Source: Rhizobium sp. Q54
Lineage (GTDB): Bacteria > Pseudomonadota > Alphaproteobacteria > Rhizobiales > Xanthobacteraceae
Direction: 5' to 3'
DNA length: 64,000 nucleotides
NCBI GenBank assembly: GCA_945870035.1
Contig: CAMBQQ010000006.1
Coordinates: 1 to 64,000, forward strand
Under the pieces are notes generated by a model that saw nothing but the letters and a program-made list of their open reading frames with translations, was not told where the DNA came from and did no database searches. A program made the position numbers and the translations under genes. Within the stretch, counting starts at the first letter, position 1, and every line of letters starts with the position of its first letter. Below, in pieces: positions 1 to 64,000 of this stretch.

Positions 1-308
1 GCCGCCCGCACCTTCGGCGTCGTCGTTGCTTGGCTGTGAAGTTGGATCAACATGCCCGAACCCCGCTTCGAATGTCCCTCAGGATCGATCTTGCCATGAA
101 AAAAGCAGAGCGACGAGGGTCTATGTGATCATCCGGGATGGAACAGGTAGGCTTGCGAAGAGCCTCGCGGAGTTCCAGCCCTGCACGGGCCGCGAGCCTG
201 TGTAAAAGCGGCATGACTGGCACGCTTGCGTCCGCGAGGGTGGACTTGGGGAGAGGCGATCCTCACTCTGGGTGATACAGCAGAATCACTCCGGCTCGCC
301 GAGCGTCC
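1..308. other. Region upstream of dnaE with no supported gene
   Basis: No reading frame here has a recognisable product. Frame 1 carries an open stretch that stops at 37-39 and could be the last codons of a gene lying to the left, but it is too short to identify. I see no good Shine-Dalgarno sequence directly before the dnaE start and no convincing terminator. The region presumably holds the dnaE promoter; its position cannot be fixed by eye. Confidence 0.5.
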
Positions 309-3300
309 ATGTCCGATCTCGATTTCGTGCATCTGCACGTTCATTCGTCCTATTCGCTGCTGGAAGGCGCGCTGCCGATCGCGCGGCTGGCGGAACTCGC
401 CAAGGCCGACAAGCAGCCGGCTTTGGCGCTGACCGACACCGACAACATGTTCGGCGCGCTCGAATTCTCCGAGAAGGTCGCCGGCTACGGCATTCAGCCG
501 ATCATCGGCTGCGCGCTGGCCATCGATTTCGGCGACACCGACAACGGCGCCCGCAACGGCCTGGCGCATCAGGAACGCCAGCGCATCGTGCTCCTGGCGG
601 CAAGCGAAGAAGGCTATCGCAGCCTGATGCGGCTCAATTCGCGCGCCTTCATGGAATCGCCACCGAACGAGCCGCCGCGTCTCAAGGTCGAATGGCTCGA
701 CGGCGAAACCAACGGCATCATCGCGCTGACCGGCGGTCCCGGCGGCCCGCTCGATCTTGCCATCGCCGCCGGCCAAAGCCAGGTCGCGGCGGCGCGCATC
801 GATATGTTGCACCGCCTGTTCGGCGACCGGCTCTATGTCGAATTGCAGCGCCACGGCGCCGCGCATGAGCGTATGACCGAGCCGGTACTGATCGACTTCG
901 CCTATAGCCGCAACCTTCCGCTGGTCGCCACCAACGAGCCGTTCTTTGCGACAGTGGCCGATTACGAGTCGCATGACGCGCTGATCTGCATCGCGGAAGG
1001 CCGCTACGTCCACGAGACCGACCGCCGTCACCTGACCACCGAGCACCGCTACAAGACCCGCGCCGAGATGCGCGAATTGTTCGCCGATCTGCCGGAGGCG
1101 GTTGCCTCGACCGTCGAGATCGCGCAGCGCTGTGCCTTCCGCCCGAAGACGCGCAATCCGATCCTGCCGCGCTTCTCGGTCGGCGCCGACGGCGCCGCCG
1201 TCGACGAGGCGAGCGAGTTGCGCAACCAGGCTGTGGCCGGTCTCGACCGGCGCATCGCCACGGCCGGCATCGCCGAAGGCTTTACCGAGGCGCAATACCG
1301 CGAGCGCCTCGATTTCGAACTCAACGTCATCGAGAAGATGAAGTATCCGGGTTACTTCCTTATCGTGGCTGACTTTATCCAGTGGGCCAAGAACCAGGGC
1401 ATTCCTGTGGGTCCGGGCCGCGGTTCGGGCGCTGGCTCGCTGGTCGCCTATTCGCTGACCATCACCGATCTCGACCCGATCCGCTTCGGCCTTTTGTTCG
1501 AGCGCTTCCTCAATCCGGAACGCGTGTCGATGCCCGATTTCGATATCGACTTCTGCCAGGACCGCCGCGAAGAGGTGATCCATTACGTGCAGGATCGCTA
1601 TGGCCGCGACAAGGTTGCGCAGATCATCACCTTCGGCACCTTGCAGGCGCGCGGCGTGTTGCGCGACGTCGGCCGCGTTTTGCAGATGCCGTATGGCCAG
1701 GTCGACAAGCTGTGCAAGATGGTGCCGCAGAATCCGGCAGCGCCCATCACTTTGGCGCGCGCCATCGAGGACGAGCCGAAACTGCAGGCCGAAGCCGACA
1801 GCGATCCGACCGTCAAGCGCGCTTTTGCCATCGCCCGCAAGCTTGAGGGTTTGACGCGGCACGCCTCGACGCACGCCGCCGGCATCGTCATCGGCGACCG
1901 CGCTCTGTCGGAACTGGTGCCGCTCTATCGCGATCCGAAGTCCGATATGCCGGTCAGCCAGTTCAACATGAAGTGGGTGGAGCAGGCGGGGCTGGTCAAG
2001 TTCGATTTCCTCGGCCTGAAAACGCTGACGGTGTTGAAGACTGCGGTGGAATTGCTGGCGCGGCGTGGTGTGACGGTCGATCTCGGCGCCATTCCGCTCG
2101 ACGACAAGAAGACCTACGATCTGTTGGCGCGCGCCGAAGCGGTCGGCGTGTTCCAGCTGGAAAGCCAGGGCATGCGCCGCGCGCTTCTCGACATGCGGCC
2201 CGACCGCTTCGAGGACATCATCGCGCTGGTCGCGCTGTATCGTCCGGGCCCGATGGCGAACATCCCGACCTATTGCGCGCGCAAGCACGAACTCGAAGTG
2301 CCGGACTACATCCATCCCAAGCTTGAGCCGGTTTTGAAAGAGACCTTCGGCGTCATCGTCTATCAGGAACAGGTGATGCAGGCCGCGCAGCTCTTGGCCG
2401 GCTATTCGCTCGGCGACGCCGATCTGTTGCGCCGCGCCATGGGTAAGAAGATCCGCTCCGAGATGCAGAAGCAGTCGAGCATCTTCGTCGAGGGCTGCGT
2501 CGCGCGCGGCATCGGCAAAGCGCAGGCCGAAGCGATCTTCGAACTGCTCGAACGCTTCGCCGATTACGGTTTCAACAAGAGCCACGCCGCGGCTTACGCG
2601 CTGGTCGCCTACCAGACCGCTTATATGAAGGCGAACTACCCGGTCGAATTCATCGCCGCGTCGATGACGCTCGACATGGGCAACACCGACAAGCTGTCGG
2701 AGTTCCGCGCCGAGGCCGAACGCATCGGCATCAAGGTCGATCCGCCGTCGATCAACCGCTCCGACGTCGCCTTCGAAGTCGATGGCAACACGATCATCTA
2801 TGCTTTGGCGGCGCTCAAAGGTGTCGGCCGCGAAGCGGTCAAATCGATCATCGCCGCGCGCGCCAACGGACCTTTCGCCGACCTCGCCGATTTTGCCGCC
2901 CGCATCAATCCGCGCGCGGTCAACAAGCGCGTGCTGGAAAGCCTGGCGCAGGCCGGCGCTTTCGATGAATTCGACAAGAACCGCGCCCGCGTTCTGGCCG
3001 CGGTCGAAAAGGTCATGGGCATCGCCCAGCGCACGCATGAGACCGAGGCCGTCGGGCAGAACGATTTCTTCGGCGGCAGCGGCAAGGCCGAGCCGATCGC
3101 GCTGCCGCAGGTCGAGCCGTGGCTGCCGGCCGAAAAGCTGCGCCGCGAATACGAGGCCGTAGGCTTCTTTCTGTCCGGCCACCCGCTCGACGATTACACC
3201 GCCGTCCTGAAAAAGCTGCGCGTGCAGTCCTGGGCCGAATTCTCGCGCGCGGTGAAGAACGGCGCAACCGCCGGCAAGGTCGCCGGCACCGTGGTGTCGC

Positions 3301-3758
3301 GGCAGGAGCGCCGCACCAAGACCGGCAACAAGATGGGCATCTTCGGCCTGTCCGATCCGACCGGCGCCTACGAGGCGGTGATCTTCTCGGAGGGATTGGC
3401 CGAATACCGCGATCTGCTGGAGCCCGGCGCGGCGGTGCTGCTGGTGCTATCGGCGGAAGTGCAGGGCGACGATGTGCGCGCCCGCATCCAGTCGGCCGAG
3501 CCGCTCGACGCCGCCGCCGCCAATATGCAGAAAGGCCTGCGGGTGTTTCTGCGCGATGGCGCGCCGCTCGAAGGCGTCGCAAAGCGCCTTGAGCAATCGG
3601 CGCCGCGCTCGGGCGGTGACGGCGAGGTCAGCGTCGTCCTGATGCTGCGCGCCGGCACTGAGGTCGAGGTCAAGCTGCCCGGCCGCTTCAAGGTCTCGCC
3701 GCAGATTGCCGGCGCCATCAAGGCGGTGCCGGGCGTGGTGCAGGTCGAGGCGCTATAA
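309..3758 (+). CDS. dnaE: DNA polymerase III subunit alpha (DnaE1)
   Basis: Catalytic subunit of the replicative DNA polymerase holoenzyme (C-family polymerase) acting at the fork with the beta clamp. 1149 aa, close to the 1160 aa of E. coli DnaE. An N-terminal PHP domain opens with HLHVHSSYS (H8, H10, H12), but the next motif reads LTDTDNMFGA with no His, so metal-dependent proofreading by PHP is probably lost, as in E. coli. The palm shows PDFDIDF (D410, D412) and FDFLGLKTLT (D566), matching the E. coli catalytic Asp triad. QNDFFG at 917-922 is a beta-clamp-binding motif, and an OB fold lies at about 988-1070. The ATG start is chosen because it puts the PHP motif at the usual distance from the N-terminus. 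A separate epsilon subunit is expected elsewhere. Confidence 0.97.
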   Translation: MSDLDFVHLHVHSSYSLLEGALPIARLAELAKADKQPALALTDTDNMFGALEFSEKVAGYGIQPIIGCALAIDFGDTDNGARNGLAHQERQRIVLLAASEEGYRSLMRLNSRAFMESPPNEPPRLKVEWLDGETNGIIALTGGPGGPLDLAIAAGQSQVAAARIDMLHRLFGDRLYVELQRHGAAHERMTEPVLIDFAYSRNLPLVATNEPFFATVADYESHDALICIAEGRYVHETDRRHLTTEHRYKTRAEMRELFADLPEAVASTVEIAQRCAFRPKTRNPILPRFSVGADGAAVDEASELRNQAVAGLDRRIATAGIAEGFTEAQYRERLDFELNVIEKMKYPGYFLIVADFIQWAKNQGIPVGPGRGSGAGSLVAYSLTITDLDPIRFGLLFERFLNPERVSMPDFDIDFCQDRREEVIHYVQDRYGRDKVAQIITFGTLQARGVLRDVGRVLQMPYGQVDKLCKMVPQNPAAPITLARAIEDEPKLQAEADSDPTVKRAFAIARKLEGLTRHASTHAAGIVIGDRALSELVPLYRDPKSDMPVSQFNMKWVEQAGLVKFDFLGLKTLTVLKTAVELLARRGVTVDLGAIPLDDKKTYDLLARAEAVGVFQLESQGMRRALLDMRPDRFEDIIALVALYRPGPMANIPTYCARKHELEVPDYIHPKLEPVLKETFGVIVYQEQVMQAAQLLAGYSLGDADLLRRAMGKKIRSEMQKQSSIFVEGCVARGIGKAQAEAIFELLERFADYGFNKSHAAAYALVAYQTAYMKANYPVEFIAASMTLDMGNTDKLSEFRAEAERIGIKVDPPSINRSDVAFEVDGNTIIYALAALKGVGREAVKSIIAARANGPFADLADFAARINPRAVNKRVLESLAQAGAFDEFDKNRARVLAAVEKVMGIAQRTHETEAVGQNDFFGGSGKAEPIALPQVEPWLPAEKLRREYEAVGFFLSGHPLDDYTAVLKKLRVQSWAEFSRAVKNGATAGKVAGTVVSRQERRTKTGNKMGIFGLSDPTGAYEAVIFSEGLAEYRDLLEPGAAVLLVLSAEVQGDDVRARIQSAEPLDAAAANMQKGLRVFLRDGAPLEGVAKRLEQSAPRSGGDGEVSVVLMLRAGTEVEVKLPGRFKVSPQIAGAIKAVPGVVQVEAL

Positions 3759-3781
3759 CGCACGGCGGGCGAGGGGGCGTT

Positions 3782-5386
3782 TTGTTCAACAGACTGATCG
3801 CGCGCACCGGCTTTTTGCCGCGGCCCGGCGACGATATCTCGATCTTCGTGCTGGCTCCGTTTGGCGTGTCGCTGGCGCTGATTTTGGCCGCCTTCGTCGC
3901 CTTGTTTTTCGCCTTCGGCTTCTGGTGGCCGTACTGGCGCGTCGGCGACATGGATATCTGGATGGTCTATCAGGCCTTCCTGCTCAATGACGGCCTCGCC
4001 CAGGAGTATTTCGATCACCCGGGCTATCTGTCGATCATCTCGCTGCACTATTGGCTGGCGTTGTTGAAGTCCGCCGGGCTGATTGCCGTCGACCGGCTGT
4101 CTTTGCTGCCGCCCGCCGCGGATATAGCCGCGTCGCAATCGGCCTGGATGAAGGCGACGCAGGCCGCGCGGCTTCTGTCGCTTGGCTATGCCTGCCTGTT
4201 CATTGTGGTGTTTGGCCTGCTGCTGCGCCGGCTGCTGCATGACTGGCGCATCGCCGTGCTCGCGGCTTTCGTGCTGGCCTTTTCAAGCGGCGTGCTGATG
4301 GAAGGGCGCATCGTGCGCACCGAACTCATCCCGGCCGCCTTCGCCTATTCGGCGCTGCTGCTGTGCCTGATCGCCGGCGATTTGCGGCGGCCGGTGCGCC
4401 TTGCTGCCATTGGCGTGGCGAGCCTGCTGGCGACTTTGGCGCTGATCAACAAGGTTCAGTTCTTGTTTTTGCTGCTGACCTTTGCCCCGATCGTCTATTT
4501 CTGCGCGCCGTCACGGCCGGCTGCGACGGATAGAGACGACATGCCGCTACCGATATGCGCGTTGCTCTGCGCCGCCGCTTTGGCGCTGATCTATCTGGCG
4601 TCGCCACTCATCGTGGCGGGCTTTGCCGATCCGGCCGCGTCCGCCAGGCGGGTGGCGACATTCGCGACGCGGTTTCCGCTGTATCAGGCCTTCGCCGTCC
4701 TTTGGGTGCTGGGCTGGAGCGTTGCGCTCGGCGTCAAATGGCGCAGCCGTCCGCGCGCGATCGTATCGGCGCTGGGCTGCATCGGCGGTGGCGTCAGCCT
4801 CGGCCTTTTGTCGCTATCGGGCGCAGCGCCCGGCAATATAGCGGTCGTCTTCAATCCGCTTGAGCAGATGATCGGCTTCATCCCGTATGCGGAAACGCCG
4901 GGCGCGCCGCCGCCGTCGTTCCTGCGTCTCATGGTCGACAGCGGATTGCTGCTGCTCGCCCGGTTGACCTTCGTCCTCAGCACGTCGGCGCGCAGCACGG
5001 TTTTCCTGGGCTGGTTCGTTCTCGCCGGGATCGTCTACGCCTGGCGCTCGGGCGCGCGTAACGTCGCGGCGCAGGCGGCGCTGATGTTCGTCGCGGTTTG
5101 CGCCGTCGATTTCGTCGGCGCGTTTCGCGGTCTCAAGCTCGAATACTTCATCATCACCGATCCGCTGCTGATTGTGGCCGCGGCTTGGCTGCTCGCCAAG
5201 GCGCCGTCCTTGCGGCGCCACCGCCTGGTGCGTCCGGTCGGGGTGCTTCTGTTCGGCGCGATGATCGCTGTCGGCGTGGCCGAACCGGTCAAGCACAGCT
5301 TCAAACGTGATGTTCCTCTCGATTTCTGCCGGCCATATTATCACTATACGTCGCGGATCGAACGCTTCTCGTTCTGTCCGCCCTAG
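3782..5386 (+). CDS. Multi-span membrane protein, GT-C glycosyltransferase-like
   Basis: 534 aa with roughly ten or more hydrophobic segments, the first at about residues 21-50. Just after it, GDMDIW (D56, D58) lies in the first external loop, followed by an HPGYLS segment. An acidic motif in that loop is typical of GT-C enzymes of the PMT/ArnT kind, which move sugars from polyprenyl-phosphate donors. The C-terminal tail is short and carries [10 protein letters not shown] and a final Cys-Pro-Pro. I start at TTG 3782 because GAGGGGG stands a few bases before it and the gap to dnaE is only 23 bp, so the two genes may be co-transcribed. I do not recognise a named gene; an O-antigen or lipid glycosylation role is inference from topology alone. 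Confidence 0.6.
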
Positions 5387-5466
5387 CTGACGGGGCATCG
5401 ATCCTGCCCCCTGCCTGGGGGCATCAAGGTTGTGCTGAGCGTAATCCATATGGGAGCGTTGTAGCG

Positions 5467-7308
5467 GTGTCGGATGTCGGAACTACCCATCGGCTTGATC
5501 GCCCTGTCGATCCTGTGCGTGACCATATGCTCGGGCCGGACAAGGCGCCGATTACATTGGTCGAATATGGCAGCTATGCCTGCCCGCATTGTCGCGCCGC
5601 CAATGACCGCATCGCCGAAGTGCGCGATGAACTCGGCGAGCGCCTGCGCTATGTATTTCGCCACCGCCCGCTGACCGGCAGTGACATCGCGCGCCGCGCC
5701 GCCGACCTGATCGAGCACTGCGACGATCCGAAGAAATTCTGGGACATCCACATTCTGCTGATGACACGCTCGGGAACTTTGACCGAGGACGATCTGCGTG
5801 TCGCCGCGCTGGAATTGGGACTGACCCCGCAGGATCTCGATGCAGAGGCGGACGGCGCCAAGCGCGCCAAGGCGCGCGTCGATGCCGATATTGTCAGCGC
5901 GCGCGCCAGCGGCGTCATGATCACCCCGACCTTTTTCATGAACAGCCGCCGCTACGACGGCCCGTGGGACGAGAGTTCATTCTCGGACGCGCTGTTGAAC
6001 ACGCTCGGTCATCGCGTGCGCACGGCGGCGCTCGACTTCGCCGGCTGGGCGCCGTCGGCCGGCATTCTGTTGCTGCTGACCACGGCGTTGGCGGTGATCC
6101 TGACCAATTCGGCCATGGGTCCTGAGTTCACGGCATTTTGGCAGAAGTATCTGGGCTTGAGTTTCGGCGATGCCAGCTTCCGCATGTCGCTGCTGCACTG
6201 GGTCAACGACGCGCTGCTGACCATTTTCTTTCTGGTCGTCGGTCTCGAAATCAAACGCGAATTCACGGTCGGCCATCTCGCCAGCCTGCGCGCCGCCGCG
6301 CTGCCGATCGCGGCGGCGATCGGCGGCATGGTGGCGCCGGCGCTATTGTACTTTTTCGTCATTCCGTCCGGGCCTTGGGTGCACGGCTGGGGCGTGCCGA
6401 TGGCGACCGACACGGCCTTCGCGATAGCGCTGATTGCCATGATGGGGCGGCGCGTTCCGGTCGAACTGCGCATCTTCCTGACCGCGGCGGCGATCGTCGA
6501 CGACATCGGCGCGATCATCGTTGTCGCGATTTTCTATTCGGGTGCGCTGAACCTGCTGTACCTGGCGGCGGCGGCGGGCTTTGTCGCGGTACTGGCGCTG
6601 CTCAACCGGTCGCGCGTCTACAGCGTGGCGCCTTACATCCTGATCGGCACCGGCCTGTGGATCTGCGTCTTTGCCGGCGGGCTGCATGCGACCTTGGCCG
6701 GCGTGGTGCTGGCGCTGTTCATTCCGACGCGGCCGCCGCCGAACCTCAAGGCTCTGATCGTCCAAGCCAACACCATCATGGCCGCCGAGACGAAGCACAA
6801 CGAGGAAGTGCTGCGGCACGGCCCGTCGGTGCCGGCGCTGCGCGCCATCGACGCCATTCATGACCGTCTTGAATCGCCGGCCGACCGGCTGCTGCGCCAT
6901 GCCGGCGCACGCTCGAGCTATATCGTGCTGCCGATTTTCGCGCTGGCCAATGCCGGCGTCGCGCTCTCGATGAATGTCATTCACGGCCACGAACAGTTGA
7001 TGCTGGCGATCGTCGCCGGTCTGGTGATCGGCAAGCCGCTGGGGCTCGTTCTGGCGTCGGTGCTGGCGGTGTGGTCGGGGCTGGCGGTTAAGCCGGCCGA
7101 ATATTCCTGGCGGCAACTGGGCGGCGCGGGCGCGCTGGCCGGCATCGGCTTCACCATGTCGCTGTTCATTGCCGGGGAAGCCTTCCCGGTGCCGGAGGAC
7201 TTCGCCGCTGCCAAAATCGCGGTTTTCGCCGCCTCCGTCCTGTCCGCCGTCATCGGCGTCGCGGTGCTCTGGTCGGCCAGGCCGCCCGCGGACGCCCAGG
7301 AGGGGTGA
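5467..7308 (+). CDS. nhaA: Fusion of DsbA-like thioredoxin domain and Na+/H+ antiporter NhaA
   Basis: 613 aa. Residues about 1-180 form a DsbA/thioredoxin-4 type domain with the active site C39-P-H-C42 and a cis-Pro loop (T153-P154). Residues about 185-605 are a complete NhaA antiporter: [10 protein letters not shown] (D315, equivalent to E. coli D133) and IVDDIGAI (D345, D346, equivalent to D163/D164), with the 30-residue spacing conserved, plus a GKPLG motif near the position of E. coli K300. NhaA exchanges Na+ for H+ across the inner membrane for pH and salt homeostasis. There is no signal peptide, and the E. coli NhaA N-terminus is cytoplasmic, so the thioredoxin domain probably faces the cytoplasm. 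The GTG start at 5467 is the first that includes the whole thioredoxin fold. NhaA proteins with an added thioredoxin domain are known, more often at the C-terminus. Confidence 0.93.
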
Positions 7309-7321
7309 GGGCGGGCCGTCC

Positions 7322-7348
7322 TTGCATCGAGCGATTCCCACCTATATA
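7322..7348 (+). promoter_or_regulatory. Possible promoter of rpsB-tsf
   Basis: TTGCAT at 7322-7327 is followed after 15 bp by TATATA at 7343-7348, just after the nhaA stop. The -10 is good and the -35 is partial, with short spacing. Position fits a strong housekeeping promoter giving a leader of about 130 nt before rpsB. Judged by eye only. Confidence 0.3.
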
Positions 7349-7366
7349 AGCCCGGCACATCACTCA

Positions 7367-7467
7367 CGCGGATGTTGGCTTTAGGCCCCGACAATGGGTC
7401 AAAAAGGCCGTCCGGTGGCCCCTTTTTCTTTAACGAAAAGAAGGGCTCACACACATCCGCGGCGGAT
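7367..7467 (+). promoter_or_regulatory. Candidate structured leader RNA upstream of rpsB
   Basis: CGCGGATGT at 7367-7375 is perfectly complementary to ACATCCGCG at 7453-7461. That 9-bp closing stem encloses a second hairpin at 7401-7430, where AAAAAGGCC pairs with GGCC-CC-TTTTT across a 7-nt loop and ends in a U-run, so it resembles an intrinsic terminator. The 3' strand can instead pair locally (ATCCGC 7455-7460 with GCGGAT 7462-7467), directly before the rpsB Shine-Dalgarno GGAG, giving mutually exclusive folds. S2 is known to autoregulate rpsB-tsf in E. coli; that this leader does so is inference. The hairpin could simply terminate nhaA transcription. Confidence 0.4.
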
Positions 7468-7483
7468 CAACCGGAGAATTCGA

Positions 7484-8491
7484 ATGGCTATTCCTGACTT
7501 CACGATGCGTCAGCTGTTGGAAGCTGGCGTCCACTTCGGCCATCAGGCCCACCGCTGGAACCCGAAGATGGGTCAATACATCTTCGGCACCCGCAACAAC
7601 ATCCACATCGTCGACCTCGCCCAGACCGTGCCGATGCTGCACAAGGCGCTGCAGGCCGTCAGCGATACCGTCGCCAAGGGTGGCCGCATCCTGTTCGTCG
7701 GCACCAAACGCCAGGCGGCCGACGGCATTGCCGCAGCGGCCAAGCAGTCGGCGCAATATTACGTCAATTCGCGCTGGCTCGGCGGCACGCTGACCAATTG
7801 GAAGACCATCTCCGGTTCGATCTCGCGCCTGCGCAAGCTTGAGGAGATGCTCGGCACCGGTGCGGCGGCGAGCTACACCAAGAAAGAGCGCCTGACCATG
7901 CAGCGCGAGCGCGACAAGCTCGACCGCTCGCTCGGCGGCATCAAGGACATGGGCGGCGTTCCCGACCTCATCTTCGTGATCGACACCAACAAGGAAGACA
8001 TCGCGATCAAGGAAGCGCGCCGTCTCAACATCCCGGTGGCGGCGATCGTCGATACCAACTGCGATCCGAACGGCATCACCTATCCGGTCCCCGGCAACGA
8101 TGACGCGGCGCGCGCCGTGACGTTATATTGCGACCTGATCGCGCGCGCCGCGCTCGATGGCATTTCGCGCTCGCAGGGCGAACGTGGCGTCGATCTCGGC
8201 GCCCAGGAAAAGCCGATCATGGCGGAGACGATCCCGACCGCGCCGGCGACCGCCGATCTCGGCTTCGAACAGCTTGCCGGCCCACGCGGCGTCGCCGACG
8301 ACCTCAAGAAGCTCACCGGCGTTTCGCCGGCGATCGAGAAGCAGCTCAACGATCTCGGCATTTTCCACTACACCCAGATCGCCGAGCTCTCGCCGACCGC
8401 CGCGCACAACATCGGCGAAGAAGTGGGCCTGCCGGGCCGCGTCGATGGCTGGGTCGCCAAGGCCAAGCAGATGACGGCGGAAGCCGAATAA
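7484..8491 (+). CDS. rpsB: 30S ribosomal protein S2, with C-terminal extension
   Basis: Structural protein of the small ribosomal subunit, needed for binding S1 and for mRNA docking. 335 aa, against about 241 aa in E. coli. The S2 core begins [20 protein letters not shown] and continues through [13 protein letters not shown] and [12 protein letters not shown]. After about residue 259 comes an extra segment, [20 protein letters not shown] and onward, which resembles a helix-hairpin-helix-like domain found as an extension in several alphaproteobacterial S2 proteins. The ATG at 7484 is chosen over the longer in-frame start at 7394 because it has GGAG just upstream and gives the family N-terminus; the longer frame would read through the leader hairpin. 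Confidence 0.97.
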
Positions 8492-8494
8492 TAA

Positions 8495-8529
8495 AACTGG
8501 CGCCTGCGTACAGTGCGCGGGCGCCGGTT
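8495..8529 (+). terminator. Stable hairpin between rpsB and tsf
   Basis: AACTGGCGCC (8495-8504) pairs with GGCGCCGGTT (8520-8529), 10 bp with one G-T pair and a 15-nt loop. No U-run follows, so it is more likely an attenuating or mRNA-stabilising structure than a full intrinsic terminator. Confidence 0.5.
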
Positions 8530-8591
8530 ACTTCAAATCAAGATTGAACGACGCCACCGGCCCGGCCGGTCGCGGCCAAGGGATATTTGAA

Positions 8592-9521
8592 ATGGCACAA
8601 ATCACCGCCCAAATGGTCAAGGAACTGCGCGAGTCGACCGGCGCAGGCATGATGGATTGCAAGGCCGCTCTCAGCGAAACCGGCGGCGAAATGGAAGCCG
8701 CGCAGGATTGGCTGCGCAAGAAGGGCCTGTCGAAGGCCGCCAAGAAGGCCGGCCGCGTCGCCGCCGAAGGTTTGATCGGCCTCGTCGTGCGCGGCCCCAC
8801 GGCCGTCGTCGTCGAATTGAATTCGGAAACCGATTTCGTCGCCCGCAACGACATGTTCCAGGGCTTGGTCAAGATGGCAGCCAATGTCGCCTTCGATGCC
8901 GGCACCGACATCGAGGCGATGAAGGCCGCCAAGGTCGGCGACATCACGCTTGATGCCGCCATCAACGACACCATTGCGAAAATCGGCGAGAACATGTCGC
9001 TGCGCCGCGCCGACATGCTGGAAGTGTCCAAGGGCGCCATCGGCAGCTACATCCACAATGCGGTGAGCGACGGCCTCGGCAAGATCGGCGTTCTGGTCGC
9101 GCTGGAATCGACCGGCAATGTCGATGAGCTGACCGCGCTCGGGCGCCAGCTCGCCATGCATGTCGCGTCTTCGAAGCCGATTGCGCTCGATGCCTCGGGC
9201 GTCTCGGCCGACATCATCAAGCGCGAGAAGGACGTGCTCGCGGACAAATTCCGTCAGCAGGGCAAGCCCGAGGCGATGATCGAGAAGATTGTCGAGTCCG
9301 GCCTGAAGACCTTCTACAAGGAACAGACCTTCCTCGAGCAGCCCTTCATCTTCGACGACAGCGGCAAGAAGTCTGTGGCACAGGCCGTCAAGGAAGCCGA
9401 AGGCAAGGTCGGCGGTCCGATCAAGATCACCGGCTATGTGCGCTTCGGCCTCGGCGAAGGCATCGAGAAGCAGGAATCCGATTTTGCCGCCGAAGTCGCC
9501 GCGGCGGCTGGCCAGAGCTGA
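8592..9521 (+). CDS. tsf: Translation elongation factor Ts
   Basis: Guanine nucleotide exchange factor that recycles EF-Tu-GDP to EF-Tu-GTP in the cytoplasm. 309 aa, normal for alphaproteobacteria. The N-terminal UBA-like module ([18 protein letters not shown]) and the core signature ([12 protein letters not shown]) are both present. The ATG at 8592 is used because AAGGGA precedes it at good spacing and [12 protein letters not shown] is the usual N-terminus; the in-frame ATG at 8544 would add 16 residues without family support. The gene follows rpsB by 100 bp that hold a hairpin, and is followed by a strong terminator-like stem, so rpsB-tsf is likely a unit partly insulated from pyrH. Confidence 0.97.
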
Positions 9522-9529
9522 TTCTGAGT

Positions 9530-9560
9530 GCCGGCGCCCAAAAGGCGCCGGTTTCGATTT
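9530..9560 (+). terminator. Terminator-like hairpin after tsf
   Basis: CCGGCGCC (9531-9538) and GGCGCCGG (9544-9551) form a perfect 8-bp GC stem with a 5-nt loop, followed by TTTCGATTT. A reasonable intrinsic terminator with an interrupted U-run, separating tsf from pyrH. Confidence 0.65.
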
Positions 9561-9602
9561 GCGACGCGACGATGTGCCGATAAATTTTAAGGTCGCCACT
9601 TC

Positions 9603-10316
9603 ATGACTGATCCGATTTACAAGCGCGTCATCGTCAAGCTGTCCGGCGAGGCGCTCAACGGCGCAAAGCCTTTCGGCATCGACCAGGAAACCGTCGAGCG
9701 CATAGCCGCCGATCTCGCCGCGACCGCCAAGCTCGGCGTCGAACTCGGCGTCGTCGTCGGCGGCGGCAACATCTTCCGCGGCGTCGAAGTATCCTCGCGC
9801 GGCGTGCCGCGTCCGGTCGGCGACACCATGGGCATGCTGGCCACGGTAATGAACTGCCTGGTTCTGGAAGCCGCCATCGAGCGGCAGGGCCGTGAGGCGC
9901 GCACGCTCTCGGCGCTCGCCATGACCTCGGTCTGCGAAACCTATAACCGCAAGCGCGCCATGAAGAATCTGGCGAAAGGGCGTGTCGTCCTTCTGGCCGC
10001 CGGAACCGGCAATCCGTTCTTTACGACCGACACCACCGCCGTGCTGCGCGCCGCCGAACTGGAATGCCAAGCGGTGCTGAAAGCCACCAATGTCGATGGT
10101 GTCTACACCGCCGACCCGAAGAAAGACCCGAAGGCGGTGCGCTACGAGCGCCTCGGCCATCAGGAAGCCATCGAAAAGGACCTGCGGGTAATGGATGGCG
10201 CCGCCTTCGCCCTTGCGAGAGAGAACCGGACGCCTATCATCGTCTTCTCGATCGCGGGCAAGAACGCCATCGAGACGGTTCTGCGCGGCCAGGGCCGCAC
10301 CACGATCGTCGGATAG
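9603..10316 (+). CDS. pyrH: UMP kinase
   Basis: Phosphorylates UMP to UDP with ATP in pyrimidine nucleotide synthesis; a hexameric amino-acid-kinase-fold enzyme unrelated to eukaryotic UMP/CMP kinases. 237 aa, the usual length. Visible features are the N-terminal [10 protein letters not shown] phosphate-binding strand, the glycine loop [25 protein letters not shown] (UMP contacts) and the nucleotide region [13 protein letters not shown]. The ATG at 9603 gives the standard N-terminus. The pyrH-frr pair is conserved across bacteria; frr follows after 51 bp. Confidence 0.97.
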
Positions 10317-10367
10317 TCCGGCCGCGCGGCTTTTAAAGCCTGCGGTTTATTTTGCTGGGGGATCGTC

Positions 10368-10925
10368 ATGGCAAACGCAACATACGACATCAATGACATC
10401 AAGCGCCGCATGGCCGGCGCCTCGACCGCGCTCAAGGGCGAGTTGTCGGGCCTGCGCACCGGCCGCGCCTCGGCGCATCTGCTCGATCCAGTCATGGTCG
10501 ATGCCTATGGCGCGATGATGCCGCTTCAGCAATGCGCCAGCGTCACCATCCCCGAACCGCGCATGATCGCGGTCAATGTCTGGGACAAGTCGCTGGTGAA
10601 AGCGGTCGAAAAGGGCATCGTCGATTCCAATCTCGGCCTGTCGCCGGCGACCGATGGGCAGACCATTCGCCTGCGTATTCCCGAACTCAATCAGGAGCGC
10701 CGCAAGGAACTGGTCAAGCTGGCGCATAAATACGCCGAGAATGCCCGCATCGCCGTGCGCCATGTGCGCCGCGATGCGATGGATGCGCTCAAGAAGCTCG
10801 AGAAGGATCACGGCAAGGACGAGATCGAGCGCTTCACCGCCGAAATCCAGAAGGCGACCGACGCCGGCATTGCCGAAGTCGATGCATTGCTCGGGACCAA
10901 GGAAAAGGAAATCCTCACCGTTTGA
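10368..10925 (+). CDS. frr: Ribosome recycling factor
   Basis: Together with EF-G splits the post-termination ribosome so that subunits can be reused. 185 aa, exactly the family length. The protein shows the three-helix bundle segments, including LRTGRAS near the N-terminus, the [12 protein letters not shown] segment and the conserved VRHVRRDA in the second half. The ATG is preceded by GGGGGAT. The stop lies 11 bp before the uppS ATG, so frr and uppS are probably co-transcribed. Confidence 0.97.
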
Positions 10926-10936
10926 GGTCCACGACA

Positions 10937-11718
<782 letters not shown>

Positions 11719-11722
<4 letters not shown>

Positions 11723-12429
11723 GCCGCGTGGCAGAACCGGAGCCCACCGCGCCATCCTCAACCGTCAGCAACCTGACGCTGCGGATCGCGTCGGCGGCGG
11801 TAATGATTCCGGCGGCGCTGGCAGCGGCGTATTTCGGCGGCTGGCCCTTCGCACTGTTCTGGGCGGCGGCGGCGATTGCCGTGCTGTGGGAATGGACCCG
11901 TCTGGTGAAGGGCGCGGTGTGGATCGCCTTCGGCGTTCCCTATGCGGCGGCATTGTTCTTCGCGCCGGTCGTGCTGCGCGCTGACGCTTCATACGGTTTG
12001 CTGGCGATTGTGCTGCTGTTCGCCATCGTCTGGTCGACCGACATTTTCGGCTATTTCGGCGGCCGCGCCATTGGCGGGCCGAAACTGATGCCCGCGGTCA
12101 GCCCGAAGAAAACATGGTCCGGCGCGATTGCCGGTACATTGGGCGCGATGATCGTTGCTGTGTTGGTGGCGCGCGCGTTCGGTCCATTTAGCACCGTGAC
12201 CGTTGCGGGCGTCGCGTTCTTGTTGTCGGTCTGCGCGCAGGCCGGCGATCTGTTTGAATCCTTCGTCAAGCGCAAATTCAACGTCAAGGATTCCAGCCAG
12301 CTCATTCCCGGCCATGGCGGCGTGATGGACCGGCTCGACGGTTTCTGGGCGGCGGCTCTGGCGGCCAGCGTCATCGGCGTTTCGCGCGGCGGCGTAAGCG
12401 AAGCGGCGCGCGGTTTGTTGATATGGTGA
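11719..12429 (+). CDS. cdsA: Phosphatidate cytidylyltransferase
   Basis: Integral inner-membrane enzyme making CDP-diacylglycerol from phosphatidate and CTP, the branch point for phospholipid synthesis. 236 aa, at the short end for the family (E. coli 285), with about six hydrophobic segments. The CDS signature is intact near the C-terminus: [20 protein letters not shown] followed by VMDRLDG. The GTG at 11719 overlaps the uppS stop, and the stop overlaps the dxr ATG, so the three genes are translationally coupled; a GTG at 11728 is an alternative start. The length reduction seems to be N-terminal to the catalytic half, and activity should be retained. Confidence 0.93.
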
Positions 12430-13604
12430 GTGCGCCGCGCAGCGTGACGATATTGGGCGCCACCGGTTCGATTGGCGCGAGTACGGTCGATCTGATCAAG
12501 CGCAATCCAGCGCGGTTTCGGGTCGAGGCGGTGGCCTCCGGCCGCAATGTCGAAGCCCTTGCTAAAGTTGCCCGCGAGGTCGGCGCGCGCAGTGCCGTCG
12601 TCGCCGACGCGGAGTGTTATGGCGCGCTGAAAGAAGCGCTGGCCGGCAGCGGCATCGAGGCTTCGGCCGGTGAGGCCGCCTTGATCGAGGCCGCGCAAGC
12701 GCCGGCCGACTGGGTCATGGCGGCGATCGCGGGCGCGGTTGGCCTTAAGCCGACCATGGCGGCGATCGAACGCGGCGCCACCGTCGCGCTCGCCAACAAG
12801 GAATGCCTGGTTTGCGCCGGCGCTTTGTTCATGACCGCTGCTGCGCGCTCGGGTGCGACCGTGTTGCCCGTCGATAGCGAGCATAACGCGCTGTTTCAGG
12901 CGATGAGTGCCGGGCGCCGTGAAGACGTCCGCCGCGTCATTCTCACTGCATCAGGTGGACCGTTTCGAACGTGGACGCTCGACGCCATCAAGCAAGCAAC
13001 GCCGGAGCAGGCGCTGCGCCATCCGAACTGGTCGATGGGGCCGAAAGTGACCATCGACTCCGCCAGCCTGATGAACAAGGGTCTGGAACTGATCGAGGCG
13101 CATCATTTGTTCGCGCTGCCGCCGGACGAGATTGACGTACTGGTGCATCCGCAGTCGGTCGTGCACGGCCTGGTTGAATTCTGCGATGGCTCAGTGGTCG
13201 CCCAGCTTGGCCCGCCGGACATGCGGGTGCCTATTGCCCATTGCCTGGCCTGGCCGGAGCGGATCGACGGCCCGGCGCCGCGTCTCGATCTGGCCCGTTT
13301 ACGCGAACTGACCTTCGAGGACGCCGATCTGGTCCGCTTTCCCGCTTTGCGGCTGGCCCGGGAGGCGATGGTAACGGGCGGCGCCGCGCCGACGGTGCTC
13401 AACGCCGCTGACGAGGTGGCCGTCAGCGAATTCATCGCCGGCCGGATACCGTTCCTGGCCATCGCCGCTCTGGTGGAAAAGACGCTGGAGGCGGCCGAAG
13501 CCCGCGGTCTTTTGGCCGACCCGGCCAGTATCGACGCGGCTTTGGCCGTTGACCATATTGCGAGATCCCTGGCGAAAGACCTCATCGGGGCCCTTGCGCA
13601 ATAA
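12423..13604 (+). CDS. dxr: 1-deoxy-D-xylulose-5-phosphate reductoisomerase
   Basis: Second step of the MEP isoprenoid pathway: NADPH-dependent rearrangement and reduction of DXP to MEP. 393 aa (E. coli 398). The NADPH loop is GATGSIG (12-18); LANKE and the metal-binding DSEHN (D151, E153) are present, with a third acidic ligand in [12 protein letters not shown]. The C-terminal domain is complete. The start overlaps the cdsA stop. The later MEP enzymes IspD and IspF are fused and lie at 58963-60156; the product feeds UppS at 10937. A short hairpin, TGCC-N5-GGCA, begins immediately at the stop codon. Confidence 0.97.
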
Positions 13605-13688
13605 TGCCGTAAAGGCATCCTAGTAACCTTTCAGTATTATTGATGGCGGCCTTAAAGGCAGCCTTTTGGACTTGGGGACGAGGGCATT

Positions 13689-14840
13689 ATGGGTTCGGAC
13701 ATCATGGGGAGCTTGAGCGCCTTCGGCGGCGGCGCGGTCGGCTATATCGTGCCGTTTCTGTTTGTGCTGACCGTCGTGGTGTTCTTCCATGAACTCGGCC
13801 ATTTCCTGATCGCGCGCTGGTGCGGCATCAAGGTCCTGGTGTTCTCGCTCGGCTTCGGCCCGGAAATCGTCGGCTTCAACGACAGGCACGGCACCCGCTG
13901 GAAGCTCTCGGCCATTCCGCTCGGCGGCTATGTGAAGTTCTTCGGCGACGACAATGCAGCCAGCGTGCCCGACCATGCCGGCGCCGCAGCCATGACCGAG
14001 GCTGAACGTAACGACAGTTTCGTCCACAAGCCGGTCGGCAAGCGCGCCGCCGTGGTCGCGGCCGGGCCGATCGCCAATTTCATCCTGGCGATCGTCATTT
14101 TCGCCGGGATTTTCATGATTTCCGGCAAGCAATCGACCACCGCGCGGGTCGATGCCATCCAGGAGGGCAGCGCAGCGCAAGCCGCCGGCTTCAAGCCGGG
14201 CGATCTGGTGCTGGCCATCAATGGCACCCGGATCGAGAGCTTCTCCGAGATGCAGCGCATCGTCAGCATCAGCGCCGGCGAGACCCTCAACGTCGATGTC
14301 GAACGCGGCGGCGTCACCGTGCCGCTCAAGGCCGTGCCGCAAATGCGCGAGCTGAAAGACAATTTCGGCAATGTCCACAAACTGGGCGTGCTCGGCATCA
14401 GCCGTTCGATGGCGGCCGGCGACATCCGAACCGAAAAAATGGGCCCGGTGACGGCCGTCGTCGCCGGCGCCAAGGAAACCTGGTTCGTGGTCGACCGCAC
14501 CATTTCCTACATAGGCGGCATCTTTGCCGGCCGCGAAGCCGCCGACCAGCTCGGCGGCCCGATCCGGATCGCGCAAGTGTCAGGGCAGGTGGCGACCGCC
14601 GGTTTCACCGCCTTGCTGCACCTGACAGCGGTGCTGTCGGTCTCCATCGGCCTTTTGAACCTGTTTCCGATTCCCTTGCTCGACGGCGGTCACCTTTTGT
14701 TCTACGGGATCGAGGCGGCGCGGGGCCGGCCTTTGTCGGAACGGGCCCAGGAGTTCGGCTTCCGGATCGGACTGGCCATCGTCGTAATGTTGATGATTTT
14801 TGCAACCTTTAATGACATCCTGCATCTGGCTACTTCGTAA
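13689..14840 (+). CDS. rseP: RIP metalloprotease RseP (site-2 protease)
   Basis: Inner-membrane zinc protease that cleaves transmembrane segments of anti-sigma factors and signal peptide remnants in the envelope stress response. 383 aa. The zinc motif H34-E-L-G-H38 sits in the first membrane helix; one PDZ domain is visible at about 150-210 (EGSAAQAAGFKPGD); the third ligand is in LLDGGH (D332). E. coli RseP has two PDZ domains and 450 aa; a single PDZ is common in alphaproteobacteria. ATG 13689 is chosen; ATG 13704 is possible. It sits 84 bp after dxr and upstream of bamA, the usual alphaproteobacterial order. Confidence 0.95.
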   Translation: MGSDIMGSLSAFGGGAVGYIVPFLFVLTVVVFFHELGHFLIARWCGIKVLVFSLGFGPEIVGFNDRHGTRWKLSAIPLGGYVKFFGDDNAASVPDHAGAAAMTEAERNDSFVHKPVGKRAAVVAAGPIANFILAIVIFAGIFMISGKQSTTARVDAIQEGSAAQAAGFKPGDLVLAINGTRIESFSEMQRIVSISAGETLNVDVERGGVTVPLKAVPQMRELKDNFGNVHKLGVLGISRSMAAGDIRTEKMGPVTAVVAGAKETWFVVDRTISYIGGIFAGREAADQLGGPIRIAQVSGQVATAGFTALLHLTAVLSVSIGLLNLFPIPLLDGGHLLFYGIEAARGRPLSERAQEFGFRIGLAIVVMLMIFATFNDILHLATS

Positions 14841-14994
14841 CGCTGGCCGGAGCGGTTCCCACGATCGTTGCCTATGGGCAACTTTATGAGGGGAAAAGGA
14901 AACTTGGCGCGGCGGTTTCGTTTGCAGTGCGACGAAAACGCTGTACAAAGCAGGCTAATGTTGCCCGAGAGTCGGGTGCGCAGCGGCCTTTGGG

Positions 14995-15046
14995 CCGTAA
15001 GGAAGCGGTCGGGGCCGTCCAAACGGTTTTGTCCGTAAGGAAGCGG
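14995..15046 (+). repeat. 14-bp direct repeat upstream of bamA
   Basis: CCGTAAGGAAGCGG occurs at 14995-15008 and again at 15033-15046, a period of 38 bp, with a degenerate third echo (CGCAAGGATAA) just before the bamA start. The repeats lie in the 238-bp gap between rseP and bamA, where a promoter for bamA is expected. They could be a small tandem duplication or binding sites; no known regulator motif is recognised. Confidence 0.55.
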
Positions 15047-15078
15047 CTCTCGCCGCAAGGATAAAGGGCGCGTAGCGC

Positions 15079-17547
15079 ATGAGACTTTGTGTGCGGGTGG
15101 TTCGGGGACTTGCCCTTAGCTTTGTGGTCCTCGGTGGTATCGCGGCCGGCGCCGGCGTTGCGACCGTCGCCTCGACGGGCGTAGCGCTTGCGCAGTCGGC
15201 TGCCTCCATCGTCGTTCAAGGCAATCGTCGCGTCGAAGCGGAGACGGTGCGCTCCTATTTCCGGCCCGGCCCCGGCGGCCGTCTCGGTCCCAACGAAATC
15301 GACGAAGGTCTGAAGGCGCTTTATGCGACCGGCCTCTTTTCCGACGTCCGCATCAACAATGCCGGCGGACGCGTCATCGTCACTGTGGCTGAAAATCCGG
15401 TGCTGAACCGGGTTGCGTTCGAAGGCAACAAGAAGGCCAAGGACGAACAGCTCAAGGTCGAAGTGCAGTCGAAGCCGCGCGGCACGCTGTCCAGGCCGAC
15501 CGTGCAGGCCGACGTGCAGCGCATCCTAGAAATCTACCAGCGCAGCGGCCGGTTCGACGTTTCCGTCGATCCCAAGATCGTCGAATTGCCGAACAGCCGC
15601 GTCGACCTGATCTTCGAGATCAAGGAAGGCGAAAAGACCGGCGTCAAGGACCTCCGGTTCGTCGGCAACAAGGCGTTCTCGCACGGCCGGTTGAAGGACA
15701 TCATCAAGACCTCGGAAAGCAACTTTCTGAGCTTCCTGCAAACGACCGATATTTACGACCCGGATCGCGTCGAAGCCGACCGCGACCTGCTGCGCCGTTT
15801 TTATCTCAAGAATGGCTACGCGGACGTCCGCATCGTTTCTGCGGTTGGCGAATACGACCCGGCCAAGAAGGGGTTCGTGATTACCTTCACCATCGATGAA
15901 GGCAATCAGTATCGCGTCGGCTCGATCGACGTGGTGTCGAACGTCAGGGCGATCGATCCGGGCACCTTGCGCGGCAGCGTCAAGCTCAGCCAGGGCAATG
16001 TCTACAACGCCGACCTGCTCGAAAAGAGCGTCGAGGCGATGACGGTGGAAGCCGCCAAGCGTGGTTATGCCTTCGCTACCGTGCGGCCGCGCGGCGACCG
16101 CAATCCCGAAGCCCGCACCATCAATCTCGCCTTCGTCGTCGATGAAGGACAGCGCGCCTATATCGAGCGCATCAACATCCGCGGCAACATGCGCACCCGC
16201 GACTATGTCATTCGCCGCGAGTTCGATCTCAGCGAAGGCGACGCTTATAATCGTGCGCTAATCGACCGTGCCGAGCGCCGATTGAAGAACCTCGACTATT
16301 TCAAGACCGTCAAGATCACCAACGAGCCCGGCTCTGCGCCGGACCGCGTTGTCGTCAACGTCGATCTCGAAGAGAAGGCGACGGGCGAATTCTCCATCGC
16401 CGGCGGTTATTCGACCGCCGACGGCTTCATCGCCGAAGCCAGTGTCGCCGACCGCAATCTCATGGGCCGCGGCCAATATGCCAAGGCGTCGGTCACTTAT
16501 GGTCAGAGTACGCGCGGCGTCGAACTCTCGTTCGTCGAGCCGTACCTGCTAGGCTATCGCATGGCCGGCGGCATCGATCTGTTTGCCAAGGAAAACCAGG
16601 CATCGAATTCGATTTCCTATGACACCAAGTCGATGGGCGGCAACCTGAAGCTCGGCCTGGCGCTGACCGAAGAACTGACGTTCTCGCCGCGCTATTCGCT
16701 GTACCGGCAGGAAATCTCGCTGGCGGGCGTTTACAACAACTGTAAAGATAATGCGGCCGCGACAATCAATGGCGGTCCTGGTGTTACGGTGGGCAACTCC
16801 TGCTACTCCGACGGCGGCGAAGCTTCGCTCGCGGTGCGTAAGGAATTGGCGAGTGGTCCGGTCACGGTTTCGCTGCTCGGCTATACGACCAGTTACAACA
16901 CGCTCGACAACGTCAAGATGCCGACCAGCGGCCTGGTCGCGTCTTTGTCGCAGGATTTCGCCGGCGTCGGCGGCGACGTGAACTTCGTCCGCACGACGGC
17001 GGAGATCCGCAACTACTACGAAGTGCTGCCGGATGTGGTCGGTGTCGCCAAGCTGCAGGGCGGTAACCTCTCCAGCTGGGGCGGCCGGGACCTGCGCATG
17101 CTGGATCATTTCCAGATGGGTCCGAACCTGGTCCGCGGCTTCGCGCCCGGCGGCATCGGTCCGCGCGACTTGACGGCCGGCAGCAATAACGACGCGCTCG
17201 GCGGCACCATGTACTGGGGCGCCAGCATCGAATTCCAGACGCCGCTTTACTTCCTGCCGAAGGATATCGGCATCAAGGTCGCGACTTTCGCCGATGCCGG
17301 CTCGGTCTGGGGCTACAAGGGACCGACGGGCTGGGATGTAACCGGTGAAACCCTGCAGGTCGGTCTCGGCGATGCCAGCATGGTCCGCTCTTCGGTCGGT
17401 GTCGGCCTGATCTGGGATTCACCGCTCGGTCCGTTGCGCTTCGATCTCGCTTATCCGATCCAGAAGTACTGCGCGCAGTCGATCGGTGGCGGCGAAGTCT
17501 GCGACAAGACCCAGATATTCCGGTTCGGCGGCGGCACGAAGTTTTGA
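15079..17547 (+). CDS. bamA: Outer membrane protein assembly factor BamA
   Basis: Core of the BAM complex, which inserts beta-barrel proteins into the outer membrane. 822 aa (E. coli 810). A signal peptide covers about residues 1-37, with a hydrophobic stretch and an ALAQS cleavage region. Five POTRA repeats extend from about 43 to 430, starting with IVVQGNRRVEAETVRSYF. The C-terminal Omp85 barrel carries the conserved LVRGF motif (RGFAPGG) and ends in Phe (GGGTKF), the terminal aromatic residue expected of an outer-membrane barrel. It lies between rseP and lpxD, as in most proteobacteria. Confidence 0.97.
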   Translation: MRLCVRVVRGLALSFVVLGGIAAGAGVATVASTGVALAQSAASIVVQGNRRVEAETVRSYFRPGPGGRLGPNEIDEGLKALYATGLFSDVRINNAGGRVIVTVAENPVLNRVAFEGNKKAKDEQLKVEVQSKPRGTLSRPTVQADVQRILEIYQRSGRFDVSVDPKIVELPNSRVDLIFEIKEGEKTGVKDLRFVGNKAFSHGRLKDIIKTSESNFLSFLQTTDIYDPDRVEADRDLLRRFYLKNGYADVRIVSAVGEYDPAKKGFVITFTIDEGNQYRVGSIDVVSNVRAIDPGTLRGSVKLSQGNVYNADLLEKSVEAMTVEAAKRGYAFATVRPRGDRNPEARTINLAFVVDEGQRAYIERINIRGNMRTRDYVIRREFDLSEGDAYNRALIDRAERRLKNLDYFKTVKITNEPGSAPDRVVVNVDLEEKATGEFSIAGGYSTADGFIAEASVADRNLMGRGQYAKASVTYGQSTRGVELSFVEPYLLGYRMAGGIDLFAKENQASNSISYDTKSMGGNLKLGLALTEELTFSPRYSLYRQEISLAGVYNNCKDNAAATINGGPGVTVGNSCYSDGGEASLAVRKELASGPVTVSLLGYTTSYNTLDNVKMPTSGLVASLSQDFAGVGGDVNFVRTTAEIRNYYEVLPDVVGVAKLQGGNLSSWGGRDLRMLDHFQMGPNLVRGFAPGGIGPRDLTAGSNNDALGGTMYWGASIEFQTPLYFLPKDIGIKVATFADAGSVWGYKGPTGWDVTGETLQVGLGDASMVRSSVGVGLIWDSPLGPLRFDLAYPIQKYCAQSIGGGEVCDKTQIFRFGGGTKF

Positions 17548-17581
17548 TCGCCGCTGCTTTGGGCGGAGCGACACTTGCGGA

Positions 17582-18640
17582 ATGAGCGAGCCGGTATTTC
17601 TACGCGACACGCGCGGTCTCTCAATTGACGAGATCGTCGCACTGACAGGCGCCGCCGCCCCACAAGGGGCGGTGCGCGCGCGTCATATCGTCAATGTCGC
17701 GCCGCTCGACCGCGCATCGCCCTCCGACATTGCCTTCTTCGACAACAAACGTTTCAGCATTGCCGCTGGCAGGACGCATGCCGGCGTCTGCCTGACCAGC
17801 GCGGCTCTGGCCAAGGACCTGCCGGAGCGGGTGGAGGCGCTGATCGTGCGCGAGCCGTTTCGCGCTTTCGTCACAGTGGCGCGCGCGCTGTTTCCGCAAT
17901 CGCTGCGTCCGTCATCGCTGGCGGCGGCAGGCAGCGTGGCCGGCGCCCATATCGACGCCACCGCGCGGCTGGAAAGCGGTGTCACCGTCGAGCCCGGCGC
18001 GGTGATCGGGCCGCGCACCGAGATCGGCAGCGGCACCGTTATTGGCGCAGCCGCTGTCATCGGCACCGATGTGCGCATCGGCCGCGATTGTTCGATCGGT
18101 TCCGGCGCCGTGCTGACCAATGCGCTGGTCGGCGACCGCGTCATCCTTCATCCGGGCTGCAAGATCGGCCAGGATGGCTTTGGCTTTGTCATGAGCGGCA
18201 GCGGTCATCTCAAGGTGCCTCAGGTCGGCCGTGTCATCATCCAGGACGATGTCGAAATCGGCGCCGGTACTGCGATCGACCGCGGCGGCATTCGCGACAC
18301 GGTCATCGGCGAGGGCACCAAGATCGACAATCTCGTGCAGGTCGGCCACAATGTCAGCATCGGCCGCCACTGCATCGTGGTGGCGCATACCGGCATTTCC
18401 GGTAGTTCGACGCTGGAGGATTTCGTCGTTCTCGGCGCGCGTGTCGGCATCAACAACGATGTCACGGTCGGCGAAGGCGCGCAGATCGCGGCGATCAGCA
18501 ACGTCAACGGCAATGTGCCGGCCGGCGCGCGCTGGGGCGGTACGCCGGCCAAGCCGGTCAAGCAGTGGTTCCGCGAGATCATGGCTATCGAGCGGCTTGC
18601 CCGCCCAAAGGACGGCGCCGCGTCCGCGGCCGACGAGTGA
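17582..18640 (+). CDS. lpxD: UDP-3-O-(3-hydroxyacyl)glucosamine N-acyltransferase LpxD
   Basis: Third step of lipid A synthesis: transfers a 3-hydroxyacyl chain from ACP to the 2-amino group of the UDP-glucosamine intermediate. 352 aa. A short N-terminal uridine-binding domain is followed by hexapeptide repeats (many I/V-G-x-x-x-x units, about 110-300) forming a left-handed beta helix. QVGHN carries the catalytic His (H256). The ATG 17582, 34 bp after bamA, gives the family N-terminus; an in-frame start at 17486 would overlap the end of bamA and is rejected. The fabZ ATG follows after 5 bp. Confidence 0.97.
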
Positions 18641-18645
18641 GAGAC

Positions 18646-19110
18646 ATGCCCATGGACGAAGCCGTCAGAAAACTGGAAGCCGCCGATATCGCTTTGGTGA
18701 TGCAGATGCTGCCGCATCGCTACCCGTTCCTGCTGGTCGACCGCGTCATCGACATTCGCGGCGACGAATTCGGCATCGGCATCAAGAACGTCACCATCAA
18801 CGAGCCGCAGTTTCAGGGGCATTTCCCTGGCAACCCGATCTTTCCGGGCGTGCTTTTGATCGAGGGCATGGCGCAGACCGCCGGCGTTTTGTGCATCGCC
18901 GCGACCTCGTCGAGCCAGCCCAAGTCGGTGTTCTTTCTCACCATCGACAAGTGCAAGTTTCGCAAGCCGGTCGTGCCCGGCGATACTGTCGAGTTTCACA
19001 TGACGCGCACGGCGCGGCGCAGGAACATGTGGTGGTATCATGGGCAGGCCAAAGTGAACGGCGTTGTCGTCGCCGAAGCCGATCTCGGCGCCATGATTTC
19101 CGACCGATGA
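18646..19110 (+). CDS. fabZ: 3-hydroxyacyl-ACP dehydratase FabZ
   Basis: Dehydrates 3-hydroxyacyl-ACP to trans-2-enoyl-ACP in fatty acid elongation; competes with lipid A synthesis for 3-hydroxyacyl-ACP, which explains its place among lpx genes. 154 aa. The hot-dog fold shows [11 protein letters not shown] and the active-site [17 protein letters not shown] with H59 and E73 (14-residue spacing as in the P. aeruginosa enzyme). ATG 18646 is used; ATG 18652 two codons later is equally possible. It is tightly spaced with lpxD and lpxA. Confidence 0.97.
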
Positions 19111-19120
19111 GCGGCAGCAG

Positions 19121-19972
19121 ATGAGCGCAACATTGGCGGACGCCAAGGTCGAGACGACATCCGAGACCCGCATCGATCCGACGGCCCGGATCGAGCCAGG
19201 CGCGGTTATCGGGCAGGGCGCTCAGATCGGGCCGTATTGCACCATCGGGCCGCATGTCGCCGTCGGCGACAATTGCCGGCTGCTCGCCCATGTCAACGTC
19301 ACCGGCCACACCACGATCGGCCCGCGCACCGTCATTCATCCTTTTGCCTCGCTCGGTTCGCCGCCGCAGTCGTTCAGCTATCGCGGCGGCCCGACGCGCC
19401 TGATCGTTGGCGCCGATTGCGACATCCGCGAAAACGTGACGATGAACACCGGCACCGAGGACGACCACGGCCTGACGTCGGTCGGCAACAATTGCTTCCT
19501 GATGGTCGGCACCCATATCGGCCACGATTGCACGGTCGGCGACAATGTCGTTTTCGCCAACAACACGATGCTCGGCGGTCACGTCAGCGTTGGCGACAAA
19601 GTCGTGTTCGGCGGCAATGTCGCGGTGCGCCAGTTCGTGCGCATCGGCGAAGGCGCTATGATCGTCGGTATGAGCGGCGTGCGCGCCGACGTTATCCCGT
19701 TCGGCATGGCGCAGGGCCCGCTGGCTTTTTTGGTCGGGTTGAACGTGGTCGGCATGCGCCGGCGCGGCCTTTCCAAGGCGGAAATCCACGGCGTGCGCGA
19801 CGCCTATCGTGAACTGTTCTTCGGCGAGGGCGGCTTTCGTTCACGTATCGATAAAGTGGCGGCGGCGCATCCCTCGAACGCGCTGGTCGTCCGCATCTTC
19901 GAATTCATCCGTGCCGGCAAGCGGCCTTTCACCATGGCGATCAATCGCGCCGAGGCGGACACCGATTCATGA
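19121..19972 (+). CDS. lpxA: UDP-N-acetylglucosamine O-acyltransferase LpxA
   Basis: First committed step of lipid A synthesis: moves a 3-hydroxyacyl group from ACP to O-3 of UDP-GlcNAc. 283 aa (E. coli 262). Hexapeptide repeats span about 15-190, followed by the C-terminal helical domain. The motif THIGHDCTVGDN holds H132 and the catalytic base H135 (E. coli H125). Acyl-chain length selectivity cannot be judged safely by eye. The ATG at 19121 follows fabZ by 10 bp, and the stop overlaps the lpxI ATG (ATGA). Confidence 0.97.
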   Translation: MSATLADAKVETTSETRIDPTARIEPGAVIGQGAQIGPYCTIGPHVAVGDNCRLLAHVNVTGHTTIGPRTVIHPFASLGSPPQSFSYRGGPTRLIVGADCDIRENVTMNTGTEDDHGLTSVGNNCFLMVGTHIGHDCTVGDNVVFANNTMLGGHVSVGDKVVFGGNVAVRQFVRIGEGAMIVGMSGVRADVIPFGMAQGPLAFLVGLNVVGMRRRGLSKAEIHGVRDAYRELFFGEGGFRSRIDKVAAAHPSNALVVRIFEFIRAGKRPFTMAINRAEADTDS

Positions 19973-20844
19973 CCGAAGGGCATGTGTCCGCCGCGCCGGA
20001 TGCCGGCGGCGATGGCCCGCTCGCGCTGGTGTGCGGCGGCGGCAGCCTGCCGCTGGCGGTCGCCGATCATGTCGCCAGACGCGGCCGCCGCGTCATCCTG
20101 TTTCCACTGATCGGGGCTGCCGCGCCGGATGGCTTTGCCGGGCGTGCGCATCATTGGCTGCATCTCGGCCAGATCGGCAAATTCCTCAAAGTGGCCCGCG
20201 CCGAAGGTTGCCGCGATATCGTCTTCATTGGCGCGCTGGTGCGGCCGTCGGTCTGGAACGTGCGTCCCGACTGGCGCACCCTGCTGGCGCTGCCGCGCGT
20301 TTTTGCCGCCTATCGCGGCGGCGACGACCATTTGCTGACACGGGTCGGCGCGTGGATAGAAGAGTTCGGCTTTCGTTTGCTGGGCGCGCATGAAGTGGCG
20401 CCGGAAATTCTGATGCCCGAAGGCTTGCTCGGCCGCGTGGCGCCGTCCGATGCCGCGCGGGAAGATATCGCGCTCGGCCTCGATTATTTGCGCACCGCCG
20501 GCCGTTTCGACATTGGTCAGGCCGTTGTCGTAGCCGACAAACATATTGTCGCGGTCGAGGCTGCCGAGGGCACCGATGAAATGCTCAAGCGCGTCGCCGC
20601 GTTGCGCGCCAATGGCCGGCTGCGCACGGCGCCCGGCAAGGGCGTCCTGGTCAAGGCGGTGAAGCCTCATCAGGACCGGCGGTTCGATCTGCCGTCGATC
20701 GGCCCGCTCACGGTAGAGGGCGTCGTTACCGCCGGCCTCGGTGGCATCGCGGTCACCGCTGGCGCGGCGATTGTCGCCGAGCCGGAGCAGATGGTGACGG
20801 CGGCTGAGCGCAGTTCGATCTTCGTCGTCGGCGTGCCGTCATGA
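19969..20844 (+). CDS. lpxI: UDP-2,3-diacylglucosamine pyrophosphatase LpxI
   Basis: Hydrolyses UDP-2,3-diacylglucosamine to lipid X and UMP, the step done by LpxH in gammaproteobacteria; LpxI is the non-homologous alphaproteobacterial replacement (DUF1009, first shown in Caulobacter). 291 aa. The N-terminal LALVCGGGSLPLAVADH and the C-terminal DRRFDLPSIGP (D236 and neighbours, matching the segment around the Caulobacter catalytic Asp) are clear. The gene overlaps lpxA and lpxB by 4 bp each, so translation of the three is coupled. Confidence 0.95.
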   Translation: MTEGHVSAAPDAGGDGPLALVCGGGSLPLAVADHVARRGRRVILFPLIGAAAPDGFAGRAHHWLHLGQIGKFLKVARAEGCRDIVFIGALVRPSVWNVRPDWRTLLALPRVFAAYRGGDDHLLTRVGAWIEEFGFRLLGAHEVAPEILMPEGLLGRVAPSDAAREDIALGLDYLRTAGRFDIGQAVVVADKHIVAVEAAEGTDEMLKRVAALRANGRLRTAPGKGVLVKAVKPHQDRRFDLPSIGPLTVEGVVTAGLGGIAVTAGAAIVAEPEQMVTAAERSSIFVVGVPS

Positions 20845-22001
20845 ATTTTTTTATCGTCGCCGGCGAGGAATCTGGCGACCGGTTGGGCGCCGCCTTGATC
20901 GCGGCGCTGCGGCGCGCCCGCCCGAACGCACGCATTACCGGCGTCGGCGGGTCGCATATGGCGGCCGAGGGCGTGCCGAGCCTGTTTCCGCTCGGCGATC
21001 TCGCTATCATCGGCTTTAGCGCCATCCTGTCGAGCCTGCCACGCATCCTGCGGCGCATAACCGAGGTGGCCGACGCGGTGATCGCCGCCAATCCCGACGT
21101 GCTGGTGATTATCGATAGTCCCGAATTCACCCATCGCGTCGCGCGCAAGGTGCGGGCGCGCGCGCCGCACATCCGCATCGTCGATTACGTGTGCCCGTCG
21201 GTCTGGGCGTGGCGGCCGTGGCGGGCGCGCGCCATGCGCTCTTATGTCGATCAGGTGTTGGCGCTGCTGCCGTTCGAGCCGGCGGCGATGCAACGGCGCG
21301 GCGGGCCGCCGACCGATTTCGTCGGCCATCCTTTGGCCGAGCGCGTCAGCGAACTCCGGCCGGATGCCGAGGAGGCGCGCCGCCGTCTTAGCGACCCGCC
21401 GCTGCTTCTCGTGCTGCCGGGCAGCCGTGGCGGCGAGATTCGCCGCATGGCGGAGGTGTTCGGCGCCACATTGGGGTATGTCGCGACCCATGCCGGCGCG
21501 CTGGAGGTCGTGGTGCCGTCCGTGCCGCGGCTGGAAGGCGCGGTGCGCGAAGCGGTGGCCAGTTGGCCCACAAAATCCTGGCCGGTGCCGGTGCGGATCG
21601 TCACCGATACGGCCGAGAAACACCGGGCGTTCCGGCAGGCGCGGGCAGCGCTGACCAAATCCGGCACCTCGACACTGGAGCTGGCTTTGGCCGGCGTGCC
21701 GATGGTGGCCGCTTACAAGGTGTCCTGGCCCGAGGAAATGGTTGGCCGCCTGCTGATTAACGTGCAGAGCTATATTCTGGCCAATCTGGTGGTCGGGACA
21801 AACGTCGTGCCGCAATTCCTCCAGTACCAATGCACGCCGGAAGCGCTCGGCGGTGCATTGGTACCATTGCTTTCGGATACGCCGGAGCGCCGCCTCCAGA
21901 TTGAGGCCTTCGCCCGCCTCGACCGCATTATGGACATTGGCGGCATAGCACCGAGTGACCATGCGGCCGCCCTCGTTTTGCAAAGTTCGGGGGGCATTTA
22001 A
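20841..22001 (+). CDS. lpxB: Lipid-A-disaccharide synthase LpxB
   Basis: GT-B family (GT19) glycosyltransferase joining lipid X to UDP-2,3-diacylglucosamine to give the lipid A disaccharide on the inner leaflet. 386 aa (E. coli 382). It begins FFIVAGEESGDRLGA, the family signature, with VDYVCPSVWAWRPWRA in the middle and SGTSTLELALAGVPMV in the C-terminal nucleotide-binding half. It starts inside the lpxI stop and ends the lpx cluster. The 105 bp that follow hold no clear terminator. Confidence 0.97.
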   Translation: MNFFIVAGEESGDRLGAALIAALRRARPNARITGVGGSHMAAEGVPSLFPLGDLAIIGFSAILSSLPRILRRITEVADAVIAANPDVLVIIDSPEFTHRVARKVRARAPHIRIVDYVCPSVWAWRPWRARAMRSYVDQVLALLPFEPAAMQRRGGPPTDFVGHPLAERVSELRPDAEEARRRLSDPPLLLVLPGSRGGEIRRMAEVFGATLGYVATHAGALEVVVPSVPRLEGAVREAVASWPTKSWPVPVRIVTDTAEKHRAFRQARAALTKSGTSTLELALAGVPMVAAYKVSWPEEMVGRLLINVQSYILANLVVGTNVVPQFLQYQCTPEALGGALVPLLSDTPERRLQIEAFARLDRIMDIGGIAPSDHAAALVLQSSGGI

Positions 22002-22106
22002 CCAAGCAATGCGTGAGGGTGTGGCGCCGCCGCCCCCGAAAGCGTAATTTGCCAACCCGGCGGCCGGTCTGCCGTCATCAATGACAGAACCCTGGAATTT
22101 GCCCCT

Positions 22107-23147
22107 TTGCCCGTTCCCGCCCGCGCATCGATTACTGCCGTCCACGGCTATGTGCCGCCGGACCTTCTGACCAATGCGGATCTGGCACGGCTGGTCGACA
22201 CCACCGATGCCTGGATCACCGAGCGCACCGGCATCAAGGAACGGCACATCCTCAGGGGCGAGGGGCTCGGCACCTCTCATATGGCGGCCGAGGCGGTGCG
22301 TGGCCTCCTGGAAAAAACCGGCACGAGCCCAAGCGAGATCGATCTTCTGATTTGCGCCACGACGACGCCGGACATGCAGTTCCCGTCCACCGCCAACCTG
22401 ATCTGCGACATGGTCGGCATTAAGGATATCGGCTCGTTCGACGTACAGGCGGCCTGTTCCGGCTTTCTCTATTCGCTCAACATCGCCTCGCAGTTCATCG
22501 CCAATGGCAGCGCCCGCAAGGTCATCGTCGTCGGCGCCGACAAGATGTCGTCGATCATCGATTACACCGACCGCGCTACCTGCGTGCTGTTCGGCGACGG
22601 CGCAGGCGCCGTGCTGCTGGAACCGAGCACGACCGGCTTCGGCATCATGGACTCTCTGGTGCGCTCGGACGGCGCCGGCTGGGTGCATCTGCATCAGAAG
22701 GCGGGCGGCAGCCGCATTCCGGCATCGGCAGAGAGCGTCGCGCTGCGCCAGCATTACGTACATCAAGAAGGTGCGGCGGTTTACAAATTCGCCATCGCCA
22801 AGATGGCGGAAGTCTCCGGCGAAATCCTGACGCGCAACAATCTGCGCGGCGACATGATCGACTGGCTGGTGCCGCATCAGGCCAACAAGCGCATCATCGA
22901 ATCGACCGCCGAGAAGATGAAGCTGCCGATGGACAAGGTCATGGTGACCATCCACAAATACGGCAACACCACCAATGCAACGATCCCGCTCTGCCTGTGG
23001 GACTATGAGCCGCAATTGAAGGCCGGCAACAAACTTTTGCTGGCCGCTTTCGGCGGCGGTTTCACCTGGGCCGGCGCCTATGTGCAATGGGCCTATGACG
23101 GCGCCAGCGCGTCGACAATGAAATCCAAATCGAACGGCCACGCCTGA
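22107..23147 (+). CDS. Beta-ketoacyl-ACP synthase III family protein (FabH-like)
   Basis: Thiolase-fold condensing enzyme. 346 aa, somewhat longer than E. coli FabH (317). The Cys-His-Asn triad is complete: QAACSGF (C117), VPHQANKR and KYGNTTNAT. KAS III enzymes condense acetyl-CoA with malonyl-ACP to start fatty acid synthesis; relatives use longer acyl-CoAs or make secondary metabolites. The housekeeping fabH usually sits with plsX, which is not in this window, so this may be a paralogue. The start is TTG 22107 with only a weak Shine-Dalgarno; the N-terminus ITAVHGYVPPDLLTNADLA aligns well from there. Position between lpxB and the oxidoreductase does not reveal the substrate. Confidence 0.85.
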   Translation: MPVPARASITAVHGYVPPDLLTNADLARLVDTTDAWITERTGIKERHILRGEGLGTSHMAAEAVRGLLEKTGTSPSEIDLLICATTTPDMQFPSTANLICDMVGIKDIGSFDVQAACSGFLYSLNIASQFIANGSARKVIVVGADKMSSIIDYTDRATCVLFGDGAGAVLLEPSTTGFGIMDSLVRSDGAGWVHLHQKAGGSRIPASAESVALRQHYVHQEGAAVYKFAIAKMAEVSGEILTRNNLRGDMIDWLVPHQANKRIIESTAEKMKLPMDKVMVTIHKYGNTTNATIPLCLWDYEPQLKAGNKLLLAAFGGGFTWAGAYVQWAYDGASASTMKSKSNGHA

Positions 23148-23216
23148 TCGGCGCACCTAAGCCGCCCGGATAGCGCGCAAAGCGCAACGGAATTCTTAGG
23201 TCATGAGGAAACGACA

Positions 23217-24239
23217 ATGAGCAAGCATCGCATCGGCATCGTTGGCCTTGGCATGGCGTTGAAGCCGCACCTCAAGAGCCTCGAGGAATTGCCGGAGCGC
23301 GTCGAGATCGCGGCCTGCTTCACGCCAAGCGCCGAACGGCGCAAGGCTTTTGCCGCCGCCAACAAGCACCCGGTCGTCGATACGCTCGACGCCATTTTGG
23401 CCGACCGCAGTATCGACGCGGTGCTGCTGCTGACGCCGCCGACCACGCATCTCGAACTGGTTGAGCAGTGCGCCAAGGCCGGCAAGCATGTACTTCTGGA
23501 AAAGCCGACCGACGTGTCGGCCGAGCGCGCCGCCAAGGCGGTCGAGGCGATGGAGAAGGCCGGCAAGACCTTCGCCATCATGTTGCAGCATCGATTCCGC
23601 GATGCGTCGCAAAAATTACGCGCCGTGATTCAAAGTGGCGAACTCGGCGCGCTGGTGTCGGCCTCGGCCTCGATCCGCTGGTGGCGCACGCCGGAATATT
23701 TCGCGCAGCCGGGCCGCGGCATGAAAGCGCGCGACGGCGGCGGTGTCCTGATTACGCAGGCAATCCACACGCTCGATCTGTTCCAGAGCCTGACCGGACC
23801 GATCGCCAAGGTAACGGCCTTCGCCAGAACCTCGCCGCAGCGCACGATCGACACCGAGGATATGGTCGCCGGCGGCATCGAGTTTGAGAACGGCGCGATC
23901 GGCGCGATCGATGCGACGACGACGGCCTATCCCGGTTTCCCCGAGCGCATCGAGATCGCGTTTGAAAAAGGCACCGCGGCCTTGGTCGCCGAAACGCTGG
24001 ATATTTATTACCGCGACGGCCGTCACGATCATCACGAAGGCGAGGTGTCCAAGAGTGGCGGTGCCGATCCGATGGCGTTTCCGAACGATGCGCACAAGGC
24101 GCTGATCGTCGATTTCCTCGATGCCATCGATGGCAAGCGCGAGCCGCTGGTGAGCGGGCGGGAGTCACTCAAGGTGATGAGGCTGATCGAGGCGTTGTTA
24201 AGGTCGGCGGAGGAGGGGAAGGCAGTGGCGATCACCTAG
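23217..24239 (+). CDS. Gfo/Idh/MocA family NAD(P)-dependent oxidoreductase
   Basis: 340 aa. An N-terminal Rossmann fold opens with IGIVGLGMALKPHLKSL, in which the usual GxGxxG is altered (GLGMAL), followed by TPPTTHLELVEQCAKAGKH and the EKP motif (LLEKPTD) with the conserved Lys. The C-terminal alpha/beta domain contains GGGVLITQAIHTLD. Family members oxidise or reduce sugars, inositols and related polyols, and some make UDP-sugars. The substrate cannot be told here. It lies 69 bp after the KAS III gene on the same strand and ends at a strong bidirectional terminator. Confidence 0.85.
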   Translation: MSKHRIGIVGLGMALKPHLKSLEELPERVEIAACFTPSAERRKAFAAANKHPVVDTLDAILADRSIDAVLLLTPPTTHLELVEQCAKAGKHVLLEKPTDVSAERAAKAVEAMEKAGKTFAIMLQHRFRDASQKLRAVIQSGELGALVSASASIRWWRTPEYFAQPGRGMKARDGGGVLITQAIHTLDLFQSLTGPIAKVTAFARTSPQRTIDTEDMVAGGIEFENGAIGAIDATTTAYPGFPERIEIAFEKGTAALVAETLDIYYRDGRHDHHEGEVSKSGGADPMAFPNDAHKALIVDFLDAIDGKREPLVSGRESLKVMRLIEALLRSAEEGKAVAIT

Positions 24240-24259
24240 CTCTCGCAGCACCGGAAAAC

Positions 24260-24291
24260 AAAAAGGGCGGCTCATCGAGCCGCCCTTTTTT
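24260..24291. terminator. Bidirectional intrinsic terminator
   Basis: AAAAAGGGCGGCTC (24260-24273) and GAGCCGCCCTTTTT (24277-24290) form a perfect 14-bp stem with a 3-nt loop, flanked by A and T runs on either side. It lies between the convergent oxidoreductase gene (ends 24239) and gltA (ends 24309) and should stop transcription from both sides. Confidence 0.92.
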
Positions 24292-24308
24292 ATCCGTCAG
24301 GTCGAAGC

Positions 24309-25616
24309 CTACTTGCGCCGCGAAATCGGCGTGTAATCCCGTGCCGTGGCGCCGGTGTAAAGCTGGCGCGGGCGGCCGATCTTCTGCTTCGGGTCCTCGA
24401 TCATTTCCTTCCACTGCGCGATCCAGCCGACGGTGCGCGCGACCGCGAACAGCACGGTGAACATGGTGACCGGGAAGCCCATCGCCTTGAGCGTGATGCC
24501 CGAATAGAAATCGATGTTCGGGTACAGCTTTTTCTCGATGAAATATTCGTCCGACAGCGCGATGCGCTCCAGCTCCATCGCGACGTCGAGCAGCGGATCG
24601 TCCTTGATGCCGAGTTCGGTCAGCACTTCATGGCAGGTCTTCTGCATGATCTTGGCGCGCGGATCGTAGTTCTTGTAGACGCGGTGGCCGAAGCCCATCA
24701 GGCGGTAGCTGTCGTTCTTGTCCTTGGCGCGGCGGATGAATTCCGGAATGCGATCGACCGAGCCGATCTCCGACAGCATGTTGAGCGCCGCTTCGTTGGC
24801 GCCGCCATGCGCAGGCCCCCACAAACAGGCGCAGCCGGCGGCGATGCAGGCGAACGGATTGGCGCCCGACGAACCGGCCAGCCGCACGGTCGAGGTCGAG
24901 GCGTTCTGCTCGTGGTCCGCATGCAGAATGAAGATGCGGTCCATGGCGCGCGCCAGCACCGGGTTTGGCTTGTACTCTTCCGTCGGCACCGCGTAGCACA
25001 TGCGCAGGAAGTTGGTCGAATAGTCGAGATCGTTCTTCGGATACACGAACGGCTGGCCGACCGAATATTTGTACGCCATGGCGGCGAGCGTCGGCACCTT
25101 GGCGATCATGCGCAGCGACGCGATCATGCGTTGCGTCGGATCGGCGATGTCGGTCGAGTCGTGATAGAATGCCGACAGCGCGCCGATCGAGCCGGTCATG
25201 ATCGCCATCGGATGCGCGTCGCGGCGGAAGCCCTGGAAGAAGCGGCTCATCTGCTCGTGCACCATCGTGTGGCGCGTGACGCGGTAATCGAAATCGGCTT
25301 TCTGCGACGGCGTCGGCAGTTCGCCGTACAGCAAGAGGTAACAGGTCTCGAGGAAGTCGCCATGTTCGGCGAGTTGTTCGATCGGGTAACCGCGATAGAG
25401 CAGCACGCCCTCGTCGCCGTCGATGTAAGTGATCTTGGACTCGCAGCTTGCCGTCGAGGTGAAGCCCGGGTCGTAGGTGAACATGCCGCTTTCGCCGTAG
25501 AGCTTGGCGATGTCCAGCACATCCGGCCCGATCGAGCCCTTGTAGACCGGGAACTCCCAGTTCTTGTTGCCGACGGTAATCGAGCCGGTCGTTTTGGCGG
25601 CGGTTTTGGCGTCCAT
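24309..25616 (-). CDS. gltA: Citrate synthase (type II)
   Basis: Condenses acetyl-CoA and oxaloacetate to citrate, entry to the TCA cycle. 435 aa, typical of the hexameric, NADH-sensitive proteobacterial class (E. coli 427). The active-site segments are clear: [25 protein letters not shown] and NIDFYSG. The long N-terminal domain before residue 60 ([20 protein letters not shown]) is that of type II enzymes. The gene follows gltX on the same strand after a 222-bp gap, large enough for its own promoter, and ends at the bidirectional terminator. Confidence 0.97.
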
Positions 25617-25838
25617 GGTCGAGCCCTCGGGATTGGCAGCGGGCGGCGCTAGCAGAAAACATGCGGGCGGAAAGCGCGTTGCCGGGGTGGCGAGCGGGAC
25701 TTCCTGCCTTAATTTGGGTAGCCCATCCTTGTGTGCGCTGCAAGATAGAGCGGAATCTAGGTCTGCCCGCTATATAGGCATGGCTGTAACCTGCCAAGGT
25801 TTGCAGGGCGTAAACTTTCCGGGAAAATCGGCAGAAGC
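25617..25838 (-). promoter_or_regulatory. gltX-gltA intergenic region, likely gltA promoter
   Basis: No gene is visible. On the minus strand TTGGCA followed after 15 bp by TATATA (close to plus coordinates 25774-25800) is the best promoter-like pair I can see, upstream of gltA. No terminator stem is obvious after gltX. Confidence 0.35.
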
Positions 25839-27263
25839 TTAGCCCGCGGCCTGGTCGCGCAGCCGGCCGAGGCTGTCGTCGCGGCCCAGCACCGCCAGCA
25901 CGTCGAAGATTGGCGGCGAGGTGGTTTTGCCGGTCAGCGCCGCGCGCAACGGCTGCGCGACCGCGCCCAGTTTCACGTTTGTGCGCTCGGCGAAGTCGCG
26001 CACCACAGCTTCGACCGCGGCCGCGCTCCAGTCGGCAATGGCTTCGAGATCGGGCAGCAGCGCGGCAATGACCGCTTTGGCCTCCGGCGTCAGCAGGACC
26101 ATGGCGGCCGGGTTGATCTCGATCGGCCGGCTCGCCCACAGGAAACGCGAAGCCTCGAACAGCTCGATCAAAGTCTTGGCGCGCTCCTTCAGGCCGGGCA
26201 TGGCGAGCTGCAATTTGGCGCGCAATTCGGGCGTCATTTTGCCGGCCAACTCGTTGCCGCCGGCAATGTGCGGCAGCAGATCTTCGAGGATGGCGATGAG
26301 TTCGGCGTCATCGGTGCCGCGAATGTAATGGCCGTTGAGATTGTCGAGCTTGGCAAGATCGAGCCGCGCCGGCGCGCGGCCAATGGCCGGCAGGTCGAAC
26401 GCGGCGACCATTTCCTCGGTTGAAAACGTTTCCTGGTCGCCATGCGCCCAGCCGAGCCGCACCAGATAATTGCGCATCGCCGCCGGCAGGTAACCCATGG
26501 CGCGATAGGCCTCGATGCCGAGCGCGCCGTGGCGCTTAGACAACTTGGCGCCGTCCGGGCCATGGATTAACGGGATGTGCGCCATCACCGGCACATCCCA
26601 GCCCATTGCCTCGTAGATCTGCTTTTGCCGCGCGCCATTGGTGAGATGGTCGTCGCCGCGGATGATGTGGGTGACGTCCATGTCGTGGTCGTCAACGACG
26701 ACCGCAAGCATGTAGGTCGGGTTGCCGTCGGAGCGCAGCAGCACCAGGTCGTCGAGATCGGTATTCTGCCACACGACGCGGCCCTGCACCTGATCCTCGA
26801 TCACGGTTTCGCCGGTCAACGGGGCTTTGAGGCGAATCACCGGCTTGACGCCGGCCGGCGCTTCGGCCGGGTCGCGGTCGCGCCAGCGGCCGTCATAGAG
26901 CCGGGCCCGGCCTTCCTTGCGTGCCGCTTCGCGCATGGCGGTGAGTTCCTCCGGCGAGGCGTAGCAGCGGTAGGCCTTGCCGTCGGCCAGCAGTTGCTCG
27001 GCGACTTCGCGGTGCCGCGCGGCGCGGGTGAACTGGTAGACGATGTCGCCGTCCCAATTGAGACCCAGCCATTTCAGGCCGTCGATAATGGCAGCAATGG
27101 CGGCGTCGGTGGAGCGCTCGCGGTCGGTGTCCTCGATCCGCAGCAGCATCTTGCCGCCGAAATGCCGGGCGTAAAGCCAGTTGAACAGCGCCGTCCGGCC
27201 GCCGCCAATATGCAGGAAGCCGGTCGGGGAAGGCGCAAATCGGGTGACGACGGGTCTGTTCAT
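25839..27263 (-). CDS. gltX: Glutamyl-tRNA synthetase
   Basis: Class I aminoacyl-tRNA synthetase charging tRNA-Glu, and in organisms with GatCAB also mischarging tRNA-Gln. 474 aa. The N-terminus reads [20 protein letters not shown], containing the HIGH-type motif; [10 protein letters not shown] is the KMSKS-type loop. The C-terminal anticodon-binding domain is complete. It is divergent from glnS (106-bp gap). Because a GlnRS gene lies next door, whether this GluRS is discriminating is an open question; sequence reading alone does not decide it. Confidence 0.96.
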
Positions 27264-27369
27264 TGCCGGGCCTGTACCACAGTTGCGGCAGAAGATAACA
27301 GCGCATTTGACAGGGGGACGAGGGGCACGTCATGGGTTAGGCCAAATTGTCTTATAGGCCCAAACGAGC

Positions 27370-29067
27370 ATGACCGACGATACGACGAGAGACGCAGCCG
27401 CCCCCGAAGCCCCGCGCGATTTCATCCGCGAGATCGTGGCGGGCGACCTTGCCACTGGCCGCGCCAAACAGGTGGTCACCCGCTTTCCGCCCGAACCGAA
27501 CGGCTATCTGCATATTGGGCACGCCAAATCGATCTGCCTGAATTTCGGCATCGCCGAGGAATTCGGCGGGCGCTGCAATTTGCGTTTCGACGACACCAAC
27601 CCGGCCAAGGAAGAACAGGAATTCATCGACGCCATCGAGCGTGACGTGACCTGGCTCGGCTTCAAATGGTCCGGCGAGGTCAAGTTCGCTTCGGACTATT
27701 TCGACCGGCTTTACGGCTGGGCGGTCGAACTGATCGAAAAGGGTTTGGCCTATGTCGATGACCAGACGCCGGACGAGATGCGCGCGGCGCGCGGCACGCT
27801 GACGGAGCCCGGCAAGAACTCGCCGTTCCGCGACCGGACGGTCGAAGAGAACCTGAAGCTGTTCGGTGCGATGAAGGACGGCCAGTTCGCCGCGGGAAAA
27901 TGCGTCTTGCGCGCCAAGATCGACATGGCCTCGGGCAACATCAACCTGCGCGATCCAGTGCTTTATCGCATCGTCGATGCCTCGCATCCGCGCACCGGCA
28001 CGGCGTGGAAGATCTATCCGAGCTACGACTTCGCGCACGGCCAGTCCGACGCCATCGAAGGCATTACGCATTCGATCTGCACGCTCGAATTCGAAGATCA
28101 TCGGCCGCTCTACGATTGGTTCATCGCCAATTTGAGTGTGCCGTCGAAGCCGCATCAGTATGAAATGGCGCGGCTCAATCTGACGCATACGCTGCTGTCG
28201 AAGCGCGTGCTCACCGGGCTCGTGAAAGGCAACCATGTCAGCGGCTGGGACGATCCGCGCATGCCGACCATCGCAGGCTTGCGCCGCCGCGGCGTGCCGC
28301 CGCAAGCGATCCGTGATTTCGTCAAACGCATTGGCGTCGCCAAGGCGAACAGCCAGGTCGATCTCGGCGCGCTGGATTATTCGGTGCGCGAGGCGCTCAA
28401 CAAGAGCGCGTGGCGGCGCATGGCGGTGCTGAAGCCGATCAAGGTCGTGATCGAGAATTATCCGGACGGCGAGGGCGAGGAACTGGAAGCCGTCAATCAT
28501 CCCGACGATGCAGCGGCGGGTTCGCGCAAGATCAAGTTCACGCGCGAACTTTTCATCGAACGCGACGACTTCATGGAAGTGCCGGAGAAGAAGTTCTTCC
28601 GCATGGCGCCGGGCCGCGAGGTGCGCTTGCGCTACGCTTACTTCGTCACTTGCAAGGAAGTCGTCAAGAACGCGGCGGGAGAGTTCGTCGAACTACGTTG
28701 CACTTACGACCCGGCGAGCAAAGGCGGTAATTCGCCGGACGGCCGCAAGGTCAAGGCGACCATTCACTGGGTGTCGGCGGCGCATGCGATCCCGGCGGAG
28801 GTGCGGATTTACAATCTGCTGTTCAACGACCCGAACCCGAGCGCCGACCCGGAGATTTTCGCCTCGCAGATCAATCCGCAGTCGCGCGAAGTGTTGACCG
28901 ATGCGCGGCTGGAGCCGTCGCTGGCCGAGGCCAAGGTCGAGGTGCCGGTGCAGTTCGAGCGCCAGGGCTATTTCTGCCTCGATCGCGACTCCGCTCCGGG
29001 CAGGCTGGTGTTCAACCGCACCATCGGTTTGCGCGACACCTATGCCAAGGATGTGGCGAAAGGGTAG
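27370..29067 (+). CDS. glnS: Glutaminyl-tRNA synthetase
   Basis: Class I synthetase charging tRNA-Gln directly with glutamine. 565 aa (E. coli 553). [16 protein letters not shown] holds the HIGH motif and RFDDTNP the neighbouring GlnRS-specific segment; LLSKRVLTG is the KMSKS-type loop; [17 protein letters not shown] is a GlnRS family signature; two beta-barrel anticodon domains follow from about 350. The ATG at 27370 is the natural start. Most alphaproteobacteria, as I recall, rely on GatCAB and lack GlnRS, so the gene was probably acquired at some point; its codon use looks like that of its neighbours. Confidence 0.95.
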
Positions 29068-29142
29068 GGCCTAATCCGTTCACATCCGTTCCCCTAGCTA
29101 CAACCGCGTAACCCAATACAGTTACTTCTGGTTGTATCCGCG

Positions 29143-31434
29143 TTGGGGTGGCGTGTGGCGGACCCGTCGAGAACGCGCGCGAAGGCCTGGGCTGCCGGCA
29201 TCGACGGCGCGCGGCGCGCCGCGGTGTGGTTGCCGGACGGCATTACCGAACAGGCCAGCCGCCTGCGCGGCGCCCTCACGGAATGGCTGGCCGCCGACAC
29301 CGCGCCGGGACGGCTGCTGCCCTGGCTGCCGGTGGCATTCGGCGCCGGCATTGCGCTGTATTTCACCGCCGAGCGCGAACCGGCCTGGTGGGCGGCCTGT
29401 GCCTTTGCCATGGCAACCATCGCGCTTGCCGTCGTCGCGCGGCGGCGGCCGCTAGGTTTTCCACTTGCGTTGGGTCTTGCCGCTTTGGCGACCGGGTTCT
29501 GCCTCGTCACGCTGCACACGTTGCGCATCGCGCATCCGGTGTTGCAGACCGCGACATGGACGGCGCAGGTCTCAGGCTTTGTCGAAACCCGCGAGGAGCG
29601 CGAGAAGAGCGACCGCATCGTCGTCCGCGTTCACAGCTTCGACGCCGCACGCGTCAACGAGAAACCGGAGCGCGTGCGCGTCTCGGTGCGCAAGGGCACA
29701 GCGCCCGCGGTCGGCGACTACGTCGCGTTCAAGGCGCATCTGTCGCCGCCGCTTAGCCCCTTGCGGCCCGGCGGCTACGACTTTGCCCGCGACATGTATT
29801 TCCAGCAGATCGGCGCGTCCGGTTATGTGCTCGGCAAGATCAGAACAGAGACGCCGCAGGCCAGACCGAGCCTGTGGCTGCGCTACGCTTCGTTCATCGA
29901 CGCCATGCGCGATGGCATGGACAACCGCATCCGCGCGGCGCTGCCGGGCGATCGCGGCGCGATCGCCTCGGCGCTGATCACGGGAAAACGCGACGCCATC
30001 TCCGCGCCGGTCAACGACGCCATGTACATTTCGAGCCTGGCGCATGTGCTGTCGATTTCCGGCTATCACATGGCGGTGGTCGCCGGCATCGTGTTCTTCG
30101 TCGTGCGCGCCGGCTTGGCGCTGGCGCCGTCTTTGGCCGTCGCCAGGCCCATCAAAAAATGGGCGGCGGCGGCGGCGCTGCTGGCGGCGGCGTTCTATCT
30201 GTTGCTGTCCGGCGCCGAAGTGGCGACGCAACGCTCCTTCATCATGGTCGCCATCGTGCTGATCGGCGTCATGATCGACCGCGCCGCCATCACCTTTCGT
30301 ACGCTCAGCGTCGCCGCCTTTTGCGTGCTGCTGATCGCGCCGCAAGCGGTGGTGCATCCGAGTTTCCAGATGTCGTTCGCGGCGACGTTGGCGCTGGTCG
30401 CCATCTATCAGTACGGAATGCCGGGCGGGCCGTTCTGGCGCGCCGATCATGAGACGGCTTTGAAAACGCGTGTGGCGCTGTGGGGCGGCCGCGAAGTGAT
30501 CGCGCTGTTGCTGGCTTCGCTGGTCGCGGGGCTGGCCACGACACCTTACGCGGCGTTTCATTTTCACCGCATTGCGCCTTACGGCGTCATCGCCAATCTG
30601 CTCGCCATGCCGGTGGTGTCGGCGATGGTGATGCCGATGGGCATTCTCGGCGTGCTGGCGATGCCGTTCGGCTTCGACGCCTTCTTCTGGCGGTTGATGG
30701 GCGCAGGCCTCGACTGGATGATCGGCGTCGCTTTGTGGGTGACGTCGCTGCCGGGTTCGGTCGGCCACATGCCGGCCTTTGGAGTCGGGCCGTTGCTGGT
30801 CGGTACATTGGGACTGCTGCTGATGTGCCTGTTGCGCACGCCGCTGCGCTGGACCGGCGCGGCCGTCGTCCTTGCCGCCAGCCTGTGGGCGTTGCACGCG
30901 CCACGCCCGGACGTGCTGGTTGCCGGCGACGGAAAGACCGCGGCCATTCGCGGGCCCGGCGGACGGCTGACATTGCTCGCCAGCGGCCGCGACAGCTTCG
31001 CGGTCAAGGAGTGGCTTTCCGCCGACGGCGATGCCCGCAAGCCGTTGGACGCCAGCCTCAAGGACGGCGTGCGCTGCGATGCCATCGGCTGCACCGCGCC
31101 TTTGGCCGATGGCCGGCTGGTCGCCTTTGCGCTGACGGCGGAGGCTTTCGCGGAGGATTGCGCGCGCGCCGTGGCCGTGGTGAGCCCGGGTGAGGCGCCG
31201 GCCGCGTGCCGGGCCGTGCTGATCGACCGTCCGGCCTGGAGGGCGCAGGGCGCGACGGCTTTGTTCTGGAATGGCGAAGCGTTCGAGCAGCGCGTGGCGC
31301 GACCGCAAGGCATCGATAGGCCGTGGGCACGTGCGCAGGCGGTGAGGGCGCTAACAGACGGAGCGCCGACGATTCGCCGCCCACCCGTACCCGATGCGAC
31401 GCCACCAATGGACGCTTTGGAACCCGGTGACTAG
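29143..31434 (+). CDS. comEC: ComEC/Rec2-family membrane protein
   Basis: 763 aa. Related to the channel that imports single-stranded DNA during natural transformation. After hydrophobic segments at about 60-110 comes a soluble DUF4131/OB-like region (about 135-230), then the ComEC core with the signature [20 protein letters not shown] and about eight membrane helices to about residue 590. The C-terminal part after [18 protein letters not shown] resembles the start of the metallo-beta-lactamase domain, but no HxHxDH metal site is present, so any nuclease activity there is probably lost. Start uncertain: TTG 29143 or GTG 29155. Convergent with lexA: the two stop codons interlock in a CTAG at 31431-31434. 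Confidence 0.85.
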
Positions 31435-32153
31435 TAACGCCGGAACATTGCCACCAGCTTGCCCTGGATGCGCACGCGGTTGGGCGGCAGGATGCGCACC
31501 TCGTAAGCCGGATTGGCCGGTTCCAGCGCGATCGACGCGCCGCGGCGGCGGAAACGCTTCAAGGTGGCTTCCTCGTCGTCGATCAGCGCCACCACGATAT
31601 CGCCGGTATCGGCCGACTCCATGCGCCGGATGAGGGCAATATCGCCGTCGAGAATGCCGGCCTCGATCATCGAGTCGCCACGCACTTCGAGGGCAAAATG
31701 TTCGCCCGCCGACAGCAATTCCGCCGGCATGTTGATGACGTGGCTGCGTTGCTGGATCGCCTCGATCGGCGTACCGGCGGCGATGCGGCCCATGACCGGC
31801 ACCGAAATCGGCCGGCCGCTGTCCTCGTCGCCGTCGCCATGATTGTGCACGACGCGGCCGCGGCCGAGGTCGCCTTCGATCACGCTCGGATTGAAGCCGC
31901 GCGAGCGGCTGACGCCGCCGCTGATGCCGTGGGCGACCGAATCCGGCAGCTTGATCACCTCGATGGCGCGGGCGCGATTGGCGAGCCTGCGGATGAAGCC
32001 GCGCTCTTCGAGCGCCGTGATCAGGCGGTGGATGCCGGACTTGGAGCGCAAATCGAGCGCGTCCTTCATTTCGTCGAAGGAGGGCGGCACCCCGGCCTCG
32101 GTCAGGCGCTCATGAATGAAGCGCAAAAGCTCGAACTGTTTGCGGGTCAGCAT
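31431..32153 (-). CDS. lexA: SOS regulon repressor LexA
   Basis: Represses DNA-damage genes and undergoes RecA-stimulated self-cleavage. 240 aa, longer than E. coli (202) because of an acidic Gly-rich linker at about 75-115, a feature of alphaproteobacterial LexA. The winged helix-turn-helix lies at 1-65 ([20 protein letters not shown]). The cleavage site is A126-G127 in MGRIAAGTP; the catalytic dyad is S161 (GDSMIEAG) and K199 (EATLKRF). A matching operator lies upstream at 32236-32250, so it is autoregulated. A 136-bp gap separates it from moeA on the same strand. Confidence 0.97.
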
Positions 32154-32226
32154 CGGTTTCTCTCCCCGTCACGGACGGCCCGAAAGTCCCCAAACGGGCA
32201 CCGGGTCCGAAACAAATCATGAACGA

Positions 32227-32255
32227 ACACTATCTGTTCGATATGTGTTCTGCAA
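32227..32255 (-). promoter_or_regulatory. Probable lexA promoter
   Basis: On the minus strand TTGCAG (32250-32255) and TAGTGT (32227-32232) are separated by exactly 17 bp, and the LexA box sits in the spacer, a standard arrangement for repression. Confidence 0.55.
32236..32250. promoter_or_regulatory. LexA operator (alphaproteobacterial SOS box)
   Basis: GTTC (32236-32239), seven bases, GTTC (32247-32250): an exact match to the direct-repeat box GTTC-N7-GTTC established for alphaproteobacterial LexA. A GAAC at 32225-32228 lies seven bases before the first GTTC and makes a second, inverted half-site. The box is about 85 bp upstream of the lexA start. Confidence 0.85.
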
Positions 32256-32289
32256 CCACTTAATTTGCCGTGAACAAGTCGAAAGACCG

Positions 32290-33513
32290 CTAAAGGGCGA
32301 GCTTAAGGATGACGCAAGGTGAACCGGCGGTCGCCGCGGGCGCGCCGGGGCCCCGAATCAACAGGCAGTCGGCCTTAGCCAACGGCGCCATCAGAGATGA
32401 GTCCTGCGCCGGCAGCGGCGTCGCCACAGGCCCGTCCGGGCCGGCCTCAAGCGTGGCGCGGATGTAGTCGGCGCGCTCGTCATTGGCCGGCATGTCGCGT
32501 CCGAGGCGGGCCGCTTCCGCCACCTGCTCGATGTCGGAACGGCCGGACAAAGTGCGGATCAGCGGCGCCAGGAACAGGAAGGCGCAGACATAGGACGAAA
32601 CCGGATTGCCCGGCACGCCGAGCACATGCATGTCGCCAAGATCTTTGCGAGGAAGCCGCCCGTGCATCATCGGCCGGCCCGGCCGCAGCGCCACCCGCCA
32701 GAACGACAGGGCGAGACCTTCGGCCGTCAGCGCCTTCTGCACCAGATCGTGGTCGCCGACCGAGGCGCCGCCTGATGTCAGCAGGATATCGGCGCCGCTG
32801 TCGCGGGCGCGTCGGATCGCGCCGGCGATGTCCTCAAGCCGGTCGCGGGCAATGCCAAGATCGGTGACCTCGGCACCTTCGTTCTCGGCCAGCGCGGTCA
32901 GCGCAAAGCCGTTCGAATAGACGATCTCGCCGGCTTTCAGCGGACTGCCCGGCGCGACCAGTTCGTCGCCGGTGCCGAGCACGGCGATTTTCGGCCGCCG
33001 GTGCACGCTCAGGCTTGGGTGGTTCATGGCGGCGGCCAGCATCAAATCGCGGTCGGTGAGGCGGCGGCCCTGGCGCAGCAGCACCTCGCCTTGGCGGAAG
33101 TCGATGCCGGCGGCGCGGACATTGCGCGCTTTGGTGGTCGGCTTTTGCGTCGTCACGGTGTCGCCGTCGCGGGTCACCAGTTCCTGAACCACCACGGTGT
33201 CGGCGCCGTTCGGCATGACGCCGCCGGTGAAAATGCGCGCCGCCTGTCCCGGTCCGACGCTGCCGTCGAACGGATGGCCGGCGGCGACTTCGCCGATCAC
33301 GGTCAAGGTTGCCGGGCCTTGCGCCACATCATCCGCGCGCACCGCATAGCCGTCCATGGCCGACAAAGCAGCCGGCGGCTGGGTGCGCAAGGCGGCGAGG
33401 TCTTTGGCCAGCACGCGGCCAAGCGCGCGATGCAGCGGCACAGTCTCGGCCGGCAGTGCGCGCGCGCCGGCCAGCACGCGCTGCAACGCTTCGGCGACCG
33501 GCATGAGCGGCAA
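32290..33513 (-). CDS. moeA: Molybdopterin molybdenumtransferase MoeA
   Basis: Inserts molybdate into adenylylated molybdopterin, the last step of molybdenum cofactor synthesis. 407 aa (E. coli 411). Motifs in order: PPAALSAMDGYAVRADD, PNGADTVVVQE, VLGTGDELV, LLTSGGASVGDHD and GVPGNPVSS. The start is TTG 33513, giving MPLMPVAEAL like relatives; ATG 33504 three codons later is the alternative. It lies 2 bp after moaC and ends the long minus-strand unit that begins at ppiD. Confidence 0.95.
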   Translation of the reverse strand: MPLMPVAEALQRVLAGARALPAETVPLHRALGRVLAKDLAALRTQPPAALSAMDGYAVRADDVAQGPATLTVIGEVAAGHPFDGSVGPGQAARIFTGGVMPNGADTVVVQELVTRDGDTVTTQKPTTKARNVRAAGIDFRQGEVLLRQGRRLTDRDLMLAAAMNHPSLSVHRRPKIAVLGTGDELVAPGSPLKAGEIVYSNGFALTALAENEGAEVTDLGIARDRLEDIAGAIRRARDSGADILLTSGGASVGDHDLVQKALTAEGLALSFWRVALRPGRPMMHGRLPRKDLGDMHVLGVPGNPVSSYVCAFLFLAPLIRTLSGRSDIEQVAEAARLGRDMPANDERADYIRATLEAGPDGPVATPLPAQDSSLMAPLAKADCLLIRGPGAPAATAGSPCVILKLAL

Positions 33514-33515
33514 GA

Positions 33516-34046
33516 TTAGGCCTCCGCTTTGTAGGTGCCGGACTTGCCGCCGCTCTTTTCCAGAACGCGGATGCCTTCAATCCGCATGCCGCGCTCGACC
33601 GCCTTGACCATGTCGTAGATCGTCAGACATGCGATCGAGGCCGCGACCAAAGCTTCCATTTCGACGCCGGTCTGGCCGGTGACCTTGACCGTGGTCTGCA
33701 CCAGAAAGCCGGGCAGCGAATGCTCCGGGAAAATATCGATCTCGACCTTGGTGATTGGCAACGGATGGCACAGCGGGATCAGGCCGTGCGTGTGCTTGGC
33801 CGCCATGATGCCGGCCAGCCGCGCCGCGCCGAGCACGTCGCCTTTAAGCGCATTGCCCTCGATCACCAGATCGAGGGTCTCCTTGCGCATGATGACCTTG
33901 CCCTCGGCCCGGGCGACGCGCTCAGTCTGCTGCTTTGCCGAGACATCGACCATGTGCGCCTGGCCGCGGCTGTCGAGGTGACTCAGCGCCGGTTTCGGCG
34001 CGGGCTTGGCTTTCGGCTTCGCTTTAGCGGCGGCCTTTTTGGCCAT
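33516..34046 (-). CDS. moaC: Cyclic pyranopterin monophosphate synthase MoaC
   Basis: With MoaA converts GTP to cyclic pyranopterin monophosphate, the first step of molybdenum cofactor synthesis. 176 aa (E. coli 161), the excess being a Lys/Ala/Pro-rich N-terminal tail of about 20 residues before the conserved [20 protein letters not shown]. The core shows [17 protein letters not shown] and [19 protein letters not shown]. It begins 5 bp after trpC, and this trp-moa order is widespread in alphaproteobacteria. The basic tail may be an over-long start, but no later start with a good Shine-Dalgarno is seen. Confidence 0.95.
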
Positions 34047-34051
34047 ATCGA

Positions 34052-34867
34052 TTACTCCGCGGCGGCGCTGTTGGCGGGCCGGGTCAGGAGGGTACGGGTG
34101 GCCGTGGTCACGTCGCTCTGCCGCATCAGGCTCTCGCCGATCAGGAATGTCGAGATGCCAATCCGGCCGAGCCGGGTGAGGTCGGCGGCGGTGTTCAGGC
34201 CGCTTTCGGCGACAACGACGCGGTCGCGCGGGACGAGCGGGGCGAGCCGCTCGCTGACGGCGAGCGAGGTCTCGAACGAGCGCAGGTCACGGTTGTTGAT
34301 GCCGATCAGGCGGGACCTCAGTTTCAGCGCACGCTCAAGCTCATCTTCCTGATGAACTTCAATGAGGACATCCATGCTCATTGAAATAGCAGCATTTTCC
34401 AGGTCGCGTGCGGCGGCATCCTCGACTGCCGCCATGATGATCAGGATGCAGTCGGCACCCCAGGCACGCGCTTCCGCCACCTGATAGGGCTCGAACATGA
34501 AGTCCTTGCGCAAGGCCGGCAGCGCAGTGGCGTCGCGCGCTTGCGTCAGGAACTCGGGTTTTCCCTGAAACGACGGGCCGTCGGTCAGCACCGAAAGGCA
34601 GGTCGCGCCGCCGGCCTCATAGGCTTTGGCGAGCTTGGGCGGTTCGAAGTCGGCGCGGATCAGCCCCTTGGACGGGCTGGCCTTCTTGATCTCGGCAATC
34701 AGCGCCTGACCGCCGGCGGCGATCTTCGCCTCGATGGCGCGCAGGAAACCGCGCGGCGGGCTTTGCGCCTTCGCCGCCGCTTCAAGCTCGCTCAGCGAGC
34801 GGGCGCGCTTGGCCGCGGCGATCTCCTCGCGCTTGTAGGCTTCGATTTTTTTCAAAATGTCGGCCAC
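34052..34867 (-). CDS. trpC: Indole-3-glycerol-phosphate synthase
   Basis: Closes the ring of CdRP to indole-3-glycerol phosphate in tryptophan synthesis. 271 aa TIM barrel, monofunctional (no fused TrpF). Key segments: [16 protein letters not shown], the [12 protein letters not shown] loop, [12 protein letters not shown] and [13 protein letters not shown] start at GTG 34867, one base after the trpD stop, which gives the family N-terminus (V)[15 protein letters not shown]; the longer open frame to 34900 runs into trpD and is rejected. Confidence 0.95.
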
Positions 34868-34868
34868 G

Positions 34869-35903
34869 TCAGGCCTCTTCGGTTGCGCAGGACACGGCAA
34901 TCAGCCGGTCGAGCCGGCCTTCGGCTTCACCGCTGTCGATCGCCTTGGCGGCCAGCGCCACGCCTTCCTTCAAATCCTTGGCCTTGCCGGCGACGATCAA
35001 GGCCGCGGCAGCATTGAATAGCGCGATATCGCGGAACGCGCCGGGCTTGCCCTTGAGCACGTCGAGCAGCGCCTTGGCGTTGTGCTCACCGTCGCCGCCT
35101 TTCAAGGCTTCGGGCTTGGCGCGCGGCAGGCCGGCATCCTCCGGTGAAATCTCGAAGGTGCGGATCTTGCCGCCTTTCAACTCGGCCACGCTGGTCGTGC
35201 CGACCGTGGTGATCTCGTCGAGGCCGTCGGAGCCGTGCACGACCCAGATCGATTCCGAGCCGAGATTGTTCAGCACCTGCGCCATCGGCTCGACCCAGTG
35301 CTTGGAGAACGTGCCGATCATCTGGCGCTTGACCGAGGCCGGGTTCGACAACGGCCCGAGCAGATTGAAAATCGTCCGGGTGCCGAGTTCGACCCGCGTC
35401 GGGCCGACATTCTTCATCGCCGGGTGATGCGCCGGTGCAAACATGAAGCCGATGCCGGCGTCACGGATGCAGCGGCCGACCTGATCGGCGGAAAGATCGA
35501 TTTTGACGCCGAGCGCCTGCAACACGTCGGCGGCGCCGGATTTCGATGACAGCGCGCGATTGCCATGCTTGGCCACCGGCACGTCGCAGCCGGCGACGAT
35601 AAAGGCGGCGCAGGTCGAGATGTTGTAGGAGCCGGAGGCATCGCCGCCGGTGCCGACCACGTCGATGGCGTCTTTCGGCGCCTTCACGCCGAGCATCTTG
35701 GCGCGCATCGTCGTCACCGCGCCGGTGATCTCGTCGACGGTTTCGCCACGCACGCGCAAGGCCATCAACAGCCCGCCCATTTGCGAGGGCGTGGCTTCGC
35801 CCGACATCATGCGGTCGAAGGCGTTGGCGGCCTCGTCGCGGCTAAGGCTGGCGCCAGTCGCAACCTTGGCGATGAGCGATTTGAAGTCGTCGGCCACAGG
35901 CAT
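34869..35903 (-). CDS. trpD: Anthranilate phosphoribosyltransferase
   Basis: Transfers phosphoribose from PRPP to anthranilate. 344 aa, normal for the monofunctional enzyme. The PRPP motif [17 protein letters not shown] and [21 protein letters not shown] are both intact, with the ARPAHHP-like segment represented by [12 protein letters not shown]. It follows trpG by 6 bp and is followed by trpC after 1 bp. Confidence 0.97.
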
Positions 35904-35909
35904 TGCTCC

Positions 35910-36563
35910 TCAACCGGCAAGATGCGCGGGCGCGGTTTGCGCCGATGATGTGCGTACCACCGATGACGATACGCGGCCGTGCGCGGCGTTCCAGGCGGCG
36001 GCCAGATCAAGGAAATTGCGCAGCATCAGATGGCCGTGCTCGGACGCGATGCTTTCGGGATGAAACTGCACGCCGTGCATCGGCAGGCTTTTGTGCGCCA
36101 TGCCCATGACGAGGCCGTCGGCGGTTTCGGCGTTGACCTTGAGATCGCCCGGCATCGAGGAGCGCTCGACGATCAGCGAATGATAGCGCGTCGCATTGAA
36201 CGGCCCGTTGATGCCGCGAAACACGCCGCTGGCGTCGTGCGCAATTTGCGACAGCTTGCCGTGCACCATTTGCGGCGCGCGGATGACCTTGCCGCCAAGC
36301 GCCTGGCCCATGGCCTGATGGCCGAGGCAGACGCCGAACATCGGGATGGTGTCGCCGGCCTTCTCGATGAGGTCGAGGCAGATGCCGGCCTCATTGGGCG
36401 TACACGGGCCGGGCGACAGCACGATACCTTCCGGCTCCAGCGCCATCACCTCATCGACCGAAATCTTGTCGTTGCGGTGCACGACAACGTCAGCGCCCAG
36501 CGAACCCAGGTAATGCACCAGGTTGAAGGTGAAACTGTCGTAATTGTCGATCAGGATGATCAT
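35910..36563 (-). CDS. trpG: Anthranilate synthase glutaminase component
   Basis: Class I glutamine amidotransferase supplying ammonia to TrpE; possibly shared with aminodeoxychorismate synthase. 217 aa. The nucleophile is C79 in FGVCLGHQAMG; the His-Glu pair lies in GVQFHPESI; the oxyanion strand LSPGPCTP is present. The last 25 or so residues (after AAWNAAHGR) are a poorly conserved Ser/Thr/Ala tail. It is separate from TrpE, unlike the TrpEG fusion of some Rhizobiaceae. 67 bp separate it from the cupin gene upstream. Confidence 0.96.
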   Translation of the reverse strand: MIILIDNYDSFTFNLVHYLGSLGADVVVHRNDKISVDEVMALEPEGIVLSPGPCTPNEAGICLDLIEKAGDTIPMFGVCLGHQAMGQALGGKVIRAPQMVHGKLSQIAHDASGVFRGINGPFNATRYHSLIVERSSMPGDLKVNAETADGLVMGMAHKSLPMHGVQFHPESIASEHGHLMLRNFLDLAAAWNAAHGRVSSSVVRTSSAQTAPAHLAG

Positions 36564-36630
36564 GTTTTTAACCGCCCGCTCAAGGTCTTAAGGCGGGCTC
36601 GGTGAGGGGTCAAGGCGGCCGCCGGAGGCG

Positions 36631-37119
36631 CTAGGCCTTATGGATCGGGTCGATCCAGGCCACATTCTCCGGCTTTTCGACCGGCTCGATGTCGAGATTG
36701 ACCACGACCGCCTCGTTGTCCGAACGCACCAGCACACATTCCAGGACTTCGTCGCGGCTGGCGTTGATTTCCTGATGCGGCACGTAAGGCGGGATGAAGA
36801 TGAAATCGCCCGGTCCGGCTTCTGCGGTGAATTCGAGATGCTCGCCCCAGCGCATGCGGGCGCGCCCGCGCACGACATAGATCACGCTCTCCAGCGCGCC
36901 GTGATGATGCGCGCCGGTCTTGGCGTTGGGATGAATCGCCACCGTGCCGGCCCAGAGTTTTTGCGCGCCGGCGCGGGCGAAGTTGATCGCCGCCTTGCGG
37001 TCCATGCCCGGCGTCTGCGCGGTGTTCGGATCGAGCGAATTGCCCGGGATCACCTTGACGCCGTCGTGCTTCCATTTGTCGTGGGAGTGGTCGTGCGGGT
37101 GGTCGTGATCGTGGCTCAT
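36631..37119 (-). CDS. Cupin-domain protein
   Basis: 162 aa. A His/Asp-rich N-terminus (MSHDHDHPHDHSHDKWKHD) precedes a cupin-2 barrel. Motif 1 is GAHHHGALESVIYVVRG (two His, then Glu) and motif 2 is GDFIFIPPYVPHQEIN, giving a full set of candidate metal ligands. The protein may bind Zn, Ni, Fe or Mn; the substrate is unknown. The ATG 37119 is chosen because a perfect GGAGG stands 7 bp before it; an in-frame TTG at 37140 lacks this. It sits between trpE and trpG (31 and 67 bp gaps) on the same strand, suggesting co-transcription with the tryptophan genes. Confidence 0.85.
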   Translation of the reverse strand: MSHDHDHPHDHSHDKWKHDGVKVIPGNSLDPNTAQTPGMDRKAAINFARAGAQKLWAGTVAIHPNAKTGAHHHGALESVIYVVRGRARMRWGEHLEFTAEAGPGDFIFIPPYVPHQEINASRDEVLECVLVRSDNEAVVVNLDIEPVEKPENVAWIDPIHKA

Positions 37120-37150
37120 CAGGTTTCCTCCGTCCGCCAAGCTTAAACGA

Positions 37151-38668
37151 TTATTGCCCGCGCTTCACCGCGCTGGCAAAGCGCCTGGCTTCTTCCGCCG
37201 CGCGGAACAACGCCTTCGCCTTGTTGACGCATTCCTGCTGCTCGGCGGCCGGGTTTGAATCGGCGACAATGCCGGCGCCGGCCTGCACATACATTTTGCC
37301 GTCCTTCACCAGAGCGGTGCGCAGCACGATGCAGGTGTCCATTTCGCCGGCGGCGGAGAAATAACCGACGCAGCCGGCGTAGAGCCCGCGTTTTTCCTTT
37401 TCCAGTTCGTCGATGATTTCCATCGCCCGCACTTTCGGCGCGCCGGAGGTGGTGCCGGCGGGAAAGCCTGCCGCCAGCGCATCGAGCGCGTCGTATCTCG
37501 GATCGAGCCTGCCTTCGACATTGGAGACGATGTGCATCACTTGACTGTAACGCTCGATGAAAAACTGGTCGGTGACCTTGACGCTGCCGATACTGGCGAC
37601 CCGGCCGACATCGTTGCGACCGAGATCGAGCAGCATCAGATGCTCGGCGCGCTCCTTCGGATCGGCGAGCAGTTCGACTTCCAGCGCCTTGTCTTCATGT
37701 GGCGTCGCGCCGCGCGGCCTTGTGCCGGCGAGCGGGCGCAATTCGACAACATCGCCGCGCACGCGCACCAGGATTTCCGGGCTGGAGCCGGCGACGGCGA
37801 AGGTTCCGAAATCGAGGAAGTAGAGATAGGGCGCCGGGTTGGTCCGCCGCAGCGCGCGATAGAGCGAGAACGGCGGCAACGTGAACGGCGCTTCGAAACG
37901 TTGCGCCAGCACGACCTGAAAGATATCGCCGGCGGCGATGTATTCCTTGGCCTTGGCGACCATCGTCGCGTATTCGGCCGGCGTCGTGTTCGAAACCGGC
38001 GGGACTTCTAGTGGCCCTTCGTTGTATTCGGCGAGCGACTTGTCGAGCGGCCGGTCGAGCGCATCTACCACGGCCGACAGCCTTTCGGTGGCGCGCATCA
38101 ACGCGACCTTGGCGTCGACGCCTTTTTCGGGCCGCACCGGTGTGACGATGGTGATCGAATCCTTCACCGCATCGAACACGACGATCAAGGTCGGCCGCAG
38201 CATGATGGCGTCGGGAATGCCGATCGGATCGGGATTGGGCTCGCCCAAATCCTCCATCAGCCGCACCATGTCGTAGCCGAGATAGCCGAACACGCCGGCC
38301 GCCATCGGCGGCAGCGTTTCGGGCAGATCGATGCGGCTTTCGGCGATCAGCGAACGCAGCGCGGCCAGCGGCGGCTCGGAGCAGGGCGTGAAGGCGTCGG
38401 GCTTGGTGCGGGCGGTGCGATTGATTTCGGCGCTGCGGCCATTGGTGCGCCACACCAGATCGGGCTCGATGCCGATGATCGAATGGCGCCCGCGCACCGC
38501 GCCGCCTTCAACCGATTCGAGCAGGAAACTGAGCGGCTTTCCGCCGCCGAGCTTGAGAAAGGCGGAGACCGGCGTTTCCAGATCGGCGACCAAGGTCGTC
38601 CACACCACCTGCGCTTGCCCGCGGCTGTAGCGTTCCGCGAAGGCGCTGTCGGACGGCTCGATCTGCAT
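37151..38668 (-). CDS. trpE: Anthranilate synthase component I
   Basis: Chorismate-using subunit of anthranilate synthase, first enzyme of the tryptophan branch. 505 aa. The N-terminal part contains LLESVEGG followed by RHSIIG, the feedback-inhibitor pocket. The catalytic half shows LAGTRPRGATPHEDKALE, LMLLDLGRNDVGRV and GTTSGAPKVRAMEIIDELE. It begins only 5 bp after ppiD, so there is no room for a trp leader peptide directly before it. Confidence 0.97.
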   Translation of the reverse strand: MQIEPSDSAFAERYSRGQAQVVWTTLVADLETPVSAFLKLGGGKPLSFLLESVEGGAVRGRHSIIGIEPDLVWRTNGRSAEINRTARTKPDAFTPCSEPPLAALRSLIAESRIDLPETLPPMAAGVFGYLGYDMVRLMEDLGEPNPDPIGIPDAIMLRPTLIVVFDAVKDSITIVTPVRPEKGVDAKVALMRATERLSAVVDALDRPLDKSLAEYNEGPLEVPPVSNTTPAEYATMVAKAKEYIAAGDIFQVVLAQRFEAPFTLPPFSLYRALRRTNPAPYLYFLDFGTFAVAGSSPEILVRVRGDVVELRPLAGTRPRGATPHEDKALEVELLADPKERAEHLMLLDLGRNDVGRVASIGSVKVTDQFFIERYSQVMHIVSNVEGRLDPRYDALDALAAGFPAGTTSGAPKVRAMEIIDELEKEKRGLYAGCVGYFSAAGEMDTCIVLRTALVKDGKMYVQAGAGIVADSNPAAEQQECVNKAKALFRAAEEARRFASAVKRGQ

Positions 38669-38673
38669 TGGTG

Positions 38674-40587
38674 TTATCTGTTGCTGGTGCCGCCGCCGAC
38701 GACCTGGTTCAAGGCCGCCTGATTGAGCGTGACGCCGATATCGGCCTCGGCCTTGGCGATATATTGCCCGACGATGTCGTCGGCGAACGAATTTTGCAGC
38801 GACGCCGTCAGTTGCGTGGCTTCCGGCGCCTTGGCGTCGAACGCCGGTTCGGTGACGTCGGTAACGACGATGACGTAACGCTCGGTCGCCTTGTCGCCAT
38901 CGACGCTGGCCGGCGAGCCCTTCGGCAGCTTGAAGGCGGCGTCGGTCACCTTCACCGGCAGGAAGCCGGCGGCGCGGCCGCGCGTCATGTCGGCGGCGGT
39001 GTCGACCCGCAAATTGTTCTCGGTGGCGATCTGCGCCAACGTCGCACCGGCCTTGAGCTTGGTCAGCATGTCGTCGGCCTTGGCCTGCAAACGCTTGGCG
39101 ATTTCGTCGTCGCGCTGGCGCGCCGTCACCTGGTCCTTGACCTCGTCGAGCGTGCGGTCGCGCGCGGGCGTGATGCCGGTGACGTCGTAATAAAGATAGC
39201 CGTTCGGCGGCACCTGAAGCGCTTCGTTATCGACGCCGACATCGGTTGAAAACAGTGCGCCGACGACGTCCGGCGTCTTCGGCAAGGCCGCGACCGGCTG
39301 GCCATCGGGGCCGCGGCCGGAGCGGTCAACGGCTTCGATGGCGATTGCGGTGAGGTTCAATTTCTTCGCGGTCTCGGCCAAAGTCGCGCCACCGGCACGT
39401 TCGTCCTCGATCTTGTCGCGCAGCGCATTGATCTCGCTGCGTGCGCGCAATTCGGCGATTTCCTTTTTCAGATCAGGCGCGACCTCTTCATAGGTCTTCT
39501 GCGTGCCGGGTTCGATCTTGCCGACCTGCAACAGCACGGTGCCGAACGTGCCCTTGACCGGCGCGGAGTTTTCGTTGGGCTTGAGCGCAAAGGCGGCATC
39601 GGCCACCGCCGGATCGATGATGTCGGCCTTGGCGACTGTGCCGACATTGAGGTCGGTCTCGCTGATGCCGCGCTCCTTGGCCAAGTCGGCAAAGCTCAGG
39701 CCCTTGGTAAGGCGCTCATGTGCGGCGGCGGCTTCTTCCGGCTTCGGGAAGACGATCTGGCGCAGCTCGCGCTTTTCCGGCGTGCCGAAGCTGTCCTTGC
39801 GCGCTTCGTAAGCGGCCTTGGCTTCCTCGTCTTTAACGGCATCCGGTTTGGCGAGGTTGCTGGGCACAAGCGACAGCAATGTTGCCTTGCGATATTCCGG
39901 CGCGCGGAACAGCACTTTGCGGGTTTCGAAATACTGGGCGAGTTCTTCCGCAGTAGCGGCGGGAACGTCACCGGCCTGCGCCGCAGTGAGCGCAATATAC
40001 TGGATGGCGCGCTTTTCGCCCTGATACTGGGCGATCGATTTCAGCGTCGTTTCCGGCACCTTCAGATCGCCGCTGACGGTCTGCGCGATCTGCCGGCGCA
40101 GCATCACATTGCGCTGTTCGGCAACGAAGCGGGCTTCGTTGAAGCCGGCATTGCGGATAACGGATTCAAAACGCGAACGGTCGAATTGGCCGTTGACGCC
40201 GCGAAACGCCGGATCGCTGGTGATGCGGTCGGCGATATCCTTGTCGGCGAGGCCGAGGCGCATCTGCTTGGCCTGCTCGTCGAGGGTGGTCTCGGCGACC
40301 AGCTGGCCTAGCAACTGGCGGTCGATGCCGAGCGCGCGCGCCTGATCGTTGGAGATCGGGCGGCGCATGCGCTGGCCAAGCTGCTGAAGCTTTTCGGTGT
40401 AATAGTTGCGGAACTGCTCGATCGAGATTTCGGTGCCGCCGATCTTGGCGACCGAATTCTGGCCAAAGCCGCGGAAAATATCGCCGATGCCCCAGATGGC
40501 GAAGGAGATGATCAGGCCGCCCATGATGACGCCCATCACGGCCTTGCCGATCCAGGTGGACGTCGCTTTGTGGATACCGCGGAGCAT
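38674..40587 (-). CDS. ppiD: Peptidyl-prolyl cis-trans isomerase, SurA/PpiD type
   Basis: Membrane-anchored periplasmic folding factor near the Sec translocon. 637 aa (E. coli PpiD 623). One transmembrane helix at about residues 14-34 (GKAVMGVIMGGLIISFAIWG), a SurA-like N-terminal chaperone domain, then a PpiC/parvulin domain at about 255-365 (LRQIVFPKPEEAAAAHERL). The C-terminal region is a second, degenerate chaperone-like part. It heads the minus-strand unit and is divergent from tpiA with 92 bp between. Whether the parvulin domain is active is not clear; in E. coli it is not. Confidence 0.9.
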   Translation of the reverse strand: MLRGIHKATSTWIGKAVMGVIMGGLIISFAIWGIGDIFRGFGQNSVAKIGGTEISIEQFRNYYTEKLQQLGQRMRRPISNDQARALGIDRQLLGQLVAETTLDEQAKQMRLGLADKDIADRITSDPAFRGVNGQFDRSRFESVIRNAGFNEARFVAEQRNVMLRRQIAQTVSGDLKVPETTLKSIAQYQGEKRAIQYIALTAAQAGDVPAATAEELAQYFETRKVLFRAPEYRKATLLSLVPSNLAKPDAVKDEEAKAAYEARKDSFGTPEKRELRQIVFPKPEEAAAAHERLTKGLSFADLAKERGISETDLNVGTVAKADIIDPAVADAAFALKPNENSAPVKGTFGTVLLQVGKIEPGTQKTYEEVAPDLKKEIAELRARSEINALRDKIEDERAGGATLAETAKKLNLTAIAIEAVDRSGRGPDGQPVAALPKTPDVVGALFSTDVGVDNEALQVPPNGYLYYDVTGITPARDRTLDEVKDQVTARQRDDEIAKRLQAKADDMLTKLKAGATLAQIATENNLRVDTAADMTRGRAAGFLPVKVTDAAFKLPKGSPASVDGDKATERYVIVVTDVTEPAFDAKAPEATQLTASLQNSFADDIVGQYIAKAEADIGVTLNQAALNQVVGGGTSNR

Positions 40588-40679
40588 GGGCTATCGTTCT
40601 CTCAAATCGACTGGACTTTGCGTGACTTGTCGCCCTTATAGGGAGCGGCCTAAAGCCTTGCAACGATTAGGACATTAAA

Positions 40680-41438
40680 ATGCCGACAGGACACCTCCGG
40701 CCCCTGGTCGCGGGCAACTGGAAAATGAATGGCTTGACCGCCTCGCTGGGCGAACTGGACGCCATGAAAGCCGGTGCTGGCGATCTGGCCGGCAAGGCCG
40801 ACCTCATGCTGTGCCCGCCGGCGACCTTGATCGGTCAATTTGCCGCGGCCGCCCATGGCACACCTCTCTTCGTTGGCGGCCAGGATTGTCACGCCAAGGC
40901 GTCAGGCGCCCATACCGGCGATATCTCGGCGGAAATGCTGGCCGATGCAGGCGCCACCGCGGTTATCGTCGGCCATTCCGAACGCCGAACCGACCACAAG
41001 GAAACCGACGCCGACGTCAACGCCAAGACCCTGGCGGCGTGGCGGGCGGGGCTGGTGGCAATCGTCTGTGTTGGCGAGCAGCGCAGCGAGCGCGAAGGCG
41101 GGACAACCCTCAAGGTGATCGGCGGCCAGCTGGACGGTTCGCTGCCCGAGGGCGGCACGGCAGCAAATCTTGTGGTTGCCTACGAGCCGGTCTGGGCCAT
41201 CGGCACGGGCTTAACGCCGACGCCCGCCGATGTCGCCGAGGTGCATGCCTTCATCCGGGCCCAGCTCAGCGCTCGTTACAGGGCGGAAGGCGCGGCCGTC
41301 CGCATCCTTTATGGCGGCTCGGTGAAACCGTCGAATGCCGGCGAGCTTTTGACCATTCCCGACGTCAACGGTGCCCTGGTCGGCGGCGCCAGCCTAAAAG
41401 CCGCCGATTTCCTTGGAATTGCCGCGGTTTACCGCTAA
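40680..41438 (+). CDS. tpiA: Triosephosphate isomerase
   Basis: Interconverts DHAP and glyceraldehyde-3-phosphate in glycolysis and gluconeogenesis. 252 aa TIM barrel. Catalytic residues are all visible: AGNWKMNG (K15), VIVGHSERR (His) and [12 protein letters not shown] (Glu), with the phosphate loop [12 protein letters not shown] 40680 is preceded by AGGACATTAAA. The gene is divergent from ppiD and lies upstream of secG, a common alphaproteobacterial order. Confidence 0.97.
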
Positions 41439-41552
41439 TCCGCATCCCAGGGCTGTTCCGGCCACATTGGGTGGAAATCGCACCGACGATGGTGTAGAGA
41501 CCTCGGCGAATTCCTATATGTATGGCCGGCAAAGTTTGAACGGAATGATCTT

Positions 41553-41951
41553 ATGGCGCACGTAATTATTGTCATCCACCTGATGCTGGTGCTCGCTCTG
41601 ATCGGCGTTGTGTTGTTGCAGCGGTCCGAAGGCGGCGGCCTCGGCATTGGTGGCGGCGGCGGTGGTGGTGGCGGTGGCGGCTTCATGTCGAACCGCGGCA
41701 CGGCCAACGTCCTGACGCGCGCGACGGCGGTTCTGGCCGGCCTGTTCTTTGTCACCAGTCTTGTGCTGTCGATCCTCGCCAGCGCCAACCGCGCACCGAG
41801 CACGATCATCGGCGGCAGCGGGCCGAGCGCGCCGATCAGCGCTCCCGGTTCGGCCCCGCCGCTGAGTGGCGAAGGCGGCCTGCTGCGCCAGTTGCAAGGC
41901 GCGCCGGAACCCGCCGCGCCTTCCGGGCCGCAAGTCCCGCAATCGAAGTAA
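41553..41951 (+). CDS. secG: Preprotein translocase subunit SecG
   Basis: Small auxiliary subunit of the SecYEG channel. 132 aa. Two membrane helices (about 3-21 and 54-75) flank a cytoplasmic loop containing LLQRSEGGGLGIGGG and an unusual run of about eleven glycines, then FMSNRGTANVLTRATAVLA, the family core. The C-terminal tail is Pro/Ala/Ser-rich, as in other alphaproteobacterial SecG. It sits between tpiA (114 bp) and pyrG (212 bp). Confidence 0.93.
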   Translation: MAHVIIVIHLMLVLALIGVVLLQRSEGGGLGIGGGGGGGGGGGFMSNRGTANVLTRATAVLAGLFFVTSLVLSILASANRAPSTIIGGSGPSAPISAPGSAPPLSGEGGLLRQLQGAPEPAAPSGPQVPQSK

Positions 41952-41961
41952 GAGACCTCCA

Positions 41962-41994
41962 GAGGGGCCGGGAAATCCGGTCCTTCTCAGTTTT
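41962..41994 (+). terminator. Likely terminator after secG
   Basis: GAGGGGCCGG (41962-41971) pairs with CCGGTCCTTC (41977-41986), 10 bp including two G-T pairs with a 5-nt loop, followed by TCAGTTTT. Moderate intrinsic terminator between secG and pyrG. Confidence 0.55.
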
Positions 41995-42151
41995 GGCGGC
42001 GCGGATGCCTGGTCAGGTATCGCCTTGCGCTGCGATTAGGCTTTAAAAACACGATGCAAGTAACGCTAAATACACCAGAAATCGAAGCTACGCACAGGCG
42101 CAGGGCTAGCAGTCGCTTTTCGCACTCGTCGAATCGATTCGCGGCGCTTAG

Positions 42152-43792
<1,641 letters not shown>

Positions 43793-43822
43793 AATCTAAA
43801 ACAATAATCGGGGAGTGAGACC

Positions 43823-44149
43823 ATGATCTACGAAATGCGCGTCTATCGCGCGCTGCCGGGCCGCATGCCGGCGCTGCTCAACCGCTTTGCCAATACCACG
43901 CTCGACCTTTGGAAGACGCGCGGCTTTCGCCCGGTCGGATTCTGGACCACGCTCGTCGGCGAATCCAACATGGACCTGACCTACATTCTGGCGTGGGACT
44001 CGCTCGCCGAGCGCGAACAGAAGTGGAATGCGTTCATGGCCGACCCGGAATGGATCGCCAAGCGCACCGAGAGCGAGAAAGACGGCCCGATCGTCGCCAA
44101 TATCACCAACACAATTTTGGCGCCGACGGCGTTTTCGGCGCTGAAGTAG
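43823..44149 (+). CDS. NIPSNAP family protein
   Basis: 108 aa dimeric alpha-beta barrel. It begins MIYEMRVYRALPGRMPALL, the usual NIPSNAP start, and contains VGFWTTLVGESNMDLTYILA and WNAFMADPEW. Bacterial members have no agreed function; some act near dehydrogenases or oxygenases. GGGGAG precedes the ATG. It is placed between pyrG (30 bp) and the glyoxalase-like gene (12 bp), all on one strand. Confidence 0.88.
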   Translation: MIYEMRVYRALPGRMPALLNRFANTTLDLWKTRGFRPVGFWTTLVGESNMDLTYILAWDSLAEREQKWNAFMADPEWIAKRTESEKDGPIVANITNTILAPTAFSALK

Positions 44150-44161
44150 GGGCCCGCTGGC

Positions 44162-45022
44162 GTGCCCCGCGGTCTCGATCACATCGTGCACGCGGTGGCC
44201 GACCTCGACGGCGCCGCGCAAGTGTACCGGCAGCTCGGCTTCACCGTCGGTGTGCGCAACAAGCATCCGTGGGGCACGCATAATCATATCGTGCAGTTGC
44301 CGGGGTTCTTCATCGAACTGCTGACGCTCGCCGAGCCGGACAAAATGACCGGCGATGTCTTTTCGGAAAAGTTCGGCGCCTACAACCGCGACTTCGTCGA
44401 TCGCGGCGATGGTTTGTCGATGCTGGTGCTGGAATCGCAAAGCGCCGCGGACGACGAGGCGGCGTTCCGTTCCGCCGGCATTGCCGATGCCGCCGCGACG
44501 CGCTTCGATCGCGAGGCCAGTAGGCCGGACGGCACGCCGGTCAAGGTCGCCTTCACGTTGGCCTTTGCGAATGACAAGGAGGCCCCGGACGCCAGCTTCT
44601 TCACCTGCCAGCAGCATTTCCCGGAAAATTTCTGGAACCCGGCGTTTCAGCAGCATGACAACGGCGTCACCGGCACTGCCGGCGTCGTGCTGGTTGCCGA
44701 TGAGCCGGCGCATCATCGCGAATTCCTGCTGGCTTACACCGGCGCAACAACCGCGCGCGACGAGCGCGGCGGTTTCACCATCGATCTGCCGCGCGGCGCG
44801 ATTAGCGTCGTCACGCCATCGGCGTTCCGGGATCGTTTCGGTCAGCATCCGCCAGTCACCGAACGGGGAATGCGGCTGGCGGCGTTGCGGTTCAAGGCGG
44901 CCGATCCGCAGGCTGTGGGTGGCAAATTCGATCAGGCGGGAATTTTCAGTACGGCGCTGAAATCCGGGGCAATTTCCGTCTCGGCTCTTGGCGCAACCCT
45001 GATATTCGAGCCCGCCGCTTAG
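44162..45022 (+). CDS. Glyoxalase-like (VOC superfamily) protein
   Basis: 286 aa from GTG 44162. It opens PRGLDHIVHAVADLDGAAQV, a vicinal-oxygen-chelate start with His in the first strand (H7, H10), followed by LGFTVGVRNKHPWGTHNHIV, the pattern of the Glyoxalase_3 family (PF13468). A second half-module follows the FFTCQQHFPENFWNP segment. The metal and substrate are unknown. It lies 12 bp after the NIPSNAP gene and 56 bp before kdsA, so it probably shares a transcript with both. Confidence 0.8.
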   Translation: MPRGLDHIVHAVADLDGAAQVYRQLGFTVGVRNKHPWGTHNHIVQLPGFFIELLTLAEPDKMTGDVFSEKFGAYNRDFVDRGDGLSMLVLESQSAADDEAAFRSAGIADAAATRFDREASRPDGTPVKVAFTLAFANDKEAPDASFFTCQQHFPENFWNPAFQQHDNGVTGTAGVVLVADEPAHHREFLLAYTGATTARDERGGFTIDLPRGAISVVTPSAFRDRFGQHPPVTERGMRLAALRFKAADPQAVGGKFDQAGIFSTALKSGAISVSALGATLIFEPAA

Positions 45023-45078
45023 ATTGACCAACCGGCGCTGCCGCTTCATGGTCCGGGCAACACGGGAGTCGGACAACC

Positions 45079-45924
45079 TTGGAACAAACCCTGCTTCCCA
45101 ATGCGATTGTGACCATTGGCGGCGTCCGTTTCGGCAACGATCTGCCGCTGGCGCTGATCGCCGGCCCTTGCCAACTCGAGAGCCGCGCGCATGCGCTGGA
45201 GATGGCGTCGGCGCTGAAAGAGATCGCCGCCAAGGTCGGCATCGGTCTTATTTATAAAACCTCGTTCGACAAGGCCAACCGTACTTCGGCGAAAGCCGCG
45301 CGCGGCATTGGCTTAGAGGCGGCGCTGCCCATTTTCGCCGAGATCAGGGACACCCTGAAGCTGCCGGTTTTGACCGACGTGCACGACGCCGAGCAATGCG
45401 CGCGCGCCGCGACCGTCGTCGACGTGTTGCAGATCCCGGCCTTCCTGTGCCGCCAGACCGATTTGCTGATCGCGGCGGCGAAAACCGGCAAGGTCGTCAA
45501 CGTCAAGAAGGGCCAGTTCCTCGCGCCCTGGGACATGAAGAACGTCGTCGCCAAACTGACCGGCGCGGGCAATCCCAATGTCTTGTTGACCGAACGCGGC
45601 GTCTCCTTCGGCTACAACACGCTCGTCTCCGACATGCGCGCGCTGCCGATCCTGGCGCGTACCGGCGCGCCGGTCATTTTCGATGCGACACATTCGGTGC
45701 AGCAGCCGGGCGGGCAGGGCACTTCATCGGGCGGCGAGCGTGAGTTCGTGCCGGTGCTGGCGCGCGCCGCGGTCGCCGTTGGCGTTGCCGGCGTGTTCAT
45801 TGAGACGCATCAGGACCCAGACCACGCGCCGTCGGACGGGCCCAACATGATGCCGCTGAAAGACATGGAACAGTTGCTGCGCACGCTGGTTGCGTTCGAT
45901 CAGGTGGCCAAGAACAACAAGTAA
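45079..45924 (+). CDS. kdsA: 3-deoxy-8-phosphooctulonate (Kdo-8-P) synthase
   Basis: Condenses PEP with arabinose-5-phosphate to Kdo-8-phosphate for the inner core of lipopolysaccharide. 281 aa TIM barrel. [12 protein letters not shown] carries Cys31 where E. coli KdsA has Asn26; this Cys marks the metal-dependent class typified by Aquifex. Further segments: [18 protein letters not shown] and [19 protein letters not shown]. The start is TTG 45079, chosen because the family N-terminus follows directly. It works upstream of the lipid A enzymes encoded at 17582-22001. Confidence 0.96.
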
Positions 45925-45959
45925 GAATCGTACGCCGTCGGCGCGGAAATATCAGGCTC

Positions 45960-47117
45960 ATGACGCGCACGCTCAATCTTATCGCTTTTGTCGTGTTCGC
46001 CAGCGCGCTGTTCATGCGCTCGACCGATCCGATCATCCCGCCGATCGCCGCCGGCCTCGCCGTCGAAACCTCGACCGCGGCCTTGCTCGCCACAGCCTTC
46101 ACGCTGCCTTATGCGCTGATCCAGCCGGTGCTCGGCGCGCTGGCCGACACCATGAACAAAGCACGGCTGATGCTGCTGTGCATGTTTGTTTTGACAGCCG
46201 CCAGCGTCGCGTCCGCCTTGGCGGTGAATTTCGAAATGCTGTTTTCGGCGCGCGTCATCGCCGGGCTCGCCTCCGGCGGCGTGGTGCCGATCGCCTTTGC
46301 CATTGTCGGCGATCTGGTGCCGGTGGCGAAGCGGCAAGTGGCGATGGGCCGGCTTTTGTTCGCCATCATGACCGGCAATCTGCTGGGCGCGACCCTCAGC
46401 GGCGTCATTGGCGATCTGTTCGGCTGGCGCGCCGTGTTCTTCGGCGTCGGCATGGTCGGCGCCATCGTCCTGGCAGTCGCGGTGCCGGCGTTTCGCAGCG
46501 TCGTCGAACAGCCGAAGAAATTCGATCTGTCGACGCTCGGCCCGAACTACCGCACCATCTTCTCCAATCCCCTGGCTAAAATCTGTTTCGGCGCGGTCTT
46601 CCTCGAAGCGCTATTCATGTATGGCGTGTTTCCTTACATCGCCACGCTGCTGCATCAGGCCGGCGAGACGCGCGCTTCGATCGCCGGCATCATCATCGCC
46701 GGCTTCGGCCTCGGCGGCGCGATCTACGGCTTGATGATTTCACGCATCCTGCCGCTAACGGGCGAAACCTGGCTGATGCGCGCCGGCGGCTTCATCATGG
46801 GGCTTTGCCTCATCGTCACCGCGCTGCGGCTGCCATGGCCGATCGAGTTCGTGAATTTCATCGTGCTCGGCCTGGGCTTTTATTTCCTGCACGCCGTCAT
46901 CCAGATTTACGCCAGCGAACTGGCGCCGGCCGCGCGCGGCACCGCTTTGGCGCTGCATTCGTTTTTCTTCTTTCTCGGACATGCGGCCGGGCCGATCGTC
47001 TACGGCGCGGGCCTCGTCACCGTCGGTATCCCGCCGGTGCTCTATGTCGGCGCCGGCGTGCTCGCCTCGGTCGGGCTTATCTGCGCGCGCTATTTGCGGC
47101 GTCCGGCCGGCGCATGA
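45960..47117 (+). CDS. Major facilitator superfamily transporter
   Basis: 385 aa with about twelve transmembrane segments. ALADTMNKARLMLL after the second helix is the MFS motif A-like loop, and PIIPPIAAGLAVETSTAAL precedes it. The overall pattern is that of drug:H+ antiporter-1 type exporters and sugar-efflux proteins (12 helices, short central loop around EQPKKFDLSTLG). The substrate cannot be inferred. It follows kdsA by 35 bp and its stop codon lies inside a palindromic repeat. Confidence 0.85.
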   Translation: MTRTLNLIAFVVFASALFMRSTDPIIPPIAAGLAVETSTAALLATAFTLPYALIQPVLGALADTMNKARLMLLCMFVLTAASVASALAVNFEMLFSARVIAGLASGGVVPIAFAIVGDLVPVAKRQVAMGRLLFAIMTGNLLGATLSGVIGDLFGWRAVFFGVGMVGAIVLAVAVPAFRSVVEQPKKFDLSTLGPNYRTIFSNPLAKICFGAVFLEALFMYGVFPYIATLLHQAGETRASIAGIIIAGFGLGGAIYGLMISRILPLTGETWLMRAGGFIMGLCLIVTALRLPWPIEFVNFIVLGLGFYFLHAVIQIYASELAPAARGTALALHSFFFFLGHAAGPIVYGAGLVTVGIPPVLYVGAGVLASVGLICARYLRRPAGA

Positions 47118-47158
47118 TCCCGAAAAGTGGGAACCGGTTTTCGGGCAAGATCATGCGC
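47110..47158. repeat. Palindromic intergenic repeat element (49 bp)
   Basis: The ends GCGCATGATC (47110-47119) and GATCATGCGC (47149-47158) are perfect inverted repeats, and inside them CCCGAAAA (47119-47126) matches TTTTCGGG (47138-47145). The core GTGGGAACCGG lies in the loop. Similar GATC-CCGAAAAGTGG-type elements are, to my recollection, scattered through Bradyrhizobium-type genomes. It overlaps the last codons of the MFS gene and may act as terminator between it and queF. Confidence 0.8.
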
Positions 47159-47173
47159 AAAAACAGAGCCGGT

Positions 47174-47638
47174 TTAACCGCGGCCGCGGTAGGGCTGTAC
47201 GCCCTGGTCCGGCACCCAGACGTCCTTCGGCAATTTGCCGGCCTGCCAGAACACATCGATCGGAATGCCGCCGCGCGGATACCAGTAGCCGCCGATGCGC
47301 AGCCATTTCGGTTTGAGCAGGGCGAACAGCCTTTTGCCGATGCCGACGGTGCAGTCCTCGTGGAAAGCGTCCTCGTTGCGGAAGCTGGTGAGATACAGCT
47401 TCAGCGATTTGGATTCGAGCAGGACTTTGGCCGGGACATAATCGATGACCAGATGGGCAAAATCCGGCTGGCCGGTGATCTTGCACAGGGTCGTGAACTC
47501 CGGCGCGGTGAAGCGCGCCAGATAATTCGTGTCCGGATGCGGGTTCGGCACGGTGTCGAGCTGCGCCTTCGACGGCGAATCCGGGGTCGGCACGGTGCGC
47601 CCGAGTTGCAAAGTCTTCTGGATGGTCTTTTTGGCCAT
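47174..47638 (-). CDS. queF: NADPH-dependent 7-cyano-7-deazaguanine reductase QueF
   Basis: Reduces preQ0 to preQ1 in queuosine synthesis for tRNA wobble modification. 154 aa, the short unimodular class. [15 protein letters not shown] holds the nucleophile C52 and the acid D59 at the expected 7-residue spacing; [10 protein letters not shown] is the QueF motif. I start at ATG 47638 ([13 protein letters not shown]); a longer open frame to 47857 would overlap the 5' end of eno and is rejected. It is divergent from eno and convergent with the MFS gene. Confidence 0.95.
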
Positions 47639-47720
47639 GGCGCTGTCATTGCCGGGACACCGCGCCGTGGTCAAGTGCGGGGGCATTCGGCCCTTTGCCG
47701 CCGGCCATCGCTTCCTGTAG

Positions 47721-49046
<1,326 letters not shown>

Positions 49047-49147
49047 ACGGCTTTGAACTGTTTCTAGCGATTTGAGCAATTGCAATGTGCGTCAAACCGC
49101 CGCGGATTTCTGTCCGATTCTAAGTTTTTGTGAACCGGACGTCCGCC

Positions 49148-49951
49148 ATGGATCAGACCACAGGCTTGACCATCAATGACCGCCATCTCGCGATCGGGCG
49201 CCTCTCGACGTTCATCGCCCAGTCGGTCGACGAAGCGCGCGCCGTTGAGAAGCCGTTCTTCCATCTCGAATTCGACCGGGTGTTTCCGGACGCCATCTAT
49301 GCGCAGATCCTGGCGCTCAAGCCGGAGTCGCGCGATTACCGGCCGATGCATGGCCGCAGCAAGGGCCACGATCTCGACGACGGCACCCATACCCGCGTCA
49401 AGATCGACCTGTTCCCGGAATACATTCGCAACCTGCCGCCGGAAAAGCGCGCGCTGTGGGACGTGGTCGGCGGCGCGCTCTGTTCGGAGCCGGTCAAGCA
49501 GGCTTTTATCCGCCGCCTGACGCCCGGCCTGTCCAAGCGCTTCGGCAAGGACTTTGCCGATGTCGGCTTGTTCCCGATCCCGATCCTGACCCGCGACATT
49601 CCCGGCTATCTGATCACGCCGCACACCGATACGCGCTGGAAGGGCATCACGGTGCAGCTTTACCTGCCGGCAGACGCCAACAACACCGACATCGGCACCA
49701 TCTTCCACGACGTATTGCCGGACGGCTCGATGCCCAAGCACACCCAGATGCGCTTTGTGCCGAATACCGGCTATGCCTTTGCGGTCGGCACCGACACCTG
49801 GCATTCGGCCGATGCCGTGCACAACCGGGTCAAGAGCCGCGATTCGATCCTGCTGACCTATTTCGTCGATCAGGGCCTGCTCAGGTTCCTGCGCAACCGC
49901 GGCAAGCGGCTCGGCAATTTCCTGCTCAGCGAGTGGCGGCACCGGTTCTAG
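49148..49951 (+). CDS. 2-oxoglutarate/Fe(II)-dependent oxygenase-like protein
   Basis: 267 aa. The iron-binding triad of the double-stranded beta-helix fold is visible: H159-x-D161 in ITPHTDTRWKGITVQLYL and a distal His, most likely H219 in TDTWHSADAV, with Arg in KSRDSILLTYF (R231) as the 2-oxoglutarate anchor. An N-terminal FFHLEFDRVFPDAIYAQIL segment resembles those of prolyl-hydroxylase-like bacterial enzymes. No substrate is evident. ATG 49148 is chosen; GTG 49130 would add six residues. It sits between eno (101 bp) and ftsB (57 bp). Confidence 0.72.
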   Translation: MDQTTGLTINDRHLAIGRLSTFIAQSVDEARAVEKPFFHLEFDRVFPDAIYAQILALKPESRDYRPMHGRSKGHDLDDGTHTRVKIDLFPEYIRNLPPEKRALWDVVGGALCSEPVKQAFIRRLTPGLSKRFGKDFADVGLFPIPILTRDIPGYLITPHTDTRWKGITVQLYLPADANNTDIGTIFHDVLPDGSMPKHTQMRFVPNTGYAFAVGTDTWHSADAVHNRVKSRDSILLTYFVDQGLLRFLRNRGKRLGNFLLSEWRHRF

Positions 49952-50008
49952 GGGTTGGCAGCACGTTAAACCTCCCCTTAACGCTGTTGCGGCATCCTGC
50001 CGCGTACC

Positions 50009-50326
50009 ATGGTCTCGCATCGCCGCCGTCACGCCATTCTGACCGTCCTCGGTCTTTACGTTTTTGCCGCGCTGTTCATCGGCTATTTCGCCGTGAACGC
50101 GTTTACCGGCAATCACGGCTTGCGCGCGCAGGCCGACCTCGATCAGCAGTTGGCGGCCATGCAGGCGGAGCTTTCCACCATCAGGGCTGAACGCGCGGTC
50201 TGGGAACGGCGGGTGGCGCTGTTACGCTCCGACCGCATCGACCCCGATATGCTGGATGAACGCGCCCGCACCTTGATCGGCTATGCCGACCCGCGCGACC
50301 TGACGCTGCTCTTGAACCCGCGTTAG
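50009..50326 (+). CDS. ftsB: Septum formation initiator / FtsB-type protein
   Basis: 105 aa. One transmembrane helix (about 9-29, AILTVLGLYVFAALFIGYFAV) is followed by a coiled coil rich in Leu, Gln and Glu (about 38-72) and a C-terminal ARTLIGYADPRDL segment, the DivIC/FtsB pattern. FtsB links FtsL and FtsQ in the divisome. Membership of the family is firm; that it acts as FtsB here follows from its position next to eno, as in E. coli and most alphaproteobacteria. Confidence 0.85.
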   Translation: MVSHRRRHAILTVLGLYVFAALFIGYFAVNAFTGNHGLRAQADLDQQLAAMQAELSTIRAERAVWERRVALLRSDRIDPDMLDERARTLIGYADPRDLTLLLNPR

Positions 50327-50599
50327 TTTTAAAGCCCGGCGCGCTGCACTGCGGCGCGGCCAAAGATCGCTGTTTATCAAAACTTCCCGCAGGGCTGTCG
50401 CGCTCCCAGCCGCTTCCGCGCCCCGGCAATTTACGCTAAGGGACTAAAGACGGCTTTTGACGTTGTCGAAGGTGCGCACGAATCCGGCTCAATCGCGCCG
50501 GTATTTGAAAAGATCGTGCGCGGACAAAATGTTAGATACCGTCAGGCTTGGCCTTAAGACAGAACCAAAGCCAAGCCAAAAGCGTTTTAGGGAGCGCCC
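50327..50599 (+). promoter_or_regulatory. Intergenic region before the pdh operon
   Basis: 273 bp with no gene seen. TTGACG at 50457-50462 is a good -35 candidate, but the matching -10 (GAATCC after 17 bp) is poor. The stretch just before pdhA contains the short A-rich echo AAAGCCAAGCCAAAAG. It presumably holds the pdhA promoter and the end of the ftsB transcript. Confidence 0.35.
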
Positions 50600-51628
50600 A
50601 TGCCGGCCGTCAAAGCCAATTCGAATACCCAGACCTCTGACGACCCGGCGCCCTCGACGCCGCTGATTGAATTCAGCAAGGAGCAAGACCTTTCCGCCTA
50701 CCAGACCATGCTGACCATCCGCCGCTTCGAGGAGAAGGCAGGGCAGATGTATGGCATGGGGCTGATCGGCGGCTTCTGCCATTTGTATATCGGTCAGGAA
50801 GCCGTCGTCGTCGGTATGCAGATGGCGCTCAAAGAGGGCGACCAGGTCATCACCGGATACCGCGACCACGGCCACATGATCGCCTGCGGGCTCGACCCCA
50901 AAGGCGTCATGGCGGAATTGACCGGTCGTGCGCACGGCCTGTCCAAAGGCAAGGGCGGCTCGATGCATATGTTTTCCAAGGAAAAGGGCTTCTACGGCGG
51001 TCACGGCATTGTCGGCGCGCAGGTGCCGCTCGGCACCGGCCTGGCTTTCGCCAACCGCTATCGCGGCAACGACAACGTGACCCTGGCTTATTTCGGCGAC
51101 GGCGCCGCCAATCAAGGCCAGGTCTACGAGAGCTTCAACATGGCCGAGCTGTGGAAGCTGCCGGTCATCTATGTGATCGAGAACAACCGCTACGCCATGG
51201 GCACGTCATCGACGCGCTCTTCCGCCGAGACCAATCTGTCGCGCCGCGGCCTGTCGTTCAAGATTCCCGGCGAGCAGGTCGACGGCATGGATGTTCGCGC
51301 GGTGAAAGCCGCCGGCGACAAGGCGGTGGCCTGGTGCCGCGCCGGCAAGGGCCCGTATATTCTCGAAATGTTGACCTATCGCTATCGCGGCCACTCGATG
51401 TCCGATCCGGCGAAATACCGCACCCGCGAGGAAGTCGACAAGGTGCGCAGCGCGCACGACCCGATCGACATGGTGCGCCAGCGCATCCTTGAAAAGAAAT
51501 TTGCCAAGGAAGAAGACCTGAAGAAGATCGACGCCTCGGTGCGCGATCTGGTCAACGAGGCGGCGGAGTTTGCCACGCACGATCCGGAGCCGGACGTGTT
51601 GGAATTATTCACCGACATTTATCGCTAG
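50600..51628 (+). CDS. pdhA: Pyruvate dehydrogenase E1 component, alpha subunit
   Basis: Heterotetrameric-type E1: with PdhB decarboxylates pyruvate using thiamine diphosphate. 342 aa. The ThDP motif GDGAANQGQVYESFNMA with the metal-binding Asn (IENNRYAMGTS) is present, as are YRDHGHMIACG and the phosphorylation-loop-like TYRYRGHSMSDPAKYR, typical of the mitochondrial/alphaproteobacterial class. A low-complexity N-terminus (residues 1-25) precedes the core. The ATG has AGGGAG upstream. First gene of pdhA-pdhB-pdhC. Confidence 0.97.
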   Translation: MPAVKANSNTQTSDDPAPSTPLIEFSKEQDLSAYQTMLTIRRFEEKAGQMYGMGLIGGFCHLYIGQEAVVVGMQMALKEGDQVITGYRDHGHMIACGLDPKGVMAELTGRAHGLSKGKGGSMHMFSKEKGFYGGHGIVGAQVPLGTGLAFANRYRGNDNVTLAYFGDGAANQGQVYESFNMAELWKLPVIYVIENNRYAMGTSSTRSSAETNLSRRGLSFKIPGEQVDGMDVRAVKAAGDKAVAWCRAGKGPYILEMLTYRYRGHSMSDPAKYRTREEVDKVRSAHDPIDMVRQRILEKKFAKEEDLKKIDASVRDLVNEAAEFATHDPEPDVLELFTDIYR

Positions 51629-51676
51629 AATTCGCACACAAGAAAAAGATAAGTCGAGCAGGAAACCGTAGCGCCC

Positions 51677-53080
51677 ATGCCCACCAATATTCTCATGCCC
51701 GCGCTGTCGCCGACGATGGAGAAGGGCAACCTCGCCAAGTGGCTCAAGAAAGAGGGCGACGCGATCAAGTCCGGCGACATCATCGCCGAGATCGAGACCG
51801 ACAAGGCGACCATGGAAGTGGAAGCCTCCGACGAGGGCACGCTCGGCAAGATTTTAATCGCCGAAGGCACGCAGGACGTCGCGGTCAACACGCCCATCGC
51901 GGTGATCCTCAATGACGGCGAAGATGCCTCCTCGATAAAGGCCGGTGAGCCCGCCGCCTCGCAAAAGGCCGCCGAATCTGCGCCGCCGGCAGCCGCCAAG
52001 GCCGAGGCGCCCGCGCCGAAGGAAGAGAAATCGGCTCCCGCGCCGCAAGCGCCCGCCACGCCCGTTGCCGCCGATCCCGACATTCCCGAAGGTACTGAGA
52101 TGGTCACCATGACCATGCGCGAAGCCTTGCGCGACGCCATGGCCGAGGAAATGCGCCGCGACGGCGATGTCTTCGTCATGGGCGAGGAAGTCGCCGAATA
52201 CCAGGGTGCCTATAAAGTCACGCAAGGCCTGTTGCAGGAGTTCGGCGACAAGCGCGTCATCGACACGCCGATCACCGAGCACGGCTTTGCCGGCCTCGGC
52301 ACCGGCGCGGCGCTCGCCGGCCTGAAGCCGATCGTTGAGTTCATGACCTTCAACTTCGCCATGCAGGCGATCGACCAGATCATCAACTCCGCCGCCAAGA
52401 CTTTGTACATGTCGGGCGGCCAGATGGGTTGCTCGATCGTGTTCCGCGGTCCGAACGGCGCGGCTTCGCGCGTCGCCGCGCAGCACAGCCAGGATTATGC
52501 CTCCTGGTATTCCAACATTCCCGGCCTGCGCGTCATTTCGCCATCGACCGCCGCCGACGCCAAGGGCCTGTTGAAGGCCGCGATCCGCGATCCCAATCCG
52601 GTGATCTTTCTCGAGAACGAAATGTTGTACGGCCACTCCGGTCAGGTGCCCAAGCTCGACGATTTCGTTTTGCCGATCGGCAAGGCGAAGATTGCCCGTG
52701 CCGGCAAGGACGTTACGATCATCTCGTGGTCTAACGGCATGAATTATGCGCTCAAGGCCGCCGACGAACTGGCCAAGGACGGCATCGAGGCCGAAGTGAT
52801 CGATCTGCGCACGTTGAAGCCGATGGACACCGACACCATCATCGCCTCGGTCAAGAAGACCGGCCGCGCGGTGACGGTGGAAGAGGGCTGGGCGCAGTCC
52901 GGCGTCGGCGCCGAAATCGCCATGCGCATCATGGAACACGCCTTCGATTATCTCGACGCGCCGGTGGCGCGCATCACCGGCAAGGAAGTGCCGATGCCTT
53001 ACGCCGCCAATCTCGAAAAACTGGCGTTGCCGTCGGTCGCCGAAGTCGTCGAGGCGGCGAAAGCCGTCTGTTACCGGTAG
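51677..53080 (+). CDS. pdhB: Pyruvate dehydrogenase E1 component, beta subunit, with lipoyl domain
   Basis: 467 aa, about 130 more than a mitochondrial E1 beta because an N-terminal lipoyl domain (1-80, lipoyl Lys K43 in ETDKATME) and an Ala/Pro/Glu linker (about 85-135) precede the E1 beta core. The core begins [20 protein letters not shown] and includes [17 protein letters not shown] and the C-terminal transketolase domain. A lipoylated PdhB is known in rhizobia and relatives. The lipoyl domain is nearly identical to that of PdhC. Start ATG 51677; 48 bp after pdhA. Confidence 0.97.
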
Positions 53081-53092
53081 GCTTAAAGCATC

Positions 53093-54463
53093 ATGCCAAC
53101 CAACATCCTCATGCCTGCGCTGTCGCCCACGATGGAAAAGGGCAACCTTGCCAAGTGGCTTAAAAAAGAAGGCGACAAGGTCAAGTCCGGCGACGTCATC
53201 GCCGAGATCGAGACCGACAAGGCGACCATGGAATACGAAGCGGTCGATGAAGGCACGATCGCCAAGATCGTCGTGCCCGAAGGCACGCAAGACGTCGCCG
53301 TCAATGCGGTCATCGCCGTGATGGTGGCGGAAGGCGAAGACGTCAAGGCGGCAAGCGCCGCTGCTGCGCCGACTGCGAAAGCGCCGGAGAAGAAGGCCGA
53401 GGCCAAGCCTGAAGCGAAAGCCGAGACCAAGCCGGAAACAAAAGCTGAAAGCAAAGCGGAAACGAAGCCCGCTGCCGCGTCGCAAGCGGCCGCCGCGCCC
53501 GCCAAACCGTCTGCTGCCGATCACGGCGCTCGCGTCTTCGCGTCCCCCTTGGCCAAGCGCCTCGCCAAGGAAGCCAACGTCGATCTGTCGCGCGTTTCCG
53601 GGTCCGGCCCGCATGGTCGCATCATTGCGCGCGACATCGACGACGCTAAATCCGGCAAGGGTGCAATGAAGCCTGCCGCCGTGGGTGCGGCTGCCGCAGC
53701 CAGCACCCCGGTTGCCGCCAGCATGTCCGACAAGCAGATCCTCGGCCTCTACGAGGAAGGCTCCTACGACCTGGTGCCGCATGACGGCATGCGCCGCACC
53801 ATTGCGCAGCGGCTCACCGCTTCGACGCAGACCGTGCCGCATTTCTACCTGACGATGGACTGCAACATCGGCAAGCTCCTGACCGCACGCGAGGAAATCA
53901 ACGCCGCCGCGCCGAAGGACAAGGACGGCAAGCCGGCCTACAAGCTCTCGGTCAACGACTTCGTCATCAAGGCGCTCGCCTTGGCGCTGCAACGCATCCC
54001 GGAAGCCAACGTGTCGTGGTCCGAAGGCGGCATGCTCAAGCACAAGCATTCCGACATCGGCGTTGCCGTGGCGCTGCCCGGCGGGCTGATTACGCCGATC
54101 ATCCGCCAGGCCGAATCAAAATCGCTGTCGGTCATCGCCAACGAAGGCAAGGACCTGATCGCGCGCGCGCGTGGCAAAAAGTTGAAGCCGAACGAATACC
54201 AGGGCGGTACCTCGTCGGTATCGAACCTCGGCATGTACGGCATCAAGGATTTCACCGCCGTGATTAACCCGCCGCAGTCGACCATTCTCGCGGTCGGCGC
54301 CGGCGAGGAACGCGCCATCGTCAAGAACGGCCAGATCGTGCCGGCGCACATCATGAGCGTGACCTTGTCCTGCGATCACCGCTCGGTCGACGGCGCGCTC
54401 GGCGCCGAACTGATTGGCGCGTTCAAGAATCTGATCGAAAATCCGGTGATGATGGTGGTTTAG
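53093..54463 (+). CDS. pdhC: Pyruvate dehydrogenase E2 component (dihydrolipoamide acetyltransferase)
   Basis: Core of the complex, moving the acetyl group from lipoyl to CoA. 456 aa: lipoyl domain (1-80, K43), a charged linker rich in Glu, Lys, Ala and Pro (about 90-145), the E1/E3-binding domain (ASPLAKRLAKEANVDLSRVS, ending GPHGRIIARDID), a second linker, and the catalytic domain from about 220 with CDHRSVDGALGAE (H429, D433). Only one lipoyl domain, since another is carried on PdhB. It begins 12 bp after pdhB. Confidence 0.97.
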   Translation: MPTNILMPALSPTMEKGNLAKWLKKEGDKVKSGDVIAEIETDKATMEYEAVDEGTIAKIVVPEGTQDVAVNAVIAVMVAEGEDVKAASAAAAPTAKAPEKKAEAKPEAKAETKPETKAESKAETKPAAASQAAAAPAKPSAADHGARVFASPLAKRLAKEANVDLSRVSGSGPHGRIIARDIDDAKSGKGAMKPAAVGAAAAASTPVAASMSDKQILGLYEEGSYDLVPHDGMRRTIAQRLTASTQTVPHFYLTMDCNIGKLLTAREEINAAAPKDKDGKPAYKLSVNDFVIKALALALQRIPEANVSWSEGGMLKHKHSDIGVAVALPGGLITPIIRQAESKSLSVIANEGKDLIARARGKKLKPNEYQGGTSSVSNLGMYGIKDFTAVINPPQSTILAVGAGEERAIVKNGQIVPAHIMSVTLSCDHRSVDGALGAELIGAFKNLIENPVMMVV

Positions 54464-54470
54464 TCAGACC

Positions 54471-54556
54471 GTCATGCCCGGCCTTGTGCCGGGCATCCAC
54501 GTCTTGCTTGTTTTAAAAGTGAAGTCGTGGATGGCCGGGACAAGCCCGGCCACGAC
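54471..54556. repeat. Long inverted-repeat element between pdhC and lpd
   Basis: The arms 54471-54505 and 54522-54556 are 35 nt each and complementary at about 29 positions, separated by 16 nt. Each arm also has its own small palindrome (CCCGGCC-TTGT-GCCGGG type). The GTCATGCCCGG...CCATCCACG theme is, as I recall, one of the commonest intergenic repeats of Bradyrhizobiaceae. It fills most of the 117-bp pdhC-lpd gap and should form a strong RNA hairpin that could reduce read-through or protect the 3' end of the pdhABC mRNA. Confidence 0.85.
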
Positions 54557-54580
54557 GATGGATAGGGCGAGTGAACTCCT

Positions 54581-55999
54581 ATGGCCGACACTTCCTTCGA
54601 CGTCCTCATCATCGGCTCCGGCCCCGGCGGCTATATCGCCGCGATCCGCGCCGCCCAGTTGGGCTTCAAGACCGCCGTGGTCGAGCGCGACTATCTCGGC
54701 GGCATCTGCTCGAACTGGGGCTGCATCCCGACCAAGGCGCTACTGCGCTCGGCGGAAATCTTCCACTACATGCAGCACGCCAAGGATTACGGCCTGTCGG
54801 CCGACAACATTTCGTTCGATCCCGCCGCCGTTATCAAGCGCTCGCGTAATGTCGCCGGCCGCATGAACACCGGCGTCGGCTTCTTGCTCAAGAAGAACAA
54901 GGTCACCGTGATCTGGGGCGAGGCGACCATCGACGCGCCCGGCAAAGTCACCGTGAAGGCCTCGAAGACCGAAGCACCCAAGGGCGCATCGGGTCCGGGC
55001 GCTTACACCGCCAAGCATATCATCGTCGCCACCGGCGCGAGGCCGCGCGTGCTGCCCGGCCTCGAGCCCGACAAGAAGCTGGTCTGGACTTATTTCGAGG
55101 CGATGAATCCGGACAAGATGCCGAAGTCGCTCCTGGTCGTCGGCTCCGGCGCCATCGGCATCGAGTTCGCCTCGTTCTACCGCACCATGGGCGCGGAAGT
55201 GACCGTGGTCGAAGTGCTGCCGCAGATATTGCCGGTCGAGGACGCCGAGATCGCCGCCTTCGCCCGCAAGCAATTCGAGAAGCAGGGCTTCAAGATCATC
55301 GCCGACGCCAAGGTCACTAAACTCGACAAAAAAGCCGACAGCGTTACGGCCACGATCGAAGAGGGTGGCAAAACGCAACAGATTACCGTTGATCGCGTCA
55401 TCGCCGCGGTCGGCGTCGTCGGCAATATCGAGAATATCGGGTTGGAAAAGCTCGGCGTCAAAATCGAGCGCGGCGTCGTCAAGGTCGACGACTTCAACAA
55501 AACCAACATTCCCGGCATCTACGCCATTGGCGATGTCTGCGGCCCGCCGATGCTGGCGCACAAGGCCGAGCACGAAGGCGTCATCTGCATCGAGGCGATC
55601 AAAGGGATGCATCCGCATCCAATGGACAAATTGAAAATCCCCGGCTGCACCTATTGCACGCCGCAGATCGCGTCGGTCGGCCTCACTGAGGCCGCCGCGA
55701 AGGCCAAGGGCCTCGACATCCGCTTCGGCCGATTTCCCTTCATCGGCAACGGAAAGGCGATCGCGCTCGGCGAGGATCAGGGACTGGTCAAGGTCATCTT
55801 CGACAAGAAGACCGGCCAGTTGCTCGGCGCGCATCTCGTCGGCGCCGAGGTTACCGAACTCATCCAGGGCTTCGTCGTCGCCATGAACCTCGAGACGACC
55901 GAGGAAGAGCTGATGCACACCATCTTCCCGCATCCGACTTTGTCGGAGACGATGAAGGAAGCCGTGCTCGACGCCTATGGCCGCGTTTTGAACATGTGA
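54581..55999 (+). CDS. lpd: Dihydrolipoyl dehydrogenase (E3)
   Basis: Flavoprotein that reoxidises dihydrolipoyl groups with NAD+. 472 aa. FAD loop IIGSGPGGYIAAIRA, redox disulfide C43-C48 in GGICSNWGCIPTKALL (the variant GGIC...W...T of alphaproteobacterial PDH-linked E3), NAD loop VVGSGAIGIEFASF, FAD site GIYAIGDVCGPPMLAHKAEHEG, and the His-Glu pair in FPHPTLSETMKEA. It follows pdhC after the repeat element and precedes lipA. Confidence 0.97.
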   Translation: MADTSFDVLIIGSGPGGYIAAIRAAQLGFKTAVVERDYLGGICSNWGCIPTKALLRSAEIFHYMQHAKDYGLSADNISFDPAAVIKRSRNVAGRMNTGVGFLLKKNKVTVIWGEATIDAPGKVTVKASKTEAPKGASGPGAYTAKHIIVATGARPRVLPGLEPDKKLVWTYFEAMNPDKMPKSLLVVGSGAIGIEFASFYRTMGAEVTVVEVLPQILPVEDAEIAAFARKQFEKQGFKIIADAKVTKLDKKADSVTATIEEGGKTQQITVDRVIAAVGVVGNIENIGLEKLGVKIERGVVKVDDFNKTNIPGIYAIGDVCGPPMLAHKAEHEGVICIEAIKGMHPHPMDKLKIPGCTYCTPQIASVGLTEAAAKAKGLDIRFGRFPFIGNGKAIALGEDQGLVKVIFDKKTGQLLGAHLVGAEVTELIQGFVVAMNLETTEEELMHTIFPHPTLSETMKEAVLDAYGRVLNM

Positions 56000-56051
56000 G
56001 GCGCGCGCCGCCGCTCTTGCGATAACCCCGACCCGGACGTAAGTAAGCCTC

Positions 56052-57002
56052 ATGGCCGTCGTCCTCGACCTGATCAACAACCCGCGCCCGCGCCATCCGG
56101 AAAAGGCGAACCGGCCGGATTCGCCCGTGCTGAAAAAGCCGGACTGGATCCGCGTCAAGGCGCCGGTGTCGCCGGGCTACGCCGCGACCAGCGCCATCAT
56201 GCGCGAGAACAAACTTGTCACGGTGTGCGAGGAGGCCGGCTGCCCGAACATCGGCGAGTGCTGGGAGAAGAAGCACGCCACCTTCATGATCATGGGCGAC
56301 ACCTGCACGCGCGCCTGTTCTTTCTGCAACGTCAAGACCGGCCTGCCGGGCGCGCTCGATTTAGCTGAGCCCGAGCATGTCGGGCAGGCGACCGCGAAAC
56401 TGGGGCTTGCCCATATCGTCGTCACGTCGGTCGACCGCGACGATCTCGCCGACGGCGGCGCGCTGCATTTCGCCCAAACCATCCGCGCCATCCGCACGCA
56501 CGCTCCGGGCACAACCATTGAAATTCTAACGCCCGATTTCCTGCGCAAGGACGGCGCGCTGGAAGTCGTGGTCGATGCCAGGCCGGACGTGTTCAACCAT
56601 AATCTGGAAACCGTGCCGTCGCTTTATCTGACCATCCGCCCGGGCGCGCGTTATTTCCATTCGCTGCGGCTGTTGCAGCAGGTCAAGGAACTCGACTCAG
56701 GCGTTTTCACCAAATCCGGCATCATGGTTGGACTTGGCGAAGAGCGAAACGAAATCCTCCAGGTGATGGACGATCTGCGCTCGGCCAATGTCGATTTCCT
56801 CACCATCGGCCAATATCTGCAACCGACCCGCAAGCACGCCGAAGTGAAACGCTTCGTGCCGCCCGACGAATTCAAGTCGCTCGAGACCATTGCCTATTCG
56901 AAGGGCTTCCTCATGGTGTCGGCATCGCCGCTGACGCGCTCGTCGCATCACGCCGGCGACGACTTCGCGCGGCTGAAGGCCAATCGGCTCGCCAAACTCT
57001 AG
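56052..57002 (+). CDS. lipA: Lipoyl synthase
   Basis: Radical SAM enzyme that inserts two sulfurs into octanoyl groups to make lipoate, the cofactor on PdhB and PdhC encoded just upstream. 316 aa. Auxiliary cluster cysteines C59, C64, C70 ([12 protein letters not shown]) and radical SAM cysteines C85, C89, C92 (CTRACSFC) are all present. The C-terminal [12 protein letters not shown] carries the conserved Arg-Ser-Ser. ATG 56052. Its stop codon overlaps the GTG of the next gene by one base. Confidence 0.97.
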
Positions 57003-57460
57003 TGCCGCAATTTTCCACCAAACGCCGCGTGCGCCATGCGGCCGCCGACATGTTCGAACTGGTTGCCGACGTCGACAAATATCCGGAGTTCGTGCCGCTG
57101 TGCGCGGCCCTGAAAGTGCGCAGCCGCACGGAGAAGAGCGAGACAACCGTCGTTGTCGCTGCCATGACGGTCGCTTACAAGGTCATCAGCCAGACTTTCA
57201 CCAGCCGCGTCACGCTCGACAAACCGAACCTGCAAATCCTGGTCGAATATCTCGACGGCCCGTTCAGCCGCTTGCAGAACCGCTGGACCTTCAAGCCGAC
57301 CGGCGACAATGCCTGCGAAGTCGAGTTCTTCATCGACTACGAATTCAAGAGCCGCACGCTGGCCATGCTGATGGGCGCGATGTTCGACACGGCCTTTCGT
57401 AAATTCGCCGTTGCCTTCGAGCAACGCGCCGACAAGGTTTACGGCAAGAAGCCTGCCTAG
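57002..57460 (+). CDS. Type II toxin-antitoxin RatA / COQ10-like START-domain protein
   Basis: 152 aa. It begins PQFSTKRRVRHAAADMFELV with DVDKYPEFVPLC, the signature of the polyketide-cyclase/COQ10 family (also annotated RatA). COQ10 binds ubiquinone and related lipids; the ribosome-toxin role proposed for E. coli RatA need not apply here. The GTG start overlaps the lipA stop, implying translational coupling. Its stop is interlocked with the YqaA stop on the other strand. Confidence 0.88.
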   Translation: MPQFSTKRRVRHAAADMFELVADVDKYPEFVPLCAALKVRSRTEKSETTVVVAAMTVAYKVISQTFTSRVTLDKPNLQILVEYLDGPFSRLQNRWTFKPTGDNACEVEFFIDYEFKSRTLAMLMGAMFDTAFRKFAVAFEQRADKVYGKKPA

Positions 57461-57891
57461 AGAAATCCCAAAGTCGCGACTGTCAGCACCGCATAGCGCC
57501 CGACCTTGGCGATGGTGACGAGCAGCAGAAATATCGGCAGCGGTTCGCGCATGACGCCGGCGATCACCGTCAGCGGATCACCGACAATGGGCGCCCAGCT
57601 CAGCAGCAGCGACCACTTGCCGTAGCGCTGGTACCAGCCTTGCGCGCGGGTCAGCGCCGCCTCGTTGGCAGGAAACCAGCGCCGGTCGCGGAATCGCTCG
57701 ATGCCGCGGCCGATGAGCCAGTTGATGACGGAGCCCAACACATTGCCGATACTGGCGACGATCAGCAGCGCCCACGGCGAATAGCCGGACAGCAGCAGGG
57801 CGACCAGAGCCGCTTCCGATTGCATCGGCAGGATCGTGGCCGCGATCAGCGCCGCCGCGAACAGGCCGGCATAGGCGGCGACATCGATCAT
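57457..57891 (-). CDS. YqaA family inner-membrane protein (VTT/DedA-like)
   Basis: 144 aa with three to four hydrophobic segments. AATILPMQSEAALVALLLSG and GSVINWLIGRGIERF match the YqaA/DedA-related (SNARE-associated, VTT) family, and RAQGWYQRYGKWSLLLSWAPIVGDPLTVIAGVMR contains the conserved P-x-x-G-D-x-L-x-x-x-A-G loop. DedA-like proteins help recycle lipid carriers and keep proton-motive force; the YqaA branch is uncharacterised. It overlaps the tspO stop by 4 bp upstream and ends convergent with the COQ10-like gene. Confidence 0.85.
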   Translation of the reverse strand: MIDVAAYAGLFAAALIAATILPMQSEAALVALLLSGYSPWALLIVASIGNVLGSVINWLIGRGIERFRDRRWFPANEAALTRAQGWYQRYGKWSLLLSWAPIVGDPLTVIAGVMREPLPIFLLLVTIAKVGRYAVLTVATLGFL

Positions 57892-58379
57892 CCGCCGTTA
57901 AGCCGCCAGAGCGCGGCGTTGAGCACGGTGGCGAAACCGACCCAGGCCACCAGCGGCAACAGGCAGATGCCGGCGATGCGGTCGAGACGGATGAACACGG
58001 TTGCGGTTGCGACGACGAGAATGACTTGCGGCACAATGTTGATCAGTCCGAGCAGCGGTGAATGTGCGCCGAAAAACATCCACGGCCATGCCGCGTTGAG
58101 CGCCAGTTGCAGATAGAACAGCACGAGCGCCGCGCGACGCGCCGGCGAGGGCGACAACCGCGCGATGCGGAAGGCGGCATAGGCCATCAGGACATAGAGT
58201 GTCGTCCACACCGGGCCGAACAGCCAGTTGGGCGGATTGAACGGCGGCTTGGTCAGCCCTGCATGCCAGGCCAGATTGGGGAATGTGGCGAATTGGCCAA
58301 GCAGCAAGGCGGCGACAACGGCGGCGACGGGCAGGGCGGCAATGCGGGCATTGCGCTGCCAGAAGCCGATTTCGCTCAT
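57888..58379 (-). CDS. tspO: TspO/MBR family protein
   Basis: 163 aa, five transmembrane helices. KPPFNPPNWLFGPVWTTLYVLMAYAA is the family core with the Trp-rich porphyrin/cholesterol-binding face, and LALNAAWPWMFFG follows. TspO binds tetrapyrroles and in Rhodobacter modulates photosynthesis-gene expression in response to oxygen. I start at ATG 58379 ([10 protein letters not shown]), four bases before the end of the pncC frame; the open frame to 58460 runs into that gene and is rejected. Confidence 0.9.
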   Translation of the reverse strand: MSEIGFWQRNARIAALPVAAVVAALLLGQFATFPNLAWHAGLTKPPFNPPNWLFGPVWTTLYVLMAYAAFRIARLSPSPARRAALVLFYLQLALNAAWPWMFFGAHSPLLGLINIVPQVILVVATATVFIRLDRIAGICLLPLVAWVGFATVLNAALWRLNGG

Positions 58380-58966
58380 ATTTTGCGTTCCCGGTCCGGC
58401 CACGGCTTGATCACCACTTCCTCTATCACCGGCCGGACCGGCTTTTGCGGCGGTTTCCACCGCGGCCGCTGGAACTCATCGCCCTCCACCAGTTCGCGCA
58501 ACAGGCGCAGAGCCTGCACCACCGACTGGTGCCGCACCTCGTCGCGGTTACCCTCAAAGCGTTTGGCCGTGTGAGCCGAGGTGCCGTCGCGCGACGCGAC
58601 AGCGAAATGCACCAGGCCGACCGGCTTTTCCGCCGTGCCGCCATCGGGGCCGGCAATGCCGGTTATCGACACCGCAAGATCGACCTTGCTTCTGGTCAGC
58701 GCACCGCCCGCCATGGCCTCGGCCGTCTGCCGGCTGACCGCGCCGTAGCGTTTCAGCGTCGCCGCCGTCACGCCGAGCATCTGCTGCTTGGCGGCGTTCG
58801 AATAAGTGACGTACCCCCGATCGAACACCGCCGATGAACCCGGCATGTCGGTCAGTGCGCCGGCCACCAGCCCACCAGTGCAGGATTCGGCGGTGGCGAC
58901 GGTCAGCTTCTTCTCGGTGCACACTTTGAGCAGTGCCTCGGCCGCCTCGGTAATCTGATATCTCAT
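58376..58966 (-). CDS. pncC: CinA C-terminal domain protein (nicotinamide-nucleotide amidohydrolase)
   Basis: 196 aa corresponding to the CinA C-terminal domain alone. [20 protein letters not shown] and [20 protein letters not shown] contain the catalytic Ser and Lys/Thr region of the NMN deamidase, which recycles NMN to nicotinic acid mononucleotide. A Pro/Lys/Arg-rich tail of about 30 residues follows the domain. The true start is ATG 58966, overlapping the ispDF stop by 4 bp; the longer open frame to 59248 is an out-of-frame run inside ispDF. Confidence 0.9.
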
Positions 58967-60156
58967 GGTTCGCTCCAGGGGAGTCTGATGGTCGCAGTCG
59001 CATAAGCGGCGATGCCTTCGCCGCGTCCGGTAAAGCCGAGCTTTTCGCTGGTGGTCGCTTTCACGGCGATGCGGCCGATGTCGATGCCGGCGATACGGGC
59101 GATCGAGGCACGCATGACGTCGCGGTGCGGGCCAATCTTCGGCGCTTCGCAAACAATCGTCAGATCGAGATGGGAGATGCGGCCGCCGCGCGCCGTCACG
59201 CGCTCGATGGCGAAGCGTAAAAACCGGTCGGACGATGCGCCGCGCCATTGCGGGTCGCTCGGCGGAAAATGCGCGCCGATGTCGCCATCGGCCAGCGCGC
59301 CGAGGAGGGCGTCAGTCAGCGCGTGCAAGGCCACATCGGCATCGGAATGGCCGGTGAGGGCCTGGGCATGCGGGATGTTGATGCCGCCGATGGTAACATG
59401 GTCGCCCGGTCCGAAGGCATGCACATCGATGCCGCTGCCGGTGCGCACGTCGCCGAGTTGGCCCATGGTCATCGCTTCGGCGCGCATGAAATCTTCCGGA
59501 TGGGTGATCTTGATATTGCCGCTCTCGCCATCGAATACGGATACCTGCATGCCGGCCCATTCGGCAATCGCCGCATCGTCGGTAAAATCGTCGCGCCGCT
59601 CGCGCACCGCGCGGCGGTGCGCCTCCAGCAAGGGTTCAAAGGCAAAGGCCTGCGGCGTCTGAACCGCGCGCAAAGAATCGCGTGGCAGAGTTTTCCCGAC
59701 AAAGCCGTGCCGGTCGATGCTCTTGATCGTGTCGGTCACCGGTAATCCCGGAATCGCCGCGCCGGTTCGCCGCCCCGCTTCGATGGCGCGCGCGACCAGC
59801 GCTCGGCTGGCGAAAGGCCGCGCGGCGTCGTGCACCAGCACGATGTCGGGCGCATAAGGCGCCAGCGCTTCCAGCCCGGCATGCACGGAAGCCTGCCGGG
59901 TGGCGCCGCCATGCACCGGCGGCAGCAGCGGGAAGCCGTCGGCGGCCTGCGCATAAAGCGCGGTACTGTCCGGGTGGATGACCGTCTGCGCCAGGCCGCA
60001 CAGGGTTTTGTCGGCGAACAGGCCAAGAGTCCGTCGTAACAGGCTCTCTCCGCCGATGGCGCGGAACTGCTTCGGCACGTCGCCAGAGCCGGCGCGTGTG
60101 CCGCGCCCGGCGGCGACGATCACGACCGCGACTTTTTCCCCGGTATCCGACGCCAT
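58963..60156 (-). CDS. ispDF: Bifunctional IspD/IspF (MEP pathway)
   Basis: 397 aa fusion of 2-C-methyl-D-erythritol 4-phosphate cytidylyltransferase (IspD, about 1-230) and 2-C-methyl-D-erythritol 2,4-cyclodiphosphate synthase (IspF, about 238-397). IspD shows [20 protein letters not shown] and [10 protein letters not shown]. IspF shows [15 protein letters not shown] (metal-binding Asp and His) and [20 protein letters not shown]. The fusion is known in Campylobacter and alphaproteobacteria such as Agrobacterium and Mesorhizobium. It works with dxr at 12423. Divergent from dusB with 222 bp between. Confidence 0.97.
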
Positions 60157-60378
60157 GCTAGGAAGCGCTCCTGAATCACTACGCTTTACCGCGTTCCGGG
60201 CTCAGGCGGAAACGTGCAGATCCTGCCGAACGCCGAAAACGGGCATCCGAACCCAAGGGGATGCCAATTGCTCGACTTATGCACCCCGCAAAATTAGCCA
60301 TGAGCAGAATATTGCAGTGCAGCACTTGCACGGATCAGCAAATTGGCTAAACTCTAAGCAATGAAAGGTATCGCCTAA
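60157..60378. promoter_or_regulatory. Divergent intergenic region ispDF/dusB
   Basis: 222 bp with no gene seen. It should contain promoters for ispDF (minus) and dusB-ntrBC (plus). The 11-nt perfect palindrome AGTGCAGCACT lies at 60316-60326, about 53 bp before dusB. I see no convincing sigma-54 -24/-12 pair. Confidence 0.4.
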
Positions 60379-61434
60379 ATGATGGGCATCGGTCCCAACG
60401 ACGGGGCAATCGGTCAGTTTTCGGCAGCGACATTGAATGTCGGGCCGATTGCCGTGCCGAATCGCGTGATTCTGGCGCCGATGTCCGGCATTACCGACGC
60501 ACCGTTCCGCCGCGCTGCCGAGCGACTCGGCGCCGGCCTGGTCGTGTCCGAAATGACCGCCTGCGCCGGTCTGGCGCAAGGCCAGCGCGAGGCCAATGTG
60601 CGCAGCCGCGGCGATGGCGTCGCCATCAATGTCGTGCAACTCGCCGGCTGCGAAACGCACTGGATGGCGGAGGGCGCCCGCATCGTCGAAGGCCAGGGCG
60701 CGCAGATCATCGACATCAACATGGGTTGCCCGTCCAAGCAGGTAACCAACGGCGCGGCAGGATCTGCGCTGATGCGCGATCTCGATCACGCGCTGACGCT
60801 CATTGACGCCACCGTCAACGCTGTGAAGGTGCCGGTGACTTTGAAGATGCGGCTCGGCTGGGACACGACATCGCTCAATGCGCCGGAGTTGGCGCGCCGC
60901 GCTGAAAATGCCGGCGTCAAGATGATTACGGTGCATGGCCGCACCCGCTGCCAGTTCTATGACGGCAGCGCCGACTGGGCCGCCGTGCGCGCCGTCAAGC
61001 AATCGGTCGGCGTTCCGGTCATCGTCAATGGCGACATCCGCTCATTCGACGACGCCGACCGCGCGCTCAAAGCATCCGGTGCCGACGCGGTGATGGTCGG
61101 CCGCGCCGCGCAAGGCCGGCCGTGGTTTCCCGGCCAGGTCGCGCGCTATCTCGACAGCGGCAGACGCGAAGGCCCACCGCCCTTGAGCGAACAGCTGGCG
61201 CTGATCGATACGATGTATGACGAGATGCTGACCCATCACGGTGTCAAAATCGGCCGCAAGCATGCGCGCAAGCACCTCGCCTGGGCGCTCGATGCCGCAG
61301 CCGAGAGCACTGGCATTTCCGACGACGTATTGAAGACGCACCGCGCCCGCGTGCTTACCGCCGAGCAGCCGGTCGATGCGCGTAAATTTTTGGCCGAAGC
61401 CTATGACGCTTTCGGCTGGAGGGCCGCCGCATGA
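60379..61434 (+). CDS. dusB: tRNA-dihydrouridine synthase (DusB/NifR3)
   Basis: FMN-dependent reduction of specific uridines in tRNA D-loops. 351 aa. [20 protein letters not shown] binds [14 protein letters not shown] carries the catalytic C117, and [15 protein letters not shown] and [11 protein letters not shown] are family signatures. The dusB(nifR3)-ntrB-ntrC order is conserved in alphaproteobacteria such as Rhodobacter and Rhizobium. Start ATG 60379 (ATG 60382 equally possible); the stop overlaps the ntrB ATG. Confidence 0.97.
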
Positions 61435-62573
61435 GCCGCGCTCACGCCGTCTCCACGCGCGAGACCATCTCCGCCGATGCCATGCTCAACGCGCTGCCGC
61501 ATCCGGTGATCATGGTGTCACCGGACGGCAAGATCGCCGATGCCAATGTCGCCGCCGAGCAGTTCTTCGAAGCCTCGATCCCGATGCTGCGCCGGAACAT
61601 GCTGCGCGATCTGGTGCCGTTCGGCTCGCCGCTCTTGACCCTGATTGAGCAGGTGCGCCGCACGGGCTCGGCCGTCAACGAATACAAGGTCGATCTGGCG
61701 ACGCCGCGCAATCCGGGCGAACGGCTGGTCGATCTGCACGTCGCGCCATTGTCGGAATATGACAATCACGTCATCGTCATGCTGCAGGAACGCACCATCG
61801 CCGACAAGATGGACCGCCAGCTGACGCATCGCGGCGCCGCGCGTTCGGTGATCGCGCTCGCCGCCATGCTGGCGCATGAAATCAAGAATCCGTTGTCCGG
61901 CATTCGCGGCGCGGCGCAATTGCTCGAGCAATCCGCCGGCGATGAAGACCGCCAGCTCACCACGCTCATCTGCGACGAAACCGACCGCATCGTGAAGCTG
62001 GTCGACCGCATGGAAGTCTTCGCCGACGAGCGCCCGGTCGAGCGCGAGCCGGTCAATATCCATGTCGTACTCGATCATGTCATGCGGCTGGCGCAAACCG
62101 GCTTTGCCCGTCACATCAAATTCGTCAAGGAATACGACCCGTCGCTGCCGCCGGTTCTGGCCAACCGCGATCAACTGATCCAGGTGTTCCTGAACCTGGT
62201 CAAGAACGCCGCCGAGGCGATCGGCGAAACCGCATCCGACGGCGAAATCCAGTTGACCACCGCGTTCCGTCCCGGCGTACGCCTTGCCGTGCCCGGCACC
62301 AATGCGCGCGTGTCGCTGCCGCTCGAGTTCTGTGTCCGCGACAACGGTCCGGGCGTGCCCGACGATCTCATGCCGCATCTTTTCGATCCCTTCGTCACCA
62401 CGAAGCGGACCGGCAGCGGCCTGGGCCTTGCCTTGGTTGCCAAGATCATCGGCGATCACGGCGGAATTATCGAATGTGAATCGCAGCCGCGGCGGACCAC
62501 CTTCCGCGTGCTGATGCCCATCTACAGCGGCGACGGCGTCATCGACGATGCGCCGTCCGTCCAGAGCCCGTGA
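61431..62573 (+). CDS. ntrB: Nitrogen regulation sensor histidine kinase NtrB
   Basis: Cytoplasmic kinase/phosphatase of NtrC controlled by PII proteins. 380 aa. An N-terminal PAS domain (about 15-125, [20 protein letters not shown]) is followed by the phosphoacceptor H149 in [20 protein letters not shown], the N box [19 protein letters not shown] and G boxes [14 protein letters not shown] and GSGLGLALV. No membrane segments. It overlaps dusB by 4 bp and precedes ntrC by 8 bp. Confidence 0.97.
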
Positions 62574-62581
62574 GGTAACAC

Positions 62582-64000
62582 ATGCCGACGGGAAGTATCC
62601 TTGTCGCAGACGACGACGCCGCTATTCGCACCGTGCTCAATCAGGCGCTGTCGCGCGCCGGCTATGAAGTGCGATCGACCGGCAATGCCGCGACTCTGTG
62701 GCGCTGGGTCAGCCAGGGCGACGGCGACCTGATCATCACCGATGTCGTCATGCCCGACGAAAACGCCTTCGACCTGATCCCGCGCATCCGCAAGGCGCGC
62801 CCCGATCTGCCGATCATCGTCATGAGCGCGCAGAACACCTTCATGACCGCGATCCGCGCGTCCGAGCGCGGCGCTTACGAATATCTGCCGAAGCCGTTCG
62901 ACCTCAAGGAACTGATCGGCATTGTCGGCCGCGCTTTGGCCGAACCGAAAGAGCCGCGCGCCGCCGCCGCCAAGCCGGAAGAGTTCGATTCCATTCCGCT
63001 GGTCGGCCGCTCGCCGGCGATGCAGGAAATCTACCGCGTGCTGGCGCGCCTGATGCAGACCGATCTCACGGTCATGATCTCCGGCGAAAGCGGCACCGGC
63101 AAGGAACTGGTGGCCAAGGCGCTGCACGATTACGGCAAGCGCCGCGCCGGCACCTTCGTCGCCATCAACATGGCGGCGATCCCGCGCGACCTCATCGAGT
63201 CCGAACTGTTTGGCCACGAGAAGGGCGCTTTCACCGGGGCTAACACGCGCTCGGCCGGCCGCTTCGAGCAGGCCGAAGGCGGCACGTTGTTTCTCGACGA
63301 AATCGGCGACATGCCGATGGAAGCGCAGACGCGCCTGCTGCGCGTGTTGCAGCAGGGCGAATACACCACGGTCGGCGGCCGCACGCCGATCAAGAGCGAC
63401 GTGCGCATCATCGCCGCCACCAACAAGGATCTGCGCCAGCTCATCCAGCAGGGCCTGTTTCGCGAGGATCTGTTCTTCCGCCTCAACGTCGTGCCGCTGC
63501 GACTGCCGCCGCTGCGCGAACGCACCGAGGATATTCCCGATCTCATTCGTCACTTCTTTTCGCAGGCGCAGCGCGAAGGCCTGCCGCCGAAGCAGCTCGA
63601 CCAGGGCGCGCAGGAACGCCTCAAACGTCATCGCTGGCCGGGCAATGTGCGCGAGCTTGAAAATCTGGCGCGCCGTCTCGCCGCGCTCTATCCGCAGGAA
63701 ACCATCACCGCCGCCGTCATGGACGCCGAACTGTCGCAGCCGGCATTGCCGATCGGCGGCGACGAACCGCGCGCCGATGAAAATCTGTCGGCCGCGGTCG
63801 AGCGGCATCTCTCGACCTATTTCGGCGGCTTCGAGGATGGTTTGCCGCCGGCCGGGCTCTATCACCGCATCTTGCGCGAGATCGAATATCCGTTGCTGAC
63901 CGCGGCGCTCGCCGCCACGCGCGGCAACCAGATCCGCGCCGCCGATTTGCTCGGCGTCAACCGCAACACCTTGCGCAAGAAAATCCGCGACCTCGACATC
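62582..64000 (+). CDS. ntrC: Nitrogen regulation response regulator NtrC (3' end outside window)
   Basis: Sigma-54-dependent activator of nitrogen-assimilation genes. 473 codons are present and the frame is still open at the window edge; family length is about 480, so only a few residues are missing. Receiver domain 1-120 with acidic pocket D10-D12 and phosphorylation site D54 ([11 protein letters not shown]). AAA+ domain about 140-370: Walker A GESGTGKE, sigma-54 contact [14 protein letters not shown], Walker [12 protein letters not shown], Arg fingers near [11 protein letters not shown]-terminal Fis-type helix-turn-helix [23 protein letters not shown] 62582. Confidence 0.97.

Follow-up and report, generated by a model that had tools for sequence, protein, structure and literature searches.

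A thioredoxin-like domain at the N-terminus of NhaA antiporters and its possible role as a cytosolic regulatory cap

The 64,000-nucleotide stretch of DNA analysed here (hereafter, the window) carries a gene in which a DsbA-like domain is joined in a single frame to the N-terminus of an NhaA antiporter. Sequence comparison is sufficient to establish the fusion, its fixed junction, the intact ion-site residues and, by charge and homology, the cytosolic side of the added domain, and likewise to establish that there is one N-fused clade in which two lineages have no thiol site and keep the domain. The reading that we favour, at a little short of an even chance, is that the domain is a cytosolic regulatory cap that tunes the cytoplasmic access of NhaA and that is under thiol control only where the CxxC motif is kept.

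The fused gene and its product

The fused gene (5467-7308, plus strand) encodes a protein of 613 amino acids, begins with GTG and ends with TGA. On translation its single frame contains no internal stop, the GTG is the earliest ATG, GTG or TTG downstream of the preceding in-frame stop, and a possible ribosome-binding site, GGGAG, can be read off the sequence at 5452-5456 (+). The continuous frame for a DsbA-like domain and NhaA proposed by the initial annotation is borne out by this 613-residue frame and by Pfam matches above cut-off for both domains, and each residue that it had named (C39, C42, cis-Pro154, D315, D345 and D346) is found at its assigned position. In the window genome, which is 91% complete, the fused gene is the only NhaA found, and Thioredoxin_4 has five further matches, of which one is weak.

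Residues 18-176 (5518-5994, +) match Thioredoxin_4 (PF13462; E 2.3e-18, 67.3 bits against a cut-off of 23.2), and phmmer relates them to the DsbA-like PDB chains 3gyk, 3eu3 (BdbD) and 6eez. The CPHC active site, C39-C42 (5581-5592, +), has the active-site motif of Escherichia coli DsbA; a CxxC motif is present in 54 of 76 aligned relatives, a fraction that is not a population frequency, the 76 rows having come mostly from the best 80 of at least 583 loci. The proline of T153-cisPro154 (5923-5928, +) is present in 75 of the 76. Besides C39 and C42 the protein contains only two cysteines, C85 and C400. Judged by eye, the succession of strands and helices along residues 20-176 of the AlphaFold model fits a thioredoxin fold; in a fold search with the whole model the NhaA part fills both lists, with no thioredoxin-fold chain among the matches listed. 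The domain shares sequence family, CxxC and cis-Pro with the periplasmic oxidoreductases DsbA and BdbD, from which it differs in having no visible signal peptide and in being fused to a transporter.

Residues 196-601 (6052-7269, +) match Na_H_antiport_1 (PF06965) with E 2.6e-126 and 421.9 bits against a cut-off of 23.5, the protein scores 359.4 bits against TIGR00773 (cut-off 254), and the NhaA part of the AlphaFold model superimposes on E. coli NhaA (7s24) with Z 49.5 and rmsd 1.9 over 369 residues. By alignment, D315 (6409-6411, +) takes the place of E. coli D133, an ion-site residue there, D345-D346 (6499-6504, +) that of D163-D164 and K523 (7033-7035, +) that of K300, so that three acidic residues and the lysine of the ion site are all intact. 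By these matches the window antiporter is a member of the NhaA family and a predicted Na+/H+ exchanger. It shares with E. coli NhaA (PF06965, TIGR00773) the whole fold, the D133, D163, D164 and K300 positions and the pH-sensor positions E78 and E82; it differs in the extra N-terminal domain, in a TM8-TM9 loop of about 46 residues and in a leucine at the position of E252. A C-terminal nucleotide-binding RCK domain was not matched by Pfam in the window protein.

The last two differences were considered as adaptations to the fusion and both were set aside. The long cytosolic TM8-TM9 loop (residues 423-468 by alignment; 6733-6870, +) was rejected as a docking site made specifically for the domain, because 34 of 71 unfused NhaA proteins likewise have a long one: the loop is 37-56 residues in these 34 and 4-8 residues in the other 37. 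As an observation in its own right, the longer loop separates those 34 proteins (e.g., L190-L201 and L205-L223) from the short-loop E. coli type. The E252 position of the pH sensor is L476 in the window protein and leucine in 50 of the 54 CxxC members. The counts suggest a co-loss of the glutamate with the fusion, which received no phylogenetic support, there being only two independent pairs on the tree; six proteins (L058, L060, L064, L067, L073 and L080) are fused and have kept the glutamate.

The initial annotation had placed the domain in the cytoplasm with no signal peptide, and here hydropathy, loop charge and the relatives with no visible leader in the domain tree all agree with it. The highest 15-residue hydropathy within residues 1-40 is 0.23, as compared with 2.64 in TM1, and no signal peptide is visible in residues 1-40 by hydropathy. 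Among the 76 members, with loops taken from the AlphaFold model, the mean number of lysines and arginines is 11.6 in cytosolic and 1.4 in periplasmic loops, and when the long loop is excluded the cytosolic loops carry more of them than the periplasmic ones in 75 of the 76. In the domain tree, judged by eye, the N-fused domains group with small stand-alone proteins in which no leader is seen before the domain, and four DsbA-like proteins from the window's own genome, at least three of them with leader-like N-termini, lie apart on long branches. In addition, the transporter part has its fold match in E. coli NhaA, the N-terminal tail of which acts at the cytoplasmic entrance (PMC13408996). The thioredoxin-like domain should therefore lie in the cytosol.

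The frame just upstream of the fused gene (3782-5386, +) encodes a membrane-like protein of 534 residues for which neither Pfam nor NCBIfam gives a match. From the translations, we take the other neighbours to be dnaE upstream and rpsB-tsf downstream; L002, a close relative, likewise encodes a DNA polymerase III alpha protein upstream of its fused gene. A frame of 1017 residues (129-3182, minus strand) is open opposite the likely dnaE and is most likely a shadow frame of G+C-rich DNA.

Junction, distribution and origin of the fusion

A scan of one genome per species, covering 84,980 species, gave at least 583 confirmed loci, of which the best 80 were kept. Identical NhaA parts were counted once in the 76-row set; rows were left out of it for being short or broken (L044, L045, L050, L055, L065 and L068), for an in-frame stop (L016 and L019), for being partial (L051) or for a contig end ahead of the active site (L049 and L054). 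Among the omitted rows, L044, L045, L050, L055, L016 and L019 have CxxC and L068 does not. L080, L081 and L181 (the same gene as L080), in which phmmer finds no thioredoxin match, were classed as N-fused by hand on the basis of an N-terminal extension of 174-181 residues and of the retained Y163, W167 and D168.

The domains meet in a junction of residues 177-195 (5995-6051, +), delimited by alignment, which contains F191 and W194 and in which pLDDT is below 50 at residues 178-192. An in-frame TTG (residue 177) and an in-frame GTG (residue 184) are present there in the window gene, and they are what would have to be invoked if two genes had been read as one through an error of gene calling or assembly and NhaA were made from an internal start. 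We find this barely conceivable. The spacing from P154 to S197 is exactly 44 residues in all 76 aligned N-fused relatives, so the fusion is not a gene-calling artefact; the junction is free of indels in all of them, and in 73 of the 80 kept loci (the best 80 of at least 583) phmmer places a thioredoxin match ahead of NhaA in one and the same open frame. The remaining seven comprise L080 and L081, with an N-terminal extension of the right size and no significant thioredoxin match, the partial L051 and L065, and the broken L016, L019 and L068. On these alignments, chance or assembly error is ruled out as the source of the fusion. Two of the broken loci, L016 (near 3655) and L019 (near 3636), have an in-frame TAG at different places early in the NhaA part of a frame that is otherwise open; both are metagenome-assembled genomes (MAGs) from the same DeepCast 65 m study, and either a nonsense mutation or a sequencing error may account for the stops. 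L068 (2971-4800) is a Nitrosospira copy lacking CxxC that is split over two frames.

Several residues near the junction distinguish the N-fused proteins. Y163, W167 and D168 (5953-5970, +) are invariant in 76 of 76, whether CxxC is present or absent. W167 occurs in none of 36 domains that are not N-fused (5 C-fused, 5 stand-alone and 26 from long open reading frames), Y163 occurs in 3 of the 36 and D168 in 8, namely in all five C-fused and three of the five stand-alone domains, and D168 is hence less telling. W194 is nearly specific, being present in 74 of 76 N-fused proteins versus 1 of 76 C-fused and unfused NhaA proteins. F191 is present in 75 of the 76 and is not specific to the fusion, since 68 of 71 unfused NhaA proteins also have phenylalanine there; ungapped extension of the sequence and fold alignments puts it at the position of E. 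coli Phe7, the plug residue.

The N-terminal fusion appears taxonomically broad and patchy in these searches, in the manner of an accessory gene. Record titles assign it to Pseudomonadota, Nitrospirota, Candidatus Binatota, Planctomycetota and Bacteroidota. Members from the first three phyla are mixed in one clade, and thus transfer, or a binning error for single MAGs, is possible; the Bacteroidota members include an isolate, Flavobacterium segetis. The genome counts are lower bounds, for fusions scoring as two separate matches would be missed: in an even draw from the window's phylum at least 4 of 398 genomes (G000, G111, G235 and G299) have a match spanning both domains, and at least 234 of the 398 have NhaA of any kind; in the phylum of L073 there are at least 2 of 247, namely the query's own genome and G520, where the match starts at residue 59 and contains a stop; and the corresponding counts for the window's family and genus are at least 13 of 198 genomes, among them G794, in which the fusion is divided between two contigs, and at least 4 of 11. 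The long open frames of G167 and G151 were rejected as hidden further fusions for want of a thioredoxin match. A Deinococcus plasmid frame, L120, which tblastn aligns from residue 23, was rejected as well and counted as unfused: Pfam finds nothing in the stretch ahead of NhaA, and the start of the annotated gene lies within the frame.

Both orders of the two domains exist. A plasmid collection contained 15 records with a place covering at least 80% of the query, and nine were examined; the domain is C-terminal in five (Shinella, Streptomyces, Tsukamurella, Nonomuraea and Stutzerimonas), N-terminal in three (Sinorhizobium, Phyllobacterium and Paroceanicella, where the genes are annotated simply as NhaA) and absent from the Deinococcus record. 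The trees, which are unrooted, were built from rows thinned by hand and are weak at the deepest branches among N-fused rows, keep the two orders apart. In the careful 51-row tree for the NhaA part the N-fused proteins form one side of a branch with support 99/97 and the C-fused proteins a clade with 100/99, with two changes of fusion state in all; a quick tree of 100 rows, which contains 19 of the 22 members lacking CxxC, concurs with two changes and SH-aLRT values of 94 (N-fused) and 99 (C-fused). The claim that the N-terminal order is a distinct arrangement thus holds, with both orders found here in separate NhaA clades. The C-fused proteins resemble the window protein in having the same two domains, CxxC and a domain placed at a terminus predicted to face the cytosol; they differ in the reverse order, in their separate clade (100/99) and in lacking W167, and about 21-36 residues lie between their Pfam matches in the four that were scanned.

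A quick 63-row tree of the thioredoxin-like domain unites the N-fused domains in one clade (SH-aLRT 97), to which the C-fused domains and small stand-alone proteins are nearest. Among these nearest relatives are stand-alone DsbA-like proteins with no visible leader (e.g., L155, L184 and L185) that share CxxC and the TP pair with the window domain and differ from it in being unfused and in lacking W167. The NhaA and domain trees each contain one N-fused clade, which fits a single fusion of a cytosolic domain to NhaA followed by inheritance and transfer as a unit. Apart from this, the C-terminal fusions of a Shinella plasmid (L117, 2995-4860) and a Stutzerimonas plasmid (L123, 2872-4737) are very alike, with branches of about 0.02; such likeness between alpha- and gammaproteobacterial plasmids suggests recent spread, and the plasmid hits H9 (Aeromonas) and H15 (Pseudomonas) look similar to them.

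Retention and loss of the thiol site

The 54 CxxC members comprise 31 with CPHC, 14 with CPYC and 9 with other motifs. The other 22 of the 76 fall into two lineages, both of which retain the domain, the junction and Y163, W167 and D168. The first consists of seven Nitrosospira/Nitrosovibrio copies with D-x-x-S and a kept cis-Pro; it represents a loss of CxxC, because the five included in the tree are nested inside a CxxC clade. The second has fifteen members from Rhodobacterales, Azospirillum, Bacteroidota and others, of which the 14 in the tree form one clade with support of 100; three have the first cysteine left and one (L076) the second. With the thiol site lost in two lineages and the domain kept, thiol chemistry is probably not the domain's whole function. 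The link between thiol redox state and Na+/H+ exchange that the initial annotation had suggested is partly supported by the 54 members that keep CxxC and is not supported as a general rule, given 22 members of 76 without CxxC and two changes on the tree.

Substitution rates, in which dS is near saturation in most of the clades compared, differ between these lineages. The median dN/dS is 0.126 in the domain and 0.103 in the NhaA part of the cysteine-less Nitrosospira copies, and 0.087 and 0.114, respectively, in the Nitrosospira CxxC set; judging by these ratios, purifying selection continues to act on the cysteine-less domain of Nitrosospira. In the Rhodobacterales-type group, where dS is near saturation, the values are 0.353 for the domain versus 0.248 for NhaA, and in Bacteroidota 0.477 for the domain (four pairs) and 0.061 for NhaA (one usable pair). 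The domain dN is about twice the NhaA dN in the Rhodobacterales-type and 2.6 times in the Bacteroidota members, and this faster change of the domain is also compatible with relaxed constraint there. Pfam still detects the thioredoxin domain in the Bacteroidota member that was modelled, and AlphaFold gives for its residues 11-150 a block of mean pLDDT of about 86 whose strands and helices are similarly ordered. A domain that serves only the folding, membrane insertion or dimer contact of NhaA and regulates nothing would persist in this way without CxxC, and would place its invariant residues near the junction, as observed. It would leave unexplained the complete CxxC and cis-Pro of 54 of the 76 members and a constraint about equal to that on NhaA in the tested clades, and we regard a purely structural role as quite unlikely.

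The cysteine content of the antiporter bears on whether the domain could make or break a disulfide with a cysteine of NhaA itself. C400, the commonest cysteine there and present in 41 of the 54 CxxC members, would be the candidate partner; against it, the model places C400 within a transmembrane helix and 7 of the 22 members lacking CxxC have it too, and it was rejected as a general redox partner. In 10 of the 54 CxxC members the NhaA part (residues 190-604) contains no cysteine at all, so that disulfide chemistry on the antiporter, which had also been suggested, is contradicted in these members and cannot be general. A switch of this kind is, in our estimate, highly improbable.

A possible cytosolic cap and its alternatives

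Several observations on the N-terminus of E. coli NhaA are pertinent here. In a 2026 paper, the N-terminal tail is described as a previously unresolved plug that blocks the cytoplasmic funnel in one class of cryo-EM particles; this class is present at all tested pH values, is commonest at low pH and decreases as the pH rises (PMC13408996). According to the same paper, growth at pH 7.0 and 8.3 stays near wild type when residues 2-13 are deleted, as does antiport activity at pH 6.5-9.0 (PMC13408996). The tail may thus be involved only in fine-tuning, which counts against a cap.

In the mechanism that we favour, a DsbA-like cytosolic domain would have been joined in a single event to the N-terminus of NhaA, itself cytosolic, and would act as a regulatory cap over the cytoplasmic entrance of the antiporter. 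The junction would carry the counterpart of the E. coli Arg6-Phe7 tail, which can plug the funnel, and as the tie is short, fixed in length and bound to the plug tail, the domain should sit close to the entrance, where it may gate transport. In the CxxC members, the window protein included, the dithiol or disulfide state of CPHC would alter the seating of the cap, and thiol stress would in this way alter Na+/H+ exchange; in the members lacking CxxC the cap would have been retained for a non-thiol job, e.g., binding, stability or dimer contact. Counting against the cap, phenylalanine at F191 is common in unfused NhaA, and D168 and Y163 of the patch are found outside the fusion, as far as the alignments go. 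The model of the window protein, with a linker pLDDT below 50 and an overall pTM of 0.63, does not give the orientation of the domain. A narrower version, in which the dithiol/disulfide change itself opens and closes the funnel and the two lineages carry a Cys-free pseudo-oxidoreductase that gates in response to another signal, appears to us rather unlikely.

It is also possible that the fused protein is a membrane-tethered oxidoreductase, with NhaA serving chiefly as its anchor or as a stress function inherited along with it, and that CPHC acts on other cytosolic thiols. Such a role would suit the CPHC or CPYC kept in most CxxC members (31 and 14 of 54), the closest domain relatives, namely the C-fused domains and small CxxC proteins that stand alone, and the ten CxxC members with no cysteine in NhaA. 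It is harder to reconcile with the 22 of 76 members whose domain has no CxxC, with a rigid junction and W167, neither of which a loose tether needs, and with the gene neighbourhoods: no shared partner gene was found among 84 neighbour ORFs at 24 loci (84 of 115 ORFs, picked mechanically and in part not genes), where the 128 Pfam families occur in at most three ORFs each and the top family is in 3 of the 84. A tethered oxidoreductase is, in our view, doubtful.

The nearest working analogue of the proposed cap is KefC, a cation/proton exchanger that is inhibited by a glutathione-binding cytosolic domain, its RCK domains being held against the transporter with AMP and GSH present (PMC11150392). 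As described there, KefC resembles the window protein in its broadly similar transporter fold and in a cytosolic domain coupled to thiol chemistry, and differs in that the domain is a C-terminal RCK domain that binds GSH, with no thioredoxin domain, and in its selectivity for K+ (PMC11150392).

Both domain families are known and the C-terminal order exists, so the N-terminal order alone is of modest novelty. Entries for NhaA proteins fused to thioredoxin domains exist in protein databases. The possibility that the arrangement is widespread and already characterised, raised at the outset, is upheld as regards taxonomic breadth, sparse though it is, and not as regards characterisation, none having been seen among the open-access papers listed. 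A search by titles and the beginnings of abstracts, with subscription journals mostly outside its range, found no description of an NhaA-thioredoxin fusion among the papers listed; two papers mention NhaA and thioredoxin, in unrelated places (PMC6106888, PMC3382624).

Ion exchange gated by pH has one of its models in NhaA. What makes the question of regulation testable here is the combination of a fixed junction, a single clade and a thiol site lost twice. A folded domain is tied in fixed register to the plug tail, in thiol-active and thiol-dead versions that in some cases occur side by side: the ammonia oxidisers G401 (Nitrosovibrio; L005 and L040) and G403 (L062 and L178) each have one fused NhaA with CxxC and one without. 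These paired versions constitute a natural experiment on the possible gating of NhaA by a cytosolic domain and on the importance, if any, of its thiol state. Judged by record prefix, Nitrosospira 56-18 (L012 and L068) may be a third genome with both kinds.
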